Positions 1 through 64,000 of a DNA stretch of 64,000 bases are shown one piece after another (within the stretch, counting starts at the first letter, position 1; each line of letters starts with the position of its first letter). Source of the DNA: Streptomyces mobaraensis (GTDB lineage: Bacteria > Actinomycetota > Actinomycetes > Streptomycetales > Streptomycetaceae). Below the pieces are notes generated by a model. The model was given only the letters and a program-made list of their open reading frames with translations, made no database searches and was not told the DNA's origin. Location of the stretch: NCBI RefSeq assembly GCF_020099395.1, contig NZ_CP083590.1, forward strand, positions 744,001 to 808,000, given 5' to 3'. The position numbers and the translations under genes are program-made.

Positions 1-516
1 GAGGCCGTGCGGCGGCTGCGCGAGCTGGGCCTGACCCCGATCCTGCTCACCGGCGACAACACGGCGGTGGCCGAGGCGGTGGCCGCCGAGGTCGGCATCG
101 ACGAGGTGATCGCCGAGGTTCTGCCCGAGGACAAGGTGGCCGTCGTCAAGCGGCTCCAGGCCGAGGGCCGGTCGGTGGCCATGGTCGGCGACGGCGTCAA
201 CGACGCGGCGGCGCTGGCCCAGGCGGACCTGGGGCTGGCGATGGGCACGGGCACCGACGCGGCCATCGAGGCCGGCGACCTCACCCTCGTCCGGGGCGAC
301 CTCCGGGCAGCGGCGGACGCCATCCGGCTCTCGCGGAAGACGCTGGGCACCATCAAGACCAACCTGTTCTGGGCCTTCGCCTACAACGTGGCCGCCCTCC
401 CGCTGGCCGCGGCCGGCCTCCTCAACCCGATGATCGCGGGCGCGGCGATGGCCTTCTCCTCGGTCTTCGTCGTCGGCAACAGCCTGCGGCTCCGGAGCTT
501 CCGCGCCGCGGAGTGA
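1..516 (+). CDS. Heavy-metal (copper-type) P1B ATPase, C-terminal part, cut by window edge
   Basis: The frame is open from the first base, so this is the last ~171 residues of a longer pump. It carries the end of the P-domain: a TGDN motif about 15 residues in, then [10 protein letters not shown], the hinge motif that ligates Mg2+ in P-type ATPases, followed by [17 protein letters not shown]. The last ~60 residues form two hydrophobic helices ending in NSLRLRSF, as in CopA/CtpV-type P1B exporters. These pumps use ATP to export Cu+ or related soft metals across the membrane. The metal-selecting CPC motif would lie upstream, outside the window, so the metal is inferred. A very strong hairpin starts 18 nt after the stop. 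Confidence 0.93.
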
Positions 517-534
517 GGCCGCCGCGCCCCGCAG

Positions 535-591
535 GACACCGCGCGGTCGCCGGGCGGACGATCACCGTCCGCCCGGCGACCGCGCGGTGTC
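535..591. terminator. Perfect 26-bp hairpin terminator after the ATPase gene
   Basis: Left arm 535-560 and right arm 566-591 are exact reverse complements (26 bp) with a 5-nt ATCAC loop. There is no T-run, which is normal in high-GC actinomycetes. It begins 18 nt past the ATPase stop and precedes the small gene at 714, so it probably ends ATPase transcription. Confidence 0.85.
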
Positions 592-713
592 GGGCTCGTG
601 ATGAATCCGTAACAGCGGGATCCCCCGCGTCACCCGGCGCGTCTCTCCGGGTGACGAACGCGAGAACCGCGAAGAACACGGACACGAGAGCACGGAAGAG
701 AGGGTGCGACGAC

Positions 714-977
714 ATGGCGCTGCCCCAGCTGTACAGGAACAGGATCACGGCGCTGGTCGCCGTCACGGTCTTCGGCTTCGCGGGCACCCTGACCGCGGCG
801 GTCACCGCCGAGGCGGTCGGCCGCAGCGCGGCGGCGGGCCTGCCGACGGAGGCCGACGCGGGCACCGGCCCGGCCGGCCGGGCCCAGGACGGCCGGCCGG
901 CGGACGGCGACGCCCCGAAGACCGTCGTCGTCGTACGCGGCGGGACGTCCGAGTCCCAGGCTCTCCCCCGGCCCTGA
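714..977 (+). CDS. Small hypothetical membrane or secreted protein, possibly frameshifted
   Basis: This 87-aa frame starts with ATG behind a GAGAGGG-type ribosome site. After a short basic stretch it has one hydrophobic segment (ALVAVTVFGFAGTLTAAVTA, residues ~11-30), then an Ala/Gly/Asp-rich polar tail. It could be a signal-anchored or secreted small protein; no family is recognised. The frame ends just after a C5 run at 965-969. Reading one base on from that run gives a Pro/Glu/Ser tail with PEPSSG- and PESSSG-like repeats, so the gene may originally have been longer, or an extra C may be present. It stands alone between the terminator at 535-591 and the convergent lipoprotein gene. Confidence 0.45.
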   Translation: MALPQLYRNRITALVAVTVFGFAGTLTAAVTAEAVGRSAAAGLPTEADAGTGPAGRAQDGRPADGDAPKTVVVVRGGTSESQALPRP

Positions 978-1228
978 ACCCCGAGCCGCCCCCGAGCCCT
1001 CGTCCGGTCCGGCAGCCCCGGCCGCGCCCGAGTCCTCGTCCGGCCTGAACCCCGAGCCGGCCCCAGTCCCGAGCCGACCGAGCCTGGTCCGGCCCCGAGC
1101 CCTCGTCCGACGCCGGGCCCGAGCCGGCCCCGCCCCCGCCCAGCACCGCCCCGCACTCCATTCGGCCCGATCCGGCCCAGCGCCGGCCCCGCGCCCATCC
1201 AGCGCCGACCCCACGCCGACCCCGCGCC
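978..1228. repeat. Degenerate CCCGAGCCCTCGTCCG-type repeats, no clear gene
   Basis: A tract with variants of CCCGAGCCCTCGTCCG at about 991, 1027 and 1096 and of CCCCGAGCCG at about 979 and 1049. It could be the displaced Pro/Ser-rich tail of the preceding small gene or a non-coding low-complexity spacer. I see no start site or terminator-like hairpin here. Confidence 0.4.
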
Positions 1229-1729
1229 CTAGACGCGGTCGCACTCCAGCCCGTCCAGCCGCTTCCCGCCGCCGGACAGCGTCACCTTCACCCGGTTCCA
1301 CGGCAGCCCGCCGGGCACCTGGTTGTGGGCCGCGGTGCACACCAGCTGGGTGCGGGCGGTCCGCGAGATGCGGCTGACGTCGAGCGGCAGCACGATCTCG
1401 ACGTGCCCGGGGTCCGTCGTGACCTGCACGCCCACGCCAGGCCGGATGCCGATGTCGCTGTAGAGACCGCGCGTGCGTTCCGCCTCGTTAGGCCCCTTCA
1501 GCATCAGCCGTACCGCGTCCTCCGCGGTCACCGGGCCGTCCGCCGGACGCGAGGTGCCGATGACGCCGGTCACCACGGCGAAGTACAGCCGGGCCTCCCA
1601 GCCGGGCGCGCCCGGCTGGTGGACGCCGGTGGCGGGCTGGCCGAACTCGATGACCTCCGTCGGCTCGATGCCGCAGCCGGCGAGCGTGCCCAGCAGGAGC
1701 ACCGCGGCCGACGCGCGTCGTGCCCTCAC
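1229..1729 (-). CDS. Putative lipoprotein of a two-component operon
   Basis: 166 aa. The N-terminus is basic and hydrophobic and ends in a lipobox, LAGC, with the lipidated Cys at residue 19, so the mature protein should sit on the outer face of the membrane. The body has no motif I can name with certainty. Its start (GTG) overlaps the stop of the sensor kinase by GTGA, so it is the third gene of a regulator-kinase-lipoprotein operon. In the related sigE-cseABC system of Streptomyces a lipoprotein (CseA) dampens signalling by kinase CseC. A similar accessory role is inferred from position only, because here the lipoprotein gene is last and no sigma factor gene is adjacent. Confidence 0.8.
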   Translation of the reverse strand: MRARRASAAVLLLGTLAGCGIEPTEVIEFGQPATGVHQPGAPGWEARLYFAVVTGVIGTSRPADGPVTAEDAVRLMLKGPNEAERTRGLYSDIGIRPGVGVQVTTDPGHVEIVLPLDVSRISRTARTQLVCTAAHNQVPGGLPWNRVKVTLSGGGKRLDGLECDRV

Positions 1730-3240
1730 TCCTCGTCACCTCCTGTGCGCAGGGGGAGGTCGACGGTGAACACCGCGCCTCCGCCGGGCCGGTTGGCGGC
1801 CCGGATGGTTCCGTGGTGCAGCCGGACGTTCTCCAGCGTGATGGCGAGGCCGAGGCCGCTGCCCTCGGAGCGGACCCGGGCGGCGTCGGCCTTGTAGAAG
1901 CGGTCGAAGACGTGCGGCAGCACCTTGGGGTCGATCCCCGGGCCCTGGTCGGCGACCTCGATCAGCAGCCGTCCGGCCGCGTCGTCGCCTTCCGTCGCCC
2001 GGACCGTCACGTGGACGGGGGCGCCGCCGTGCCGCAGGGCGTTGCCGACCAGGTTGGCCACCACGACGTCGATGCGCCGGGTGTCGAGCCGGGCGCGGAC
2101 GCCGTCGGGCAGGTCGGCGGTGACCTCGTCCTGCCAGTTGCGGGCCTGGAGGGTCTTGCGGACGGTCTCGGCGACGTCGACCTCGTCGAGGTGGAGGGCG
2201 GCGGCGCCGGCGTCGAAGCGGGAGATCTCCATCAGGTCCTCGACCATGCGGGCGAGCTTGCCGGTCTCCTCGCTGATCAGCCGGACGGCGTGGGCGGTGT
2301 CCGGGTCGAGGGTGGCGGCGTCCTCGTCGAGGACGTCGACGACGGCCGTCATGGCGGCGAGCGGGGTGCGCAGTTCGTGCGAGACGTCGGCGGCGAAGCG
2401 GCGCGCGTTGGCCTCCATGCGGCGGAGTTCGGCGACGTTCTCCTCCAGGGCGGCGGCCATGCCGTTGAACGTCCGGGAGAGTTCGGCGAGTTCGTCGCGG
2501 CCGGTGACCTTCAGCCGGGTGTCGAGGGCGCCCTCGGTGATCCGCTGGGCGCCGCGGCGCAGTTCGCGTACGGGCCGGAGGACGCCGCCTGCGGCGATGA
2601 GGGCGGGCACCACGGCGAGGGCGACGGCGGGCAGGGCGCCGCTCTGGGCGGCGTCGACGAGGGCCTGGACGTTGGCCTCGTCCTCGCGCAGCGGGACCCG
2701 GGCGAAGACCTCCACGCCGGACGGTTTCCGGTCGTTGCTGAAGGTGACGGGGAGGCCGATGACGAGCCAGGGGCGGCCGTCGGTCTCGACGCGCTGCACG
2801 GCGGCGATCCCGGCCTGCACCTTCTTGCGCACGCCGGTGCCAAGGGCGGCGTCCTCGCCGGGCCGGAGGGCCGGGACCATGGGCCCGGCGCCGAAGCGGA
2901 CGTGCACGACCCAGTGCTGGGCCGCCTCGCCGGCCCGGTTGAGGTTGGCCGCGAACTTGGCGAGACCTGCCTCTCCGGGCGGGTACCGCAGGTCGGGGGC
3001 CTGGGAGTTGACCTGGCCGCGCAGGGCGTCGACGGCGGTGTCCTGGGTGCGCTGGAGGATCGCGGTGCGCGCCTCGCGGAAGGTGAGCGCCGCGGTGGCC
3101 AGCGCGCTCAGCGCGGCGACGAGCAGGAACGCGACGACGAGCCGGGCGCGCAGGCCGCGGGCGAGGGTGCGCAGGGCGGGCTTGCGCGCCCCGGCGGGGC
3201 GCCGCCGATCGGCCGGGCGGCGCACGCCGAGACGTCTCAC
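1726..3240 (-). CDS. Two-component sensor histidine kinase
   Basis: 504 aa, GTG start overlapping the regulator stop by GTGA. Order: basic N-terminus; TM1 ~33-53; extracellular sensor ~55-200; TM2 ~202-222; HAMP ~223-275; dimerisation/phosphoacceptor helix with DVSHELRTPL, whose His288 should be autophosphorylated; then a HATPase_c domain with the N box (NLVGNALRHG), G1 (DQGPGID), F (FDRFYKAD) and G2 (GSGLGLAI). All catalytic motifs are intact. It should phosphorylate the regulator encoded immediately upstream. The family is CseC/AfsQ2-like; the signal is unknown. The following lipoprotein gene overlaps its stop and may modulate sensing. Confidence 0.95.
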   Translation of the reverse strand: MRRLGVRRPADRRRPAGARKPALRTLARGLRARLVVAFLLVAALSALATAALTFREARTAILQRTQDTAVDALRGQVNSQAPDLRYPPGEAGLAKFAANLNRAGEAAQHWVVHVRFGAGPMVPALRPGEDAALGTGVRKKVQAGIAAVQRVETDGRPWLVIGLPVTFSNDRKPSGVEVFARVPLREDEANVQALVDAAQSGALPAVALAVVPALIAAGGVLRPVRELRRGAQRITEGALDTRLKVTGRDELAELSRTFNGMAAALEENVAELRRMEANARRFAADVSHELRTPLAAMTAVVDVLDEDAATLDPDTAHAVRLISEETGKLARMVEDLMEISRFDAGAAALHLDEVDVAETVRKTLQARNWQDEVTADLPDGVRARLDTRRIDVVVANLVGNALRHGGAPVHVTVRATEGDDAAGRLLIEVADQGPGIDPKVLPHVFDRFYKADAARVRSEGSGLGLAITLENVRLHHGTIRAANRPGGGAVFTVDLPLRTGGDEE

Positions 3241-3935
3241 AACGGGCCGAACCGGTAGCCGAAGCCGCGCACGGTCTGGATGTAGCGGGGCGAGCGCGTG
3301 GAGTCCTCCACCTTGGTGCGCAGCCGCATCACACAGGCGTCCACCAGCCGGGCGTCGCCGTGGTAGCTGTGCTCCCAGACGTGTTCCAGGAGCTGCTGGC
3401 GGCTGTGGACGCGGCCGGGGGTGGCGGAGAGGTGGAGCAGCAGCTTCATCTCGGAGGGGGCGAGCGCGAGGTCCTTGCCGTGCTTGGTGACGACCAGTCC
3501 GGCCCGGTCGACGACCAGGTCGCCGTGGACCTCGGCGGGCCGGGCGGCGCCCTCGGGGCCGGCGCCGTCGGCGGGTGCCGCGCGGCGGAGGACCGCGCGG
3601 ATGCGGGCTTCCAGGACCTCGCCGCGGGCGGGCTTGACGATGTAGTCGTCGGCGCCGGCCTCCAGGCCGAGGACGACGTCGATGTCGTCGCCGCGGGCGG
3701 TGAGCATGATGATCGGGAGCTGCTGGGTGGCGCGTATCCGGCGGCAGACCTCGAAGCCGCTGACGTCGGGGAGCATCAGGTCGAGGAGGACCAGGTCCGG
3801 CCGGAAGGCGCCGAGCGCGGCGAGCCCGGCCTCACCGGTCGCCGCGGCCTCGACCTCGTGGCCGCGGCGGCGCAGGGTGAGGGTGACCCCTTCCCGTACC
3901 GCTCGGTCGTCCTCGATCAGAAGCACGCGTGACAT
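3237..3935 (-). CDS. OmpR-family response regulator (CseB/AfsQ1-like)
   Basis: 232 aa. Receiver domain ~1-115 with the acidic pair D9/D10, phosphoacceptor D52 (LLDLMLP), T79 and K101 (IVKP). A linker follows, then a winged-helix DNA-binding domain ending RYIQTVRGFGYRFGPL, typical of the OmpR/PhoB class. I chose the ATG at 3935 because it begins MSRVLLIEDD, where family members start. An upstream in-frame GTG would add 22 residues with no family resemblance. No Shine-Dalgarno site is visible before the ATG, so the mRNA may be leaderless. It is first in the regulator-kinase-lipoprotein operon and lies 250 bp from the divergent aidB-like gene, which it might also control (inference). Confidence 0.95.
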   Translation of the reverse strand: MSRVLLIEDDRAVREGVTLTLRRRGHEVEAAATGEAGLAALGAFRPDLVLLDLMLPDVSGFEVCRRIRATQQLPIIMLTARGDDIDVVLGLEAGADDYIVKPARGEVLEARIRAVLRRAAPADGAGPEGAARPAEVHGDLVVDRAGLVVTKHGKDLALAPSEMKLLLHLSATPGRVHSRQQLLEHVWEHSYHGDARLVDACVMRLRTKVEDSTRSPRYIQTVRGFGYRFGPL

Positions 3936-4185
3936 AGGGACAGTATCGATCCGATCATCACACCAACGCGCCGGATGGGACCCCGTCCGGGGAACTGTCA
4001 CCGATTGCTCATATTCACCTGGGGTCCCTGTGACCTCTCCCGTCTCACCTTCTTCACCGGAGAAGCCCCGCCGCGCGGGCCGGGGCGGGATAATGACCAG
4101 CCGATTGTCCGTACGCCATCAAGCCGTCGTCCGAGCCCCTCCCCAGCCCTCGACAGGCACGATCATCAGCGATCCGGAGGTCGCC

Positions 4186-5829
4186 ATGAGCACGCACGAG
4201 GTCCTCAACCAGGCCCCGCCCCTGACCGGCTTCACCACCGCCGACGACCCCGCGCTGCTGGAGGCCCTCCGCCGGGACGGCGGCGGCCGGGGCGAGGAGG
4301 AGGTCCGGGCCCTGGGGGCGCGGGCCGGTTCGGAGGAGGTCCAGGAGTGGGCGCGGCAGGCCGAGGCGTACCCGCCGGTGCTGCGCACCCACGACCGGTA
4401 CGGCCACCGGGTGGACGAGGTCGACTTCCACCCGGCGTGGCACCACCTGATGGCGACGGCCGTGGAGACCGGTCAGCACGCGGCGCCCTGGGCGGACGGC
4501 CGGCCGGGGGCACACCTGATCCGCGCCGCCAAGTTCTACGTCTGGGCGCAGGCCGAGCCCGGCCACGGCTGTCCGGTCTCCATGACCAACGCCGCCGTCC
4601 CCGCCCTCCGCGCCCAGCCCGGCCTCGCCGCCCTCTACGAACCGCTGCTGGCGTCCCCGGTGTACGACTACGGACTGCGGCCGCCGCTGGGCAAGCGCGG
4701 CCTGATCGCCGGCATGTCGATGACGGAGAAGCAGGGCGGCTCGGACGTCCGGGCCAACACCACCACGGCCGTCCCGGCGGGCGACGGCACGTACCTGATC
4801 ACCGGGCACAAGTGGTTCACCTCCGCGCCGATGAGCGACGTCTTCCTGGTCCTGGCCCAGACCGAGCAGGGCCTGACCTGCTTCCTCATGCCGCGCGTCC
4901 TGCCGGACGGCACCCGCAACGCGATGCGCCTCCAGCGGCTGAAGGACAAGCTCGGCAACCGCTCCAACGCCTCCTCCGAGATCGAGTACGAGGGGGCCGT
5001 CGCCTGGCCGGTGGGCGAGCCGGGGCGCGGGGTGCGCACGATCGTCGAGATGGTCAACATGACCCGCCTCGACTGCGTCATCGGCTCGGCCGCCGGCATG
5101 CGCGCCGGGCTGCGGCAGGCCCTGCACCACACCACGTACCGCCGCGCCTTCGGCGCCGAGCTGATCGACCAGCCGCTGATGCGCAACGTCCTGGCGGACC
5201 TCGCCGTCGAGTCGGAGGCGGCCACGGCCCTGGCGATGCGCCTGGCGGCGGCCCTGGACCGGTCGGAGGCCGGGGACGAGGCGGAACGCGCCCTGCGGCG
5301 GCTCGCGCTGGCGGCCGGCAAGTACTGGGTGTGCAAGCGCGGCAGCGCACACGCGGCGGAGGCGCTGGAGTGCCTGGGCGGCAACGGCTACGTCGAGGAG
5401 TCGGGCATGCCCCGCCTCTACCGCGAGGCGCCGCTCCTCTCCATCTGGGAGGGCTCCGGCAACGTCGCCGCCCTGGACGTCCTCCGCGCCCTCACCCGCG
5501 AACGCGGGGCGCTGGACGCCTACTTCGCCGAGGTCGACGCGGCCGCCGGCGCGGACCCCCGCCTCGACGCCGCCGCCACCCGCCTGCGCACCCTCCTCAC
5601 CACCCTCCACGACCCCCACCACGCCCAGCTCACCGCCCGCCGCGTGGCCGAACAGCTCACCCTCGTCCTCCAGGGCAGCCTCCTCGTCCGCCACTCCACC
5701 CCCGCCATGGCCGACACCTTCTGCGCCTCCCGCCTGGCCGGCGACTGGGGCGGCGCCTTCGGCACCCTCCCGCCGGGCGCGGACCTGGGCGGGGTGCTGG
5801 AACGGGCGGTGGTGAAGGACGCGGGGTAG
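4186..5829 (+). CDS. aidB: AidB-like acyl-CoA dehydrogenase family flavoprotein
   Basis: 547 aa, close to E. coli AidB (541 aa) and longer than ordinary acyl-CoA dehydrogenases. The ATG follows GGAGG by 6 nt. Features are typical of the AidB branch: MSMTEKQGGSDVRANTT (flavin/substrate region), GHKWFTSAPMSD, KDKLGNRSNASSEI, ECLGGNGYVEE, and the C-terminal YREAPLLSIWEGSGNV with a Glu at the dehydrogenase active-site position. AidB is an FAD protein of the adaptive response to alkylation that binds DNA; some homologues have weak isovaleryl-CoA dehydrogenase activity. Whether this one protects DNA or oxidises acyl-CoA cannot be decided from sequence. It is monocistronic. Confidence 0.9.
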   Translation: MSTHEVLNQAPPLTGFTTADDPALLEALRRDGGGRGEEEVRALGARAGSEEVQEWARQAEAYPPVLRTHDRYGHRVDEVDFHPAWHHLMATAVETGQHAAPWADGRPGAHLIRAAKFYVWAQAEPGHGCPVSMTNAAVPALRAQPGLAALYEPLLASPVYDYGLRPPLGKRGLIAGMSMTEKQGGSDVRANTTTAVPAGDGTYLITGHKWFTSAPMSDVFLVLAQTEQGLTCFLMPRVLPDGTRNAMRLQRLKDKLGNRSNASSEIEYEGAVAWPVGEPGRGVRTIVEMVNMTRLDCVIGSAAGMRAGLRQALHHTTYRRAFGAELIDQPLMRNVLADLAVESEAATALAMRLAAALDRSEAGDEAERALRRLALAAGKYWVCKRGSAHAAEALECLGGNGYVEESGMPRLYREAPLLSIWEGSGNVAALDVLRALTRERGALDAYFAEVDAAAGADPRLDAAATRLRTLLTTLHDPHHAQLTARRVAEQLTLVLQGSLLVRHSTPAMADTFCASRLAGDWGGAFGTLPPGADLGGVLERAVVKDAG

Positions 5830-5914
5830 GCGCCCGGTCCGCCGGGCGGCGCCCGTCAGCCCCCGACCGCCGAAGAGGGCGAGGTCAGGAGGAGGGCGGC
5901 GACGGAAGGACGAC

Positions 5915-6292
5915 TCAGGAGGCGGACGGTTCGATCTCCCCCGCGAAGACGATGACCTGGTCGATGAGGCTCCGCCGCAGATGGACGACGTCCGTTCCCG
6001 CCAGGCGGGGGCCTCCGGCCGGCGTGGTGAAGACCCACTGGTACCGGGCCCACTCGTCCGGCATGTCCACCGCCGAGCAGCGCACCATCGTGCCGGTCCC
6101 CGCCGGGTGGCGCCGGATGTCCAGCACGAACCGCTCGACCGCCGCGATTCCTTCGATGCGGCCCAACGGCCCCCAGAGGACCACGTCCGACGTCAGGGCC
6201 TGGGAGAGCAGAGCAGTCACATAGCTGTCGTCCGAGGCGTTGAACGCGGATATGAACGTGTCGATCGCGGAGCGTGCCGTCTCTTCCTGCAT
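5915..6292 (-). CDS. SnoaL/NTF2-like small protein
   Basis: 125 aa with the pattern of the cone-shaped SnoaL/NTF2 fold: an N-terminal helix (ETARSAIDTFISAFNASD), a long helix with VTALLSQALTSDVVLWGPLG, then IEGIAAVERFVLDIR and four predicted beta strands. Members act as small isomerases, cyclases or ligand-binding proteins; nothing identifies the substrate. It is convergent with the aidB-like gene and divergent from the DUF4239-like gene. No strong ribosome site precedes the ATG, which reduces confidence in the exact start. Confidence 0.75.
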   Translation of the reverse strand: MQEETARSAIDTFISAFNASDDSYVTALLSQALTSDVVLWGPLGRIEGIAAVERFVLDIRRHPAGTGTMVRCSAVDMPDEWARYQWVFTTPAGGPRLAGTDVVHLRRSLIDQVIVFAGEIEPSAS

Positions 6293-6556
6293 GTCCCAGT
6301 AATACCAGCCGTTTCGCGTGCGCTCGTCCCGCGAGCCGCCTTCCGGTCACGGTGAACCGTCAACGCCCGCCGCCGCGCCGGCGGACGCTTTCGCGACCGG
6401 CCCCGGCCGGTGCGTCCGAACATCCACTCCGGCCCCTCGAACGCCCTCATCCCATCGGAGGAAACCGCCCCGCATCCCGGCTGAACGGGTGACACACGCC
6501 GCAGTATCTCGGTGGCGCGCGCCCTCGCGCCGTTGTGGGCGAATCCGGAGGATGCC

Positions 6557-7312
6557 GTGGACGAGTGGGTGGTGCTGGTCCTCGCGATGGTCGCGGTGAT
6601 CGTGGTCGTCGTGTCCGTGATCCTGCTGCGCGGGAGGCGGGTGGGGGCCGGCGAGGATCCCTCCGAGACGCCCGACGTCATCGAGTACATGACGATGATG
6701 ATCGGCGTGGTCTATGCCATCGTCCTCGGACTGGCCATCGCCGGCGTCTGGGAGGCGCGGAACTCCGCGCAGGCCACGGTGCAGGCCGAGGCGCAGGCGC
6801 TGCACGAGATCCAGGAGCGGGTGCAGGCGTTCGCGCCGGCGGCCCGGGAGCAGGTGCGGGCGGACGTCGACACCTACGTCCAGTACGTCGTCCACAAGGA
6901 GTGGCCGGGCATGCTGGACGACGGGCAGCTCACCGACAAGGGGAAGGAGCTGCTGGACAAGGTGCGGGCGGACATCACCTCCTACGAGCCGAGGAACGAC
7001 CGCGAGAGCCAGTCGTACCAGCCGCTGCTGGACCAGGCCGGGGCGGCGGACGCGGCGCGCAACGCCCGTGGGCTGAGCGCCGGGGACACCATGCCGGGGG
7101 TGGTGTGGTTCGGTCTGATCGGCGGGGCGCTGGTGGCCGTGGGCCTGATCTACACCCTGCAGATCCGGCGGTCGCCGCGCGAACTGCTCCTCGCCGGGCT
7201 CTACAGCGCGCTGATCGCCTTCCTCCTCTTCCTCATCTGGGACTTCGACGCCCCCTTCGGGCACTACGTGGGCGACTCCACCGACGCGTTCACCGATCTG
7301 TTCGCCGTCTGA
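6557..7312 (+). CDS. DUF4239-like (bestrophin-like) membrane protein
   Basis: 251 aa from GTG 6557, chosen because GGAGG (6547-6551) lies 5 nt upstream; a more distal GTG at 6512 lacks such a site. Topology: TM1 ~3-22, TM2 ~45-65, a long charged central region (~70-175) rich in Glu/Gln/Arg that looks helical, then TM3 ~182-202 and TM4 ~212-230. This four-helix arrangement around a soluble insert matches DUF4239, sometimes called bestrophin-like. Function is unknown; an ion-channel role is only an analogy. Stands alone. Confidence 0.82.
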   Translation: MDEWVVLVLAMVAVIVVVVSVILLRGRRVGAGEDPSETPDVIEYMTMMIGVVYAIVLGLAIAGVWEARNSAQATVQAEAQALHEIQERVQAFAPAAREQVRADVDTYVQYVVHKEWPGMLDDGQLTDKGKELLDKVRADITSYEPRNDRESQSYQPLLDQAGAADAARNARGLSAGDTMPGVVWFGLIGGALVAVGLIYTLQIRRSPRELLLAGLYSALIAFLLFLIWDFDAPFGHYVGDSTDAFTDLFAV

Positions 7313-7667
7313 CGACGCGCCGCTCGGTTCCGGCCAGATTCCGCCGGCCGTCCCTCGGACCCCTCACCGCCGCCTCCGTCCCCGCCGTCCGCGACGGTGG
7401 CGGCCGGGGGCGGCACCGTGTCCGCGCCCGCGACGTCCCAGCGCCCGGCCGCGTACCCGCTGTTCGGGCCGGGGCGGCCGCCGCCCCCGGCCCGTACGCG
7501 ACCGGGCCCGGACGGGCCCGTCGCCCCCGCCCCAATGGTCTACACCTTTCCCGGGCGGCTCCCGGAACGCCCTCCAGGCATGACCGGTTCCCGGCGCCGG
7601 CCCGCGCGTTTCGCCCTCCGTTTGGGGGTACAGGGCAAGGGGGCTGACCGACAGGAGGGCACCCGGA
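7313..7667. other. Gene-free stretch before the ergothioneine operon
   Basis: About 355 bp of very GC-rich DNA between the DUF4239-like gene and egtA. Frames on both strands here are compositional and lack start signals. The only useful element is the AGGAGG site just before egtA. The operon's promoter should lie here, but I cannot assign -35/-10 boxes with confidence. Confidence 0.5.
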
Positions 7668-8963
7668 GTGACCGACGAGAGCATCGCCTACGGCGAAGGC
7701 GCGACCCGGACGGTCGACATGGACGAGGCGGCGGCACTGGTCCGCGGCATCTGCTTCAAGACCGGCCCGCCCCGCCTCCTCGGCGTCGAGCTGGAATGGC
7801 TCGTCCACGACCTGCGCGAACCGACCCGCCCGGTGGAAGCGGCCCGGCTCAACGCCGCCGCCGACCGGCTCCGCAAGCTTCCGCTGCGCTCACTGCTCAC
7901 CATCGAGCCCGGCGGCCAGATCGAGTTCAGCTCGCAGCCCGCCGGCTCCCTCACCGCCTGCGTGGACGAGGTGGCCGCCGATCTCGCCCTGGCCAGGGCC
8001 GAGTTGAAGGACATCGGGCTCTTCCTCGCCGGCTACGGCAAGGAGCCCTGGACCCATCCGGACCGGGTGGTGGAGACCCGCCGCTACAGCGCGATGGAGG
8101 TCTACTACGACCGCTGGAACGGGGCCGGCCGCACGATCATGTGCCGGACGGCGTCCGTCCAGGTATGCGTGGACGCCGGCGGCGAGGGCCCGGGCCCGCT
8201 CGGGTTCGACCGCCGCTGGCGGTACGCGCACCTGCTGGGCGCGGTGCTGACCGCCGCGTTCGCCAACTCGCCGCTGCACCTGGGGCGGCCCACCGGCTGG
8301 CGCTCCACCCGCCAGGCCACCTACGCCCGGATGGACCCGGGCCGCACCCTCGCCCCCGCCGAGCACCTGGAGCCGCGGGCGGCCTGGGCCGAGTACGCGC
8401 TGGACGCGGAGGTGATGTTCATCCGGCGCGAGGAAGGACCGTGGCAGCCCGTACAGGGCCTGCCGCTGCGCGAGTGGCTGCGCACGGGCGAGCCGCGGCC
8501 GGTCACCGCGGGCGATGTGATCTACCACCTGACCACGCTGTTCCCGCCCATCCGGCCGCGCGGCCACCTGGAGATGCGCATGATCGACGCGCAGCCGGGC
8601 GAGGACGGGTGGCTGGTGCCGCTCGCGGTGACGGCGGCGCTGTTCGACGACCCGACGGCCGCCGAGACCGCGTACCGCGCGGTGAAGCCGCTGGCCGACG
8701 CGGCGGGCGGGGAGCCCACCCCGCGCAACCCGCTGTGGCGCCGGGCCGCCCGGCACGGCCTGTCCGATCCGGAGCTCCACGCGGCGGCGGCCGGCTGTTT
8801 CGCGGCGGCGCGCGAGGCGCTCCCCCGGCTCGGGGCCTCGCCCCGGGTGCTGGAGGCGGTGGACGAGTTCACCGCCCGGTACGTGGGCCGGGGCCGCTGC
8901 CCGGCCGACGACCTGCTGGACCTGGTCGCGGACCGGCCCGTGAGCGCGGAGTGCGGGCCGTGA
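7668..8963 (+). CDS. egtA: Ergothioneine biosynthesis glutamate-cysteine ligase EgtA
   Basis: 431 aa, GTG start with AGGAGG about 9 nt upstream. The protein belongs to the GCS2/EgtA group of ATP-dependent carboxylate-amine ligases: LLGVELEWLVHD near the N-terminus (nucleotide/Mg site), EPGGQIEFSSQP, and CRTASVQVCVDAGGE. EgtA makes gamma-glutamylcysteine, the sulfur donor used by EgtB. It is the first of four genes in a tight operon: its TGA overlaps the egtB GTG. The order A-B-C-D matches the cluster known in mycobacteria and streptomycetes, which makes the assignment firm. Confidence 0.95.
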   Translation: MTDESIAYGEGATRTVDMDEAAALVRGICFKTGPPRLLGVELEWLVHDLREPTRPVEAARLNAAADRLRKLPLRSLLTIEPGGQIEFSSQPAGSLTACVDEVAADLALARAELKDIGLFLAGYGKEPWTHPDRVVETRRYSAMEVYYDRWNGAGRTIMCRTASVQVCVDAGGEGPGPLGFDRRWRYAHLLGAVLTAAFANSPLHLGRPTGWRSTRQATYARMDPGRTLAPAEHLEPRAAWAEYALDAEVMFIRREEGPWQPVQGLPLREWLRTGEPRPVTAGDVIYHLTTLFPPIRPRGHLEMRMIDAQPGEDGWLVPLAVTAALFDDPTAAETAYRAVKPLADAAGGEPTPRNPLWRRAARHGLSDPELHAAAAGCFAAAREALPRLGASPRVLEAVDEFTARYVGRGRCPADDLLDLVADRPVSAECGP

Positions 8964-10339
8964 CCGCCACGGGCCGCAGGGCCACCGGACGGCAGCACGG
9001 CGGTGACGACGGCACGGATCCCGGCGCGCTCCGGCGGCGCGCCGTGGACGTCCTGCTCGCGGCCCGTGAGCGCACCATCGCGCTCACGGGCTGCGTACCG
9101 GACCCCGAACTCACCGCGCAGCACTCGCCGTTGATGTCGCCGCTGGTGTGGGACCTGGCGCACATCGGCAACCAGGAGGAGCTGTGGCTGCTGCGTGCCG
9201 TGGGCGGGCACGCGGCGCTGCGGCCGGAACTGGACTCCGTCTACGACGCGTTCGAGCACCCGCGCGCCGAGCGCCCCGCGCTCCCGCTGCTGCCCCCGGA
9301 CGAGGCCCGCCGCTATGTGGCGGACGTCCGCGGCCGGGCGCTGGACGTCCTCGACCGGACACCGGTCGACGACGGCGGCGGCCCGCTGGCCCGGGCGGCG
9401 TTCGCCTTCGGGATGATCGCCCAGCACGAGCAGCAGCACGACGAGACCATGCTGATCACCCACCAGCTGCGGGCCGGCCCGGCCGTGCTCACCGCGCCGG
9501 AGCCGCCGCCCGCCGCCCCGGACACGGCCGGGCTGCCCGTCGAAGTCCTCGTCGAGGGCGGCCCGTTCACCATGGGCACCTCGGCCGAGCCCTGGGCGCT
9601 GGACAACGAGCGGCCCGCGCACGAACGCGTGGTGGCCCCGTTCTTTCTCGACACCCTGCCGGTGAGCAACCGGGCGTACGGGCACTTCGTCGAGGACGGC
9701 GGCTACCGCGACCCCCGCTGGTGGCACCCCGAGGGCTGGGCGCAGGTACGCCGGCACCAGCTGGCGGCGCCGCTGTTCTGGCGGCGCGACGGCGGGGTGC
9801 CGGGCGGCTGGCTGCGGCGCCGCTTCGGCGTGGTGGAGCCGGTACCGCCGGACGAGCCGGTGCTGCACGTGAGCTGGTACGAGGCCGCCGCGTACGCCGC
9901 CTGGGCCGGGCGGCGGCTGCCCACCGAGGCCGAATGGGAGAAGGCCGCCCGGTACGACCCGGCGTCCGGCCGCTCCCGCCGCTACCCGTGGGGCGACGAG
10001 GACCCCACGCCCGACCGCGCCAACCTCGGCCAGCGCCACCTGCGCCCGGCCCCCGTCGGCGCCTATCCGCGCGGCGCGTCCCCGCTGGGAGTGCGGCAGC
10101 TGATCGGCGACGTGTGGGAGTGGACGGCGAGCGACTTCCTGCCGTACCCGGGGTTCCGGGCGTTCCCCTACCGCGAGTACTCGGAGGTCTTCTTCGGCAG
10201 CGCGTACAAGGTGCTGCGCGGCGGGTCGTTCGGGGTGGACCCGGTCGCCTGCCGGGGCACGTTCCGCAACTGGGACCTGCCGGTGCGCCGGCAGATCCTG
10301 GCCGGCTTCCGCACGGCCCGCGACCCGGAGCCGTGCTGA
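8960..10339 (+). CDS. egtB: Hercynylcysteine sulfoxide synthase EgtB
   Basis: 459 aa, GTG start overlapping the egtA stop. The N-terminal DinB-like domain provides the iron ligands: H68 in DLAHIGNQ and the HxxxH pair H156/H160 in AQHEQQHDE. The C-terminal half is a formylglycine-generating-enzyme-type sulfatase-modifying domain (GGPFTMGTS, LPTEAEWEKAARY, IGDVWEWTASDF, VLRGGSFGVDPVACRGTFRN). EgtB is a non-haem iron oxygenase that joins trimethylhistidine (hercynine) to gamma-glutamylcysteine with O2 to give a sulfoxide. The stop TGA shares its A with the egtC ATG. The ligand set is complete, so it should be active. Confidence 0.96.
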   Translation: MTATGRRATGRQHGGDDGTDPGALRRRAVDVLLAARERTIALTGCVPDPELTAQHSPLMSPLVWDLAHIGNQEELWLLRAVGGHAALRPELDSVYDAFEHPRAERPALPLLPPDEARRYVADVRGRALDVLDRTPVDDGGGPLARAAFAFGMIAQHEQQHDETMLITHQLRAGPAVLTAPEPPPAAPDTAGLPVEVLVEGGPFTMGTSAEPWALDNERPAHERVVAPFFLDTLPVSNRAYGHFVEDGGYRDPRWWHPEGWAQVRRHQLAAPLFWRRDGGVPGGWLRRRFGVVEPVPPDEPVLHVSWYEAAAYAAWAGRRLPTEAEWEKAARYDPASGRSRRYPWGDEDPTPDRANLGQRHLRPAPVGAYPRGASPLGVRQLIGDVWEWTASDFLPYPGFRAFPYREYSEVFFGSAYKVLRGGSFGVDPVACRGTFRNWDLPVRRQILAGFRTARDPEPC

Positions 10340-11082
10340 TGTGCCGGCACCTGGCCGTGCTGGGCCCCGAGGCCCCGCTCGGCGCGTCCGTCGCCGATCC
10401 GCCGCACGCCCTCGTCCGGCAGGCGTGGGCGCCGCGCCGGCAGCGGTACGGGACGGTGAACGCGGACGGGTTCGGCATCGGCTGGTACGCGGACGGCGAC
10501 CCGCGGCCCGCCCGGTACCGCCGGGCCGGGCCGGTGTGGGCGGACCCGTCCTTCGCCGACCTGGTCCGGGTGGTACGGGCCCGGGCGCTGCTGGCGGCGG
10601 TGCGGGACGCGACCGGGCCGGGCGCCGACGGCGAGGCCGCCGCGGCCCCCTTCGCCGCGGGCCCGTGGCTCTTCAGCCACAACGGCGCCCTCACCGGCTG
10701 GCCCGGCTCGGCCGCGCCCCTCGTCCCGCTGCTGCCCGCCACGGCCCTGCTGCGGCTGGAGGCGCGCTGCGACTCGGCGTTCGTCTGGGCGCTGGTGGCG
10801 CACCGGCTGCTGGACGAGGGCGATCCGCCGGGGCGGGCGCTCGCGTACGCCGTCACCGCGCTCGCGGAGGCCGCGCCCGGCTCCCGGCTGAACCTGCTGC
10901 TCACCGACGGCGCTTCGGTCACGGCCACCGCGTACGGGGACTCCCTGTGGTACCTGGCCGGCCCCGGCGAGCGGGTCGCGGTGGCGTCGGAGCCGTACGA
11001 CGACGATCCGCGCTGGACCGAGGTGCCCGACGGCACGCTGCTGTCGGCGGACCGCGCGCGGGTCGCCCTCACGTCCCTGTAG
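10339..11082 (+). CDS. egtC: Ergothioneine amidohydrolase EgtC
   Basis: 247 aa, beginning MCRHLAVLG. Cys2 is exposed after Met removal and is the N-terminal nucleophile of class II glutamine amidotransferase-type hydrolases. Further family marks are NADGFGIGWYADGD and FSHNGALTGW. EgtC removes the gamma-glutamyl group from the EgtB product, leaving hercynylcysteine sulfoxide for the C-S lyase EgtE. The ATG overlaps the egtB TGA (TGATG), so translation is probably coupled. Length and motif order fit the family. Confidence 0.95.
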   Translation: MCRHLAVLGPEAPLGASVADPPHALVRQAWAPRRQRYGTVNADGFGIGWYADGDPRPARYRRAGPVWADPSFADLVRVVRARALLAAVRDATGPGADGEAAAAPFAAGPWLFSHNGALTGWPGSAAPLVPLLPATALLRLEARCDSAFVWALVAHRLLDEGDPPGRALAYAVTALAEAAPGSRLNLLLTDGASVTATAYGDSLWYLAGPGERVAVASEPYDDDPRWTEVPDGTLLSADRARVALTSL

Positions 11083-11149
11083 CACCTTCCCCCTTCGAGC
11101 TTCCGCCTTCCTTCCCCCTGCCCCGCCGCACGCGCAAGGAGCCCTGCCC

Positions 11150-12109
11150 GTGAGCCAGTTCGTCCTCTCCCGCACCCTCCCGTCCGACGCGACCGCCGCC
11201 GCCCTGCGCGCCGACGTCGCCGAGGGGCTGACCCGGTCGCCCAAGGAGCTCCCCCCGAAGTGGTTCTACGACGCGCGGGGCAGCGCCCTCTTCGACGAGA
11301 TCACACTGCTGCCCGAGTACTACCCGACGCGCGCCGAACGCGAGATCCTGCGCGCCCGCGCCGACGCCATCGCCGCCGCCACCGGCGCCCGGACGCTCGT
11401 CGAACTCGGCTCCGGCTCCTCGGAGAAGACCCGCCACCTCATCCGGGCCCTGCCCCTGCTGGACCACTACGTGCCGGTGGACGTCAGCGAGAGCGCCCTG
11501 TCCGGGGCCGCCGCGACCCTGCTCGACGAACACCCGGGGCTGCGGGTGCACGCCCTCGTCGCCGACTTCCAGTACGGCCTGACCCTCCCGGACACCCCCG
11601 GGCCGCGGCTGCTCGCGTTCCTCGGCGGCACCATCGGCAACCTGCTGCCCGCGGAACGGGCGGAGTTCCTGGCCGGCCTGCGGGCCGGCATGGCCCCCGG
11701 CGACGCCCTGCTGCTCGGTACGGACCTGGTCAAGGACGAGCGGGTGCTGGTCGCGGCGTACGACGACTCCCGGGGCGTGACGGCCGCCTTCAACAAAAAC
11801 GTCCTCGCGGTCCTCAACCGCGAGCTGGGCGCCGACTTCGACCCCGCCGACTTCGCGCACGTCGCCCTGTGGGACGCCCGCCACGAGTGGATCGAGATGC
11901 GGCTGCGGGCCCGGCGGGCCGTGCTGGCGAAGATTCCGGCTCTGGACCTGGCGGTGCACTTCGCCGCCGGCGAGGAGGTGCGGACGGAGATCTCGGCGAA
12001 GTTCCGGCGGGAAGGGGTGCGGACGGAACTCGCCGCGGCGGGGCTGGAGTTGCGACGGTGGTGGACGGATGCGGCGGGGCGGTTCGCGCTGTCGCTGGCG
12101 GTGCCGTAG
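11150..12109 (+). CDS. egtD: L-histidine N-alpha-methyltransferase EgtD
   Basis: 319 aa, GTG start 67 nt after egtC, with AAGGAG nearby. The fold is the EgtD/DUF2260 SAM methyltransferase: LPEYYPTRAE (residues ~54-63, histidine pocket), LVELGSGSSEKT (motif I, SAM), FLGGTIGNLLP, LLGTDLVKDE, and a C-terminal AKFRREGVRTELAAAG. The enzyme methylates histidine three times to hercynine, the first committed intermediate of ergothioneine. No egtE follows; the next DNA is a palindromic repeat, so the lyase step must be encoded elsewhere or served by another PLP enzyme. Confidence 0.96.
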   Translation: MSQFVLSRTLPSDATAAALRADVAEGLTRSPKELPPKWFYDARGSALFDEITLLPEYYPTRAEREILRARADAIAAATGARTLVELGSGSSEKTRHLIRALPLLDHYVPVDVSESALSGAAATLLDEHPGLRVHALVADFQYGLTLPDTPGPRLLAFLGGTIGNLLPAERAEFLAGLRAGMAPGDALLLGTDLVKDERVLVAAYDDSRGVTAAFNKNVLAVLNRELGADFDPADFAHVALWDARHEWIEMRLRARRAVLAKIPALDLAVHFAAGEEVRTEISAKFRREGVRTELAAAGLELRRWWTDAAGRFALSLAVP

Positions 12110-12130
12110 GGACGCCCGCGGCGGGCGGTG

Positions 12131-12319
12131 CCCCGGTCCCGCCCCTTCACCGTTTCTGCGGGGGCAAGCCCCCGCACCCCCGAAACCGCGCTCCGCGCGG
12201 TTGTCCTCAAACGCCAGACGGGCTGAATAGCCCGTCCGGCGCTTGAGGACGAGCGGCGAAGCCGCGAACAGGGGGTCTGGGGCGCAGCCCCAGGAATCGG
12301 TGAAGGGGCGGGACCGGGG
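12131..12319. repeat. Nested Streptomyces-type intergenic palindrome
   Basis: Outer arms 12131-12152 and 12298-12319 are perfect 22-bp reverse complements. Inner arms 12203-12224 and 12229-12250 pair over 22 bp with two mismatches around a 4-nt loop; the right inner arm reads AGCCCGTCCGGCGCTTGAGG. Smaller hairpins lie between (TGCGGGGGC/GCCCCCGCA near 12157). This structure type is widespread between genes in Streptomyces. It probably terminates the egt operon and may be a MITE-like or REP-like element. Confidence 0.85.
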
Positions 12320-12346
12320 CGAAACACCCCCGGGTAACCTGAACCC

Positions 12347-12838
12347 GTGAACCAAGAGCAGCCCACCCCCGAACACGAAAGCCTCCCCGGAAGCTTCGAA
12401 CGCGGCACCGACGGCCCCAAGGTCATCGTCGTAGGGGTGGACGGCTCCGACTCCTCCTGGCGCGCCGCCGCCTACGCCGCCGGCCTCGCCCGCCGGCAGA
12501 GCGCGCTGCTCGCCATCGTCTACGTGCAGCCCGTCCTGGTGGGCGGCGCGGCCTTCGGAGCTCCGGTGGCCGAGGTGACGGAGGAGGTCGCCGAGGAGCT
12601 GCTCGCGGAGATCCGGGCCACCACCGAGCGGCTGCGCGGGCTCTATCCGCACGCGATGCGCTGGGAGTTCCACACCTTCCGCGGCGACCCGTACTCGGGC
12701 CTGGTGCGGGCGGCCGACGACCTCAAGGCCGACGCGGTCGTCGTCGGCGCGTCGGAGCAGGCGGGCCACCGCATCGTCGGGTCGGTCGCGGTCCGCCTGG
12801 TGAAGGCGGGACGGTGGCCGGTGACGGTGGTGCCGTAG
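12347..12838 (+). CDS. Universal stress protein (UspA family)
   Basis: 163 aa. After a ~20-residue polar lead it has the single Usp domain: VIVVGVDGSDSSWRAAAYAAG at the start and, at the end, VVVGASEQ...IVGSVAVRLV, matching the ATP-binding G2xG9xG(S/T) type. It is likely a nucleotide-binding cytosolic stress protein; partners are unknown. The GTG start lies 6 nt downstream of TAACCT (12335-12340), a good -10 box, so the message may be leaderless. No ribosome site is visible. It follows directly on the nested palindrome. Confidence 0.9.
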   Translation: MNQEQPTPEHESLPGSFERGTDGPKVIVVGVDGSDSSWRAAAYAAGLARRQSALLAIVYVQPVLVGGAAFGAPVAEVTEEVAEELLAEIRATTERLRGLYPHAMRWEFHTFRGDPYSGLVRAADDLKADAVVVGASEQAGHRIVGSVAVRLVKAGRWPVTVVP

Positions 12839-12901
12839 GCCCCCGTACGCACGACCAGCACCACCAGCACCACCGGCACCACCCAGGGGAGGAACCCCAC
12901 C

Positions 12902-13573
12902 ATGCCCGCATCCCCGCCCGGACGGCCGATCCTCCGGATGACGGACGTAAGCCGCGACTACGGCGACCGCACGGTCCTCCGTTCCGTGAACCTGACGCTG
13001 TCCCGCGCCGAGTGCGTCGCCGTCACCGGCCCCAACGGCTCGGGCAAGTCGACGCTGCTCCGGCTGGCCACCGGCCGGGAGCGGCCCACGTCGGGCGAGG
13101 TGCTGTTCGACGGCGCGCCCGTGAGCGAGGACGACCCGGCCGTACGGAGGCGGCTCGCCGCCGTCATGGACGCGGCGTCCTTCTACCCGGACCTGACCGT
13201 CCGCGAGCACCTCGTGTTCGTCGCGCTGGCCCACGGCCTGGGCCGGGCGGCGGCGGAGGAGGCGGTGACGCGGGCCCTCGCGGACCACCGGCTGGCGGAG
13301 CACGCGGACGTGCTGCCCGACGCGCTGTCCTCGGGGCAGACCCAGCAGGTGCTGCTGGCCGCCGCGTTCCTGCGCCCGCACGACCTGCTGGTGCTCGACG
13401 AGCCCGAGCAGCGGCTGGACACCGCGGCCCGCGCCGCGCTGGCCCGGCGGCTGTGCGCCCGCAAAGCGGAAGGCACCGCGATCCTGCTGGTCACCCACCA
13501 CGACGACGTGGCCGCGGCGGTGGCCGACCGCGTCCTGGACCTGGCAGACCTGTCGGAGGCGGCCGGTGCCTGA
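12902..13573 (+). CDS. ABC transporter ATP-binding protein
   Basis: 223 aa, ATG behind AGGGGAGGA. Complete single ABC domain: Walker A GPNGSGKST, Q-loop region AAVMDAASF, signature LSSGQTQQV (a variant of LSGGQ), Walker B LLVLDEP, and H-loop VTHHDDV. It overlaps the start of the next, membrane-protein gene by 8 bp, so together they would form an ABC-2-like exporter. That partner is frameshifted in this sequence, leaving the transporter's status uncertain. Substrate unknown. Confidence 0.92.
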   Translation: MPASPPGRPILRMTDVSRDYGDRTVLRSVNLTLSRAECVAVTGPNGSGKSTLLRLATGRERPTSGEVLFDGAPVSEDDPAVRRRLAAVMDAASFYPDLTVREHLVFVALAHGLGRAAAEEAVTRALADHRLAEHADVLPDALSSGQTQQVLLAAAFLRPHDLLVLDEPEQRLDTAARAALARRLCARKAEGTAILLVTHHDDVAAAVADRVLDLADLSEAAGA

Positions 13574-15264
13574 CACGCTCATCGAGGAGCGGCGGACGAC
13601 GGACGGGGACACGGACGACGGCCCCTCGGGATCCCGCGCCGCGCTGGAGTTCCTGCGCCGGGCCCGCCGCGAGGAGAGCCGCCGGCGGCGGCGCGACGGC
13701 GCCGTCGTGCTCTACGGCGTCGTCCTGACGGCCGTCGTCTGGGTGCCGGGGCTGATCGCCGTGGTCCGGGCGGCGGACGCCGCGTCCCCCCCGGGGCGCC
13801 CTGGCGGAACGGGTCCTGGCCGGCCTGCCGGTGACCGTCCCCGTGCTCGGCGCCGCCGTCCTCCACGCGCTGGTCCGCAGCGCGGCCTGGCGGGGGCCGG
13901 TCCTGGTCGACCTGCCCACCGTCCGGTGGGCCCTGCCGCTGCCGGTGGGCCGCGGCGGGCTGCTGCTCCCCCGGTTCGCGAAGGCCGCCGGTCTCGCCGC
14001 GGCCGCCGGCGCGGCGGCGGGCGCGGTGCCGGGACTCCTGGCCGGGACGCTCTCGCCGGACCTCGGCACCGCCGGCCGCGCGTGGGCCGCGGCGGCGGGG
14101 GCCTGGGGCGGCGCGGCCGTCGCCCTCACAGCCGCGGGCTGCGGCGCGCTCGTCGAGCGATACGACGACGGGCGGTGGGAGCGCCGCCGTTCCCGCCTCG
14201 CCGCTGCGGCGGCTTCCGCAGCGGTCCTCGCGGGACTGGTCCTGGCCGCCCTGGCGACGACGGGCCGGGGCGCGAGCCCCTCGGCCGGGCGGGTGCTGCT
14301 GTGGTCGGGGCCGTGGGGCTGGTCGGCGCAGCCGCTGGTGGCGGCCGTGGACGGCCCGGCCCCGGGGTGGCCGGCGGCCCTCGCGCTGTCGGTGGTGTCG
14401 ACGGCGGTGGTGCTGGTGGCGGGGGTACGGGCGGTGCCGGGGATACCGGCGTCGGCCCTGCGCACCCGGGCCACGGTCGCCGAGCGGATGACCGCGTCCG
14501 TCTTCTCCCTGGAGCTGCGGCAGGCGCGGCTGGCGACGCGCGGCGGGCGCGCGGCGGCCCGTTCGCGCCCTCTCCTCCGGCTGCCGGTGCCGCGCCGGCG
14601 GTGGCTGCTCGTGCCGTGGCGGGACGCGACGGGGCTGCTCCGGGCGCCGGCCCGGGCGGTCCGGGCGCTGGTCTGGCTCGCGGCGGCCGTGGCCCTCACC
14701 GCGCTCGCCCCGGCGGCGCGTCCGACCCCGCGGGCCGTCCTGGCCGTCCTCGCGCTCACCGCCGCGTACCTGGCGGCCGCCCACCTCGTTGAGCCCGCCC
14801 GCCTGGACAGCGACGACCTCCGCCGCCGCGCCCAGCTCCCGTACTCCTCCGGCGCCCTGGCCCTGTGGCACGCCGTCGTCCCGGCCGTCCTTCTGGTGCC
14901 GGGCCTGGCGGCGGGCGCGGCGGTGGCGGTGACGGCCGGCCGGGGCGGCGCCGGTCTCGCGGTGCTGGTCGGCTGCGTCCCCGCCCTGGTCGGCGCGGCC
15001 CTCGTCAGCGCCTACCGGGGGGTGCTGCCGCCGCAGGCGGTGGTGGGCACGGACACGCCGTTCGGCAACACGGCCGTGTTCCAGCTGGCGGGCTGGTACC
15101 TGCGCGGCCCCCTCGGCGCGCTGGCCACCACCGCGCCCGCGCTCGCCCTCGTCCTCCTCCACCGCGGCCCCGCCCCGGCGGCCCTGGCCGGCTGGCTCGC
15201 GGCGGCGGGCGGCGCGCAGCTCTGGTGGGCCCACCACACGGCCCGCCGCCTCCACCGGGCGTGA
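13566..15264 (+). pseudogene. Multi-pass membrane partner (DUF6297-like), +1 frameshift in a C7 run
   Basis: Translation begins at 13566 (GTG, MPDTLIEERR...) and reads through a first TM (VLYGVVLTAVVWVPGLIAVV) to a C7 run at 13786-13792. Continuing in frame gives Arg/Pro-rich nonsense. Moving one base on restores ALAERVLAGLPVTVPVLG and a long, clearly coding frame with about ten hydrophobic segments to 15264. The total of ~565 residues and the preceding ABC ATPase fit the uncharacterised DUF6297-type membrane proteins of Streptomyces. One extra C (C6 to C7) explains the break, so it may be an assembly error, a real mutation or slippage. The 3' end merges into the repeat tract. Confidence 0.75.
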
Positions 15265-15525
15265 CCGCCCGGGGGTGCCCCACCGGACCCGCCCCACCGG
15301 GTTCCGCCCACCGGGCATGCCCGACCGGGCGCGCCCCATCCGGCGTGCCCCACCGGGCGCGTCCCAACCGGTTGCGTCCCACCCGGCGTGACGCACCGGA
15401 CGCGCCCAACCCGGCATGCCCAACCGGTTGCGTCCCGCGCGGCGTGACCCGCCGAACGCGCCCCGCCCGGCGTGACCCACCGGACGCGCCCAACCCGACG
15501 TGACCCACCGGACGCTACGCCGGGC
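15253..15525. repeat. Degenerate 14-15 bp tandem repeat tract
   Basis: About 16-18 imperfect units whose core is ACCGG(G/A)CGCG(T/C)CCCA, alternating with CCCGGCGTGACCC-like units. Examples are ACCGGTTGCGTCCCA, ACCGGACGCGCCCAA and CCCGGCATGCCCA. The tract starts inside the last codons of the membrane-protein gene and fills most of the gap to the dodecin gene. No strand keeps a supported reading frame with a start signal. Confidence 0.8.
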
Positions 15526-15660
15526 ACACCCCACCTGGCGCCCGCACCACCCGCCAGGCGCGCGACCACGCCAACGGCGGCGCCCGCCTCGCGCGGGGAC
15601 GCCGTGTGGCGGACGGTGGTGGGGTCAGCAGCACGCACGCCGCCGGGAGGACCCCCACCC

Positions 15661-15876
15661 ATGACGAACCACACGTACCGCGTGACCGAGATCGTCGGCT
15701 CGTCCCCCGAGGGCGTGGACCAGGCCATCCGCAACGGGCTCGCCCGCGCGTCCGAGACTCTGAGGAACCTTGATTGGTTTGAAGTGGTTCAGATTCGGGG
15801 GCACCTGGAGAACGGCGAGATCGGGCACTACCAGGTGGGGCTCAAGGTCGGCTTCCGGCTGGAGGACGGCGCCTGA
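15661..15876 (+). CDS. Dodecin family flavin-binding protein
   Basis: 71 aa, the usual dodecin length. The pattern YRVTEIVGSSPEGVDQAI...RASETLRNLDWFEVVQIRG...GHYQVGLKVGFRLE is the family's beta-alpha-beta-beta fold; the Trp in LDWFEV is the residue that stacks on flavin. Dodecins form hollow 12-mers that store FMN, FAD or CoA. The ATG has GGGAGGA about 10 nt upstream, slightly far. It sits alone after the repeat tract. Confidence 0.95.
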   Translation: MTNHTYRVTEIVGSSPEGVDQAIRNGLARASETLRNLDWFEVVQIRGHLENGEIGHYQVGLKVGFRLEDGA

Positions 15877-15940
15877 AAGCGCTTGAAGCGAAGGCAGACC
15901 CCGCCTCCGCCGCGTACAGCGGGGAAGGCAGGGCATCGCG

Positions 15941-16474
15941 TCAGCCTTGGAGTACGGCGAAGCGCTCGCGGAGGTCCTTGACGGGTTCGGCACGCCGCGC
16001 CATGAGGTAGACGCGGGTGTGGGTTCGCTGGACTTCGTGGAGGAGCTTGAAGCCCTGGCTCTCGTTGTAGGTGACGAGCCCCGGGAAGTTGCACCCGCGG
16101 CGAACCCACTGCTTACCCTCAACGGCGGCACGGTCCACGGCCCACATGGCCATGGTGGTTCCGGGCTTGTGCCGGCGGTACGCCGGGTCGGTGACGCTGG
16201 AGTACAGATAATGCGCCGGTTCCGCCAACTCCTCCTCCGTCCATCCCCACGGCGGGGTCTGGTCCTGCACGGTGATGAACCCGATGAGTCGCCCGGCGTC
16301 GTCATCGGCGAGGACCCACACGTCGCCGTCGGGGTTCTCGGCCTGCCTGGCGAGGTCGGCGGCGTTCTCACGCCAGCTCGGCAGGCCCCTGTCCTCCAGC
16401 CATCCCGAGCGGGCGAGGATCATGGTTTCAACGGCGGGGATGTCGGCGGCCGTGGCCGGTCGCATGGCGAACAT
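15941..16474 (-). CDS. GNAT family N-acetyltransferase
   Basis: 177 aa. The N-terminus MRPATAADIPAVETMILARS is the first strand and helix of the GNAT fold. The central RLIGFITVQDQ and YLYSSVTDPAYRRHKPG mark strands beta4 and the acetyl-CoA loop, where the usual RxxGxG/A is replaced by YRRHKPGT. Such enzymes transfer an acetyl group from acetyl-CoA to an amine; the acceptor is unknown. The ATG has AGGAGA 5 nt upstream and begins 21 nt after the preceding small gene, so the two are probably co-transcribed. Confidence 0.85.
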   Translation of the reverse strand: MFAMRPATAADIPAVETMILARSGWLEDRGLPSWRENAADLARQAENPDGDVWVLADDDAGRLIGFITVQDQTPPWGWTEEELAEPAHYLYSSVTDPAYRRHKPGTTMAMWAVDRAAVEGKQWVRRGCNFPGLVTYNESQGFKLLHEVQRTHTRVYLMARRAEPVKDLRERFAVLQG

Positions 16475-16495
16475 GTCTCTCCTGTTGCGGTGTCG

Positions 16496-16834
16496 TCAGA
16501 GGAAGGCTTGGGCGGCGAAGTGCAGGTCCAGCACTTCGAGGAGCTGGGCGTGACCGTCTTCGCGGTAGGGCCCTTCCGATAGGCGGCGTACGGCTCGGCG
16601 GAGCCCGTCCGGGTCCACCACTTGTTCTTCGAAGAGGGGTGAGCCGTCGTGGAGCATGCGGGCGAAGAGGGGGCGGGCGTGGGTGGTGAGGGTGTGCTGG
16701 ACGACTTCGGCGAAGGACTCTCGCGTGCGGGATTCGGTGACGTCCGGGCTCAGGCCGAGGGCGGCGAGCCGGCGGCGCTGGAGCTGTTTGAGTTCGCGCC
16801 AGTGCATCGGCAGCCACTCGCCGAGCTGGACCAT
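16496..16834 (-). CDS. Small hypothetical protein, possible remnant
   Basis: 112 aa from the only in-frame ATG. The frame is open for about 16 further codons upstream to a TAG but has no start codon there. Codon use is typical of the host. The N-terminal LGEWLPMHWRELKQLQRRRL resembles helicase-associated-type helices, but I would not assign a family. No ribosome site precedes the ATG. It lies just upstream of the GNAT gene on the same strand. It may be a shortened gene at the edge of the accessory segment; it could also be a genuine small partner of the GNAT enzyme. Confidence 0.5.
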   Translation of the reverse strand: MVQLGEWLPMHWRELKQLQRRRLAALGLSPDVTESRTRESFAEVVQHTLTTHARPLFARMLHDGSPLFEEQVVDPDGLRRAVRRLSEGPYREDGHAQLLEVLDLHFAAQAFL

Positions 16835-16938
16835 GCCGGGGTCGGCGAACGGGTGTACAGGCCGCCGGCTGGTCGGACAGCTCTAACGACGGGGGCAACG
16901 TGCCGCCCCCGGTCTAAGCGATGTCGTCAAGATTTTCG

Positions 16939-16999
16939 GGCAAGTTTCGGCAAGTTCCTCGCTCCACGAGACAGTTGCGGGCAAGCTCGGGCACACAGA
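16939..16999 (+). promoter_or_regulatory. Paired 10-bp direct repeats upstream of the XRE/DUF6879 operon
   Basis: Two copies of a two-unit repeat with exact 10-bp period: GGCAAGTTTC-GGCAAGTTCC at 16939-16958 and GGCAAGCTCG-GGCACACAGA at 16980-16999. The same arrangement recurs before the next operon (18659-18678). The spacing of one helical turn puts both half-units on one DNA face, as for an operator. They lie 28-88 bp before the first ATG of the operon encoding an XRE regulator, the obvious candidate ligand. Confidence 0.65.
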
Positions 17000-17026
17000 T
17001 CGTCACTGGCGTCCGAGGAGGACATC

Positions 17027-17290
17027 ATGGCCCTGATTATGCTCGGTAAGGACCCGGAGAGCCCCAGCGGCGGTTCACCCACCATCTACTACGACGACGT
17101 GAAGGACACCTACCTCGTCCAAGGGTGGAAGGTGGAAGACGCCGAGCGTCTCGGGAAGATGGACATCCCCGACCACGAGTCGGCGGTGGAGATCCCCCGT
17201 CGCGTGGTCAAGTTCTTCCTGGAGATGGGGCTGCACACCAAGGACGCCGAAGTGGAAGTGACGACGGATGGCTCAGACCCCAACGTTTGA
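17027..17290 (+). CDS. Small hypothetical protein of an XRE/DUF6879 module
   Basis: 87 aa, ATG with GAGGAGG 5 nt upstream. It is acidic, with IYYDDVKDTYLVQGWKV, EIPRRVVKFFLEMGL and VEVTTDG, suggesting a small alpha/beta domain; no Cys or catalytic motif is visible. It overlaps the next gene by 23 bp, so they are translationally linked. Small genes of this kind commonly precede DUF6879 genes in streptomycetes. Function unknown; a partner or antitoxin-like role for the module is speculation. Confidence 0.8.
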   Translation: MALIMLGKDPESPSGGSPTIYYDDVKDTYLVQGWKVEDAERLGKMDIPDHESAVEIPRRVVKFFLEMGLHTKDAEVEVTTDGSDPNV

Positions 17291-17780
17291 GGAACTGTTC
17301 CGCGACTGCCGGCGAACGGCCGTCCACCTGGAGATGCGCGACGCGTACATGAAGTCGGATCCAGCCTTCATCGACTGGAAGGCCGGCGTGCCCCTCAACC
17401 CTGCCGAGCGCTGGGCCGACTGGCACACCACCGTAACGCGCGCCGTCTCGCGGGGCGTCGAGGTCCGACGCGCCCGCGTCGTCTCGACGCCCGTCAGCGA
17501 GTACATCCGCTTCGAGTACGACGTGACGGACGGGCTGAACATCGCAGCCGGGGAGAGCGTGCGCTGGCTCTCTCGGCGCAGCGCGACCGACCTGACCCTC
17601 CCAGGTAACGACTTCTGGGTGTTCGACTCCCACCTCGTCCTCGTCAACCACTTCGACGGCGAGGGCGAGAACATGGACATGGAACTCACAGAAGACCCGG
17701 AGGTGGCGAAGCTCTGCGGCGCGGCTTTCGAGGCCGTGTGGGAGCGGGGAACGCCCCATTCTCAGTTCGAGTTGGCCTGA
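17268..17780 (+). CDS. DUF6879 family protein
   Basis: 170 aa. Family hallmarks are FEELFRDCRRTAVHLEMRDAY near the N-terminus, WADWHTTVTRAVSRGVEVRRARVVS, PVSEYIRFEYDVT, IAAGESVRWLSR and a late FDSHLVLVNHFDGEG. DUF6879 proteins are nearly confined to Streptomyces-type actinomycetes and are usually encoded beside an XRE regulator with a DUF5753 domain, exactly as here (26 bp downstream). Biochemical function is unknown. The ATG lies within the preceding small gene. Confidence 0.88.
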   Translation: MAQTPTFEELFRDCRRTAVHLEMRDAYMKSDPAFIDWKAGVPLNPAERWADWHTTVTRAVSRGVEVRRARVVSTPVSEYIRFEYDVTDGLNIAAGESVRWLSRRSATDLTLPGNDFWVFDSHLVLVNHFDGEGENMDMELTEDPEVAKLCGAAFEAVWERGTPHSQFELA

Positions 17781-17806
17781 CCGGTCGGGCTGTACCGTCA
17801 CCTGCC

Positions 17807-18652
17807 ATGACCTCCCCCTCTTCAAGCGTCCAGGAAGCCCGTAAGGCGTTCGGGCGACGCTTGGCCGAGATCCGGATGGGAGCCGATCTCACCAAGCGAG
17901 AACTGGCTCGCCGGCTTGGCTGGCACGAGTCGAAGGCATCGCGCTTCGAGAGCGGCACCCGTGCGCCCTCGGAGCGCGACCTTCGTGCTTGGTGTACCGC
18001 GTGCGACGCGGATGATGACGTAGAGGACCTCATCACCACGGCCCGCGGCATTGAGGGCATGTACGTCGAGTGGCGCAAGATGGAGCGTCACGGCCTGAAA
18101 TGGGCACAGGAGTCAGTAGTTCCGCTCTGGGAGCGTACTGAGCGGTTCCGTATCTACTCGCCATGGCTCATCCCAGGGCCCGTACAGACGGCCTCATACA
18201 TCACGGCGCTGCTCACCTCCATTCGCGACCGCCGCGGGCTCGTCGACGACGTGCCGGCGGCCGTCGCCGTGCGGATGGAGAAACAGAAGATCGTTTACGG
18301 GAACCACAAGTTCGCCATCCTCCTCGAAGAGAGCGTGCTGCGATACCGCATCGGTGGCACAGACGTGATGGCAGGCCAACTCGGCTACCTTCTGAGCGCC
18401 ATGGCACTGCCATCGGTGAGCATCGGCATCATCCCCCAGGATGCGGACCGCACAAGTCTCTGGCCGGTCGAAGGGTTCTTTCTCTACGACGACGCGACGG
18501 TGAACGTCGAGCTTGTCTCAGCCCATCTCACCGTTGTGCAGCAACACGAGCTTGCCATGTATGCCAAGACCTTCAGCGACCTGGCTGAACTTGCCGTCTA
18601 CGGTGGCGCCGCGCGTGAACTCATCACCGCCGCCATCGAATCTCTAGGGTGA
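17807..18652 (+). CDS. XRE-family transcriptional regulator with DUF5753 domain
   Basis: 281 aa. Residues ~10-65 form a helix-turn-helix: FGRRLAEIRMGADLTKRELARRLGWHESKASRFESGTR. Residues ~105-275 are DUF5753, starting near the conserved WLIPGPVQTASYITALL and including IIP and FFLYDD...VELVS. Such proteins, with DUF397- or DUF6879-type partners, are highly multiplied in Streptomyces and some affect development. The gene ends the three-gene operon whose promoter holds paired 10-bp repeats; the same repeats precede the next operon, suggesting it binds both. The intergenic gap to DUF6879 is only 26 bp. Confidence 0.93.
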   Translation: MTSPSSSVQEARKAFGRRLAEIRMGADLTKRELARRLGWHESKASRFESGTRAPSERDLRAWCTACDADDDVEDLITTARGIEGMYVEWRKMERHGLKWAQESVVPLWERTERFRIYSPWLIPGPVQTASYITALLTSIRDRRGLVDDVPAAVAVRMEKQKIVYGNHKFAILLEESVLRYRIGGTDVMAGQLGYLLSAMALPSVSIGIIPQDADRTSLWPVEGFFLYDDATVNVELVSAHLTVVQQHELAMYAKTFSDLAELAVYGGAARELITAAIESLG

Positions 18653-18658
18653 ACGCCT

Positions 18659-18732
18659 GGCAAGTTCGGGCACGTTCATGGAGCGACACCCTGCCCCCTC
18701 CTAGCTTCTTTGGCACGGCTCAAAACTTGCCC
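18659..18732 (+). promoter_or_regulatory. Second set of 10-bp direct repeats, before the Nudix-like operon
   Basis: GGCAAGTTCG-GGCACGTTCA (18659-18678) repeats the arrangement found at 16939-16999, again with a 10-bp period. A single half-unit in reverse orientation (AAACTTGCC, 18724-18732) lies just before the ribosome site GGAGGGGG. A further pair, GGCAAGTACC-GGCAAGGCGT, falls at 18754-18773 inside the first codons of the next gene. The recurrence suggests one regulator controls both operons. Confidence 0.6.
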
Positions 18733-18745
18733 GGAGGGGGCAGTG

Positions 18746-19132
18746 ATGACTTTGGCAAGTACCGGCAAGGCGTTGGGGATGGTCGAGGACGCTGCCGACG
18801 GCAGCCTTCCCATCGACATCGAGGGCATCTCCTCGCGCACTGAGTCCGCCCTCGCCTTGCGGATGGACACCACGACCCGCGAGGCCATGGACAGCGTGAC
18901 GCCGGCCATCGTCGGTCACCTGAACCTGCTGCTCTGCGAAGAGCTCGGGGCCGACAACGACCAAGAGGTGCGAGAGCTGGTTCGCAAGGGCTACACCCTG
19001 ATCGACTACAAAAACCGGCCGAGCCACAGCACCCCCACCTTCGGCGCGTTCCTCTACCTGCGGGATGTGGCCCTCCTGGCCCGGCGACTCCTGTGGATCT
19101 ACACGGAACGCAACGGGCTGGGTGCGCCGTGA
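18746..19132 (+). CDS. Hypothetical protein, DUF6415-like
   Basis: 128 aa. ATG 18746 is chosen because GGAGGGGG lies about 6 nt upstream. The pattern SLPIDIEGISSRTESALALR, AIVGHLNLLLCEEL, then RDVALLARRLLWIY resembles the Streptomyces family DUF6415, small all-helical proteins annotated as natural-product associated; the match is by eye and tentative. The stop overlaps the next gene's GTG by GTGA. First gene of a three-gene operon preceded by 10-bp repeats. Confidence 0.75.
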   Translation: MTLASTGKALGMVEDAADGSLPIDIEGISSRTESALALRMDTTTREAMDSVTPAIVGHLNLLLCEELGADNDQEVRELVRKGYTLIDYKNRPSHSTPTFGAFLYLRDVALLARRLLWIYTERNGLGAP

Positions 19133-19677
19133 GCGTTCGGGAAGACCAGATCGTCCGGGAGCTCAACCGCTACATCCACCTGTACCCGGAAGACCAGAAG
19201 ACCTTGGCACCGGTGTACGACGCGGCCCTCGACCACTCGCGCCGTCGAGGCTGCACCCACAACCAGCGCTGCCCCCTCGTCATGGCGGCGGCCGCCGTCG
19301 CCGACAAACAGGACCGTCTCCTCTGCCTGCGACACGCTGGGGGCTTCGCCTTGGCAGAGGCCGAGCCGGGGGCGCGGGATAACTCCCTCGTAGAGGCGGG
19401 CCTTCGCCTTCTGACCGAGGAAGTCAGCCTCCGGGACGTCTGGACGCAGCCGGCGGACGACGGCCCCTTCCTGATCGACGTGACCCCGCCGAGAAGGCAC
19501 ACGTACGGACAGCGCCTTCGCGTGGGCTTCCGCTACCTCTTCCGGGCCCACTCCGGCGCGGTCCTTCCCCCGGCGATCGAAATGGGCGCGGCGGCTTGGG
19601 TGCCCCTCGCCTCGATCGACATAGCGCCGCTCCACCACCGCCTGGAGAGGCTCCTGCTGGACGTCTGGAGCGGCTGA
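19129..19677 (+). CDS. Nudix-like hydrolase with a changed Nudix box
   Basis: 182 aa, GTG overlapping the previous stop. Residues ~75-115 resemble a Nudix domain: GGFALAEAEPGARDNSLVEAG then LRLLTEEVSL. The canonical box ends RExxEExGu; here it reads RLLTEE, so the first Glu after Arg is Leu and the Gly is Ser. The central EE pair is kept, so metal binding may persist with altered catalysis. Later LRVGFRYLFRAHSG and AAWVPLASI fit the fold. Substrate unknown. Two Cys (GCTHNQRC) in the N-terminal part might bind metal. Confidence 0.7.
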   Translation: MSVREDQIVRELNRYIHLYPEDQKTLAPVYDAALDHSRRRGCTHNQRCPLVMAAAAVADKQDRLLCLRHAGGFALAEAEPGARDNSLVEAGLRLLTEEVSLRDVWTQPADDGPFLIDVTPPRRHTYGQRLRVGFRYLFRAHSGAVLPPAIEMGAAAWVPLASIDIAPLHHRLERLLLDVWSG

Positions 19678-19923
19678 ATGTACGAGCGCCGAAGCAAGGA
19701 GCAGCCTTCCGAACCCCCGCCGCCGGTGGGAACCGTGAAGACCACCCGGCTGCCGATCGACGTCCGTATAGGGGATTTCGTGCTCCTCAGCGGCAGCTAC
19801 CAGCGCGTCCGGGACATGAGGGCCGCGGGCACCTCCGCCTACCGCATTCTCCTCTTCGCCGGACACGCTCCCCTGGCCATGCGCACTCCGCGAACCTTGT
19901 GCCGGCCCATCACCTGGCACTGA
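19678..19923 (+). CDS. Small hypothetical protein
   Basis: 81 aa, with ATG immediately after the preceding TGA, so it is probably co-translated. A Pro-rich N-terminal lead is followed by a compact segment, LPIDVRIGDFVLLSGSYQRV, that looks like small beta strands (SH3- or hint-like), then YRILLFAGHAPLAM. No family recognised. The layout suggests the third gene of the DUF6415-like/Nudix-like operon. Confidence 0.6.
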   Translation: MYERRSKEQPSEPPPPVGTVKTTRLPIDVRIGDFVLLSGSYQRVRDMRAAGTSAYRILLFAGHAPLAMRTPRTLCRPITWH

Positions 19924-19981
19924 GTGCCGCCCGTCCGGGTTGTCACCACCCGGCTCAACTCATCACGCGAGGAGCTTTGCC

Positions 19982-20320
19982 ATGCGCTTTCGCAAGATCC
20001 ACGGAGCGGGCAACGACTTCATCCTCTTCACGAACCCCCGCCTGAACGCCCAGACGGACTGGTCGAAGGAAGCGGCACGCCTCTGCGCCAGGCGGACCGG
20101 CGTGGGGGCGGATGGCCTGGTCGTCAGCCGCTTCGTCAGCGGCTCCCGCACGGTGCTTGAAATCGAGTGCTTCAACGCGGACGGCTCGATCGCGACGATG
20201 TGCGGCAACGCGCTGCGCTGCGCAGCGGTCAGCTCTGGCAGATCGCCCAAGCGCTCACAGGGCAGCCCATCACCGGCTTCTGAGGAAGTACTTCTCCTGG
20301 GCCGGCGTCTTCTCGCCTAA
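19982..20320 (+). pseudogene. Diaminopimelate epimerase (dapF) N-terminal fragment
   Basis: The ATG follows GAGGAGCTTTGCC. The first ~82 residues match DapF: MRFRKIHGAGNDFILF, RRTGVGADGLV, then FNADGSIATMCGN, which includes the first of the two catalytic Cys. Similarity stops abruptly near GNALRCAA (about base 20222); a full enzyme has ~275 residues and a second catalytic Cys. After the junction another frame reads QLWQIAQALTGQPITGF and stops at 20283, like the C-terminal end of an unrelated gene. The remaining open frame to 20320 is nonsense. DapF converts LL- to meso-diaminopimelate for peptidoglycan; this copy cannot be active, so an intact copy must exist elsewhere. Confidence 0.85.
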
Positions 20321-20656
20321 GGCGTCACCTCATTTGAGACATTGGCCCGTTCGGGTGAGCAGCGGTTGCCCGTGACCGCCTTAGGCAAGCTTCGAGGTTG
20401 TGCGCCTCGGGCTGGTCTTTCACCCATCCCGCCGCCTAGGTGCATTCCTCAACGGCGGCAACGCCTCGGGGTCATCGGTCACCCACTCCGCGACCCTCTC
20501 GTATCGTCCTCCCTTTCCTCTTACATACAACACCAGCGCCAAGGGTCTGCCTGTGCCTTCGGCGCAGCAGATGAGGCGGAACGCGAAAGGCGAGCCGAAC
20601 TCGTTCCTCGGCGACTCATACCGGTGTTTCGCGGCTGCCGAGTAGCACCGGGTGAT
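20321..20656. other. Gene-free recombination scar of lower GC
   Basis: About 340 bp without a supported gene between a truncated dapF and a truncated DUF4180 gene. Base composition is less GC-biased, with T-rich runs such as CCTCCCTTTCCTCTTACAT. An imperfect inverted repeat, CCTAAGGCGTCAC (20316-20328) against GTGACCGCCTTAGG (20372-20385), lies near its left edge. No transposase coding is detectable. It probably marks a decayed mobile element or deletion junction. Confidence 0.5.
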
Positions 20657-21109
20657 CTAGCCGACCTCTTCCAGGTTGTGGGCCGCACCCTGCATAGCGA
20701 ACGGTCCGGTTCCCGGGAAGGGGGGCCGAGTCGGCGCTGTCCGCCACGGATCAGCTGGCTGATCTTTTCGTTGCAGTTCCAGATGGGCGTTCGTGCCCAA
20801 TGTCTGAGTGGTCACACCTCCATCATTGTCGCGCAGCGCGGAACTCTCCGCCGTGTACCGGGAGATGTCGCCGACGACGGCGAGGCCGAGCCGGTAGTTC
20901 GCGAACTTCTGCACGACGTCGCCCGCGAAGCGCGTGCGGAGCCGGAAGAACGCCTCGTCGAGCCGCTCGGCGGGGAGGGCGACCCACCGGGCGCCGTGGT
21001 AGCCGGCGTCGCCTATGAGGTCCAGGACGTCGGCCTCGCCGCGGATCGCCGCGCCGTCGGCGGCGCACATCCATACCGGTACGCCGTGGATCGTCCGCAG
21101 GGTGGCCAT
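20657..21109 (-). pseudogene. DUF4180 domain protein with replaced C-terminus
   Basis: 150 aa. Residues ~1-93 (TIHGVPVWMCAADG, DVLDLIGDAGYHGARWVALP, ERLDEAFFRLRTRFAGDVVQKFANY, AVVGDISRY) match DUF4180. Family proteins then continue with a conserved tail after SSALRDF. Here, after SALRD, the sequence changes to NDGGVTTQTLGTNAHLELQ and Pro-rich residues with poor codon bias. The junction is near base 20830. The 3' end was evidently lost and replaced by scar DNA. It may be a pseudogene or still make a chimeric protein. Function of DUF4180 unknown. Confidence 0.7.
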
Positions 21110-21163
21110 CGGTCCCCCAGGGGTGGGGTGTTGTCGGCTACGTGATCGGTTCGGCCCAGCCTG

Positions 21164-22684
21164 TCACAGGCGGCGGCGAGCGGCTTCCGGGGGACGTCCG
21201 GGCTGCTCGCCGAGGTCGAAGGGGGTGGGCCGGTGCCGTTCCCAGACGCGGGCCGACGCCTCCTCGGGGTAGGGAGCGGTGCGGGAACCGGCGTCCAGGA
21301 CGCGGGTCGTCCACGCGTCGGGGCGGGCGGGCGGCCAGCCGGGGTCGCCGGAGGTGACGAAGCCGGTCCAGGCGCTGAGGAGTTCGCGCGACACCGCGCG
21401 GGCGGCGGCGGTGGGGTGCTCGCCGAGGAGCCCGACGCCGTTGGGGCTGTCCAGGGTGCCGAACGCCAGGGGGACGTCGAGGCTGTGGCAGGCGCCGAAG
21501 GCCGGTACCTCAAGGGCGAGTTCGAAGAGGAACGAGGCGCCGCCCGCCGTCCCGTTCGCCCGGGCCAGCCAGAGGGACGGCATCCGGAAGAGGGCGTCCG
21601 AGTAGACCGTCTCCAGCACCTCCTCCGGGGTGGCATCGGGGAAGGCGGCGCGGTAGGCGTCGGCCCCGCCCGGCCGTGGGGCGAACACGTCCAGGGCGGT
21701 ACGCGCCTCCTCGTCCGTGAAAGTGCCGGCCCGGCCGCTCATGACGCTGAAGAGCCGGAACTCGTCGCGGGTGTGGCCGACGAGCAGCTCGGTGCCGGGC
21801 GCGCGCCCTCCGGCGAGCGCGGCCCACGGCGACTCGGGGAGCACGTCACCGTCGACGACGGGGCCCAGGGCGACCCCGGTGCGGGCGAGCCGTCCCCACT
21901 CTCCGTACGGCCCGGGGAGCTCGGCGCCGAGGGCGGTGACCTCCTCCGCCAGGCGCCATGGGTCGACGGCGGCCAGGGACGCGGCGGTGGGCGCCGCGCC
22001 GAGCCGGTGCGCGAGCGTCCGCGCGACGCGCTCGCCCAGCGCGCGGGTGCAGTGGATGCCGGGCACCGAGTGGGCGATGGCCCGCCGGAACAGGCCGCGC
22101 GCCCGTTCCATCGTCAGCAGGGCGGCGATCGAGCCGGCGCCCGCGGACTGGCCGGCGACGGTGACCAGCCCGGGGTCCCCGCCGAAGGCGGCGGCGTTCC
22201 GCCGGACCCAGCGCAGTGCGGCGATCTGGTCGAGGAACCCGCGGTTGGCCGGCACGCCGTCCAGCAGCGCGAAACCCTCCGCGCCCACGCGGTAGTTGAG
22301 GCTCACCACCACGATCCCCGCCGCGACGAGGGCGGCCGGGTCGTACATGGGGTCGCTCGCGTCCGCCGTCATATAGCCGCCGCCGGGGATCCACACCAGC
22401 ACCGGCAGCCCCGCCGCGCCGGGGTCGGGGGTGCTGACGTTGAGCGTCAGCCAGTCCGTCCCGCCGTCGCTCCGCGTCCGGACCGGGCCGGACTGCGGGG
22501 CCGTGGGGCCGAACTCCACGGCCTGCCGCACCCCTTCCCATCCGCGCGCCGGGACGGGCGCGGCGAACCGGAGCTCCCCCACCGGCGGTTCGGCGTAGGG
22601 AATGCCCCGGAACTCCGCGCTCCCCTGCCGCCACCGCCCCTCCACCAGGCCCTCCGCCGTACGCACCTTCGGCCGGTCCGTCAT
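21164..22684 (-). CDS. Type-B carboxylesterase/lipase
   Basis: 506 aa, ATG behind GGGGAGG. The alpha/beta-hydrolase family is clear: FRGIPYAEPPVG near the N-terminus, oxyanion loop GGG (101-103), nucleophile Ser180 in GQSAGAGS, a Glu in VGHTRDEFRLF, and a His in ACHSLDVPLAFG. No signal peptide is seen, so it is cytoplasmic. It hydrolyses carboxylic esters; the natural substrate is unknown. The gene diverges from a TetR-type regulator 103 bp away, whose ligand may be its substrate. A TTGACA/TAAAAC promoter with 16-bp spacing lies between them. Confidence 0.93.
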   Translation of the reverse strand: MTDRPKVRTAEGLVEGRWRQGSAEFRGIPYAEPPVGELRFAAPVPARGWEGVRQAVEFGPTAPQSGPVRTRSDGGTDWLTLNVSTPDPGAAGLPVLVWIPGGGYMTADASDPMYDPAALVAAGIVVVSLNYRVGAEGFALLDGVPANRGFLDQIAALRWVRRNAAAFGGDPGLVTVAGQSAGAGSIAALLTMERARGLFRRAIAHSVPGIHCTRALGERVARTLAHRLGAAPTAASLAAVDPWRLAEEVTALGAELPGPYGEWGRLARTGVALGPVVDGDVLPESPWAALAGGRAPGTELLVGHTRDEFRLFSVMSGRAGTFTDEEARTALDVFAPRPGGADAYRAAFPDATPEEVLETVYSDALFRMPSLWLARANGTAGGASFLFELALEVPAFGACHSLDVPLAFGTLDSPNGVGLLGEHPTAAARAVSRELLSAWTGFVTSGDPGWPPARPDAWTTRVLDAGSRTAPYPEEASARVWERHRPTPFDLGEQPGRPPEAARRRL

Positions 22685-22724
22685 GGCGCCTCCCCTTCGA
22701 TCGCTCGCCTCTCGGTGCTTTCGA

Positions 22725-22753
22725 GTTTTATCGGCCAGCTGTATTATGTCAAC
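22725..22753 (-). promoter_or_regulatory. Promoter of the carboxylesterase gene in the TetR divergon
   Basis: On the minus strand TTGACA (22752-22747) and TAAAAC (22730-22725) are 16 nt apart, a good sigma-70-type promoter about 40 nt before the ATG. On the plus strand TATTAT (22742-22747) could be the -10 of the TetR gene, so the two promoters overlap. A direct repeat CTGTA flanks this region (about 22739 and 22753). A TetR dimer bound here could silence both directions (inference). Confidence 0.6.
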
Positions 22754-22787
22754 TGTAAGAAAACGCGAGCCAGGGAGACAGCCGACG

Positions 22788-23393
22788 ATGCCGAAGCAGG
22801 TGGACCACCGCGAACGCCGCGAGACGATCGCCCGCGCCCTGTGGCGGGTGGTGGAGCGGCAGGGCGTCGCCCAGGCGACCCTGCGCGAGGTCGCACGGGA
22901 GGCGGGACTCTCCCACGGGTCGCTCCAGCACTACTTCGCCTCGCGGGAGGCGATGCTCTCGTTCGCCATGGACTTCGCGTCCGAGCAGACCGCGCTGCGC
23001 GTCGGCCGCCGCCTGGCGGAACTGGGCGAGCACCCGCACCCCCGCGACGTCCTCCGGGTGATGCTCACCGAGACCCTCCCCCTGCACCCCGACGCCCGCG
23101 CGAACAGCCGGATGAGCGCCGCCTACGTCCTGGAGGCGCTGCACGACGAGGACGTCCACGCGCGGGCGCGCGGCGGCCTCCTCCAGGGGCGGGAGATGGT
23201 GGAACGCCTGGTGCGCCAGGCCATCGACGACGGCCACATCGCCCCCGACCGCGATCCGGCGGTCGAGACCGACCTGCTCCTCGCCCTCACCGGGTTCACC
23301 ACCCTCCTCGAACTGGGCGTGGTCACACCGGAGGCGGCGCTCATCGCCGTCGACCGGCACTTGGACGGGCTGTTCGGGAGCGGGTCCTCCTAG
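22788..23393 (+). CDS. TetR-family transcriptional regulator
   Basis: 201 aa from ATG 22788, with GGGAGA about 9 nt upstream. The N-terminal helix-turn-helix is intact: REVAREAGLSHGSLQHYFASREAML in residues ~33-58. The rest is the helical TetR C-terminal ligand domain with a HPDARANSRMSAAYVLEALHDE segment. It is divergent from the carboxylesterase gene with a shared 103-bp promoter region, so it very likely represses that gene and itself. Inducer unknown. Confidence 0.93.
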   Translation: MPKQVDHRERRETIARALWRVVERQGVAQATLREVAREAGLSHGSLQHYFASREAMLSFAMDFASEQTALRVGRRLAELGEHPHPRDVLRVMLTETLPLHPDARANSRMSAAYVLEALHDEDVHARARGGLLQGREMVERLVRQAIDDGHIAPDRDPAVETDLLLALTGFTTLLELGVVTPEAALIAVDRHLDGLFGSGSS

Positions 23394-23574
23394 GGACCTG
23401 CTGGGGTCCCCGCAGGAGCCCCTAGGGGACGGCGTCCTCCCCGAGCATGATCAACAAGGCGGAGGCAGGCGCCAGGCTTGGTGATCGCGCACCGACGCGC
23501 ATCCCCGCGGTGGCCGCCGACTCGGTATCGGTAGTGGCCACCGCCCACGACCCCCCGAAAGGCCCGGCGCCTCC

Positions 23575-24786
23575 ATGACCGCCCAGCACCGCCGCCGCAC
23601 CGGCACCGTCACCACCCTCCTCGCCACCGCCCTGCTCACCTCCGCGACGCCCGCGCTCGCCGCCCCGGCCGGGACGGGCGGGACGGCCGGGACGGGCGGG
23701 CACGGCGCCGCCGACCGGGCCGATCTGCGGCAGGCGCTGCGGGCGGTGGTGGCCGACGGCATCCCCGGAGCGGTCGCCGAAGTCCGCGACGAACACGGCG
23801 TCTGGCGGGGCACGGCCGGGGTGGAGGACCTGCGTACCGGGCGGCTGCCGTCCGCCGGCGACCGGTTCCGCGCCGGCAGCGTCACCAAGAGCCTGGTCGC
23901 CACGGTGGTGCTGCAACTGGTGGCCGAGAAGCGCGTCGGCCTGGACGACCCGGTGGACCGCAGCCTGCCGGGCGTCATCCCGGCCGGCCGCCACGGCAAG
24001 CAGATCACCGTACGTCAGCTCCTGCACCACACCAGCGGCCTGCCCAACTACACCGACGCCCTGGTCAAGAGCATCGGGGGTGACCTCAACCAACTGCGGA
24101 CCCGCCACTGGACCCCGCGCGAGCTGATCGCCCTGGCCCTCACCGAGACGTCCCCCTTCGAGCCCGGCGAGAAGGGCAAGTGGGAGTACTCCAACACCAA
24201 CTACGTGGTGCTGGGGCTGCTGGTGGAACGCCTCACCGGCCACTCGCTCGGCCACGAGATCGACCGGCGCGTCGTCCGGCCGCTGCACCTGAAGAACACC
24301 GCCGTCCCGTCCGACGCACGCCTGACCGGCCGCCACCTGCACGGTTACGAGCGGTTCCCCCGCCCCACCGCGCCGTACACCGACATCACCGAGTACGGCC
24401 CGGACGTCTTCCGCGGCCCGGGCAACGTCGTCTCCGACGCCCACGACCTCAACACCTTCTACCGCGCCCTCGGCGCCGGCCGGCTGCTCCCCGCCCGGCT
24501 GAACAAAGAGATGCGCACGCTGACGCCGGACGGCGGGGACCGCAAGGGCCGGTTCTACGGGCTGGGCCTGGAGGGCAACACCACCATCTGCGCGGACGGC
24601 GCGCTCATGCTGGGCCACACGGGCAGCGTGCCGGGGTACGCCACCTTCAGCTTCGGCACGGCGGACGGCCGGCGGCAGGTGACGCTCGTCCTCAACAGCG
24701 ACCCCGACATCACCAAGAACGACAAGGCGGGTGCCGACGCCTACCGCTTCCTCGGCGCGGCGCTCTGCGGGAAGAACGGGAAGTAG
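23575..24786 (+). CDS. Secreted serine hydrolase, class C beta-lactamase / D-Ala-D-Ala carboxypeptidase type
   Basis: 403 aa. Residues 1-30 are a signal peptide ending ALA-A. Catalytic motifs of the penicillin-recognising fold are complete: SVTK with Ser102 and Lys105, YSN at 204-206, and HTG in GHTGSVPGY near residue 344. The related Streptomyces R61 DD-peptidase has the same three motifs. It probably acts on cell-wall peptides or related amides outside the cell; beta-lactam hydrolysis cannot be predicted. Monocistronic, just after the TetR gene and before an XRE regulator. Confidence 0.92.
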   Translation: MTAQHRRRTGTVTTLLATALLTSATPALAAPAGTGGTAGTGGHGAADRADLRQALRAVVADGIPGAVAEVRDEHGVWRGTAGVEDLRTGRLPSAGDRFRAGSVTKSLVATVVLQLVAEKRVGLDDPVDRSLPGVIPAGRHGKQITVRQLLHHTSGLPNYTDALVKSIGGDLNQLRTRHWTPRELIALALTETSPFEPGEKGKWEYSNTNYVVLGLLVERLTGHSLGHEIDRRVVRPLHLKNTAVPSDARLTGRHLHGYERFPRPTAPYTDITEYGPDVFRGPGNVVSDAHDLNTFYRALGAGRLLPARLNKEMRTLTPDGGDRKGRFYGLGLEGNTTICADGALMLGHTGSVPGYATFSFGTADGRRQVTLVLNSDPDITKNDKAGADAYRFLGAALCGKNGK

Positions 24787-24869
24787 CGCCGTCGGACCCG
24801 CCCTCCAGGAGATCCCCGTCACGGCAATCCCCGTTGCCATTTCCGGGACGACCGGGTAGCAATGAGGGC

Positions 24870-25473
24870 GTGGACCACTCACCAGCCATCAGCCGCGCCC
24901 TGTCCGAGGTCGGCCCGCGCCTCAAGCGCCTGCGCACCGAGCGCGGGGTGACGCTGGCGGCGCTGTCCGAGGCCACCGGCATCTCCAAGAGCACCCTGTC
25001 GCGCCTGGAGTCGGGCCAGCGCCGGCCCAGCCTGGAACTGCTGCTGCCCATCGCACAGGCGCACCAGGTACCGCTGGACGAGCTGGTCGGCGCCCCCGAG
25101 GTCGGCGACCCCCGCGTCCGGATGACGCCCCGGCGCGCGAACGGGCAGGTCGTCGTCCCCCCTCACCCGGCAGCCGGGCCCCCTCCAGACCTTCAAGTCC
25201 GTCCTGCCCGCGAGCAGGAAGACCCCGGAGCTCTGCACCCACGAGGGGTACGAATGGCTCTACGTCCTCTCGGGCCGGCTGCGCCTGGTACTGGCCGACC
25301 ACGACCTGGTCCTCGGGCCGGGCGAGGCCGCCGAGTTCGACACCCGGCTGCCGCACTGGTTCGGGACCACCGGGGAGGGACCGGTCGAGATGCTCAGCAT
25401 CTTCGGGCGGCAGGGCGAGCGGATGCACGTACGCGCCAGGCCGCGCGCCCGCGGCGGGGCGGCCGACGGCTGA
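24870..25473 (+). pseudogene. XRE-cupin regulator with +1 frameshift in a C6 run
   Basis: Translation from GTG 24870 gives a sound helix-turn-helix: VGPRLKRLRTERGVTLAALS, GISKSTLSRLESGQRRPS, LLPIAQAHQVPLDELV. After RRANGQVVV the frame meets a C6 run at 25157-25162 and turns to nonsense. Shifted by one base it reads PLTRQPGPLQTFKS, then a cupin domain (HEGYEWLYVLSGRLRLVL, LGPGEAAEFDTRLPHWFG) ending at 25473. This two-domain plan is standard for small XRE-cupin repressors (~200 aa). One extra C explains the break, as in the gene at 13566. It may be an assembly error; if real, only the DNA-binding half is made. Confidence 0.8.
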
Positions 25474-25509
25474 CGGGCGACGGCTGACGGCTGACGGGAC
25501 GCGGTCGCG

Positions 25510-26256
25510 TCAGCCGCGGGCGGCCCGGGCGGCGGCCCGGGGCGGGTGGCGCAGAACGCAGTCGCCGCACATGCCGCCGGAGGGCACGCGGTAGTACAGG
25601 CAGCAGGTGGTACGGACGAACTCCGGCCCGGCGGCGGTGGCGCCCAGCCGCCCGGTGCCCGCGAGCAGCGGATGCTCCAGCAGCGCGCGGGCACAGGCGA
25701 CGGCCCGCTCGGCCTCCTCGCCCCGCCCCCGCTCCGCACACCAGGTGTGCAGCACCCGCAGGGCACCGCCGAGCGCCGACCCCGCGTTGCCCCACAGCAC
25801 CCGCGACGAGACGGGGACGGCGTCCCGGAACAGATCGTGCAGCGGCGCGAGGCGCCCCTCGACGACGGTGGCGGCGATCCCGGCCACCGGATCCGTACCG
25901 GACGGCAGGAACGGCACGCCCGGCAGCCACAGATCGTCGGGCGCCGTCAGCAGCGGGTGCCACCGGAGCCCGTCACCGGCGAGGTCCGGCACCCGCCCGA
26001 CGAGCACGGCGGCACCGAGCGCCACCGACAGCAGCCGCCCGGCGACCCCCTGGAACGCCACCGACGCCGCCACCCGCCCCTCCCCCGTCCCCAACCGCCG
26101 CCCCACGGTCTCCACCCGCAGCCGCACGGCCTCCTCCCCCAGCGGCAGATAGCCGCCGGGGCCGGGGCCGGGGCCGAAGCCGGGGCCGCCGAGCTCGTCG
26201 CCATCCGTGCGGAGCGCGAAGAAGGGGCCTACGGCGGCGAGTTCGGCGAGGTGCAT
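25510..26256 (-). CDS. FhuF-like (2Fe-2S) ferric iron reductase
   Basis: 248 aa. The C-terminus has CC-x10-CxxC (CCLYYRVPSGGMCGDC), the cluster-binding signature of FhuF-type siderophore-iron reductases. The body has the family's hydrophobic pattern, with LPLGEEAVRLRVETVG and WGNAGSALGGALRVL. It probably reduces Fe3+ released from siderophores in the cytoplasm. No siderophore transporter is adjacent; it follows convergently on the XRE-cupin gene and precedes the cobalamin-related operon with a 53-bp gap on the same strand, probably as a separate unit. Confidence 0.88.
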   Translation of the reverse strand: MHLAELAAVGPFFALRTDGDELGGPGFGPGPGPGGYLPLGEEAVRLRVETVGRRLGTGEGRVAASVAFQGVAGRLLSVALGAAVLVGRVPDLAGDGLRWHPLLTAPDDLWLPGVPFLPSGTDPVAGIAATVVEGRLAPLHDLFRDAVPVSSRVLWGNAGSALGGALRVLHTWCAERGRGEEAERAVACARALLEHPLLAGTGRLGATAAGPEFVRTTCCLYYRVPSGGMCGDCVLRHPPRAAARAARG

Positions 26257-26309
26257 GGGGCGTACGGTCCTCAGGATGCGGGTCGGGGCGGGGTCGGGTC
26301 AGCGGCGGA

Positions 26310-26801
26310 TCAGAGGGCGGTCCAGGTGAAGGCCACCTTGTCACCCTGCTTGAGCTTGTACTGACAGCCGCCGACGCTCGTCGAGGCGCCGTTGACGGCG
26401 ATGTTCCAGTAGTACTCGTCGTTCCCGGTGTCCTTGGCTATGCGGTTGACGAAGTAATCGTCGAACGACGCGTACCAGGTGCCGTCCCAGGTGAAGCCCT
26501 TCTTCTTGGAGGCGTCGTCGAGGGCGGCGGTGGGCGTGGCGCCCGGGGTCGGGTTCGCCTTGTTGTTGGTGCCGTCGCACTTGTGGGTGCCGCCGGTGGC
26601 GGTGGTGACGTCATGGCCGGTGGTCTTGATGTCACCGCTGAAGAGGACGCCGCTGGAGCCCTTCACCGTGAGGTTGACGGTGATGGGCGCCGGGGCGGCG
26701 GCCTTGGACGTGGCGGCCGTCGCACTGGTGGCGGGCGCGGCGAGGGCCAGCCCGAGGGCGGCCGCGGCGACGAGGGCCTTGCGGGTGAGCGGAGCGATCA
26801 C
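26310..26801 (-). CDS. Secreted DUF4430 (transcobalamin C-terminal-like) protein
   Basis: 163 aa, GTG start with AAAGG upstream. A signal peptide covers ~1-32. The mature part is a DUF4430 domain: ITVNLTVKGSSGVLFSGDIKT, the C-terminal DEYYWNIAVNGASTSVGGCQYKLKQGDKVAFTW, and two Cys likely paired. DUF4430 is related to the small beta domain of animal intrinsic factor and transcobalamin, which closes over cobalamin. It is the last gene of an operon led by a cobalamin riboswitch and follows an alpha/alpha-toroid gene (43-bp gap), the other half of such carriers. No anchor is visible, so it may be free or held by its partner. Confidence 0.85.
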   Translation of the reverse strand: MIAPLTRKALVAAAALGLALAAPATSATAATSKAAAPAPITVNLTVKGSSGVLFSGDIKTTGHDVTTATGGTHKCDGTNNKANPTPGATPTAALDDASKKKGFTWDGTWYASFDDYFVNRIAKDTGNDEYYWNIAVNGASTSVGGCQYKLKQGDKVAFTWTAL

Positions 26802-26844
26802 GGAACGGACCTTTCGTGAGGGGTGGGGGAGGACTGCGGGTGGC

Positions 26845-28350
26845 TCAGACCGCGTCGTCCCGGCGGCGCCGCCGCGACACGACGACGGCGGCCGACCCGG
26901 CGAGCAGCAGCGCGCCCGCGCCGATGGCCACGGGGTACGCCGTGTTCGCACCGGTGCGCGCGAGGCTGCCGCTGGCGTTGTCGGTTCCGGAGCCGGTGCC
27001 GGCGCTGGTGCCGCTGCTCGTGCCGGTACCGGACGACGTGCCGGTGTCGGACGAGGACCCGCCGGTACCACCGGAACCGCCTCCGGTCGTGGTGTCCGAC
27101 GTGGACGTCGCGGTCGCCGTGGGCGTGGCCGTGGCGGTCGCGGTGCCGGTGGGGGCAGGGGTGGTGGTACCGGGGGACGGCGAGGCGGTGCCCGACTTCG
27201 TGGGCTTTCCGGAGGTCGTCGCGGTGGCGCTCGCGGTGTGGGACGGGGTGTCGCCGGGCACGCACCTGGCGGTGGTGGCCTCAGGGTCGTAACGTCGGCC
27301 GTTGATCTCGTCGAAGGGCTTGCCCGCAAGTGCCGGGATGGCCTGAGCGGTGGCTCGCTCGGTGTTGCCGTCGACGACACGCTTTTTCCAGCCGATCGCG
27401 CCGGCACCGTTCTCATCGCAGCCGATCTGGCGGCTGACCAGCCACTTGTTGCCCCTCGCCGCACGGTCGTAACGGTCTCCGGCCAGTAGTGCCTGAACCG
27501 CCAGGGCCGTGGTGTTGGTGTTCCCCGACTTGTCGTCCTGCTGCAACGTCAGGTCCTTGAAACTGCCGTCCGGCTCTTGTCTGGCCTCAAGCCACACGAG
27601 TCCGTCACGGGCATCCGCATCCCGGCCCGCCGCGAACAGGGCCTGAATCGCCATGCCCGTGCTGTCCACATGCGAGTTGCACGCTTTGCCTATGGGGTTG
27701 TCCTTCAGAGCGAGCGGGAACCCCGCACTGCCGCACCGGCTATCCTCGATGAACCTGGCACCGTTCTTGGCCGCGTCGTGCTCGCCGGCCCGCTGCAGGG
27801 CGAGTACGGCGAGGGACTGTCCGAACTGGTTGGAGTAGTCCTCCGCATACCCCTTGAAGCGCCCGTTGGTCTGCTGCGAGTTTTTCAGAAGCTGGATGAG
27901 GTTCCGTCCCCCGAAGTCCGTGGCTGATTCGCCCTCTATTTCCGCCACCAACGCGAGCTTGGCGACCGCCCCGGTATTCACCTTGCTCTTCTTGTCATCG
28001 GCGAACACATAAGAGTCAACCTGCCTTTTCAGCAGATCGGTCGCCTCGGCGGCGGTGGAGCCGGCCGTGCGCGTGGAGGCCAGACCCATCACGATGTCGG
28101 CGATCAGGCCATGATCCGGCTTGTCCGTCTTCTGCGGGTTGGCGGCATCCTTGAGCCTGATGTTCAGCTGCGCGGCCGCCCAGGCCGCCGCCGCCTTCGC
28201 GGGCGACTCGAACTTCATGGCCGCCGGCCGGTTCTCCGCCGGCGCCTCGCCGGCGAAGGCGAGCCCCGCCGTACCGGCGGACAGCAGCGCCGCTCCCACC
28301 AGCGCCAGCGGCAGGGCGGCGCCTCTGCCCGAACGTACGGACTGTGTCAT
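26845..28350 (-). CDS. Wall-anchored alpha/alpha-toroid (prenyltransferase/squalene-oxidase repeat) protein
   Basis: 501 aa from ATG 28350, with GAGGAGAG before it. Signal peptide ~1-33. Residues ~45-370 form an alpha/alpha toroid with repeats such as GQSLAVLALQRAGEH, DSTGMAIQALFAAGRDADA, GLVWLEARQEPDGSFK and TTALAVQALLAG. A Thr/Ser/Gly-rich spacer follows, then LARTG, a hydrophobic helix and RRRRRDD: an LAxTG sorting signal for class E sortase. The same toroid fold forms the large domain of transcobalamin/intrinsic factor. With the DUF4430 gene next door and the riboswitch upstream, a cobalamin-capturing role is inferred. Terpene-cyclase catalytic DxDD was not seen. Confidence 0.88.
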   Translation of the reverse strand: MTQSVRSGRGAALPLALVGAALLSAGTAGLAFAGEAPAENRPAAMKFESPAKAAAAWAAAQLNIRLKDAANPQKTDKPDHGLIADIVMGLASTRTAGSTAAEATDLLKRQVDSYVFADDKKSKVNTGAVAKLALVAEIEGESATDFGGRNLIQLLKNSQQTNGRFKGYAEDYSNQFGQSLAVLALQRAGEHDAAKNGARFIEDSRCGSAGFPLALKDNPIGKACNSHVDSTGMAIQALFAAGRDADARDGLVWLEARQEPDGSFKDLTLQQDDKSGNTNTTALAVQALLAGDRYDRAARGNKWLVSRQIGCDENGAGAIGWKKRVVDGNTERATAQAIPALAGKPFDEINGRRYDPEATTARCVPGDTPSHTASATATTSGKPTKSGTASPSPGTTTPAPTGTATATATPTATATSTSDTTTGGGSGGTGGSSSDTGTSSGTGTSSGTSAGTGSGTDNASGSLARTGANTAYPVAIGAGALLLAGSAAVVVSRRRRRDDAV

Positions 28351-28370
28351 GCGGTTCTCTCCTCGGGAAT

Positions 28371-29678
28371 TCATCGGCGGGACGCCGGAGCAAAAGTGAC
28401 CGGTGCGTCGAACGCCGCCCGGCGGGCGGCGCGGCGCAGCACGGTGAGGACGGCGGGACCCGTGAGCAGGATGGCGACGGTGTTGGTGACGGCTCGGCCG
28501 GTGTCCCAGCCGAAGGTGGACGTGACGAGCGTGAACGCCGCGAAGCGGTGCAGGTTGTCCAGGAGCGGGGCACCCGGCTGGAACGACAGCTGGGTGTCGG
28601 GCCCGGCCGTGAACGGCCAGAACCACATGTTCATCAGGAAGCCGAACCCGTAGGCGACGACGATCCCGTACCCGACGAGCATCGCGATCTCCGCCCGCCC
28701 GGTGACCCGCCTGGGCAGCAGCCCGGCACCGAGCCCGATCCACGCGGACGCGATCATCTGGAACGGCAGCCACGGCCCGACGCCCGCGGTGAGCAGCGCC
28801 GACGCGAAGAGCGACGTGGCGCCGAGGACGAAGCCGAAGCCGGGCCCGAAGACCCGTCCGGCGAGCACGAGCAGGAAGAACACCGTCTCGATGCCCGCCG
28901 TCCCCGCGCCCAGCGGGCGCAGCCCCGCGTTCACGGCCGACAGGACGCCGAGCATCGCGAGCGCCTTGGTGTCGATGCCCCCGGAGGCCATCTCCGCCAG
29001 GACGACGGCGAGCAGCACCGGCATCGCGACGACGAAGACCAGCGGCGCGTCGGCGGTGTGTGCCATGCCTCCGGTGCGCGGTTCGGCCGAGCCGAACAAC
29101 GGCCAGAAGAACATGGCGAGTCCGGCGAGGCTCGCCAGCGTCAGGACGAGGCCGCTGCGGAACCGGATGCGGATGACGGGCGCACGGCGGGCGGGCCGGG
29201 CGGCGGCGCGCGTGCCGCCGGTCGCGTCCGGGCGGACGGCGGCGGCGTCCCGCCCGGCCTTCGCGGGCGCGGCAGGACGGATGGGTCCGTCGTCCGCACC
29301 GCCCTTTCGCGTCGGGCCGGTCGGCGCCGTTCCACCGGTGGCAGCGGACGGCTCGGCGGTCACCGGTGCGGGCCCGCCGCCCCGCACGTCCGCGCCCGCG
29401 ACGGTGCCGCCCGCGGCCCGCGCTCCGGCGGGAACGCCGTCTGCCGCGGGTACTGCGGCGGTCATGCCGTCTCCCCTGTCTCCTGTGTCTGCCGTGTCTC
29501 CCGTGTATGCGGAAGCCGTACCGCCGTACGGTTCGGCTCCGGGGGCCCGGTCATGGGAGCCGGCGGCCCGACGCTTCCCGGGTCCGCCCGACCTCCCGCG
29601 CCGAGTGCCCCGGCCGTCGCTCCCTTCGGGGAACGCGCCCGCACCAGCCGCCTCGTAGGCCACGTCCTCCCCGCTCAC
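28371..29678 (-). CDS. ECF transporter S component (predicted corrinoid-specific)
   Basis: Up to 435 aa. GTG 29678 overlaps the stop of the ATPase gene (GTGA) and has GGAGG upstream; an ATG at 29465 with a good ribosome site would give 364 aa and remains possible. The N-terminal ~170 residues are low-complexity Ala/Gly/Pro. The core has six hydrophobic segments, starting FRSGLVLTLASLAGLAMFFW and including a VNAGLRPLGAGTAGIETVFFLL loop and FGFLMNMWFWPF, typical of S components of energy-coupling-factor transporters. It should bind substrate in the membrane; cobalamin or a precursor is inferred from the riboswitch and neighbours. Confidence 0.88.
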   Translation of the reverse strand: MSGEDVAYEAAGAGAFPEGSDGRGTRRGRSGGPGKRRAAGSHDRAPGAEPYGGTASAYTGDTADTGDRGDGMTAAVPAADGVPAGARAAGGTVAGADVRGGGPAPVTAEPSAATGGTAPTGPTRKGGADDGPIRPAAPAKAGRDAAAVRPDATGGTRAAARPARRAPVIRIRFRSGLVLTLASLAGLAMFFWPLFGSAEPRTGGMAHTADAPLVFVVAMPVLLAVVLAEMASGGIDTKALAMLGVLSAVNAGLRPLGAGTAGIETVFFLLVLAGRVFGPGFGFVLGATSLFASALLTAGVGPWLPFQMIASAWIGLGAGLLPRRVTGRAEIAMLVGYGIVVAYGFGFLMNMWFWPFTAGPDTQLSFQPGAPLLDNLHRFAAFTLVTSTFGWDTGRAVTNTVAILLTGPAVLTVLRRAARRAAFDAPVTFAPASRR

Positions 29679-31339
29679 GCCCCCACCCCCTCCGCCGCGA
29701 CCGGCCGGCCGGCGGGTGCCAGGGCCGCCGCCACCTGCTCGACCGTCAGCCACGCCTGCGGCGCCAGCACCTTGGCCACCTGCGGCGCGAACGCCGGGGA
29801 GGCGACGATCACGTCGGCCGTCGGCCCGTCGGCGACGATCTCGCCCTCGGCCGCGATCAGGACGCGGTCCGCCGTACGGGCCGCGAACTCGACGTCGTGC
29901 GTGGCGACGACCACCGCGCGGCCCTCGTCGGCGAGGCGCCGCACCAGGGCCGTGAAACGTTCCTTCGCGGGCAGATCCAGCCCCCGCGTCGGCTCGTCCA
30001 GCAGCACCGCGCGCGGCGCGGCGGCGAGTTGGACGGCGAGGACGAGGGCGAGCCGCTGTCCTTCGGACAGGTCGCGGGGGTGCCGGGTGCCGGGGATGCC
30101 GGGGGCCAGGTCGTCGAGGAGGGTGCGCGCGGTGCCCGGCGCGGTGCCGGACTCCTGGTCGGCCTGGGCGCATTCCGCGTCCACGCTCTCCAGGTACAGC
30201 AGGTCGCTCGCCGTCTGCGGCACCAGCCCGACCAGGCCGCGCGCCTTCCGCGCCGGGACGCGGCCCGGGTCCGTACCGTCCACGTCGACCCGGCCGGAGC
30301 GGCGGGGGCCGGACCCCTGGAGCGCCCACAGCAGCGAGGACTTGCCCGATCCGTTGCGGCCCATCAGCGCGACGACCTCACCGGCCGCCAGGTCCACGGA
30401 CATCCCCCTGACCGCCCGCACGGATCCGTAGCCGACGACGACATCCCGGGCCGCGAGGACGGTCTCACGCACAGCGTCGGCTCTCCCTCCCCCGGCGCCC
30501 GGTGGCGTGACCGCCCCCGGCGCCCGTCCGGCCAGGCGCTCCCGCAGCGGCCCGGCCAGGCGGCGGGCGTCGCGGACGGAGAGGGGGAGCGGGTCCCAGC
30601 CGGCGAGGCGGCCGAGGCGGACCACCGGCGGGGCCACATCGGCGTCGCGGACGGCCTCGGCCGGGGTGCCGACGGCCACCCGGCCGTCGCCGGGCAGGTG
30701 GACGACCCGGTCGGCGTACTGCAGGACGCGCTCCAGCCGGTGCTCGGCGATCAGCACGGTGGTGCCGAGGTCGTGGACGAGCCGGGTGATCGCGGCCAGG
30801 ACCTCCTCCGCCGCGGTGGGATCGAGCGCCGACGTCGGCTCGTCGAGGACGAGGACGCGCGGATGCCGGGTGAGGACGGAACCGATGGCGACCCGCTGCT
30901 GCTGCCCGCCGGAGAGGGTGCGGAGGGCGCGGTGCCGCAGGGGGGCGATGCCGAGCAGGTCGAGGGTCTCCTCGACGCGTTTGCGCATGACGTCGGCCGG
31001 GGTGCCCAACTGTTCCATGCCGTAGGCGAGTTCCTCCTCGACGGTGTCGGTGACGAACCCGGCGAGCGGGTCCTGGCCGACGACGCCGACGAGGTGCGCG
31101 AGCTCCTGCGGCGGCGCCTCCCGCGTGGAGACGCCCGCGACGGTCACCTCACCGCTCAGGTGCCCGCCGGTGAAGTGCGGGACGAGGCCGTTGACGGCAC
31201 CGAGGAGGGTGGACTTGCCGACGCCCGTACGGCCGGTGACCAGGCAGAGTTCCCCCTCGGGCAGGTGCAGGCGGACGTCGCGCAGCGTGGGCCGGTCGGC
31301 CCCGGTGTAGGTGACGGTGACGTCGTCGAAGGTGATCAC
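29675..31339 (-). CDS. Fused ECF transporter ATPases (EcfA-EcfA')
   Basis: 554 aa with two ABC domains in one chain. Domain 1: Walker A GRTGVGKST, signature LSGGQQQRV, Walker B VLVLDEPTSALD, H-loop AEHRLE. Domain 2 (from ~285): GRNGSGKSS, LSEGQRLAL, AVLLDEPTRGLD, THDVEF. Many ECF systems encode two separate ATPases; this fusion fixes the heterodimer. GTG 31339 overlaps the EcfT stop by GTGA. It drives the S component encoded next by hydrolysing ATP. All catalytic motifs are intact. Confidence 0.94.
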   Translation of the reverse strand: MITFDDVTVTYTGADRPTLRDVRLHLPEGELCLVTGRTGVGKSTLLGAVNGLVPHFTGGHLSGEVTVAGVSTREAPPQELAHLVGVVGQDPLAGFVTDTVEEELAYGMEQLGTPADVMRKRVEETLDLLGIAPLRHRALRTLSGGQQQRVAIGSVLTRHPRVLVLDEPTSALDPTAAEEVLAAITRLVHDLGTTVLIAEHRLERVLQYADRVVHLPGDGRVAVGTPAEAVRDADVAPPVVRLGRLAGWDPLPLSVRDARRLAGPLRERLAGRAPGAVTPPGAGGGRADAVRETVLAARDVVVGYGSVRAVRGMSVDLAAGEVVALMGRNGSGKSSLLWALQGSGPRRSGRVDVDGTDPGRVPARKARGLVGLVPQTASDLLYLESVDAECAQADQESGTAPGTARTLLDDLAPGIPGTRHPRDLSEGQRLALVLAVQLAAAPRAVLLDEPTRGLDLPAKERFTALVRRLADEGRAVVVATHDVEFAARTADRVLIAAEGEIVADGPTADVIVASPAFAPQVAKVLAPQAWLTVEQVAAALAPAGRPVAAEGVGA

Positions 31340-32718
31340 GCGAGCGCCTCCCGCGCGGAAGGCCCGCCGCCGGCGGCGGCACGCTCGGCGGGCTCCTCGC
31401 GTGGGCCGGGCGCCGTCGCGGATCCGTCCGGCGCCGCGGATCCGTCCCTCCGTACGGGCTCCCCCGCGCTCAGGCCCCGGCCGGGCGCCGCTCCCCCGGC
31501 CGTCCCACTTCCGGCGGCCCGGTCCTCGGACGGATCCGGGCCGTTCGTCCGCTCGCCACCACTCGGCACCGACCCGGACTCCGGCCCGGGCTCCCCCGGG
31601 ACGGCCCCCGGCGCCGCCGGTGCCAGCCACGCCGGGAGGGCGCCGACGAGGATCGCGGCGACGGGCAGCGGGCCCGCCTCCGGCCAGGTGAGCGGGGAGA
31701 GCGGCGGGTAGAGGTCGGCGGCGTCCGCGCGGGACGCCAGGTACAGCAGGGCGCCCGTGGCGATGCCGGAGCCGGCGACGAGGAACTCGGCGGCCCGCCA
31801 GCGGTCGGGCCGGTAGCGGCTGCGCCCGGCCCGCAGGCCGCCGACGACGAAGCCCAGGACGGCGACGGCGAGTCCGCCCAGCAGCAGCGGCACGCCCAGC
31901 CGGCGCGGGGTGTCGGAGCCGAGGACGCCGTAGAGCCCCGCGCAGACGCCGAGCAGCCCGGCGACGACGAGGGCACCGGACAGCCGGCGGGGTCCCGGCG
32001 CAGAGCGGCCGGCGCGGCCGGTGCTGCCGTAGCCGTGCGAGGCCATGGCGGCGGCCAGGGCCAGGGAGCGGTTGAGGGCGTCCTCCAGGACCGGGATGAC
32101 GATGCCGCGCAGGGCGCGCGGACCGCGCTGCCGGCCGCCCCGCAGGGCCCGAGCGCGGCGGACGCGCTGGACGCTCTCGACGAGCTGGGGTGCCACGGTC
32201 AGGGCCACGACGACGGCGGTGCCGATCTCGTACAGGGCGCCGGGCAGCGCCTTGAGCATCCGTTTGGGGTTGGCCAGGGCGTTGGCGGCGCCGACGCAGA
32301 CGACCATGGCGGCGAGCCGGAGCCCGTCGTAGACGCCGCCGAGCACCTGTTCGGCGGCCACCGGGCCGAACAGCCGGATGCCGGCGGCCCAGTGCGGCAG
32401 CGGCACCTCCGGCAGGGTGAACAGGACGTGCTCCCCTTGGCCGCCGCCGAAGACCACGCGGAAGACGACGCGCGAGACCACGATGAACGCGCCGAGCGTC
32501 AGGTACATGGGGAAGGCGAGCGCCCACGGGTTGTCCCCGCGCCGGCGGACGACGACGCAGCCCGCCGCCGCGACGAGGAGCGCCAGCAGCAGCGGGTTGG
32601 AGGTGCGTCCGGCGGCGGCCGCCAGGCCCAGGGCCCATAGCCACCACGCGCCCGGGTGCAGGGCGCGTGGCAGGACCAGCGGGGCGCGGAGGACGCCGCG
32701 AGGGCGTGCGGACATCAC
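31336..32718 (-). CDS. CbiQ-family ECF transporter T component (EcfT)
   Basis: 460 aa, GTG overlapping the previous stop. Hydrophobic segments span residues ~15-115 and ~255-345. The T-component helices carry the coupling motifs MLKALPGALYEIGTAVVVALTVAPQLV...RRARALRG and a later AMASHGYGSTGR, equivalent to the two A-R-G-type motifs that contact the ATPases. A ~100-residue disordered Pro/Gly/Ser tail follows. It is the membrane scaffold joining EcfA-EcfA' to the S component. CbiQ-type proteins serve cobalt/cobalamin and other micronutrients; riboswitch control points to the former. Confidence 0.92.
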   Translation of the reverse strand: MMSARPRGVLRAPLVLPRALHPGAWWLWALGLAAAAGRTSNPLLLALLVAAAGCVVVRRRGDNPWALAFPMYLTLGAFIVVSRVVFRVVFGGGQGEHVLFTLPEVPLPHWAAGIRLFGPVAAEQVLGGVYDGLRLAAMVVCVGAANALANPKRMLKALPGALYEIGTAVVVALTVAPQLVESVQRVRRARALRGGRQRGPRALRGIVIPVLEDALNRSLALAAAMASHGYGSTGRAGRSAPGPRRLSGALVVAGLLGVCAGLYGVLGSDTPRRLGVPLLLGGLAVAVLGFVVGGLRAGRSRYRPDRWRAAEFLVAGSGIATGALLYLASRADAADLYPPLSPLTWPEAGPLPVAAILVGALPAWLAPAAPGAVPGEPGPESGSVPSGGERTNGPDPSEDRAAGSGTAGGAAPGRGLSAGEPVRRDGSAAPDGSATAPGPREEPAERAAAGGGPSAREALA

Positions 32719-33845
32719 GATGCGCTGTCACCTCGTGCGGCCCGCTTGCGGCGCCAGGCGGTGACGGACGCGGAACCGGCGAGTCCGGCCGCGGCGGCGG
32801 CCACCAGGATCGTGCCGACGGGCACACCACCGCCGCCGTCCGAGCCGTGCGCGACGGTCCGCGTGCTGTCGGCGGACGTGCGCTTGCCGTCGTCCTCGCC
32901 GCCGGTCCAGTCGGCGGCCTCGGTGGGCGTGTCCTGGGGGCCCGGGGTGCGCTCGTCCGCCGTCCCGGGTGTGGCCGGGCCGGAGGGGGCGGGGGCCGCC
33001 GGGCCGGTGGGGCCGCTTCCGGGTGCGGAGGGACGGCTTGAGCCCGGGTCGCGGCGGTCACCGGAGCCACCGCTCCCGGCCGCCGATCCACCACCGCCTA
33101 CGGAACCACTGGTTCCGGAGGAACGCCCGCCACCCGGACCCCCGTTGGCCGGAGCGCCGTCGCCCGGCCCACCCTTCCCCGGACCGCTGCCGCCCGGACC
33201 GCTGCCGCCCGGGGCACCGACGCCGCCTCCCCCGCCGCCCGCCGGGCGTCCGGAATCGCCGCCACCCGGCTGGGGCTGCGGTTGCCGCTGAGGCGGCCGG
33301 GGCTCTCCCTGCGGCGGTGCGGGCGTTCCCGGGCGCCGGGGCGCCACCCGGGGCGCGGGTGCTCCGCCCGCCTCCTGGTCCAGCGAGAACGACCAGCCCT
33401 CGAAACTCCCCGGAGGCGGCGTGCGGTTGGCGACACCCCACTGGCTGTACGTCCAGCGGCCGTCGTTCGGCGCGTGCCAGTAGGACCAGTACGCGCTGGC
33501 GGGCGGCGTGTCCGCGCAGGACTCCCGGCGCGGCTCGGGTTTGCTCTCGATGCGGCAGACGAAGCCCTCGCCCCACCGGAGGGTCCCGGCGATCCGGAAT
33601 CCGGCGTTCTTCAGGGCGGTCAGTCCGGTGGACTGGCTGCCGGGCGCGCAGCGGACGATCGTGCTGCCGCCGAGCCCCTGGAAGTCGACGACGACGGTGA
33701 CCCCGTCGCCGTCGGGACAGAAGCCGGGCCTGCCGCGGCCGGTGTCCACGGCGGCGGCGTCGCCCGCGGTGGCGAGCCCGGAGGCGACGGAAGCGGCGGC
33801 CAGCGCCAGTGCGGCCACCGACGCGCGTATCCGACCGGCCATCAA
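32715..33845 (-). CDS. Membrane-anchored secreted protein at the head of the cobalamin operon
   Basis: 376 aa. Signal peptide ~1-33. A globular part (~36-155) has VTVVVDFQGLGGSTIVRC and ASAYWSYWHAPNDGRWTYSQWGV, recalling DUF4430-like beta domains, with four Cys likely forming disulfides. A long Gly/Pro/Ser spacer (~160-335) leads to one C-terminal TM helix (VPVGTILVAAAAAGLAG) and a basic tail. It is thus displayed outside, tethered to the membrane. It is the first gene after the cobalamin riboswitch and overlaps EcfT by GTGA, so it may hand a corrinoid to the ECF transporter (inference). Confidence 0.8.
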   Translation of the reverse strand: MMAGRIRASVAALALAAASVASGLATAGDAAAVDTGRGRPGFCPDGDGVTVVVDFQGLGGSTIVRCAPGSQSTGLTALKNAGFRIAGTLRWGEGFVCRIESKPEPRRESCADTPPASAYWSYWHAPNDGRWTYSQWGVANRTPPPGSFEGWSFSLDQEAGGAPAPRVAPRRPGTPAPPQGEPRPPQRQPQPQPGGGDSGRPAGGGGGGVGAPGGSGPGGSGPGKGGPGDGAPANGGPGGGRSSGTSGSVGGGGSAAGSGGSGDRRDPGSSRPSAPGSGPTGPAAPAPSGPATPGTADERTPGPQDTPTEAADWTGGEDDGKRTSADSTRTVAHGSDGGGGVPVGTILVAAAAAGLAGSASVTAWRRKRAARGDSAS

Positions 33846-33959
33846 ACGCCCTTCGTTGGGGCCCGCGCCCGGGCCCGCGGGCCCGCGCGGCCCCCCGCCG
33901 GTGGTCCGGACGGAGACCGGACCCGGGCCGGAAGCCGGAGGATCGAGGGCTCAGGGCTC

Positions 33960-34125
33960 CACGCTGCAGACCGTGACAGTGGGAAGCGGTACCGCGGCGC
34001 GCCGGGCGGTCCGGCTCGCGGGTCCGCCGGCCTTCGAAGATCGCCGCCCGGCTGGGCTCCGCTCACGGTTGCAGGTCAGCGCCGGTCTTCCACCGGCTTT
34101 CCCCGAGTGCGCCGCTCATTCGGTT
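33960..34125 (-). promoter_or_regulatory. Cobalamin riboswitch before the ECF/transcobalamin-like operon
   Basis: Read on the minus strand the leader contains the cobalamin-aptamer core in order: GGGGAAAGCCGGTG (34104-34091), CCGGCGCTGACCTGCAACCG (about 34084-34065), GAGCCGGACCGCCCGG (B12-box position) and GCTTCCCACTGTCACGG (33987-33971), corresponding to the 3' CCACTG segment. Spacing and order fit the class. It ends about 115-130 nt before the first start codon, so AdoCbl binding should turn down the whole six-gene operon. Whether control is transcriptional or translational cannot be told. Confidence 0.87.
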
Positions 34126-34468
34126 GTCGTCGGACGAGGACGCCGTTCCCGTGCGGAGGACAGCGTCCCCGCGCGGAGCCGACACTCCGTCAATTGTTCG
34201 AACTGGTCGCCGGTACTGTACACCGGCCCCACCTCCCGAGGCACCGGCATTCCCCGCCGTACACCGGCAGTTCGCCCGTCCCGCACCTCCCCCGCGCCCG
34301 CCGGTCACCGGCCGTCGCGGTGCGGCCCGCCGGGCGGCCGGAACACCACGCCCACCACGCGGCGCATCCTTGACTCACCGCCCCTCGGCGACGAGCCTCC
34401 CTGAGAGTGATGCGGAGGCGCCGGGAGCGCGCCGACCCTCTTCCGCCGGCACGCGAGGGACGTGGACG

Positions 34469-36901
34469 ATGAGACGGAGACGGACCGGACATCCGCAGCT
34501 GCGCACCAGGGTCGCCCTCCTCGCCCTGGCGGCGGCCCTGGGCGGTACGGCCGCCCTCGCGCCACCGGCTCCCGCCGACACGCCACCGGTCCCGGCCGAC
34601 GCACCACCGGCCGCTGCCGCTCCCGCCGACAGTCTCCCAGCCCGGGACTCCGCCGCCGAGCGCCTCACCGACCTCGTCAACCCCTTCATCGGCACGAAGA
34701 ACGAGGGCAACACCTTCCCCGGCGCCGCCGTCCCGTTCGGCATGGTGCAGCTGTCCCCCGACACCGGTCACCCCATGGGCTACGACTACAAGCACACCCG
34801 CATCCGCGGCTTCTCGGCCGTCCACCTCTCCGGGGTCGGCTGCCGGATCGGCGGGGACCTGCCCGTCCTGCCGACCACGGGGGAGGTGACCGAGACCGAC
34901 AACGCCAAGTACGCCGCCGCGTTCTCGCACGCCGACGAGACCGCCCGGCCCGGCTACTACCGCGTCAAGCTCGGCTCGGGCGTCACCGCCGAGCTCACGG
35001 CCACCACCCGCACCGGGCGGCAGCGCTTCACCTTTCCCGCCACCGACAAGGCCAACGTCCTCGTCAACGCCGGTCAGTCGCTGCACCGGGGCGTCTCCAG
35101 CAAGGTGGAGATCGTCGACGACCGCACCGTGCGGGCGACGGTCACCGGGCGGGGCTTCTGCCAGGACACCCGGCCGTACACCGTGCACACGCTGACCCGC
35201 TTCGACCGGCCGTTCACCGCCTACGGCACCTGGGAGGGCGAGCGGGTGACCAGCGGCTCCCGGGCGTCCTCCGGGACCGGGCGGAACGGCGCCTGGGTGC
35301 GCTTCGACACCCGTACCGAGCAGCGGGTGGAGGCGACCACCGCCGTCAGCTACGTGGACGCGGACGGCGCCGGGCGCAACCTGGCCGCCGAGGAGGCCGG
35401 TTTCGACCGGACGGCGGAGGCGGCGCGCGCCGCGTGGGAGAAGCGGCTGGGCGACGTCGCCGTCCAGGGCGGGAACCGGACGCTGCGCCGCACCTTCTAC
35501 TCGGCGCTCTACCGGTCGTTCCTCTCCCCCAACACCGGCAGCGACGCCGACGGCCGCTACCTCGGCTGGGACGGAAAGCCGCACGAGGCCAAGGGGTTCA
35601 CGTACTACCAGAACTGGTCGCTGTGGGACACCTACCGCACCCAGGCGCAGCTCCTGTCCCTGCTGGCGCCCGCAGAGGCCCGCGACATGGCGCTGTCCGT
35701 GCTGCGGACCGACGCCGAGGGCGGGTGGCTGCCCAAGTGGGGGTACGGGCCGGTCGAGACCAACATCATGACCGGTGACCCCGTCACCCCGTACCTCACC
35801 AACGCCTACCGCCAGGGGCTGCTCGCGGGGCACGAGGAGGAGGCGTACCGGGCGCTGAAGCGGAACGCGGACGGGGTGCCGCCCGCCGACTCCCCGTCCA
35901 TGGGCCGCGAGGCCAACGAGCGCTACCTGGCGGACGGTTACGTTCCGCTGGCGCCCGAGCTGTCCCGGCACAAGCCCGGCGACTCCGACTTCCAGCAGGG
36001 CGCCTCCGCGACCCTGGAGTACGCGCTGGCCGACGGTGTGCTGGCGGAGATGGCGGAGGCGCTCGGCCACCACGACGACGCCAAGCGCTACGCGGAACGC
36101 TCCCGCAACTACCGGAAGCTGTTCGACCCGGCGACGGGCTTCTTCCGGCCCCGCGACGCCAAGGGCGCGTTCACGGGCTCCGCGGACCCGGCGAAGAGCC
36201 CGGGCTTCCACGAGGGCACCGCCTGGCAGTACCAGTGGCTGGTCCCCCAGGACCTGCCCGGGATGATCGAGCTGATCGGCGGCCGGGAGGCGGCGGAGAA
36301 GCGGCTCGACTCCTTCTTCGCCTACGACAAGCTGCTCGCCGACCCGGCCCGCACCGCCCGCGAGGTGTGGGTGCACGGCCCGTACGACTACTACAACGCG
36401 GACAAGTACAACCCGCAGAACGAGCCCGACCTCATCGCCCCCTACACCTACCTCGCCACCGGCCGGCCCTGGAAGACCACGGACGTCGTACACGCCGCGC
36501 TGACCCTGTTCACGGACGCGCCCGACGGCATGACCGGCAACGACGACCTGGGCACGATGTCGTCGTGGATGGTCCTCTCGGCCATCGGCGTCTACCCGGT
36601 ACGGCCCGGGACGGACGTGTGGGGGCTGAGCACCCCGGTCTTCGACCGCGTCGAACTGCGGCTGGACCGCCACTGGTACCCGCACGGCCGCTTCACCGTG
36701 ACCGCGCCCGGCACCACCGCCACCGACCGCTACATCCAGACCGCCCGGCTGGACGGCACCGCCTTCGACCGGACGTACCTGACGACGGCGGCGCTCCGGC
36801 GCGCGGAGCGGCTGGAGCTGACCGTCGGCCCGAAGCCGGGCCGCTGGGGCACCGGGCGGTCGGCGGCGGTGCCCTCCGTCGGCCGGGGACTGATCGGCTG
36901 A
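34469..36901 (+). CDS. GH92 family alpha-1,2-mannosidase, secreted
   Basis: 810 aa. Signal peptide ~1-38 (RTRVALLALAAALGGTAALA then Pro/Ala-rich). The GH92 body is complete: VNPFIGTKNEGNTFPGAAVPFGMVQLSPDTG, FSAVHLSGVGC, YQNWSLWDTYRTQAQLL, GTAWQYQWLVPQDLPG, and NDDLGTMSSWMVLSAIGVYP, the last two holding the acidic catalytic region. GH92 enzymes are Ca2+-dependent inverting exo-mannosidases that trim alpha-mannose from glycans. The ATG sits next to GACG without a strong ribosome site. It is transcribed away from the cobalamin operon. A 24-bp tandem repeat starts at its stop codon. Confidence 0.94.
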   Translation: MRRRRTGHPQLRTRVALLALAAALGGTAALAPPAPADTPPVPADAPPAAAAPADSLPARDSAAERLTDLVNPFIGTKNEGNTFPGAAVPFGMVQLSPDTGHPMGYDYKHTRIRGFSAVHLSGVGCRIGGDLPVLPTTGEVTETDNAKYAAAFSHADETARPGYYRVKLGSGVTAELTATTRTGRQRFTFPATDKANVLVNAGQSLHRGVSSKVEIVDDRTVRATVTGRGFCQDTRPYTVHTLTRFDRPFTAYGTWEGERVTSGSRASSGTGRNGAWVRFDTRTEQRVEATTAVSYVDADGAGRNLAAEEAGFDRTAEAARAAWEKRLGDVAVQGGNRTLRRTFYSALYRSFLSPNTGSDADGRYLGWDGKPHEAKGFTYYQNWSLWDTYRTQAQLLSLLAPAEARDMALSVLRTDAEGGWLPKWGYGPVETNIMTGDPVTPYLTNAYRQGLLAGHEEEAYRALKRNADGVPPADSPSMGREANERYLADGYVPLAPELSRHKPGDSDFQQGASATLEYALADGVLAEMAEALGHHDDAKRYAERSRNYRKLFDPATGFFRPRDAKGAFTGSADPAKSPGFHEGTAWQYQWLVPQDLPGMIELIGGREAAEKRLDSFFAYDKLLADPARTAREVWVHGPYDYYNADKYNPQNEPDLIAPYTYLATGRPWKTTDVVHAALTLFTDAPDGMTGNDDLGTMSSWMVLSAIGVYPVRPGTDVWGLSTPVFDRVELRLDRHWYPHGRFTVTAPGTTATDRYIQTARLDGTAFDRTYLTTAALRRAERLELTVGPKPGRWGTGRSAAVPSVGRGLIG

Positions 36902-36985
36902 GGAGCCGGGAAGGGATCCGACTGAGGAGCCGGGAAGAGATCCGGCCGAGGAACCGGGAAGAGAGCGGCCGAGGACGGATCGGCC
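36899..36985. repeat. Three 24-bp tandem repeats after the GH92 gene
   Basis: Units begin TGAGGAGCCGGGAAG(G/A)GATCC: 36899-36922, 36923-36946 and a diverged third from 36947, followed by a partial copy. The first unit contains the GH92 stop codon. No hairpin terminator is evident. This may be replication slippage. Confidence 0.75.
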
Positions 36986-37096
36986 GAAGGCCGGACGTCA
37001 CCGGAGCGGCGTCTTCCGTCACCGGTTCCGGTGCACCATCATGAGCCGCCGTCAGCGTCCCGCCGACACGAGGACAGGGCGACGAGAGGACAGGAC

Positions 37097-38539
37097 ATGG
37101 CAGGGCTCCGGGCCGGTCACGGCATGCTGCGCCGCAAACCGATCGAGACCATCGAAGAGGCGGAGACGGCGGAGGCGCACGGCGAGCACCTGTCCCGCAC
37201 CCTCGGCCTGTGGCAGCTCACGGCCATCGGTGTCGGTGGCATCATCGGCGCCGGCATCTTCAGCCTCGCCGGCACGATCGCCAACGGCACGGCCGGGCCC
37301 GCGGTGCTCGTCTCGTTCCTCATCGCGGGCGTGGCCAGCGCGGCGGCGGCGTTCTCGTACGCGGAGTTCGCGGGCCTCATCCCGCGGGCCGGCTCCGCCT
37401 ACACCTACGGTTACGCGGTGCTGGGCGAGATCGGCGGCTGGTTCATCGGCTGGGACCTGCTGCTGGAGTACACGGCCATCGTCTCCGTCGTCGCCATCGG
37501 CATCTCCGGCTATGTCAACTTCCTGGTGACGGAGTCGGGGGCGAACCTCCCTCACTGGATGCTGGGCGCGCCGGGCACCGGGGACGGCCACCGGGTGGAC
37601 CTGTTCGCCGCCGTGCTCTGTCTGCTGATCGCCTATCTGCTCACCCTGGGCATCAAGAGCGCGGCCCGCTTCGAGACGGTCGTGGTGGGGCTGAAGATCC
37701 TGGTGGTGCTGCTGGTGGTGATCGTCGGCTTCTTCCATGTGAAGAGCTCGAACTACCACCCCTTCTTCCCGTTCGGCGTGAGCGGCGCGTTCACCGGGGC
37801 CGCCACCGTGTTCTTCGCCGTGTTCGGTTACGACGCGATGTCCACGGCCGCCGAGGAGTCGAAGGACGCGCAGCGGCACATGCCCCGGGCGATCATGTAC
37901 TCGCTGGGCATCTCGATGGTGCTGTACGTACTGGCGTGCCTGGTGCTGACGGGGATGCAGAACTACCAGGACATCGACAAGGAGAGCGGCTTCTCCACGG
38001 CCTTCAAGTCGGTGGGGCTGGGCGGCATCGCGGATGTCGTCGCGGTCGGGGCGATCATCGGCATCCTCACGGTGATGTTCACGTTCATGCTGGGCGTGAC
38101 CCGGGTGTGGTTCGCGATGAGCCGCGACGGGCTGCTGCCCAAGTGGTTCGCGCACACCCACCCGACGCGGCACGTGCCCACCCGGGTCACCTGGATCGTG
38201 GGCGTCGCCTCGGCGCTCATCGCGGGGTTCGTGCCGATCGGAGAGGCCGCGGAGCTCACCAACATCGGGATCCTGCTGGCCTTCGCGGTCGTCTGCACCG
38301 CCGTGATCGTCCTCCGGTACAAGCGGCCGGAGCTCCCCCGCGGCTTCCGCTGCCCGGGCGTACCGGTGGTGCCGGGCGTCGGGGTGGCCGCCTCGATCTG
38401 GCTGATCACCTATCTGGCCTGGCAGACGTGGGTGCGGTTCGCGGTGTGGTTCGTGATCGGGCTCGCGGTGTACTTCTCCTACTCCTACCGGCACTCGGAG
38501 CTGGCGCACGCGGACGCCCGCGGGGTGCCGCAGGACTGA
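37097..38539 (+). CDS. APC-superfamily amino-acid permease (cationic amino-acid type)
   Basis: 480 aa, ATG behind AGAGGACAGGAC. About twelve TM helices. TM1 carries GVGGIIGAGIFSLAGT, the substrate-binding unwound segment of APC carriers; FGYDAMSTAAEESKDAQRHMP and FSYAEFAGLIPRAGSAYTY are typical of the CAT-like branch. It should import amino acids in symport with protons; lysine/arginine preference is only suggested by the branch. Monocistronic, convergent with the glycosylase gene 23 bp away. Confidence 0.92.
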   Translation: MAGLRAGHGMLRRKPIETIEEAETAEAHGEHLSRTLGLWQLTAIGVGGIIGAGIFSLAGTIANGTAGPAVLVSFLIAGVASAAAAFSYAEFAGLIPRAGSAYTYGYAVLGEIGGWFIGWDLLLEYTAIVSVVAIGISGYVNFLVTESGANLPHWMLGAPGTGDGHRVDLFAAVLCLLIAYLLTLGIKSAARFETVVVGLKILVVLLVVIVGFFHVKSSNYHPFFPFGVSGAFTGAATVFFAVFGYDAMSTAAEESKDAQRHMPRAIMYSLGISMVLYVLACLVLTGMQNYQDIDKESGFSTAFKSVGLGGIADVVAVGAIIGILTVMFTFMLGVTRVWFAMSRDGLLPKWFAHTHPTRHVPTRVTWIVGVASALIAGFVPIGEAAELTNIGILLAFAVVCTAVIVLRYKRPELPRGFRCPGVPVVPGVGVAASIWLITYLAWQTWVRFAVWFVIGLAVYFSYSYRHSELAHADARGVPQD

Positions 38540-38562
38540 TCGTGCGCTCGGGACTGATCGCG

Positions 38563-39426
38563 CTATTTCAGCAGCCGTGACAGCCGCCGGTCGGCCAGCG
38601 GCTTCCCGCCCGTCTGGCAGGTGGGGCAGTACTGGAGCGACGAGTCGCTGAACGACACCTCGCGGATGGTGTCGCCGCAGACCGGGCAGGGTTCGCCGGT
38701 GCGTCCGTGCACCCGCAGGCCGCTCTTCTTCTCGGCCTTCAGCCCGGCCGCCGCCTGCCCGCGCGAGCGCTCGACGGCGTCCCGGAGCGTCGTCCGCAGC
38801 GCCTCGTAGAGGGCGGCGGCCTCCTCGTCCGTCAGGGCCGACGTCGGTTTGAACGGGGACATCCGGGCCGCGTGCAGGATCTCGTCGGAGTAGGCGTTGC
38901 CGATGCCGGCGATCACGCTCTGGTCCCGCAGGAAGCCCCTGACCTGGCGGCGTTCACCGTGCAGGAGGCGGGTGAAGGCGTCGAGGGTGAACGCGTCGGC
39001 CAGCGGGTCCGGGCCGAGGCGGGCGATCCCGGGCACGTCGGACGGGTCGTGGACGCAGTAGGCGGCGAGGCGTTTCTGGGTGCCCGCCTCGGTCGCGTCG
39101 AAGCCGGCGCCGCCGGCCAGCCGGACGCGCAGGGCCAGCGGCCCCTTGCCGGGGCGCGGCGGGGCGGCGGGGAGGGCGTCCTGCCAGCGCGGCCAGCCGG
39201 CCCGGGCGAGGTGGAGGACGAGGTGGGGGCCGCCCTCGGTGGCGATGTCCAGGAACTTCCCGTACCGGTGGACCCCGGCCACCGGCCGGCCCTCCAGGGC
39301 GGTGAGCGGCGGATCGTAGGTCTTGAGCACGCTCACCGCGACCGGCAGCACCTTCTCGACCGTACGGCCGGCCAGCCGCTCGCCGAGGAAGGCCGCGAGC
39401 GCCTCGACTTCCGGCAGTTCGGGCAT
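38563..39426 (-). CDS. Fpg/Nei-family DNA glycosylase
   Basis: 287 aa. The N-terminal MPELPEVEAL supplies the catalytic Pro2 and Glu3. A helix-two-turn-helix region includes QSVIAGIGNAYSDEIL. The C-terminal zinc finger CxxC-x16-CxxC (CPVCGD...YCPTCQT) is intact and ends in RRLSRLLK. The enzyme removes oxidised bases and cleaves the strand by beta/delta elimination. Streptomyces carry several paralogues; GAGFDATEAGTQKRLAAYCV suggests a Nei-like rather than classic MutM branch. Lesion preference not assignable. Stands alone. Confidence 0.93.
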   Translation of the reverse strand: MPELPEVEALAAFLGERLAGRTVEKVLPVAVSVLKTYDPPLTALEGRPVAGVHRYGKFLDIATEGGPHLVLHLARAGWPRWQDALPAAPPRPGKGPLALRVRLAGGAGFDATEAGTQKRLAAYCVHDPSDVPGIARLGPDPLADAFTLDAFTRLLHGERRQVRGFLRDQSVIAGIGNAYSDEILHAARMSPFKPTSALTDEEAAALYEALRTTLRDAVERSRGQAAAGLKAEKKSGLRVHGRTGEPCPVCGDTIREVSFSDSSLQYCPTCQTGGKPLADRRLSRLLK

Positions 39427-39543
39427 GGTTCCAGTGTGACGGGGGTGACGGGACGGGCAACTCGGCGCCGGCGGGGGCGTACGAGAGGATGATCACTCGT
39501 TCGGCCGTATCCGCTTGCGCATCATGAACACCGGGAGCCACCC

Positions 39544-39909
39544 ATGCCGCACTTCGCCGTCGACTACTCCGCTTCCCTGGCCGGCGCCTTCGACCGGCGC
39601 GCCTTCGCCCTGGCCCTCCACCCGCTGACCGCCCGCGTCCTGGACACCGCCGCGACCAACTGCAAGACGCGGTTCCGCCGCTGCGAGGAGGTCGTGGTGG
39701 CGGACGGGCTGCCGGGGCAGTCGCTGGTGCACGTCGAGGTGGCGGTGCTGCCCGGGCGTACGGACGAGGCGAAGGCCGCGCTGAGCGAGGCGGTGCTGGC
39801 ACTGGTGCGGGAGCACACGGCGGGGGCGGAGGGAGTGGTGCACGCGTCGGTGAACGTGGGCGAGCTGAGCGCTTCCTACCGTCGGCACATCGGGGCGGCG
39901 GGCGCCTGA
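39544..39909 (+). CDS. 5-carboxymethyl-2-hydroxymuconate isomerase (CHMI) family protein
   Basis: 121 aa, close to the family's usual 115-125. It starts MPHFAVDYS, so Pro is N-terminal after Met removal and would be the catalytic base of the tautomerase fold. Further marks are RFRRCEEVVVADG, FVHVEV-like SLVHVEVAVLPGR and VNVGELSASYRRH. CHMI isomerises a homoprotocatechuate-pathway intermediate, but no other genes of that pathway are nearby, so its substrate here may differ. Confidence 0.85.
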   Translation: MPHFAVDYSASLAGAFDRRAFALALHPLTARVLDTAATNCKTRFRRCEEVVVADGLPGQSLVHVEVAVLPGRTDEAKAALSEAVLALVREHTAGAEGVVHASVNVGELSASYRRHIGAAGA

Positions 39910-39925
39910 TCGACCGCCCCCGCCC

Positions 39926-40900
39926 TCACCGCCGTACCAGCAGCTCCCCCAGCGCCGTCCGGCGGTGGACCACCGCCCGGCCCCGGCGGACCGAGGCGAC
40001 CAGGCCCGCGCCGCGCAGGGCGGCGGCGTGGGCGGAGGCCGTGGCGTTGCTGACGCCCAGCCGGCGGGCGAGGCCGGTCGTGGTGTGTTCGTCCGCCAGC
40101 AGGAGCAGGGCTTCGTGGCGGGTCCGGCCGAGTACGGCGGTCAGCGGCTCGGCCGGGCCCTCCGCCGCGGCGGGGTCGAGCGGCAGGCCGGGGCCGGCCG
40201 GGTAGGTGAGGGCGAGCGGGCCGTCGGGGAGGTCGGCGACGAGCGGGTGGCCCGTCCAGTGGAAGGTGGGCAGGAGGAGCAGGCCGCGGCCGGCCGGGCG
40301 GAGGTCGCGGTCGACGGGGGACGGCAGTTCCCAGACGGTTCCGCGCAGTCGACCGCCCGGGACCAGGGCGGCGAGCGCCGCGCCGGTGCCCTGCTCGGCG
40401 GCGGTCACCGCGTGGCGGGTGAACTCGGCCCGGTGCAGGTCCTGGACCAGCGGCCAGACCGGGGCGAGGACGGTGTCGAAGGCCGCCCGCTGGGCCCGGC
40501 GCAGGAGCCGCCACGCGGCGGGGTCGTCCGCGTGCAGCCCGCGCACCCACGGCGTCGGCGGGCGTCCGCCGTGGACGCGTTCCAGCTCCGGGCGGACCAG
40601 GTCCGGGGCGGCCCGGACGGCGTCCAGCCCGTCGGCGAGGGTGTCGTGGAAGACGTCGAGGAAGCGGGGCGCCGCTCCGAGGGGCACCAGGTCCGCGAGC
40701 GGTTCGGCGGCGGGCGGCAGGGCGCGGAGGAGCCGCTGCCGCCACCGGCCGAACAGCAGCGCGTCGCGCGGCCGGACGAGCATGCTCAGGGCCGCGTTGA
40801 GCTCCTGGAGCGGGGCCGGGCGGGGCGCGAACCGCACCCGGGTGAGGTCGTCCGCCGTCAAGTGGACGCGGAGCAACGGGTTCTCCCTCCTGGGCGCCAT
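39926..40900 (-). CDS. ArsR-like winged-helix regulator with a long N-terminal domain
   Basis: 324 aa from ATG 40900; no strong ribosome site, so the start is tentative. The C-terminal ~75 residues are a winged helix: GRTRHEALLLLADEHTTTGLARRLGVSNATASAHAAALRGAGLV, then SVRRGRAVVHRRT. The N-terminal ~240 residues (VHLTADDLTRVRFAPRPAPLQEL...) are typical of a Streptomyces ArsR-type subfamily and probably form the sensing domain. No metal-binding CxC is present, so it senses something other than arsenic. It diverges from the alpha/beta hydrolase gene by 108 bp and likely controls it. Confidence 0.85.
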   Translation of the reverse strand: MAPRRENPLLRVHLTADDLTRVRFAPRPAPLQELNAALSMLVRPRDALLFGRWRQRLLRALPPAAEPLADLVPLGAAPRFLDVFHDTLADGLDAVRAAPDLVRPELERVHGGRPPTPWVRGLHADDPAAWRLLRRAQRAAFDTVLAPVWPLVQDLHRAEFTRHAVTAAEQGTGAALAALVPGGRLRGTVWELPSPVDRDLRPAGRGLLLLPTFHWTGHPLVADLPDGPLALTYPAGPGLPLDPAAAEGPAEPLTAVLGRTRHEALLLLADEHTTTGLARRLGVSNATASAHAAALRGAGLVASVRRGRAVVHRRTALGELLVRR

Positions 40901-41008
40901 CGTTTCGGCGTCGGCCTGAACGTTCGTCCGGGCCGGCCGCCGGCGGCCAGCATGCCCGTCGTGGCCGCCGCACCGACGCGCGGGGGCCGTCGAACGAAGG
41001 GGAGCATC

Positions 41009-42250
41009 ATGCCGTACACGCGTCCGACCGTGAGCAGACGGTCCGTCATCGCCGCCGCGGCGGCCGCGGGGCTGCCGCCGGCCGGGGGCGCGGCCGCCCC
41101 GGGCCGGCCGGTCGTCCTGCGGCTGCCGGCGCCGAGCGGTCCGCATCCGGTCGGGGCCACGGTGCTGTACCTGGTCGACCGTTCCCGGCCCGACCCGCTG
41201 ACGCCCGGGATCCCGGTCCGGGAGGTGATGGTCACCGTGTGGTACCCGGCCGGACCGGTCCGGGGCCGGATCCGCGCGCGGCAGATGACGCCGGGCGCCG
41301 CCGCGCTCTTCGCGGAGATCGACGTCCGGGTGCACCGCCTGCCGTCGGCGGGTGTGGACTGGGCCGCCACGCGCGCCCACGCGTACGTCGACGCGCCCGC
41401 CCTCGCGGGGCGCCGGCCGGTGCTGCTGTACAGCCCCGGGGGCGGGGATCCGCGCACCCTGGGCACCGGGCTCGCGGAGGACCTGGCGAGCCACGGGTAC
41501 GTGGTGGCCGCCGTCGACCACCCGGGGGACGCCGGCGAGGTGGAGTTCCCGGTGGCCGCGCCCGGGCGGGAGCGGGTGCGGCCGACCGTCCTCACCGGGG
41601 AGCCCGGACCGGAGCTCTTCACCGTCCTGGCCGACACCCGGATCGCGGACCTCCGGTTCGTCCTCGACCGGCTGGCGGACGCGGCCGCCGGGCGGTCACC
41701 GGAGGCGCTCGGGCGCCCGCTGCCCCGGGGGCTCGGCGCGGCCCTGGACCTGCGGCGGGTGGGCGCGTACGGGCACTCCCTGGGCGGGACGGCGGTGACG
41801 GAGGCCCTGCGCGCGGACCGCCGGATCCGGGCCGGCGTCAACCTGGAGGGGTACCTCGACCACCCGCCGGCCGCCGACGGCCGGCCCGGGGAGCTGTTCC
41901 CCGTGGCACGGGAGGGCACGGACCGGCCGTTGCTGCTGGCCGGCACGGACGGCTTCCGGAACCAGCGGTTCGAGCGCTCCTGGCCCGCCGTGCTGGCCCG
42001 CTCGGGCGGCCGGGCCCGGCGCCGCCTCCTCCACGGCGCCGGGCACTGGGTGTTCACCGACTACGCGGCCCTGGCACCCCGGCTCCAGGCGGCGGGCCTG
42101 ATGCCGGCCCGGGACCGGGACGCCCTCGTCGGCCCGGCCGGGCCGGAGCGGTCCGTCCCGGCGGTGCGGGGGCTGGTGCGCTCCTTCTTCGGCCGGTACC
42201 TGCCGCCGTGCGGGCGGGAGGCGGCCGACCGGGCAGCCCGCGGCGCGTAA
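41009..42250 (+). CDS. Alpha/beta hydrolase, PAF-acetylhydrolase-like, probably Tat-exported
   Basis: 413 aa, ATG with AAGGGGAGCATC before it. The N-terminus SRRSVIAAAAAAG has a twin-arginine pattern, suggesting Tat export. The domain has VTVWYPAG, LLYSPGGGDPRTLGT (oxyanion side), VVAAVDHPGDAGEV, the nucleophile motif GHSLGGTA and a late HGAGHWVFTDYA with the likely catalytic His. This layout matches platelet-activating-factor acetylhydrolase-type esterases. Substrate unknown. It is divergent from an ArsR-like regulator gene, its probable controller. Confidence 0.87.
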   Translation: MPYTRPTVSRRSVIAAAAAAGLPPAGGAAAPGRPVVLRLPAPSGPHPVGATVLYLVDRSRPDPLTPGIPVREVMVTVWYPAGPVRGRIRARQMTPGAAALFAEIDVRVHRLPSAGVDWAATRAHAYVDAPALAGRRPVLLYSPGGGDPRTLGTGLAEDLASHGYVVAAVDHPGDAGEVEFPVAAPGRERVRPTVLTGEPGPELFTVLADTRIADLRFVLDRLADAAAGRSPEALGRPLPRGLGAALDLRRVGAYGHSLGGTAVTEALRADRRIRAGVNLEGYLDHPPAADGRPGELFPVAREGTDRPLLLAGTDGFRNQRFERSWPAVLARSGGRARRRLLHGAGHWVFTDYAALAPRLQAAGLMPARDRDALVGPAGPERSVPAVRGLVRSFFGRYLPPCGREAADRAARGA

Positions 42251-42271
42251 GCCCTGGGGGCCGGAAGCGGC

Positions 42272-43111
42272 TCAAGAGCCGGACGCGGCGCCCGGGAACT
42301 CGAAGCGCACCAGCCGGAACACATCCCGCACCCCGGGCACGAGACTCGTCAGGCGCGCCTCCGCACGGGACAGCGGCGGGACCCTGCGGACATCGGGGAG
42401 GTCGCAGCCACGGACGACGTCGAGGCAGGTCAGGCCGGGGTGCAGGCGTTCCAGGGCGCGGGGGTCGTCGATGCCCCAGTGGAGCGTCGCGCCGGTCCTG
42501 CGGAAGAGGGGGATCAGCCGCTGCGCTCGGACGCCCAGGCCGTTGAGGCAGTCGAACAGCAGCTGTCCGCCCGGGAAATGGGCGGTGATGCGCCGGATCA
42601 GGCGTTCGCCGTCCTCCGGCCGCAGATACGGGACGAGTCCTTCGAAGACGGCCACCACGGGCCGGTCCGCGGGGAGTTCCTCCAGCCAGCCGTCGGCGGT
42701 CACGGAGGTCGCGAGGGTGCGGTGGTCGCCGTCGGCGGGCGGGAGGAGGCGGTTCCGGAGGGCGACGACCTCGGGGAGGTCGACGTCGATCCAGCGGGTC
42801 TCCGGGAACCGGGCGACGCGGTGCGCCCGGGTGTCGAGGCCGCAGGCGAGGTGGAGCACGGTCGCGCGCGGGTGCCGGGCCAGGAACTCGGCCGTCCAGT
42901 CGTCCAGGCAGCGGGCGCGCAGGGCGACGCCGGCCGCGTTCACGGACGCCATGCCCGTCCTGCGGAAGTCGTAGTCGATGCGCCGGACGGTCTCCAGGGC
43001 CGTGCGGTCGTGCAGCAGGGAGTGGCGGGACCGGCTGTCGACGGCGCGGGCGTAGAGGGTGGCGAGGAGGGTTTCCGGGACTCCGGTGAGGGTGATCTTC
43101 TCGCGTTCCAT
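42272..43111 (-). CDS. LCMT/TcmP-like class I SAM-dependent methyltransferase
   Basis: 279 aa. Family marks: HSLLHDRTALETVRRIDYDF, VLHLACGLDTRAHRV (SAM motif I, with GLDTR typical of leucine carboxyl-methyltransferase relatives), RWIDVDLPEVVALR, FEGLVPYLRPEDGERLI and LLFDCLNGLGVR. Such enzymes methylate small carboxyl or hydroxyl groups, including polyketide intermediates (TcmP). No biosynthetic cluster surrounds it. ATG 43111 has GAGGCCC upstream, a weak ribosome site. Confidence 0.9.
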   Translation of the reverse strand: MEREKITLTGVPETLLATLYARAVDSRSRHSLLHDRTALETVRRIDYDFRRTGMASVNAAGVALRARCLDDWTAEFLARHPRATVLHLACGLDTRAHRVARFPETRWIDVDLPEVVALRNRLLPPADGDHRTLATSVTADGWLEELPADRPVVAVFEGLVPYLRPEDGERLIRRITAHFPGGQLLFDCLNGLGVRAQRLIPLFRRTGATLHWGIDDPRALERLHPGLTCLDVVRGCDLPDVRRVPPLSRAEARLTSLVPGVRDVFRLVRFEFPGAASGS

Positions 43112-43243
43112 GGGCCTCCTCGTCGAAAAGCGGACGCTTCCGTTCTCACGGTAGCCCCGGCGGTGTCCGTCCGTCCCGCCCCCGCGAAATCCCGGGCGGG
43201 CGGGGGACGGAGGGGGACGCCGCCGGGGCCCGCCCGTCGCGCG

Positions 43244-44386
43244 TCAGCCCTCCGCCGCCGGGGCCGTCGCGCCGCGCGCGGCCCAGCGCTGCTCGACCTT
43301 GGCGAGGCGCCAGTAGGCGAGGGCCGCGGCCCAGACCACCACGAACAGGCCGACGATGACGAAGCCGACGTTGTCGAGGTTGAGGCCGGCGATCCAGCCG
43401 GTGACCGCGTCGTCCAGGTCCAGCTTCTCGTGCAGCACGCCGACGAGTTCGATGGTGCCGATGAGGAAGGCGACGGCGATCGACAGGCCGGTGATGGTGA
43501 GGTTGTAGTAGACCTTGCGGACCGGGTTGGAGAACGCCCACTGGTAGGCGAAGTTCATGAACGTGCCGTCGAGCGTGTCGAAGAGGCTCATGCCGGCGGC
43601 GAACAGCAGCGGCAGGCAGAGGATCGCGTACCAGGGCAGTCCGGCGGCGGCGCCGCTGCCGGCCATCACCATCAGGGTGACCTCGGTGGCGGTGTCGAAG
43701 CCCAGGCCGAACAGGAAGCCCAGCGGGTACATCTGGCCGGGGCGGGTGATGGAGCGGGTGAACCGGCCGAGGATGCGGTTCATGAAGCCGCGCGAGTCGA
43801 GCTGCTTCTCCAGTTCGGCCTCGTCGTAGCGGCCCTCGCGCATGGCGCGGAAGATGCGCAGGATGCCGGCGAGGGCGACGAGGTTGAGGGCGGCGATGAG
43901 GTAGAGGAAGCCGCCGGAGACGGACGTGCCGACGACGCCGAGCGTCTGGTGGGTGGACGAGTCCTCGTCCATCAGCGTGCTGGCCATGTGCGTGCCGCCG
44001 GCGACCAGCGCGGCCATGGCGACGACCACGCTGGAGTGGCCGAGGGCGAACCAGAAGCCGACGGAGACCGGGCGCTTGCCGTCGGCCATCAGCTTGCGGG
44101 TGGTGTTGTCGATGGCGGCGATGTGGTCGGCGTCGAAGGCGTGCCGCATGCCGAGGGTGTAGGCGGTGACGCCGAGGCCGACGCCGTACACCTTGGATCC
44201 CACGTGGTAGTCGTTGGGGACGACGAGCAGGAAGAGCACGCCGAAGGCGACGACGTGCAGGGCGGCTATGACGGCGAGCAGGCCGGCGGTCCGCATCGTG
44301 TCCTCGCGGCGCCAGCGGAAGGCGGCGGACGGCCCGGCGGCGGCTTGGGTGGACGCACCGGTGGACGCGTCGGTGGGCAGGGTCAT
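43244..44386 (-). CDS. NiCoT-family nickel/cobalt transporter, under cobalamin riboswitch
   Basis: 380 aa with about eight TM helices. TM2 contains the NiCoT signature HX4DH, seen in LGMRHAFDADHIAAIDN. Other family motifs are GFWFALGHSSVVV, LGFLFGLGFDTATE and ALAGMSLFDT-like AAGMSLFDTLDG. It imports Ni2+ and/or Co2+ using the membrane potential. The cobalamin riboswitch in its leader indicates that cobalt for B12 synthesis is the main cargo. ATG 44386 is used. The gene is monocistronic. Confidence 0.95.
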   Translation of the reverse strand: MTLPTDASTGASTQAAAGPSAAFRWRREDTMRTAGLLAVIAALHVVAFGVLFLLVVPNDYHVGSKVYGVGLGVTAYTLGMRHAFDADHIAAIDNTTRKLMADGKRPVSVGFWFALGHSSVVVAMAALVAGGTHMASTLMDEDSSTHQTLGVVGTSVSGGFLYLIAALNLVALAGILRIFRAMREGRYDEAELEKQLDSRGFMNRILGRFTRSITRPGQMYPLGFLFGLGFDTATEVTLMVMAGSGAAAGLPWYAILCLPLLFAAGMSLFDTLDGTFMNFAYQWAFSNPVRKVYYNLTITGLSIAVAFLIGTIELVGVLHEKLDLDDAVTGWIAGLNLDNVGFVIVGLFVVVWAAALAYWRLAKVEQRWAARGATAPAAEG

Positions 44387-44411
44387 TGGGGGTTCACGCT
44401 CCAGCACCTCG

Positions 44412-44635
44412 TGGATCGGTTCACTGAGATGCCGTGGCCGGTCTCCTGGCTGACGGGTTCGTTCGCGTCCGCCCCCGCCTTCCCGGCAGCCGGCTGCGGC
44501 CAGTGGCTCCACGCGCCCGGTGGGCCGCGCGGAACGGGACGGTCACTCCCCGATCACAGTGGCGAGGGCCGCTCCGGAATCGGATCCCCCTGGGAGGGTC
44601 CTGCACCGGTCTTCCCGAACACCACGGCCGGGTCA
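44412..44635 (-). promoter_or_regulatory. Cobalamin riboswitch before the NiCoT gene
   Basis: On the minus strand: TGTTCGGGAAGACCGGTGCA (44621-44602) starts the aptamer; GAGCCACTGGCCGCAGCC follows near 44509-44492; AACCCGTCAGCCAGGAGACC (about 44459-44440) contains the B12 box, and GGCCACGGCATCTCAGTGAA closes it, ending about 26 nt before the start codon region. Element order matches the cobalamin aptamer well. High AdoCbl should lower transporter synthesis; the short distance to the start favours translational control (inference). Confidence 0.92.
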
Positions 44636-44947
44636 CTGTAACGCCCCTGCCAGTGCGGATGCACCGAGAGTGGTGATTGTCATGTCCTGCCTCAGGGGGC
44701 GCACCGGTTCCGGTAGCGGCTTCCGTCCCGTGCCGCGCTCCGGCCCCGTGCGCCCCGGGTCTTGACTCGGCGCGGAGCGCCCGGCCAGAGTCACCCAGCA
44801 TCCCGTCCGGCCCGTGGGCCCCAACTCCCGTGCGCTGTTCGGGCGGTGGCCGCGCACCGGTCCGGCCCACTCCGTCCGGGGTGATGGACGGGCCGGGCGG
44901 GCCGGTGTACGAGTGCAGGTATCGCGCCGACGGGAAGGGTGGCCGCC

Positions 44948-46480
44948 ATGGCGGAGAGAGCGGGAGAGCGGGCCGACGGGCCGGACGGCCGGGACGGATT
45001 CGTCCGCCGCGTCGGGCCGTTCCAGGCCACCGCCATCAACATGAGCCAGATGTGCGGGATCGGCCCGTTCGTCACCATCCCGCTGATGGTCGCGGCCTTC
45101 GGCGGCCCGCAGGCCGTCATCGGCTTCCTCGCGGGGGCGCTGCTCGCCCTCGCGGACGGCCTGGTGTGGGCCGAGCTCGGCGCGTCCCTGCCGGGCGCGG
45201 GCGGCAGTTACGTCTACCTCCGGCAGGCATTCCAGTACCGGACGGGCCGGCTGATGCCCTTCCTGTTCGTCTGGACGGCCATGCTCTACGTGCCGCTGGC
45301 GATGGCGAGCGGTGTGATGGGCTTCGTGCAGTACCTGGGATACCTCTGGCCGGGCATGACCCCGACCCAGGGGGACCTGACCGGGCTCGCGCTCATCGTC
45401 GTCGTCGTGGCGCTGCTGTGGGGGCGGGTGGAGAACATGGCCCGGATCACCACGGTGCTCTGGGGCGTGATGATCGCGGCCGTGGTGCTGGTGATCACCG
45501 CCGCGTTCACCCACTTCAGCCCGGACCGGGCGTTCACCTACCCCTCGCACGCCTTCGAGCTGACGAGCAATCACTTCTGGATCGGCTTCGCGGCGGGGCT
45601 GACCATCGGCATCTACGACTACGGCGGTTACTGGACGACCGCCTACATGGGCGCCGAGATCAAGGACCCCGGACGCACCATCCCGCGCTCCATCATCTAC
45701 TCCATCCTCGGCATCATGGGCATCTACCTGCTGCTCCAGATCGGCACCCTGGGCGTCGTGGACTGGCGGGACATGCTCGACGCGGACAACGTCGCCTCGT
45801 CCTCCGTCGCCTCCGCCGTGCTGGAACGCACCTGGGGGAAGGGAGCCGCCGACGTCGTCACCGTGCTCGTCCTGATCACCGCGGTGGCGTCGGTCTTCAC
45901 CGGCCTCCTGGGCGCCTCCCGCATCCCCTACAACGCGGCCCGGGAGAAGGTGTTCTTCCGCGCGTTCGGCACCCTGCACCCGCGCCACCGCTTCCCCGTC
46001 CTCGGTCTGCTGAGCATGGGGGCGATCGGCTGCGTCGGCTTCCTGATCGGCCGTCACACGGACCTGGCGACGCTGATCCAGCTGCTGACCACGGTGATGG
46101 TGCTCGTCCAGGCGCTGGGGCAGATCGCGGCCGTGACCGTCCTGCGCCGCCGCCAGCCGACGCTCCCGCGCCCGTACCGGATGTGGCTCTACCCGCTGCC
46201 GAGCCTGGTGGCGCTGGTCGGGTGGCTCGTCATCTACGGCTACGCGGACCGCAATTCGCCCGGGCGGCACCCCATCGAGTGGTCGCTCGCCTGGTTCGGC
46301 GCGGGCTGCTTGGCCTTCCTGCTGTGGGCGCGGGTGGAGCGGGTCTGGCCGTTCGGGCCGCGGGAGATCAGCGAGGAGTACCTGCCGGACGCGGGTGAGG
46401 GCACGGGTGGGGACGCGGGTGAGGGGGCCGCCCCCGAACCGGACGCCGGCGCCGGCCCGGTGGAGCCCACGCCCGCCTGA
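44948..46480 (+). CDS. APC-family permease
   Basis: 510 aa from ATG 44948, with GGAAGGG 8 nt upstream; a GTG 9 nt earlier is possible. About twelve TM segments: INMSQMCGIGPFVTIPLMVAAFGG in TM1 with the APC-type break, GASLPGAGGSYVYLRQAF, DYGGYWTTAYMGAEIKDPGRTIPRSI and ASRIPYNAAREKVFFRAFGTLHPRHRFP. A charged Gly/Glu-rich tail follows. Substrate class is amino acids or related amines. It lies 310 bp from the riboswitch of the divergent NiCoT gene and is probably independent of it. Confidence 0.9.
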   Translation: MAERAGERADGPDGRDGFVRRVGPFQATAINMSQMCGIGPFVTIPLMVAAFGGPQAVIGFLAGALLALADGLVWAELGASLPGAGGSYVYLRQAFQYRTGRLMPFLFVWTAMLYVPLAMASGVMGFVQYLGYLWPGMTPTQGDLTGLALIVVVVALLWGRVENMARITTVLWGVMIAAVVLVITAAFTHFSPDRAFTYPSHAFELTSNHFWIGFAAGLTIGIYDYGGYWTTAYMGAEIKDPGRTIPRSIIYSILGIMGIYLLLQIGTLGVVDWRDMLDADNVASSSVASAVLERTWGKGAADVVTVLVLITAVASVFTGLLGASRIPYNAAREKVFFRAFGTLHPRHRFPVLGLLSMGAIGCVGFLIGRHTDLATLIQLLTTVMVLVQALGQIAAVTVLRRRQPTLPRPYRMWLYPLPSLVALVGWLVIYGYADRNSPGRHPIEWSLAWFGAGCLAFLLWARVERVWPFGPREISEEYLPDAGEGTGGDAGEGAAPEPDAGAGPVEPTPA

Positions 46481-46587
46481 CGCACCACCCGAAACGCCCG
46501 CCTGACGCCCCGTCGGGATCCGGCGCACGGAGGGCCCGCCGCGCCCGCCCCGGGATCACCTCCCAGGGCGGTGAGAGAATCGTCCCC

Positions 46588-47178
46588 ATGCCCCTGACCA
46601 CCACGACGTCCCCCCGCCCCCCGGACTCCGGACGGCGCAAGCTGCTCTGGCACCGGCTCATATTCGGGCTCTGGTACCGGCCCGTCGAAGTGCTCGACGA
46701 GGCCCGGGACCGGAGCGTCTGGGGCGCCGCCATGTTCCTCTGCCTGCTCTGCGGGGCGCTGGGGACCATGGCCAAGGACTCGTTCTGGGCCCAGTGGGAC
46801 GTGAGCCCCGCGCTCGCCCTGGAGGCCATGGCCATCGGCTCGGGAGTGGTCCTGCTCGCCAGCGTGCTGCTCGGCCTGGTCACCCACGCCATCGCCCGCC
46901 GGCTCGGCGGCAACGGCCGGCCCGGGCCGACGGCGAGCCTGTTCGTCCTCGTCTTCTGGACCACCGACCTCCCCCGGCTGGTCCTGGACTCCTGCCTCCC
47001 GAGCGCCTCGATCCCCGTCCGCGCCACCGCCGCGGCCTCCGCCGTCTTCGGCTGCGCCCTGGCCACCCTCCTGATCCGCGGCCAGCACCACCTGCCGACC
47101 CGCAAGGCGGTGGCGGCGGTGAGCATCCAGATGCTGGCGGCGGTGGCCCTGCTGAAGTTCCCCCCGGGCAGCGGCTGA
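46588..47178 (+). CDS. Hypothetical multi-pass membrane protein (Yip1-like)
   Basis: 196 aa. A cytosolic lead with RLIFGLWYRPVEVLDEARD is followed by about five TM helices (AAMFLCLLCGALGTMAK, LEAMAIGSGVVLLASVLLGLV, ASLFVLVFWTTDLPRLVLD, AAASAVFGCALATLLI, AVAAVSIQMLAAVALL). The WYRPVEVL-type amphipathic lead before a helix bundle recalls the Yip1/DUF1282 group, but this is tentative. ATG at 46588; the upstream GGTGAGAGAATCG gives a weak ribosome site. Convergent with the P450 gene. Confidence 0.7.
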   Translation: MPLTTTTSPRPPDSGRRKLLWHRLIFGLWYRPVEVLDEARDRSVWGAAMFLCLLCGALGTMAKDSFWAQWDVSPALALEAMAIGSGVVLLASVLLGLVTHAIARRLGGNGRPGPTASLFVLVFWTTDLPRLVLDSCLPSASIPVRATAAASAVFGCALATLLIRGQHHLPTRKAVAAVSIQMLAAVALLKFPPGSG

Positions 47179-47219
47179 CCGAGCGCCGCCCCGGGCGGCT
47201 CCCGGCGCTCCGGCGCCGC

Positions 47220-47278
47220 GCGGAGCGTCCCCCGGCCCCTCCGGCCCGTCGCGGAGCGTCCCCGGCCTCCGGCCCGTC
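47220..47278. repeat. Direct duplication of about 30 bp between convergent genes
   Basis: GCGGAGCGTCCCCCGGCCCC... (47220-47250) is repeated as GCGGAGCGTCCCCGGCCTCC... (47251-47278), the second copy 3 nt shorter. Likely slippage in a non-coding spacer. Confidence 0.7.
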
Positions 47279-47325
47279 ACCGCGGCGGGCCGGTTCGCCG
47301 TGCGCCCGGCTCCGGGCATGCGAAG

Positions 47326-47363
47326 GCCCGCCCGGTGCGACGGGGGATGCACACCGGGCGGGC
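47326..47363. terminator. Bidirectional hairpin between the membrane-protein and P450 genes
   Basis: GCCCGCCCGGTG (47326-47337) and CACCGGGCGGGC (47352-47363) pair perfectly over 12 bp with a 14-nt loop. It lies between two convergent genes and ends 38 bp before the P450 stop. Confidence 0.75.
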
Positions 47364-47401
47364 TCGAAGACAGTTCTACCTCATCAAGGATGGGTTATGC
47401 A

Positions 47402-48607
47402 TCAAAAACGTGTTCGGCTTGTGGCCGACCAGCGCACGGGGAGCGAAATCAAGCCACGCGCGCGAATGGACGGACGCCACTTCAGTTCCTCTCTCGGAAC
47501 GGCGAGTTCCAGTTTTTCGAAGCGTTCGAGCAGGGCCGCCAGGGCGGTCTCGGTCTCCATGCGGCCGAGCGCGGCGCCCAGGCAGTAGTGGATGCCGTGA
47601 CCCAGGGCCAGTGAGCCGGAGGTGTTGCGCCGCAGGTCAAGGCGGTCGGGGTCGGGGAAGCGGGCGGGGTCGCGGTTGGCGGAGGCCAGGGAGAGGAGCA
47701 CGGTTTCGCCGGCCGGGACGGTGACGCCGCCGATCTCGACGTCCTCCAGCGGGAAGCGGCGGATGGCCAGGGGGCCGGGGCCGTCCCAGCGGTTGAGCTC
47801 CTCCACGGCCGCCGCGAGTCCGTCCGGATTCTTTCGCAGGGTGCGGAGCTCCTCGGGGTGGTCCAGGAGGGCCAGCACCGAGTTGGCGATCAGGTGGACG
47901 GTGTTCTCGTAGCCGGCGAACAGCAGGAGGAAGGCGAGCGAGGTCAGTTCGTCCTCGGAGAGGCGGTCGCTGCCGTCCCGGACGGCGATCAGGTCGGACA
48001 GCAGATCGTCCGCGGGCTCGGCGCGCTTGGCGGCGAGCAGGCCGGCGAAGAAGCGGATCATGCTTCCCACCGCCTCGCGGGCCGCCTCCGGACGGGCCGG
48101 GTCGGGGGTGATCAGGGCGTCCGTCCAGGCCCGGAAGTCCAGCCGCCGCTCCTCCGGGATCCCCAGCAGGTCGCACATGACCATGATGGGCAGCGGACCG
48201 GCGTAGGCGGCCAGCAGGTCGGCGGAGCCCGCCGGTTCGACGGCGTCGAGCAGTCCGTCGGCGAGGCGGCGCACCGGCTCCCGCAGCTTCTCCACCCGGC
48301 CGGGGGTGAACGCCTTGACCACCAGGCGGCGGACGCGGGTGTGGTCCGGGGGGTCCATGTTGAGCAGGTTGGCGTCGAGGGCCGGGGGCAGGGAGAGGCC
48401 GGCGTAGTTGCCGGGCGTGGCGTTGCGCTTGTCGAGGGAGAGCCGCGGGTCGGCGAGCGCCCGGCGGACGTCCTCGTAACGGGTCACCAGCCAGGCGGGG
48501 TTGCCGTCCGCGCCCTGGACGCGGTGGACCGGGCCGGTCTCCCGGAGGGTGGCGAGGGTGCCGTGCGGGTCGGCGATGAGGGGGCGTACGTCGATGGGTC
48601 GTCGCAT
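47402..48607 (-). CDS. Cytochrome P450 with Asn at the I-helix Thr position
   Basis: 401 aa, soluble bacterial class. I-helix FAGYENTVHL; K-helix ExxR in EELNRW; haem loop LGHGIHYCLGAALGRMETE with the thiolate Cys. In most P450s the I-helix reads (A/G)Gx(D/E)T, the Thr helping split O2. Here the residue after Glu is Asn and Thr comes one later, a variation also found in some tailoring P450s. MDPPDHTRVRRLV is typical of CYP105/107-type enzymes. Substrate unknown; no ferredoxin gene or biosynthetic cluster adjoins. Its upstream region has four direct repeats. Confidence 0.94.
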   Translation of the reverse strand: MRRPIDVRPLIADPHGTLATLRETGPVHRVQGADGNPAWLVTRYEDVRRALADPRLSLDKRNATPGNYAGLSLPPALDANLLNMDPPDHTRVRRLVVKAFTPGRVEKLREPVRRLADGLLDAVEPAGSADLLAAYAGPLPIMVMCDLLGIPEERRLDFRAWTDALITPDPARPEAAREAVGSMIRFFAGLLAAKRAEPADDLLSDLIAVRDGSDRLSEDELTSLAFLLLFAGYENTVHLIANSVLALLDHPEELRTLRKNPDGLAAAVEELNRWDGPGPLAIRRFPLEDVEIGGVTVPAGETVLLSLASANRDPARFPDPDRLDLRRNTSGSLALGHGIHYCLGAALGRMETETALAALLERFEKLELAVPREELKWRPSIRARGLISLPVRWSATSRTRF

Positions 48608-48656
48608 GCCGTCGACCCTAGGGGGGTGGCGGCGGGCGGCGGTTCCCGGCCCTCGC

Positions 48657-48738
48657 CTTCCCGTCGGAAGAGTTCACCTTTCCCGTCGGAAGAGTGCGCT
48701 CGTCGGAAGAGTGCGCCTTTCCCGTCGAAAGAGTTCGG
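48657..48738 (-). promoter_or_regulatory. Four direct repeats upstream of the P450 gene
   Basis: On the minus strand four copies of ACTCTTCCGACGGGAAAGG-like sequence follow each other, spaced about 18-21 bp, within 48657-48738, some 50-130 bp before the P450 start. Each full copy contains an inverted core CTTCC-GACG-GGAAG. One copy is shortened (ACTCTTCCGACGAG) and one has TTTCG for TTCCG. The roughly two-turn spacing suggests tandem regulator binding. Confidence 0.7.
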
Positions 48739-48842
48739 CGCGGGCCGGCATCGGTCCCGTGAGTACGGGCACCGGCGCCGGCCCGCGCCGCGGGCGGCCG
48801 TGACCCCCGTCCATGGCCGCCACGTCTGTGGGTCGCGCGTCC

Positions 48843-50063
48843 TCAGTGGGGACGGCGCTCCGCACTGGTCTCCCGTAACTCCTTGAGCACGGCGTCGACC
48901 AGCTGGTCGTGGAAGACGTCGGCGACGAGCGCCAGGTGCTCGTGCTCGGCCGCCGGATCGGAACTGACGGTCACCACCACGCTGTCGGCGTGCGGGACCG
49001 GGACGTGGCCGGTCGCCTGGTTGGCCAGGCCCCGGCGGAAGGCCGCGGCCTCCACCACGGCGGCGATCCGGCGCTCGTCCAGCGCGGCGGCGTCCGCCCT
49101 GCGGTGGGCGATCTCCAGGGCGGCGGGCTCGACATGGCGGCGGACGCCGCGCTGGATGTCGCGGATCTCGGCCATCTGCCGGTTGGCCCGCCACTCCAGG
49201 TCGGCCAGCGGCCAGCGGGAGACCCAGCGGGAGGTGCCGATGGTCACCTCGGGGACGTGCGCGGTGACCTCTTCCCAGAGCGGGTGGAGGCGGCGCAGCC
49301 GGCGCCAGGCGGTGGCGCGGGGGCCGACGGCGGGCAGCGAGAAGCCGAGCAGGACGAGCAGGGCCGCCACCGACGCGCTCATCGGGGCCACGCCGTTGGA
49401 CAGCCAGTACACGTCGCGGCCGGCCCAGGTGAGGACGAACCCGGCGAGTTTGCAGGCGCAGTAGAGCAGCCCCAGCCAGCAGCCCGCGGCGAGCGTGCGC
49501 AGCCCCCTGGAGAGCCAGGACGGGCCGAGGGTGGCGGCGTAGCGGGGGCACAGGACGCCGAGCCCGGCGAGGCTGGTGCCGAAGATGGCCAGGTACAGCG
49601 CCAGGAAGGCGACCACGCCGGGGGCGTCGGCGTAGGCGGTGCTGAAGTCGCGGGGGTGCTCGACGGCGTCCGGGCGGCCGACGGCGAAGCAGACGATCGC
49701 CGCCGTCCAGGCCGCCGCCACGGCGGCCACCGCGAACCGGGACCGCGCGACCGCGCGGGTGTGCGCGGCGGCGTCGCCGCGGCTGGTCCAGCGGAGCAGC
49801 AGCACGGTGGCGCCGGAGGCGAACAGCACGACGGCCGAGTAGAGGAAGACCATCGCCAGGTTGGCGACGCCGGTGAGCCTGTCGAAGGCGCGGTAGACGC
49901 TCGGCGCGGAGAACAGGAAGACGACGGGCACGCCGGCGGTCATCAGCGCGGTCAGGCCCAGGTCGGTGTTGCCGCGGTCGCGGAACCAGGCGCGGGCCTT
50001 GTAGGCGACGATGACCCAGGTGACGGCGGAGAAGGTGAGGTAGAGGGCGTCAAACACCGGCAC
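48843..50063 (-). CDS. MAB_1171c-family membrane protein
   Basis: 406 aa from GTG 50063 (VPVFDALYL); a GTG 6 nt downstream is also possible and a longer GTG at 50102 less so. About seven TM helices in residues 1-245 (FSAVTWVIVAYKARAW, GLTALMTAGVPVVFLFSAP, LAMVFLYSAVVLFASG and others), then a ~160-residue cytosolic tail: ATAWRRLRRLHPLWEEVTAHVPEV, IRDIQRGVRRHV. This plan is that of the MAB_1171c family of putative transporters or sensors. It overlaps the HExxH protein gene by 14 bp. It probably acts as the membrane part of a sensing system with the two upstream genes. Confidence 0.88.
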   Translation of the reverse strand: MPVFDALYLTFSAVTWVIVAYKARAWFRDRGNTDLGLTALMTAGVPVVFLFSAPSVYRAFDRLTGVANLAMVFLYSAVVLFASGATVLLLRWTSRGDAAAHTRAVARSRFAVAAVAAAWTAAIVCFAVGRPDAVEHPRDFSTAYADAPGVVAFLALYLAIFGTSLAGLGVLCPRYAATLGPSWLSRGLRTLAAGCWLGLLYCACKLAGFVLTWAGRDVYWLSNGVAPMSASVAALLVLLGFSLPAVGPRATAWRRLRRLHPLWEEVTAHVPEVTIGTSRWVSRWPLADLEWRANRQMAEIRDIQRGVRRHVEPAALEIAHRRADAAALDERRIAAVVEAAAFRRGLANQATGHVPVPHADSVVVTVSSDPAAEHEHLALVADVFHDQLVDAVLKELRETSAERRPH

Positions 50064-50733
50064 CGCCCCCGTCCGCTCCGCCGGTGCCGCCGTCCGGTCC
50101 ACCGGCGCCGCCGTCGTCGGTCCGGGTCCGGCGCACGTGCTGGAGCGCGGGGCCGAGGGAGGCGGCGAGTTCGGCGGCCGGGCCCTCCAGGGGCTGCTCC
50201 TGGCCGGGCGGGGGCGGGACGACCTTCTCCATGAGGAGGGTGCCGAGGATCTCGGTCTCGCGCTCGGTGAGGTTGTCGTAGCAGTGGTGCCGGGCCAGGC
50301 CCATGGTGAGCCCCATCCGGCGCATGGCGGTGGCGACGTCGACGGACGGCGTCCACACCTTGAGGGCGTCTTCGGTGACGGCCGGGTCCTGGTCGTGGCC
50401 GAGCAGCAGGTGCCCTATCTCGTGCAGCACGATGTGGACCTGGTGCCAGGGCGAGGTCTTGAGCTCGTAGACGACCCAGTAGCCGTCGTCGGTGGTGGCG
50501 GTCATCCCGGAGACGACGCCGTCGAGGCTCATCGGCACCAGGTGGATCGGCCGTCCCACGCGGCGGGCGACGACGGCGCACAGGCCGCGGAGATCGGTGG
50601 AGGCCGGCAGCGCGAGCTCGGCGATGAGCTGCTTGCACCGTCGGCGAATCCGCCCCACCCGCATGACTGCACCGTCCTCATCCTCGGTACGCCGCCAGTG
50701 GGTGAAGAGCCGGTCGTCCGCCACGACGGTCAC
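50050..50733 (-). CDS. ImmA/IrrE-like zinc metallopeptidase
   Basis: 227 aa. The zinc motif HEIGHLLLGH (H104, E105, H108) follows a YWVVYELKTSPWHQVHIVL strand, the arrangement of the ImmA/IrrE-type domain. The N-terminal ~60 residues include RRRCKQLIAELALPASTDLRGLCAVVARRVGRPI; the C-terminus is a Gly/Asp-rich disordered tail. ImmA-type peptidases cleave partner XRE repressors. Here an XRE gene lies directly upstream with a GTGA overlap, so cleavage of that regulator is a natural hypothesis, not shown by sequence. Confidence 0.87.
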   Translation of the reverse strand: MTVVADDRLFTHWRRTEDEDGAVMRVGRIRRRCKQLIAELALPASTDLRGLCAVVARRVGRPIHLVPMSLDGVVSGMTATTDDGYWVVYELKTSPWHQVHIVLHEIGHLLLGHDQDPAVTEDALKVWTPSVDVATAMRRMGLTMGLARHHCYDNLTERETEILGTLLMEKVVPPPPGQEQPLEGPAAELAASLGPALQHVRRTRTDDGGAGGPDGGTGGADGGGAGV

Positions 50734-51215
50734 GGGCGCTCCTCACCCCCCGCCGCGGGCGGGTCCGACGGCAGGTTCATCTGCTGCCGGAACTGGGAGA
50801 TGATGGTGGTCAGGCTGTCCTGGACCTCGGGCGGCAAGCCCACCGAGCGCAGGGCGATGGCCCGTACCCGCTGGTCCCGCATCGCGACGAGGAAGCGGAC
50901 CTCCTCCTCCACCCGGGCGGTCTGCGGCGCGGACAGGTCGCCCATCAGGTAGCCGACCGGCACGGCGAAGAACTTCGCCAGCGCCCGCAGCACGTCCGGG
51001 CTGGGGTTGGCGCGCTTGCCGTTGCGCAGCATCGACAGGTACTGCTCGGTGAGCGTGACCCCGCCGTACTCCTCCGTGCCGCGGCTGATCTCCTCCGCGA
51101 CATGGGCGTTGGTGTACGGCGCACCCGGCGGGTGCATGTTGGCGAACAGGTAGTTGAGCCGCCCCGCCAGTGGGCTGCCCGTGTCTCCCGTCGCTCTGTC
51201 CCCCCTGACCGCCAT
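50730..51215 (-). CDS. XRE-family regulator coupled to the metallopeptidase
   Basis: 161 aa from ATG 51215, preceded by GGGGGG; a longer ATG at 51293 lacks resemblance to the family. The helix-turn-helix is extended: LAGRLNYLFANMHPPGAPYTNAHVAEEIS, GVTLTEQYLSMLRNGKRANPSPDVLRALAKFFAV, VGYLMGD. This form, with a long insertion before the recognition helix, is typical of Streptomyces XRE proteins paired with HExxH genes. The helical C-terminal tail may be the dimerisation or cleavage region. It heads the three-gene operon. Confidence 0.9.
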   Translation of the reverse strand: MAVRGDRATGDTGSPLAGRLNYLFANMHPPGAPYTNAHVAEEISRGTEEYGGVTLTEQYLSMLRNGKRANPSPDVLRALAKFFAVPVGYLMGDLSAPQTARVEEEVRFLVAMRDQRVRAIALRSVGLPPEVQDSLTTIISQFRQQMNLPSDPPAAGGEERP

Positions 51216-51530
51216 GTGTCCCCCCGTTCCAGGTGCCTGGTTTCGCACGGCCGCCTCACGGCCGGTTAAGCCCTGAAGGGTCGCGATGGGCATCCTGTCA
51301 CGCGCGGACGCGAAGCACTAGTCCGTTCCGGATTACGAGCGGATGACGGACTTAACCGTCGGTTGATGGCAGGTCAGAAAGCCCCTGGGCAGGCGGCAGA
51401 GCCGGCAGCGGCCCGCTCCGGCGTCCTGGTGAATCCTGTCGCGTCCGCCTCTCGCCACACCCCTCCCGCCGGGTGGAGGATGACACGCTCACCTCGTATG
51501 TGCCCCCGCGCACCGGAGAGGAACCCGCCC
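51216..51530. other. Divergent intergenic region between XRE operon and protease gene
   Basis: About 315 bp. It contains a widely spaced inverted repeat CGGTTAAG (51263-51270) and CTTAACCG (51351-51358), which could be operator halves for the XRE protein, and a less GC-rich patch around 51310-51365 where promoters are expected. No gene is supported. Confidence 0.5.
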
Positions 51531-52457
51531 ATGCGCAGACCCCTCGCCGCAACCGCTCTCGCAGCACTCCTCCTCGGCCTCACGGCCCTCTCCCCCGGCG
51601 GCCGCGCCGCCGCCGACCCCGGGCAGCGCGCCCTGGCCGCCGCGGCCGACGCCTACTGGACCGCCGACCGGATGGCCTCCGCCCTCCCCGCCGAGGCCGC
51701 GCGCCGCGCCGCGTCCGCCCCGCCCGACGCCCGCAGGGCGCCCGTCCCGCCGAGCCACCCCTTCGACGGACTGCCCCAGGTGGGCACCTTCTTCTGGACC
51801 GACGGCCAGGGCCAGGGCCGGTTCTGCGGCGGGACGGTGGTCCGCAGCCCGTACCGCAACCTGGTGGTGAGCGCGGCGCACTGCCTGCGCCGCCCGGACC
51901 CCAAGCGGCGGCTGTCGTTCGTGCCGCAGTACCACGACGGGCTCAAGCCGCACGGCGTCTTCCCGGTCGAGGCGATCTACATCGACCAGCGCTACTACGA
52001 CCTCGGTACGGACGGCGGCGCCCGCTGGGACTACACCGTCGTCCGGCTCGGCGACCGCGCGGACGGCATCCCGGTCGAGCGCGTGACGGGCGGCTTCGAC
52101 CTCGCCTTCCACCCCGGCTACCGGCACTCCGACGTCCGCCTGATCGGCTACCCGGGCAACAGCGACGCCAAGTACCCCAAGCCCCTCGACTGCCGCTCCA
52201 CCACCCGCCGTTACACGAGCACGGACCCCAAGGCCCCCGGCGACTTCCTGGAGATCGCGTGTGCCGGGTACGTCGGCGGCACCTCGGGCGGTCCGTTCCT
52301 GATCCGCGGCGCGACGGGCGGGTACACGCTGATCGGCGTGATCGGCGGCTACCACACGGGCGGTGACACCCCGGACATCTCCTACAGCTCCTACTTCACC
52401 GAGGACCTGCTGGACCTGTACGTCGACGCGGTGCACGGCGAGCCGCCGGCGGGGTGA
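51531..52457 (+). CDS. Secreted trypsin-like serine protease
   Basis: 308 aa, ATG with GGAGAGG about 10 nt upstream. Signal peptide ~1-28 (LAATALAALLLGLTALSPGGRAAA), then a short pro-region. Catalytic triad: His117 in SAAHC, Asp167 in WDYTVVRL, Ser252 in GGTSGGP. Cys at 99 and 118 would form the disulfide around His. The fold is chymotrypsin-like S1. It is exported and probably self-processed. Specificity unknown. Confidence 0.92.
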   Translation: MRRPLAATALAALLLGLTALSPGGRAAADPGQRALAAAADAYWTADRMASALPAEAARRAASAPPDARRAPVPPSHPFDGLPQVGTFFWTDGQGQGRFCGGTVVRSPYRNLVVSAAHCLRRPDPKRRLSFVPQYHDGLKPHGVFPVEAIYIDQRYYDLGTDGGARWDYTVVRLGDRADGIPVERVTGGFDLAFHPGYRHSDVRLIGYPGNSDAKYPKPLDCRSTTRRYTSTDPKAPGDFLEIACAGYVGGTSGGPFLIRGATGGYTLIGVIGGYHTGGDTPDISYSSYFTEDLLDLYVDAVHGEPPAG

Positions 52458-52599
52458 GGACGCGGGGCCCCCGGAGTCGGCGGACATTCCGGCCCGGATG
52501 AGGCGCCACTCGTCCGGGTGACTCCCGGACTGGGCGGATCGGCGCGGGGGTAGCGACAGCCCGTCGTCGCAGTCGCCCTTCTCCGAGAGGACCGCGCGT

Positions 52600-52947
52600 A
52601 TGCGCTTCCGTGCCGCCCTGGCCGCCGCCGCGGGTGCCCTGGCCCTGATCGTCACCCTGCCCACGTCGGCCGCCGCGGCCGAGGGCCGGTTCGAGTACAC
52701 ATACACCGGCTTGGACGGCAGGCCCGACACCGCGGCCCTGGAGGACCCGCCGAGCCTGGACTGCGTCACGCTGCCGGAGGTGGCCGACCCGGGCAGCAGC
52801 TCGCCGGCCCACTCGCCGCGCAACCGGACGGACGAGTACGCCGAGGTCTTCACAGAGCCGGACTGCTCGGGTGACTCGTTCCGGCTGCGGCCGCACACCG
52901 GTTACGGCGGGGAGCGCCTCAAGTTGCGGTCGGTGCGGTTCTCCTGA
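52600..52947 (+). CDS. Small secreted hypothetical protein
   Basis: 115 aa. Signal peptide ~1-27 (FRAALAAAAGALALIVTLPTSAAA-AEG). The mature ~88 residues include RFEYTYTGLDGRPDTAALEDP, two Cys (LDCVTLPE and PDCSGDSF) likely paired, and a beta-rich end YGGERLKLRSVRFS, like a small beta/gamma-crystallin or subtilisin-inhibitor-sized domain; family not recognised. ATG with GAGAGGA upstream. A strong terminator follows 22 bp after the stop. Confidence 0.8.
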   Translation: MRFRAALAAAAGALALIVTLPTSAAAAEGRFEYTYTGLDGRPDTAALEDPPSLDCVTLPEVADPGSSSPAHSPRNRTDEYAEVFTEPDCSGDSFRLRPHTGYGGERLKLRSVRFS

Positions 52948-52969
52948 GGCGGCCCGCTCCAGGGACAGG

Positions 52970-53016
52970 CGGAACGGCGGCACCACCGGTGGGATTCCGG
53001 TGGTGCCGCCGTTCCG
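52970..53016. terminator. Perfect 20-bp bidirectional hairpin
   Basis: Arms 52970-52989 and 52997-53016 (CGGAACGGCGGCACCACCGG and its complement) pair perfectly with a 7-nt TGGGATT loop. It lies between convergent genes and probably ends both. Confidence 0.9.
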
Positions 53017-53043
53017 TGCCCGGGACCGGGGCCCGCGGGCGCG

Positions 53044-53793
53044 TTACGCGCGGCGCGGGCGCCGCGTCAGCGTGTAGCCGCCGATGGCCGCGAGCGCGCC
53101 GAGCACGGCGCCGCCGACGGTCCACACCCAGCGGTCCGACCACCAGCCGCCGTTCCAGCCGTCCTCCGGCTCGGCGACGGCACCGGCGTGCAGCGGCGCA
53201 CCGAGCTCGCCGCCCTCGGCGTACTTGCCGCCGGCGTCCTCGGCGGTCGCCTCCACCTCGGCGTGCACGGGCAGGCCCATGTCCTGGTCCGGCCCGTCGG
53301 CGACGGTGAGACGGACGTAGTACGCGCCGGGCAGCGGGTCGTTCGACCAGCGCTCGGCGTACGGGCGGACGACGCGCAGGGTGCAGCTGAGGGTGACGGT
53401 GGTGTCCTGCTGGGACACCCGCTTCGTCCGCTCCCCCTCGGCGCAGGCCTGGCGGCGGCGCAGGCCGTCGAAGACGTCCAGCTGCCAGGTGGCGGCGCCG
53501 TGCCGGGCGCTCGCCTCCGGCAGCCTGACCGTCGCCTTGGCGGTGGGCCGCTGGCCGGCTCCGGCCGGGAACTGCCAGTAGAGGTAGTCACCGGTCGTAC
53601 CGTCGGCGGTGGCCTTCTGGTCCTGCTTGACGGCCGTGGCGGTACGGAACGACGTACCCGCCTCGGTCGGGTCGCCGTTCTGGCCCTTGGTCCCGGCGGG
53701 GGCGTCGGCCGCCGCCGCGCCGGAGACGGTGAACAGCGCGCCGGCCGCGAGCAGCCCGGCGGTCAGGGTCCGTGCGACTCTTGTGACACGCAT
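53044..53793 (-). CDS. Membrane-anchored secreted partner of the VWA protein
   Basis: 249 aa. Signal peptide ~1-29. A beta-rich extracellular region (GTSFRTATAVKQDQKATADG, DYLYWQFPAGAGQRPTAKATVRLPE, WQLDVFDGLRRRQACAEGE, YYVRLTVADG) is followed by one C-terminal TM (VWTVGGAVLGALAAIGGYTLTRRPRR). Its ATG overlaps the VWA stop (TGATG). The same DYLYW/GxxxTA pattern occurs in the C-terminal half of the VWA protein, so the two share an ectodomain type. Function unknown; a cell-surface complex is likely. Confidence 0.82.
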   Translation of the reverse strand: MRVTRVARTLTAGLLAAGALFTVSGAAAADAPAGTKGQNGDPTEAGTSFRTATAVKQDQKATADGTTGDYLYWQFPAGAGQRPTAKATVRLPEASARHGAATWQLDVFDGLRRRQACAEGERTKRVSQQDTTVTLSCTLRVVRPYAERWSNDPLPGAYYVRLTVADGPDQDMGLPVHAEVEATAEDAGGKYAEGGELGAPLHAGAVAEPEDGWNGGWWSDRWVWTVGGAVLGALAAIGGYTLTRRPRRA

Positions 53794-55061
53794 CAGTTGG
53801 CCCTCCAGATCGCGACGCGCCAGCGGGCCAGCCAGCCCCACAGCAGACCGGCGACCAGGCCGGTGACGACGAGGACGGCGAGCAGCACCCAGCCCCGCCC
53901 GAGGCCGAAGGCGGCCATGTCGGACGGCTTGTCCGGGGACTTCACCAGGTCGACGGCGAGCTCGACGGGCAGGCCGGGGTCGCGCTTGACGGAGGCCGGC
54001 GCGGAGAAGGAGTGCGAGACCTCCAGGCAGACCGTGCGCGCGTCGGCGTCGTCCTTGGAGTCCTTCTTGCCCTTGCTCACGGGGTAGCGCAGGCCGGAGG
54101 ACATCACGTCGGTGCGCCCGTTGCCGGCGTCGGAGCCGCGGACGAGCTCCTGGCCGCCGTCGCCGACGGCTCTGACGAGGATGCCGTAGTCGCGGTCGAC
54201 GGGCCGGTCGGCGCCGACGCTCGCGGCGGCGCGCAGCTCCTGGCCGGGCTTGACCTTGACCTTGTACCAGCGGTGCTCGCCGAAGGTCTCGCGGTCGGTC
54301 CACACACCGGCGCCGATCTCGGGCGCCGCGGAGCAGGCGTCCGCGCCCTTCGTGGGCTTGGGCGTGTCGTCGACGGGGGTCTCGGAGCGGCGGACGAGCT
54401 GCTTGATGCGGCCTGACAGCTCCTTGGTGTGCCGCACGGTGGTGTACGTGCCGCCGGTGGCCTCGGCGATGCAGGTGAGCTGCTCGCGGGTCTTGTCGTC
54501 GTGCGCCAGGCCGAGCGTGTCGATGGTCAGGTGCGTGCCCTTGGCGGCGAGTTCGCGCGCCACGTCACACGGGTCGGGCTGGCCGCAGGAGTCCTCGCCG
54601 TCGGTGATGAGGACGATGCGGCGGGTGCCGCCGTCCTCGCCGAGGTCCTGGTCGGCGCCGCGCAGGGCGTAGCCGATGGGCGTCCAGCCGGTGGGGCGCA
54701 GGGTGGCGACGGCCGCCTTGGCCTCGGTCCGGTCGACCTGGCCGACGCGGTACTCCTGCTTGCTGTCGCGGCAGCCGATCGCCTTGTCGTCCCCGGGGTA
54801 GTGGGCGCCGAGCGTACGGATGCCGAGCCGCACGCCCTCCGGGGTGGCGTCGATGACCTCGTTGAACGCCTGCTGGGCGGCGGCCATGCGGGACTGGCCG
54901 TCGATGTCGCGGGCCCGCATCGAACCGCTGACGTCGAGTACGAGCTCGACCTTCGGGGAATCCTTGGAGGGCCCGTCGGCGGCCTGCGCCGGCACGACAC
55001 CTCCGGCCAGTGCGGCGAGCAGAGCGCAGGCGCCCGCCGCCAGCCGTCTTGTGATGATCAT
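53793..55061 (-). CDS. Secreted, membrane-anchored VWA-domain protein
   Basis: 422 aa. Signal peptide ~1-28. The von Willebrand A domain (~38-220) has a perfect MIDAS start, DVSGSM (D43, S45, S47), with the second Thr and the later TDGEDSC. A beta ectodomain (~235-380) follows, with DRETFGEHRWYKVKVKPGQELRAAASVG. A C-terminal TM (GRGWVLLAVLVVTGLVAGLLWGWLA) anchors it. VWA proteins bind protein ligands through a metal ion. It is translated just before its overlapping partner. Confidence 0.9.
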   Translation of the reverse strand: MIITRRLAAGACALLAALAGGVVPAQAADGPSKDSPKVELVLDVSGSMRARDIDGQSRMAAAQQAFNEVIDATPEGVRLGIRTLGAHYPGDDKAIGCRDSKQEYRVGQVDRTEAKAAVATLRPTGWTPIGYALRGADQDLGEDGGTRRIVLITDGEDSCGQPDPCDVARELAAKGTHLTIDTLGLAHDDKTREQLTCIAEATGGTYTTVRHTKELSGRIKQLVRRSETPVDDTPKPTKGADACSAAPEIGAGVWTDRETFGEHRWYKVKVKPGQELRAAASVGADRPVDRDYGILVRAVGDGGQELVRGSDAGNGRTDVMSSGLRYPVSKGKKDSKDDADARTVCLEVSHSFSAPASVKRDPGLPVELAVDLVKSPDKPSDMAAFGLGRGWVLLAVLVVTGLVAGLLWGWLARWRVAIWRAN

Positions 55062-55216
55062 CCGAAGATCCTAGTGACCCACAGGCGGTCGGCTCAAAAC
55101 GGGAGTTGCGGGAGCGGGGAGCACCGCGGGGGCGTCAGGGAGCGCGTGGCGGGCACCGGGAGCGCGTCCCGGTGCCCTCGGTCTCCCCGCCCGGGGGCGG
55201 GCTAAGCCGGCGCCGG

Positions 55217-56002
55217 TCACAGCCCCTGCTGCTTGGACTGCTTGAGCTTGGTGATGTCGATCGTCTGGTCGGCCGGCGGCGCCTTGGCCGCGACCGGCTT
55301 GTCCCAGTCCGTCAGGGTGGTGACGCTACCGTCCTTGGAGTCCTCGATCTTCAGCGGGTAGGGCTTGCCGGTGGTGGCGACGCTGATGGTGGTGCCCTTG
55401 GCGCTGATCGGGACGGCCTGCTGCCCGTCGACGGTGGTGACCGCCCCCTTGGTGATGGTCTCCGTGCCGCCGTCGTCCTGGCCCATCTGCGCCTGCATCG
55501 CCGCCAGGTTGCACGCCCTCGTCATGCCGCGGAGGTTGGGGTCGCTGGTGGGACCGGAGACGTAGCGGCCCTTGAACAGCTCGGCCGCCTGCGGGTTGGC
55601 CTTCGACGCCCACAGCTTCTCGTCGGCCTTCAGCCACACCTTGTCACCGAGTTTGATCACCTCGGCGGATCCGGTGGTGGGGGTGGCGATGGTGCCCGCG
55701 CAGTTGCCCTGCTTGTCCATGGCGAGGTCGACCTTCATCTGCTCGCCGTTCTTGCTGCCGGACGCCTTGAAGCGGAGCGAGCCCGCGTTCCTCAGCTCCG
55801 TCTTGGCCTTGTCCGATATCTCCTTGCCGGACAGCTTCTCCACGCCGTTGCCGGACGCCGCGTCCTTCGCGGGCGCGGAATCGGCCGCCTTGGCGGGCTT
55901 CTTGTCCCCCTTGTCGTCCTTGCTGTCGCTGCCACAGGCGGAGAGTCCCAGGACCGCCGCCATGCCGACGGCGGTCATGGCGATGCCGTGCTTGCGCTTC
56001 AT
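55217..56002 (-). CDS. LppX/LprG-like lipoprotein
   Basis: 261 aa. Lipobox LSAC with the lipidated Cys at residue 23, then a Lys/Asp/Ala-rich tether. The body alternates strands and has GSLRFKASGSKNGEQMKVDLAMD, VIKLGDKVWLKAD, AVTTVDGQQAVPIS and YPLKIEDSKDGSVTTLTDW, the antiparallel sheet pattern of the LppX/LprAFG group that carries lipids. The exact cargo is unknown. A basic spacer of ~155 bp separates it from the VWA gene; it is not obviously in an operon. Confidence 0.82.
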   Translation of the reverse strand: MKRKHGIAMTAVGMAAVLGLSACGSDSKDDKGDKKPAKAADSAPAKDAASGNGVEKLSGKEISDKAKTELRNAGSLRFKASGSKNGEQMKVDLAMDKQGNCAGTIATPTTGSAEVIKLGDKVWLKADEKLWASKANPQAAELFKGRYVSGPTSDPNLRGMTRACNLAAMQAQMGQDDGGTETITKGAVTTVDGQQAVPISAKGTTISVATTGKPYPLKIEDSKDGSVTTLTDWDKPVAAKAPPADQTIDITKLKQSKQQGL

Positions 56003-56075
56003 TCGGTGCCACTCGTGCTTTCTGTCAGTGCTGGTGCTCGAGGTAACACCCTACGGCCCGGCACCGACAACGGAT

Positions 56076-56930
56076 TTACGCTCCGGGCGCCCACGACGGC
56101 GGCTCCGGGGCCGCCATGGCGTGCACGCGCTCGGTGACGGCCTTGGCGAGCTGCTCGCGCTCCTCGGGGGCGAGGCCGTCGAGGAGCGCGAGGGTGACGT
56201 CCCGTCCGTCCGCGCCGGGCCGGTCGCCGGACGGCGGGTGCGCGGTCACCCACTCCAGGACCTGCCGCACCTCCTCGGGTCGGTGCAGCAGCCAGAGCGC
56301 GGCCAGCGCGTCGGGGCCGGTGCGGACGGCCTGGAGGTAGAACTCGTACTCCTCGCGCCGCTGCGGCGACCACAGCAACGGCGGGGCGCCCTTGTCCGCC
56401 GGGCGCGGCGGCTCGGCGGCGGGCTGGGCGGCGGCGAGGCAGCAGGCCAGCCCGGTGGCGTCCACCGGCTGCGGCTGGGCGAGCAGTTCGAGGAGGTGCT
56501 GGGCCGACGCCTGCTCGGCGGCGGTCTCGGCGCGGGCGGCCAGGGTCTGGAACCGCCGGTCCAAGTGGCCGACGACGGCCGCCCAGCAGCCCTCCGGCGG
56601 GCCGCCGCCGAGCACCGCGCGGGCCGGGTCGGCGACCCACCAGGCGACCTGGAGGGCCGCGGGCGCGCAGCCCGGCGGCAGTGCCCAGGTGCCGGCGCGG
56701 GGCGCGGTGTCGACGAGGTACGTCTCGCGGTAGCCGCCGAACGCGGCGCGGACGAACGAGCCGCGCCCACCGGGCTCGCAGATGGTCCCGCCCTCGCCGT
56801 CCAGCAGCACCAGGGCCTGTTGGCCGGGCTGCGCGAGGCGGAAGCGGAGGAGCTCCCCGAAGGGGCTGCGGGTCCCCCGGCGCCACGGCGGGGTGTCCGT
56901 CACGGTGGCCGGGTACGGGGTGAGGGTCAT
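56076..56930 (-). CDS. Hypothetical protein of the cyclase/NTPase module
   Basis: 284 aa from ATG 56930, with GGAGAGAG just upstream. The N-terminal ~110 residues (PFGELLRFRLAQPGQQALVLLDGEGGTI, YLVDTAPRAGTWALPPG, ALQVAWWVADPARAVL) look like a beta-rich domain resembling SPFH/band-7-type folds, but this is by eye. The rest is helical (HLDRRFQTLAARAETAAEQAS, EVRQVLEWVTAHPP, LLDGLAPEEREQLAKAVTERV). No catalytic motif seen. It lies 32 bp after the P-loop protein gene on the same strand and is probably co-transcribed with it. Confidence 0.72.
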   Translation of the reverse strand: MTLTPYPATVTDTPPWRRGTRSPFGELLRFRLAQPGQQALVLLDGEGGTICEPGGRGSFVRAAFGGYRETYLVDTAPRAGTWALPPGCAPAALQVAWWVADPARAVLGGGPPEGCWAAVVGHLDRRFQTLAARAETAAEQASAQHLLELLAQPQPVDATGLACCLAAAQPAAEPPRPADKGAPPLLWSPQRREEYEFYLQAVRTGPDALAALWLLHRPEEVRQVLEWVTAHPPSGDRPGADGRDVTLALLDGLAPEEREQLAKAVTERVHAMAAPEPPSWAPGA

Positions 56931-56962
56931 GCCGGTCTCTCTCCTGCTGGTGTTCCGAAGTG

Positions 56963-59125
56963 TCAGAGGGCCTGGCGCCAGGCGGCCAGTGCCTCGGCCG
57001 CCCGCCGGCCGCCGGGGGCCGGCCGGGCCGCCTCGAACGCGGTGAGCAGCCGCAGCGCGCCGCCGCGCGGCGCGGCGCCCAGCCGGTCGGCGAGGCGCTC
57101 GACGAAGGGGGCGCGGCGGGGGTCGTCGGCCGCGCGGCGCTGCCAGTCCAGGAGCGCGGCGCGCACGGCGGGGAAGGTGCCGGGTTCGGCGAGCGCGCAC
57201 CGGATCAGTTCCAGGCCGGGCGGGTCCTCGCCGGGGCGGCCGCCGTCCCGGGTGCCGAGCAGGTGGCGGGTCCACCACTCGGCGGGCTCGCGCGCCGCGG
57301 CGGCGGTGCGCAGCAGCTGCGCGGTGGCGGTGCAGGCGGCCTGCCGGGTGGCGTCGCCGGCGCGGCACCAGGACACCAGCCCGTCGAGCAGGGCGGCCCG
57401 GCCGGCCGGTTCGGCGAACAGGGAGAGCAGCGCCCGGCGGACGGCGGAGGCGACGGCTCCCGTCCCGTCGCGCGGCCCGTCACAGACGGTCCGCAACAGG
57501 GTGAGCGCGGTCCCGGGGCGGGCCAGCCCGAACTCGGTGGCGCAGGCGAGCGCGACCGTGCAGCGCCGGGAGACCGACGCCTGCCGGCTCCAGCCGCGCA
57601 GCCGGGCCTTGACGGCGGTGGCGAGCACGGGGTCGGTGGAGGCGGCGCCGAGGGCGCGGGCGGCCAGCCGCCAGTCCGCGGGCCGGGCGGACGCGGCCAG
57701 GTCCTCGACCGGGCCGAGGGCCCGGCGCCCGGAGCTCCACTGGGCACACTGGCCCAGGACGAACCCGGCGCGGTCGCCGCGCCCGTGCTCCGACGGCGTG
57801 GTGCCGAGCCACTCCACCAACAGCTCGGCCGCCTCGGGGTGTTCGCGCCACACGTGCTCCAGGACCGCGCGGCCCTGGAGGTGCCGGGTGAACGCCACGG
57901 GCCGGGTGAGATAGCTGTAGGCGGAGGTGGTGTGCACCTCGGCGGGGGCCACGTACGCGCCGATCGCCTCCAGCCGTTCGGTGCGGGACCGGCGGAAGAC
58001 GGCCCGCGGCGCCTCCTCCGCGTCCGCGTCCGGGTCGGGGGCGGGGCCGCCGAGCCGCCCGCCGGCGATCCGCAGCAGGCGCCCGGCCTCCTCCTCGACC
58101 AGCGTCTGGTCGAAGTGCTCGAAGACGCAGGCGGCGAGCAGCAGGGCGAGGTCCTCCGGGCTGTCGCGCAGCGCGTCGAGCAGCCTCGGGGCCCGGCCGG
58201 CCGCGTGGAAGCTCAGGTGCTCGCGGACGATCTCCGGGTCCGCGCCCCGCCGGACCACCCGGACGATCTCGGCGGCGATCTCGACGACCTGGGCGGGGCG
58301 CAGGCCGGGCTGCAGGGTCTCGTCGAGCAGCCCGGGCGGCAGGGCGGCGAGCGCGGGGGCGACGTCGGCCGGGCCGTCGAGGACGGCGGCCAGCCGGGCG
58401 TCGAGGACGGCGCGCGGCTCCGGCGGCAGGGCCCGGACCGGCGGGGTGTGCAGGGTGTCGCCGAGGTGCGCCAGGACGGCCGGGGTGCAGGGGATGACGA
58501 CGACCATGCGGGCGTCGGCCCGTTCGAGCCGGGCGCGGAGTCCGTCCAGGGCGATGGTGTCGAGTGCGGTGAGCCGCGGTTCGAGGAGCCCGTCGGCGAG
58601 GTAGCCGCGGGCCGGGGCGGCGCCGGGGGCCCAGGTGGTGAGGTCGGTGTCGGAGTCGAGGGCCCGGAGCGCGAAGCAACCGGTCTGCCGGTGGAGGAGG
58701 TTGAGGGCGGCGGTGCGGCGGCCGGTGCCGTCCTGTCCGGCGAGGAAGAGGAGGCGGTCGTCGCGCAGCCGGCCGAGGGCGTCCGCGAACCAGGCGGGCT
58801 CGGCGAAGCCCTCCAGGGCGAGGGCGGTCCGCTCGGCGGGGATGTCGCCTTCGCGCGGCTCGACGCCGTCGCCGCGCGGGGCTGCCGGCTCGCCGTCGCC
58901 GGCGGCGTCGTAGTGCTGGCCGCCGCGGACCAGGTCGGAGATGTTCAGGAAGCCGCGGTTGTCCCAGATGTTGACGACCTGGAAGCGGCGGCCGAACTCC
59001 TCGGCCGCCTGCTCGCCGAGGTCGGGGGCGGGGTCGGGGCCGGTAGCGGGCTCGGGGCCGCCTTGCGGCGGTGCGGCGTCGGAGGCGGGCGCCTCCGGCT
59101 CGTCGACGAGGACGGATTCGCTCAC
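56963..59125 (-). CDS. 720-aa P-loop/helical-repeat protein with NRGFLN...GGQH motif
   Basis: An acidic disordered lead (~1-45) precedes the segment VVNIWDNRGFLN (to residue 61) and RGGQHYD (to ~73). A P-loop variant AGQDGTGRRTAA follows (G130-T138), with Arg in place of the usual Lys. Then come ~560 mostly helical residues resembling HEAT/TPR-type repeats (ALLDGLVSWCRAGDATRQAACTATA, AALLDWQRRAADDPRRAPF). This plan resembles STAND-like NTPases of actinobacterial conflict systems. The NRGFLN/GGQH segment recurs at the C-terminus of the cyclase-like protein encoded just upstream (GTG/ATG overlap), so the two probably interact. No Walker B was found. Confidence 0.82.
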   Translation of the reverse strand: MSESVLVDEPEAPASDAAPPQGGPEPATGPDPAPDLGEQAAEEFGRRFQVVNIWDNRGFLNISDLVRGGQHYDAAGDGEPAAPRGDGVEPREGDIPAERTALALEGFAEPAWFADALGRLRDDRLLFLAGQDGTGRRTAALNLLHRQTGCFALRALDSDTDLTTWAPGAAPARGYLADGLLEPRLTALDTIALDGLRARLERADARMVVVIPCTPAVLAHLGDTLHTPPVRALPPEPRAVLDARLAAVLDGPADVAPALAALPPGLLDETLQPGLRPAQVVEIAAEIVRVVRRGADPEIVREHLSFHAAGRAPRLLDALRDSPEDLALLLAACVFEHFDQTLVEEEAGRLLRIAGGRLGGPAPDPDADAEEAPRAVFRRSRTERLEAIGAYVAPAEVHTTSAYSYLTRPVAFTRHLQGRAVLEHVWREHPEAAELLVEWLGTTPSEHGRGDRAGFVLGQCAQWSSGRRALGPVEDLAASARPADWRLAARALGAASTDPVLATAVKARLRGWSRQASVSRRCTVALACATEFGLARPGTALTLLRTVCDGPRDGTGAVASAVRRALLSLFAEPAGRAALLDGLVSWCRAGDATRQAACTATAQLLRTAAAAREPAEWWTRHLLGTRDGGRPGEDPPGLELIRCALAEPGTFPAVRAALLDWQRRAADDPRRAPFVERLADRLGAAPRGGALRLLTAFEAARPAPGGRRAAEALAAWRQAL

Positions 59126-60006
59126 CGGCCCGCTCCCCGTGCGTCGTCCCGCGGGTCGGCGCCGAAGGAGACGTGCTGGCCGCCCTCCACCGAGCCGTTG
59201 TTGAGGAAGCCGCGGTTGCCCTGGCTGTTGATGGTGGTGGTGCCGCGGTGTGCGGCGGGTGCGGGCCGGTCGCGCCGCTCGGGTACGGGCGCGGTCGCGG
59301 GCGCCGGCTCCTCGGCCTCCGGCCGTTCGCCGAGGATCCGGCGGTCGTAGAGGTTGCCGGAGGGCGCGGGCACGTACAGCCAGGCGAGTTGCTGAAAGTT
59401 CTTGCCGGCGACGGTGGCCGGCACCTCGATGAACTGGTCCGGGTGGCGGCGGGTGTAGCCGGAGAGGACCGCGTCCTCGAAGACGCGCTGCGAGAGGATC
59501 GCGGCGACCTGGGTGATGCTCTCGCTGGAGGCCGCGAGGATGGCGCGGACGGGCCGGGAGTCGAGCAGCCGGTGGGTGTCGTTGCGCGGGGTGCCGTTGC
59601 CGTCGCCGGGGGCGCCGGAGTCGGGCAGCGGTCCGACGTGGAGGCTGGCCCGGAGCCGGACGCGGCCGGTCGCGGTGGCGTGGATGTTGTAGTCGGTGAG
59701 GACTTCCTGGAGTTCGTGCAGGAAGGGGTGGATGACCCGGGGCAGGGCGACGGGGTCGAAGCCCATGGCGAAGCCGTCGCCGGTGTTGTTGGCGAACTTC
59801 CGCTCCAGCCAGAGCTGTTCCAGGCCCGAGCGGGCGAACGCCTGCCCGAGGAGCTGGGGGATGACGGTGGTGAGGGACGCGTGCTCGGCGGCGGGCCGGC
59901 CGGTGAAGTCCTTCGCGTCCACGGCGAGGATCCCCCGGTAGGGCGGCAGGTCGCGGCTGACGCTCCAGGGGGCCGGGCCGGTGGCGGGGGTGTCCGTGAC
60001 GGACAT
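59122..60006 (-). CDS. Class III nucleotide-cyclase-like protein with C-terminal NRGFLN motif
   Basis: 294 aa, ATG with GAGGAG 8 nt upstream. Residues ~22-225 have the cyclase/GGDEF-like core: GILAVDAKDFTGRP with Asp30, NNTGDGFAMGF with Asp77 (the two metal-binding Asp of class III cyclases), RVRLRASLHVGPL, THRLLDSRPVRAIL and VFEDAVLSGY. I could not identify the transition-state Asn/Arg with certainty, so activity is not assured. After a Pro/Ala linker the C-terminus has INSQGNRGFLN (259-269) and EGGQHVSFG (274-282), matching residues ~50-73 of the next protein. Its stop overlaps that gene's start. Confidence 0.82.
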   Translation of the reverse strand: MSVTDTPATGPAPWSVSRDLPPYRGILAVDAKDFTGRPAAEHASLTTVIPQLLGQAFARSGLEQLWLERKFANNTGDGFAMGFDPVALPRVIHPFLHELQEVLTDYNIHATATGRVRLRASLHVGPLPDSGAPGDGNGTPRNDTHRLLDSRPVRAILAASSESITQVAAILSQRVFEDAVLSGYTRRHPDQFIEVPATVAGKNFQQLAWLYVPAPSGNLYDRRILGERPEAEEPAPATAPVPERRDRPAPAAHRGTTTINSQGNRGFLNNGSVEGGQHVSFGADPRDDARGAGR

Positions 60007-60058
60007 AGGGGCGACTCCTCGGTGGTGAGGTCGTGCGGAAACGATCCGCGGGGTGGCA

Positions 60059-60093
60059 CCCGGCACCCCATTCCCCCCGGTAGGGGTGCCGGG
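60059..60093 (-). terminator. Hairpin in the leader of the cyclase-like gene
   Basis: CCCGGCACCCC (60059-60069) and GGGGTGCCGGG (60083-60093) pair over 11 bp with a 13-nt loop, about 50 nt before the cyclase start. It could end Crp transcription or act as an attenuator of the cyclase operon. Confidence 0.55.
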
Positions 60094-60128
60094 CTCGCCT
60101 CGGATCCTTCTGGAGTCGCGTGGTTCGG

Positions 60129-60168
60129 TGTGCACCATGAGTGCACAGGAAACGTGACGAGCGTCACG
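60129..60168. promoter_or_regulatory. Two palindromes upstream of the cyclase operon
   Basis: TGTGCACCATGAGTGCACA (60129-60147) is a perfect 7-bp inverted repeat with a 5-nt spacer. CGTGACGAGCGTCACG (60153-60168) is a GTGAC-type palindrome overlapping the end of the Crp-like gene and closely resembles the site upstream of that gene. Both lie 120-165 bp before the cyclase start, suitable for Crp-type activation or repression. Confidence 0.7.
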
Positions 60169-60868
60169 CGTCCGCGTACGGCCCGTCCGTCACAGGGGCC
60201 GCCGCCCGCAGGGCGTCGAGGTCGTGGACGACGACAACGCCGCGCTCGGCGGTGACCACCCGGGTGCCGATCTCGCCCAGGGCCGTGCTGACGGTGTTGC
60301 GGGACACCCCGAGGTACTGGGCGAGTTCGGTGCGGGTGACCGACAGGTGCGCCCCGTCGCCGGTCCGCTCGCCGTACGCCGCCTCGGCGAGGGCGAGCAG
60401 CGCGTGGGCGACCCGCTCCCGTGAACAGCAGCCCCCGCGGGCGCGGTCGGACTGCCGCAGCCGGGTGAGGGCGTGCCGGGTGAGGACCGGCGACAGGTCG
60501 TGCCGCTCGACGAAGGCCCGGAACCGCCGCCCCTCCACCACGACGACGGTGACGTCCCCTATGGCCGACACGGACGCCAGCCGCCGCTCGCTCTCCTCCA
60601 GCACCGCGGCCTCGCCCACCACGTCACCGGCACCCCGGAACGCCAACACCCGTATGGTGCCGTCGCGTTCCACCCGGGTCACCTTGACCACGCCCTCGAC
60701 CAGGGCGAGTACGTGCGTCCCCGTGTCGCCCTGGCGCAGCAGCGTCTCACCGGCCCGGTGCCGGCGCGTCCGCCCCTCGTCGAGCAGCCGCTTCCATAAC
60801 GGCTCGCCGGCCAGCCGGGTGAAGGTGACGCCCAGCGCCGGGTCGTGCCGCTCCCTCTTTCCGTCCAT
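60164..60868 (-). CDS. Crp/Fnr-family regulator with cyclic-nucleotide contact residues
   Basis: 234 aa from ATG 60868. N-terminal cNMP-binding barrel (RHRAGETLLRQGDTGTHVLALVEGVVKVTR). The phosphate-binding cassette reads VGEAAVLEESERRLASV; aligned with E. coli CRP it keeps the Glu (E86) and Arg (R96) that contact cAMP, while the next Ser is Leu. A hinge helix and a winged helix with LSVTRTELAQYLGVSRNTVSTALGEI follow. CCSRE has two adjacent Cys, but no Fnr iron-sulfur pattern. A TGTGA-type site lies just before it and another before the cyclase-like gene downstream, so it likely regulates both. Confidence 0.92.
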   Translation of the reverse strand: MDGKRERHDPALGVTFTRLAGEPLWKRLLDEGRTRRHRAGETLLRQGDTGTHVLALVEGVVKVTRVERDGTIRVLAFRGAGDVVGEAAVLEESERRLASVSAIGDVTVVVVEGRRFRAFVERHDLSPVLTRHALTRLRQSDRARGGCCSRERVAHALLALAEAAYGERTGDGAHLSVTRTELAQYLGVSRNTVSTALGEIGTRVVTAERGVVVVHDLDALRAAAPVTDGPYADA

Positions 60869-60882
60869 GAAGGGACTGTAGA

Positions 60883-60898
60883 TGTAACGGGCGTCACA
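60883..60898. promoter_or_regulatory. Crp-type palindrome before the Crp-like gene
   Basis: TGTAACGGGCGTCACA (60883-60898); its complement TGTGACGCCCGTTACA fits the Crp consensus TGTGA-N6-TCACA with one mismatch. It starts 15 bp before the start codon, so binding would block transcription initiation (autorepression, inferred). Confidence 0.75.
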
Positions 60899-60922
60899 GC
60901 GGCGCGAGATGAGGGAGCCCGA

Positions 60923-60969
60923 CCGCGAAGGCCCCCGGGGCGCACTGTCGTCCCGGGGGACCTTCGCGG
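60923..60969 (-). terminator. Strong hairpin after cobN
   Basis: CCGCGAAGG-CCCCCGGG (60923-60939) pairs with CCCGGGGG-A-CCTTCGCGG (60952-60969), interrupted by a single bulged A, with a 12-nt loop. It starts 10 bp after the cobN stop and separates it from the Crp-like gene. Confidence 0.85.
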
Positions 60970-60978
60970 ACGTCGGGA

Positions 60979-64000
<3,022 letters not shown>

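Follow-up and report, generated by a model that had tools for sequence, protein, structure and literature searches.

In soil actinobacteria, the genes for a Crp-like regulator, a class III cyclase-like protein, an NTPase-like protein and a protein of family f3 form a conserved operon, which is more extensive than the initial annotation of this DNA had it. The cyclase and the NTPase-like protein carry matching motifs at their facing ends, and these sequences suggest an undescribed alarm switch that would work by motif matching. We consider the operon as a whole to be best explained as a motif-coupled second-messenger switch, with a probability of about 0.5. Inspection of the window (the whole stretch of Streptomyces mobaraensis DNA analysed, 64,000 nt) confirmed the sequence and coordinates reported earlier, with three genes on the minus strand and two palindromes; the interpretation put forward earlier is supported in part. 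The features are as follows, in window positions.

60883..60898, no strand: Crp-type palindrome TGTAACGGGCGTCACA, ahead of crp, differing from GTGAN6TCAC at one position
60164..60868, minus strand: Crp-like regulator, with a cNMP-binding domain and HTH_Crp_2
60153..60168, no strand: Crp-type palindrome CGTGACGAGCGTCACG, between the crp and cyclase genes, with an exact GTGAN6TCAC core
59122..60006, minus strand: class III nucleotide-cyclase-like protein P0001, 294 aa
59356..59952, minus strand: cyclase fold, residues 19-217 of P0001, with D30, D77, N142 and R146 kept
59155..59241, minus strand: C-terminal motif copy NRGFLN...GGQH of the cyclase
56963..59125, minus strand: P-loop/helical-repeat protein P0002, 720 aa, its GTG start overlapping the cyclase stop
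58895..58984, minus strand: N-terminal motif copy NRGFLN...GGQH of the NTPase, in a region with pLDDT <50
58202..58858, minus strand: modelled AAA+/STAND-like P-loop domain, residues 90-308 of P0002
56966..57883, minus strand: modelled C-terminal helical repeats, ARM/HEAT-like, residues 415-720 of P0002
56076..56930, minus strand: conserved operon protein P0003, 284 aa, family f3

The cyclase carries INSQGNRGFLNNGSVEGGQHVSFG, followed by 12 residues to its end, and P0002 carries VNIWDNRGFLNISDLVRGGQHYD from residue 51. This bears out the initial description of an NRGFLN...GGQH motif at the cyclase C-terminus and the NTPase N-terminus, and the reported overlap of the two genes is likewise real, at 4 nt (GTGA); palindrome CGTGACGAGCGTCACG overlaps the crp stop codon. 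Compared with the N-terminal tail of its own NTPase, the window cyclase tail gave a local score of 83, and other windows tried along that NTPase gave 29 or less. Across the 7.67 Mb of the genome, a motif profile that included both copies matched these two places alone (6.6e-11 and 9.1e-10, with the following match at 0.675). With the window pair and one near relative left out of the profile, the window cyclase copy scored 19.9 bits (E 1.7e-5), compared with 6.2 bits for the best of five shuffled controls, and the NTPase copy was not recovered. In the AF2 models, the NTPase motif region has pLDDT <50 and the cyclase motif region has block means between 46 and 72, with neither helix nor strand. 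The motif is given no regular structure and, rather than being buried in an ordinary domain, sits in low-confidence tails.

We compared 81 loci, namely the window and the best 80 of 93 found by cyclase patterns; loci picked in this way give no measure of how frequently the cyclase is absent. According to profiles built from the same 81 loci and run on open frames (genes were called with a simple codon-composition script), 80/81 loci have Crp upstream of the cyclase; downstream of it are the NTPase in 74/81, f3 or f13, its counterpart, in 74/81, and PycTM, a known anti-phage membrane effector (of Pycsar), in 35/81, the window locus not being among these 35. No further broadly conserved neighbour was seen beside Crp, the NTPase, f3 and PycTM in these loci, whose neighbours were annotated in part. 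Among 16 loci found via the NTPase alone, 12 also have an adjoining cyclase relative, and several of these show further matched motifs. Occurrence is patchy: in the sample of relatives, the cyclase was present in 21 of 61 genomes and the NTPase in 16 of 61.

Motif pairing was analysed in 74 loci (the window and 73 of the 80 relatives), with L062, L065, L076, L088, L089, L090 and L092 left out as having no usable partner. The motif varies by lineage, with about ten classes, and the partners match. In the covariation set of 70 loci (the 74 minus L046, L066, L068 and L093), the motif class, assigned by patterns drawn up after viewing the sequences, was the same in both partners at 69 loci, and the sole mismatch, L053, is an anchoring error. 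Because the classes are clades on the tree (GGMHQ needs two changes; the classes of L046, L053, L066, L068, L093 and the remote loci were set by eye), about 9 joint changes, and not 70, underlie this agreement. A partial Mantel test on 49 non-redundant loci gave r 0.83 and partial r 0.438 (p 0.0001). Residual covariation was present within the GGQ class (33 loci; partial r 0.415, p 0.0001) and absent within the AVMG class (11 loci; partial r 0.04, p 0.43). Homologues of both proteins keep a motif, and its two copies covary rather than changing independently, the outcome that the initial annotation had named as fatal to the linkage idea.

In 70/74 loci, the cyclase tail matched the N-tail of its own NTPase better than the other windows tried along that NTPase. 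The N-tails were translated in frame beginning 60 bases upstream of the cyclase stop, and hence include codons before the likely start. The other four loci comprise two in which the tail is cut before the motif (L037 and L049), one in which the NTPase is split between frames (L046), and one true weak case (L035). When each cyclase tail was set against all 74 N-tails, its own partner was best in only 7/74 cases (median rank 8), because same-class relatives score equally well. For 12 hand-chosen representatives, own pairs had a mean score of 70.8 versus 36.1 for crossed pairs (p 1e-5), and the own partner was best in 10/12 rows and 9/12 columns. The genome search that had been proposed as a check gave 19 motif matches in 150 Streptomyces genomes, 18 of which fall in pairs 101-426 bp apart on one strand. 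We conclude that a short motif is common to the C-terminal end of a signalling enzyme and the N-terminal end of an NTPase encoded by adjacent genes.

Class III cyclases work as dimers. P0001 has a class III cyclase fold and is predicted to make a cyclic nucleotide. Residues D30, D77 and R146 are kept in 74/74 loci and 8/8 remote relatives, and N142 in 74/74 loci and 5/8 remote relatives; the metal Asp pair (D30 and D77) and the Arg are hence found in 82/82 sequences and the Asn in 79/82. P0001 and its relatives gave no useful Pfam or NCBIfam match (2 of 110 cyclases have one stray weak Pfam match each), the cyclase profile gave none against PDB sequences, and no PADLOC PycC model matched the three cyclases tried (P0001, P0130 and the L083 cyclase). 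When the known base-reading residues of PycC are located in these cyclases by their spacing from the metal Asp, the corresponding positions are A28, N73, T75 and 79 or 80, the last of which varies; the residues differ from those of PycC.

P0002, with at least 111 homologues among the matches listed, has an eroded Walker A and, in its model, an AAA+/STAND-like fold and helical repeats, the fold matches being middling. Its Walker A reads GxxGTGRRTA, with Lys replaced by Arg, and this erosion makes an NTP-driven switch doubtful. The helical repeats were read from the model secondary structure and from ARM-type Foldseek rows, and the C-terminal, ARM/HEAT-like repeats are a possible sensor. No Pfam match, NB-ARC and NACHT included, was found in the three NTPases scanned (window, L082 and L083), and neither an NCBIfam search nor the NTPase profile against PDB sequences gave a useful match. 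The best Foldseek match of the P0002 model was SAMD9, a human antiviral protein (E 2.3e-6); with a TM-score of only 0.22, we treat this as a lead and not as a relationship. P0003 (f3) had no useful match in Pfam or the PDB.

The Crp-like protein matches Pfam PF00027 (1.8e-19) and PF13545 (3e-13), and at least 67 relatives were found among the matches listed. As the initial annotation had it, the Glu and Arg of the cyclic-nucleotide pocket are kept: alignment with E. coli CRP shows equivalents of E72 and R82, and Asp at the base-contacting position (S128 of CRP). Among Crp relatives, the R82 equivalent is kept in 53/53, and the E72 equivalent is Glu in 45/53 and Asp in 8/53. An exact GTGAN6TCAC site precedes the cyclase in 26/79 loci and a site with at most one mismatch in 63/79, against backgrounds of 0.010 and 0.12 per 280 bp, respectively, taken from whole loci, which are mostly coding and not intergenic DNA. 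The link between Crp and the cyclase, guessed from one genome, is thus strengthened by both the synteny (80/81 loci) and the enriched site. Palindromes had been noted before both genes, and it is the cyclase site that stands. A TGTAACGGGCGTCACA-type palindrome before crp recurs in two close relatives (L019 and L020); as a general feature, a Crp-type site before crp was rejected, being found in 10/65 loci at one mismatch, which is about background.

The PycTM genes downstream of the operon in relatives, which the initial annotation had not brought to light, point to Pycsar-type signalling. In 34 of the 35 loci, PycTM was also placed by its Pfam family (the exception is L097), and 34 of the 35 end 3.1-4.0 kb after the cyclase stop; a direct Pfam search with four of them gave matches within the cut-off (5.6e-14 to 1.1e-7). 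Note that contig identity for the Pfam positions was judged by coordinates and strand alone, and that a further position match at L048, at 2.2 kb, where the NTPase lies, was taken as a coincidence on another contig. No PycTM adjoins the operon in the window or its closest relatives, and the only one found in the window genome lies about 0.2 Mb off, beside a stand-alone cNMP-binding protein. A different downstream protein, family f5, is carried by 19 other loci and never together with PycTM in the stretches examined. An assignment of f5 as TIR-like, as in PycTIR, was not upheld: that of L049 matches a PADLOC TIR effector (8.2e-7) and four others do not, and we therefore limit the claim to f5 not being seen with PycTM.

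One review describes bacterial amyloid signalling sequences (BASS) as a short motif at the effector C-terminal end and at the N-terminal end of an NTPase from an adjacent or overlapping gene, in several families and in filamentous bacteria (PMC7889193). Its account ties bacterial amyloid signalling mainly to NLR-Bell pairs and less often to NLRs with CHAT or TIR, and asks whether such motifs work outside NLR pathways (PMC7889193). The operon shares with that description (PMC7889193) facing short motifs, adjacent or overlapping genes, several motif families and filamentous hosts; this likeness is one of arrangement. Three features set the operon apart from BASS. Its effector is a class III cyclase in place of Bell or a further cell-death domain already described; Walker A is eroded in the window NTPase, which Pfam matches to neither NB-ARC nor NACHT; and the operon includes Crp and often PycTM.

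Pycsar consists of a PycC cyclase with PycTM or PycTIR (PMC11224242). The class III cyclase fold, the metal Asp pair (82/82) and PycTM in 35/81 loci (best 80 of 93 plus the window) are shared features, whereas the motif-linked NTPase, the Crp transcription factor and f3 are additions here, the three cyclases match no PADLOC PycC model, the base-reading residues differ, and the window operon has no PycTM. In iSTAND and iSTAND2, as described by Kaur et al. (2020, 2021), an NTPase with eroded motifs has an adaptor copy in common with a nearby signalling enzyme, which is sometimes a cNMP cyclase; adjacent adaptor copies are most alike, the adaptors, which are small domains, are mostly helical, and MoxR-vWA forms the core (PMC7159879, PMC8195603). 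Our operon resembles iSTAND/EAD systems in its eroded NTPase and in an adaptor, here the motif, common to NTPase and signalling enzyme, but this adaptor is a short stretch for which no fold is predicted, though one may form upon binding, and it is Crp, f3 and PycTM that are conserved nearby. We found no description of such a motif-linked cyclase-NTPase operon in the literature searched.

We propose that the NTPase-like protein, with its eroded P-loop and helical repeats, would serve as sensor and platform. Upon a trigger, it would cluster via its N-terminal motif and recruit the cyclase via the like motif at the cyclase C-terminus, probably through an amyloid-like or other homotypic beta assembly, and clustering would render the class III cyclase active. 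The cyclic nucleotide would then bind Crp, which would occupy the GTGAN6TCAC site before the cyclase and raise operon expression in a positive feedback. For many relatives, we expect this messenger also to open PycTM and thereby to elicit a membrane response of the Pycsar type. Prion-like templating is a tentative form of this proposal, to which we give somewhat less than even odds: an NTPase amyloid would activate the cyclase, the product would drive Crp feedback and PycTM, and fast-changing pairs would prevent parallel switches from cross-firing. The motif might instead be an ordinary, non-amyloid docking element, such as paired beta-strands or a small homotypic beta fold, which would hold cyclase and NTPase together stably without templating or prion-like spread. 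Covariation and facing position need only specific pairing, and low AF2 confidence fits any induced fold; however, pairing is kept throughout about ten motif classes, and amyloid signalling is described with just such a short motif at the effector C-terminal and NTPase N-terminal ends (PMC7889193); docking is a possibility that we doubt.

A physiological or developmental role for the operon as a cNMP-Crp module, in place of an immune one and with the PycTM-like proteins as borrowed membrane parts, seems unlikely given its patchy distribution among the 61 genomes and the regular placing of PycTM in 34 of 35 loci, with f5 in 19 others, although Crp is the most constant partner (80/81; best 80 of 93 plus the window), the best-supported output is transcriptional, through the Crp-type site ahead of the cyclase gene, and PycTM does not adjoin the operon in the window. 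The cyclase could be a nucleotide-binding pseudoenzyme, with Crp acting independently; no cyclase family model matches it and the usual base-selecting residues are missing, but the near-invariant Asp pair, Arg and Asn and the intact cNMP pocket of the conserved Crp next door make this very improbable. Finally, biased composition or gene conversion between neighbours might have made the segments alike with no functional pairing. Gly, Asn and Ala abound in both tails and the genome is high in GC, the remote pair L016 is nearly identical, and same-class tails match as well across loci as within them. Against this, shuffles fell far below the cyclase copy (6.2 versus 19.9 bits), other windows of the same NTPases scored lower in 70/74 loci, and many pairs share a pattern without agreeing at each residue, contrary to what recent conversion would predict; we give this explanation hardly any weight.

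The matched motif classes make the specificity of pairing directly testable by motif exchange. If the motif-coupled second-messenger switch is correct, amyloid-signalling logic would have been put ahead of a second-messenger enzyme, and a Pycsar-like cyclase would gain both a candidate sensor and a feedback loop at the level of transcription.

The operon in the window comprises four genes on the reverse strand, and the cyclase gene shares 4 nt with the P-loop gene:

60164-60868, reverse strand, Crp-like regulator, first gene
59122-60006, reverse strand, cyclase-like protein (294 aa), second gene
56963-59125, reverse strand, P-loop/helical-repeat protein (720 aa; here the NTPase), third gene
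56076-56930, reverse strand, protein of no assigned function (284 aa), fourth gene

Among the four proteins, only Crp has Pfam matches. Downstream lie two genes (53793-55061 and 55217-56002), one for a vWA protein (PF13519) whose N-terminus includes a hydrophobic segment, the other for a lipoprotein-like protein; both also follow the operon in locus L019, and a relative of the vWA-side gene is downstream of the operon in six loci overall.

We identified 111 NTPase homologues among 7995 candidates scored, and 461 cyclase homologues. Scanning GTDB species genomes gave 93 loci, of which the best 80 were kept, with hosts including Streptomyces, Kitasatospora, Actinoplanes, Micromonospora and Salinispora. 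With the window added, Crp is upstream of the cyclase in 80/81 loci; downstream are the NTPase (74/81), the 284-aa protein family f3 or its counterpart f13 (74/81), and the Pycsar membrane effector PycTM (35/81).

The usual motif form in Streptomyces and Kitasatospora relatives, on both proteins, is GNxNTGxVHGGQxVxN, and the NRGFLN...GGQH of the window is a lineage variant. Matched examples within one locus are GNTQHVGEGAAVMGNVGRD with NQQRLDQGMAVMGGIAGD and, in another, NYGQVVGSGTVHGGMHQSFG with VGQVVTGGTVHGGVHQTFV; remote loci found via the NTPase alone have further matched motifs, e.g. FGGGYVAGDQHGVSGGRVTGDV with FSGGYVAGDQHGVSGGRVTGDV. After the motif, many relatives (e.g. P0133, P0156) carry at the C-terminus a second Gly/Asp-rich repeat tail such as GGDYVGGNK...GNQGDTVHGDK, possibly another beta-repeat, which the window lacks. 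The GGQ motif was present in 9 of 150 Streptomyces genomes, with 19 matches; the profile contained both window rows and the G022 pair, which match by construction. Eighteen matches form pairs, 101-426 bp apart, on the same strand and in separate open frames, the pairing being read from spacing, strand and frame. The lone match, in G018, is within a 96-aa frame. The 96-aa frame at L111:1423-1710 has STGTVHGGQHMHTHHEDG and later repeats, and that genome gave no second motif-profile match.

The cyclase tail matched the N-tail of its own NTPase better than the other segments tried of that protein in 70/74 loci. The own partner was top among all N-tails in only 7/74 loci (median rank 8), because same-class relatives match equally well; motif specificity is visible between classes. 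Class varies by lineage, and partners within a locus agree in 69/70. For 12 chosen representatives, the mean score was 70.8 with the own partner versus 36.1 with others (p = 1e-5). A quick cyclase tree requires nine changes to account for the ten classes, so class agreement amounts to about nine joint changes. With cyclase and NTPase distance controlled, and shared ancestry not fully removed, motif distances correlate across 49 loci (partial r = 0.438, p = 0.0001) and within the GGQ class alone (0.415, p = 0.0001; 33 loci). The same control left no residual motif correlation in the 11 AVMG-class loci (0.04, p = 0.43).

In the 280-bp region that spans the called start of the cyclase gene, exact GTGAN6TCAC sites occur in 26/79 loci versus 0.010 expected per region, and sites with at most one mismatch in 63/79 versus 0.12, the expectation being derived from the loci as a whole. 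The Crp pocket was aligned for 53 of 66 family proteins, shorter ones being left out, with E72 and R82 of CRP as the reference positions. All 53 have Arg at the R82 equivalent and Glu or Asp at the E72 equivalent. S128 of CRP reads the base, according to PMC11224242; because its equivalent is Asp in 45/53, the residue pattern suggests a ligand other than cAMP.

Direct tests for PycTM comprised four with Pfam and two with PADLOC. Its frame ends 3.1-4.0 kb past the cyclase stop in 34 loci and 5.9 kb in one; the Pfam-family search puts 34/35 at the operon, the exception being L097. Two genome-wide searches with the Pfam family detected PycTM at any position in 31/40 and 27/37 host genomes. Neighbour family f5 occurs in 19 further loci, with PycTM in 0/19 of these fetched stretches. 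The window operon lacks PycTM, and the sole one found in that genome (G000) is about 0.2 Mb off:

L121:8007-8925 (G000:C1, about 604.0-604.9 kb), stand-alone cNMP-binding protein (PF00027, 2.7e-18) directly ahead of the PycTM gene (PF18967, 3.9e-20)

The single match to the window cyclase in G000 is not at this pair. The distant PycTM could serve the window operon in trans.

A second NTPase frame lies downstream in 14 loci (L045-L048, L050-L054, L056, L060, L069, L070, L077); L059 and L065 are also listed for one. Several loci have a small motif-bearing protein (58-109 aa) ahead of it, of family f42 in L053, L059, L065 and L070. Families f8, f6 (HTH-like) and f5 often accompany the second NTPase. 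At L049:15598-16584, past the first operon, lies another cyclase relative (A1 profile, 1.9e-80), and an f5 gene comes next. The NTPase at L046:10917-13085 is divided over two frames in this assembly; relatives with an intact NTPase exist.

Our literature search, which covered open-access papers, turned up no account of the operon. In its mode of action the operon would parallel BASS/NLR pairs and Pycsar, with some likeness to the EAD principle, but each of the three has a defining feature that this operon lacks or may lack; we therefore class it as a variant combining known principles. Gene order, motif pairing, residues and sites are present in the sequences themselves, and from there we infer the dynamics of the switch, namely sensing, clustering and signalling. 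Most likely, the NTPase would sense a trigger and then cluster, gathering cyclase subunits via the shared motif; the resulting cNMP would, by way of Crp, act back on the promoter of the operon itself and, in loci that have PycTM, also on PycTM.
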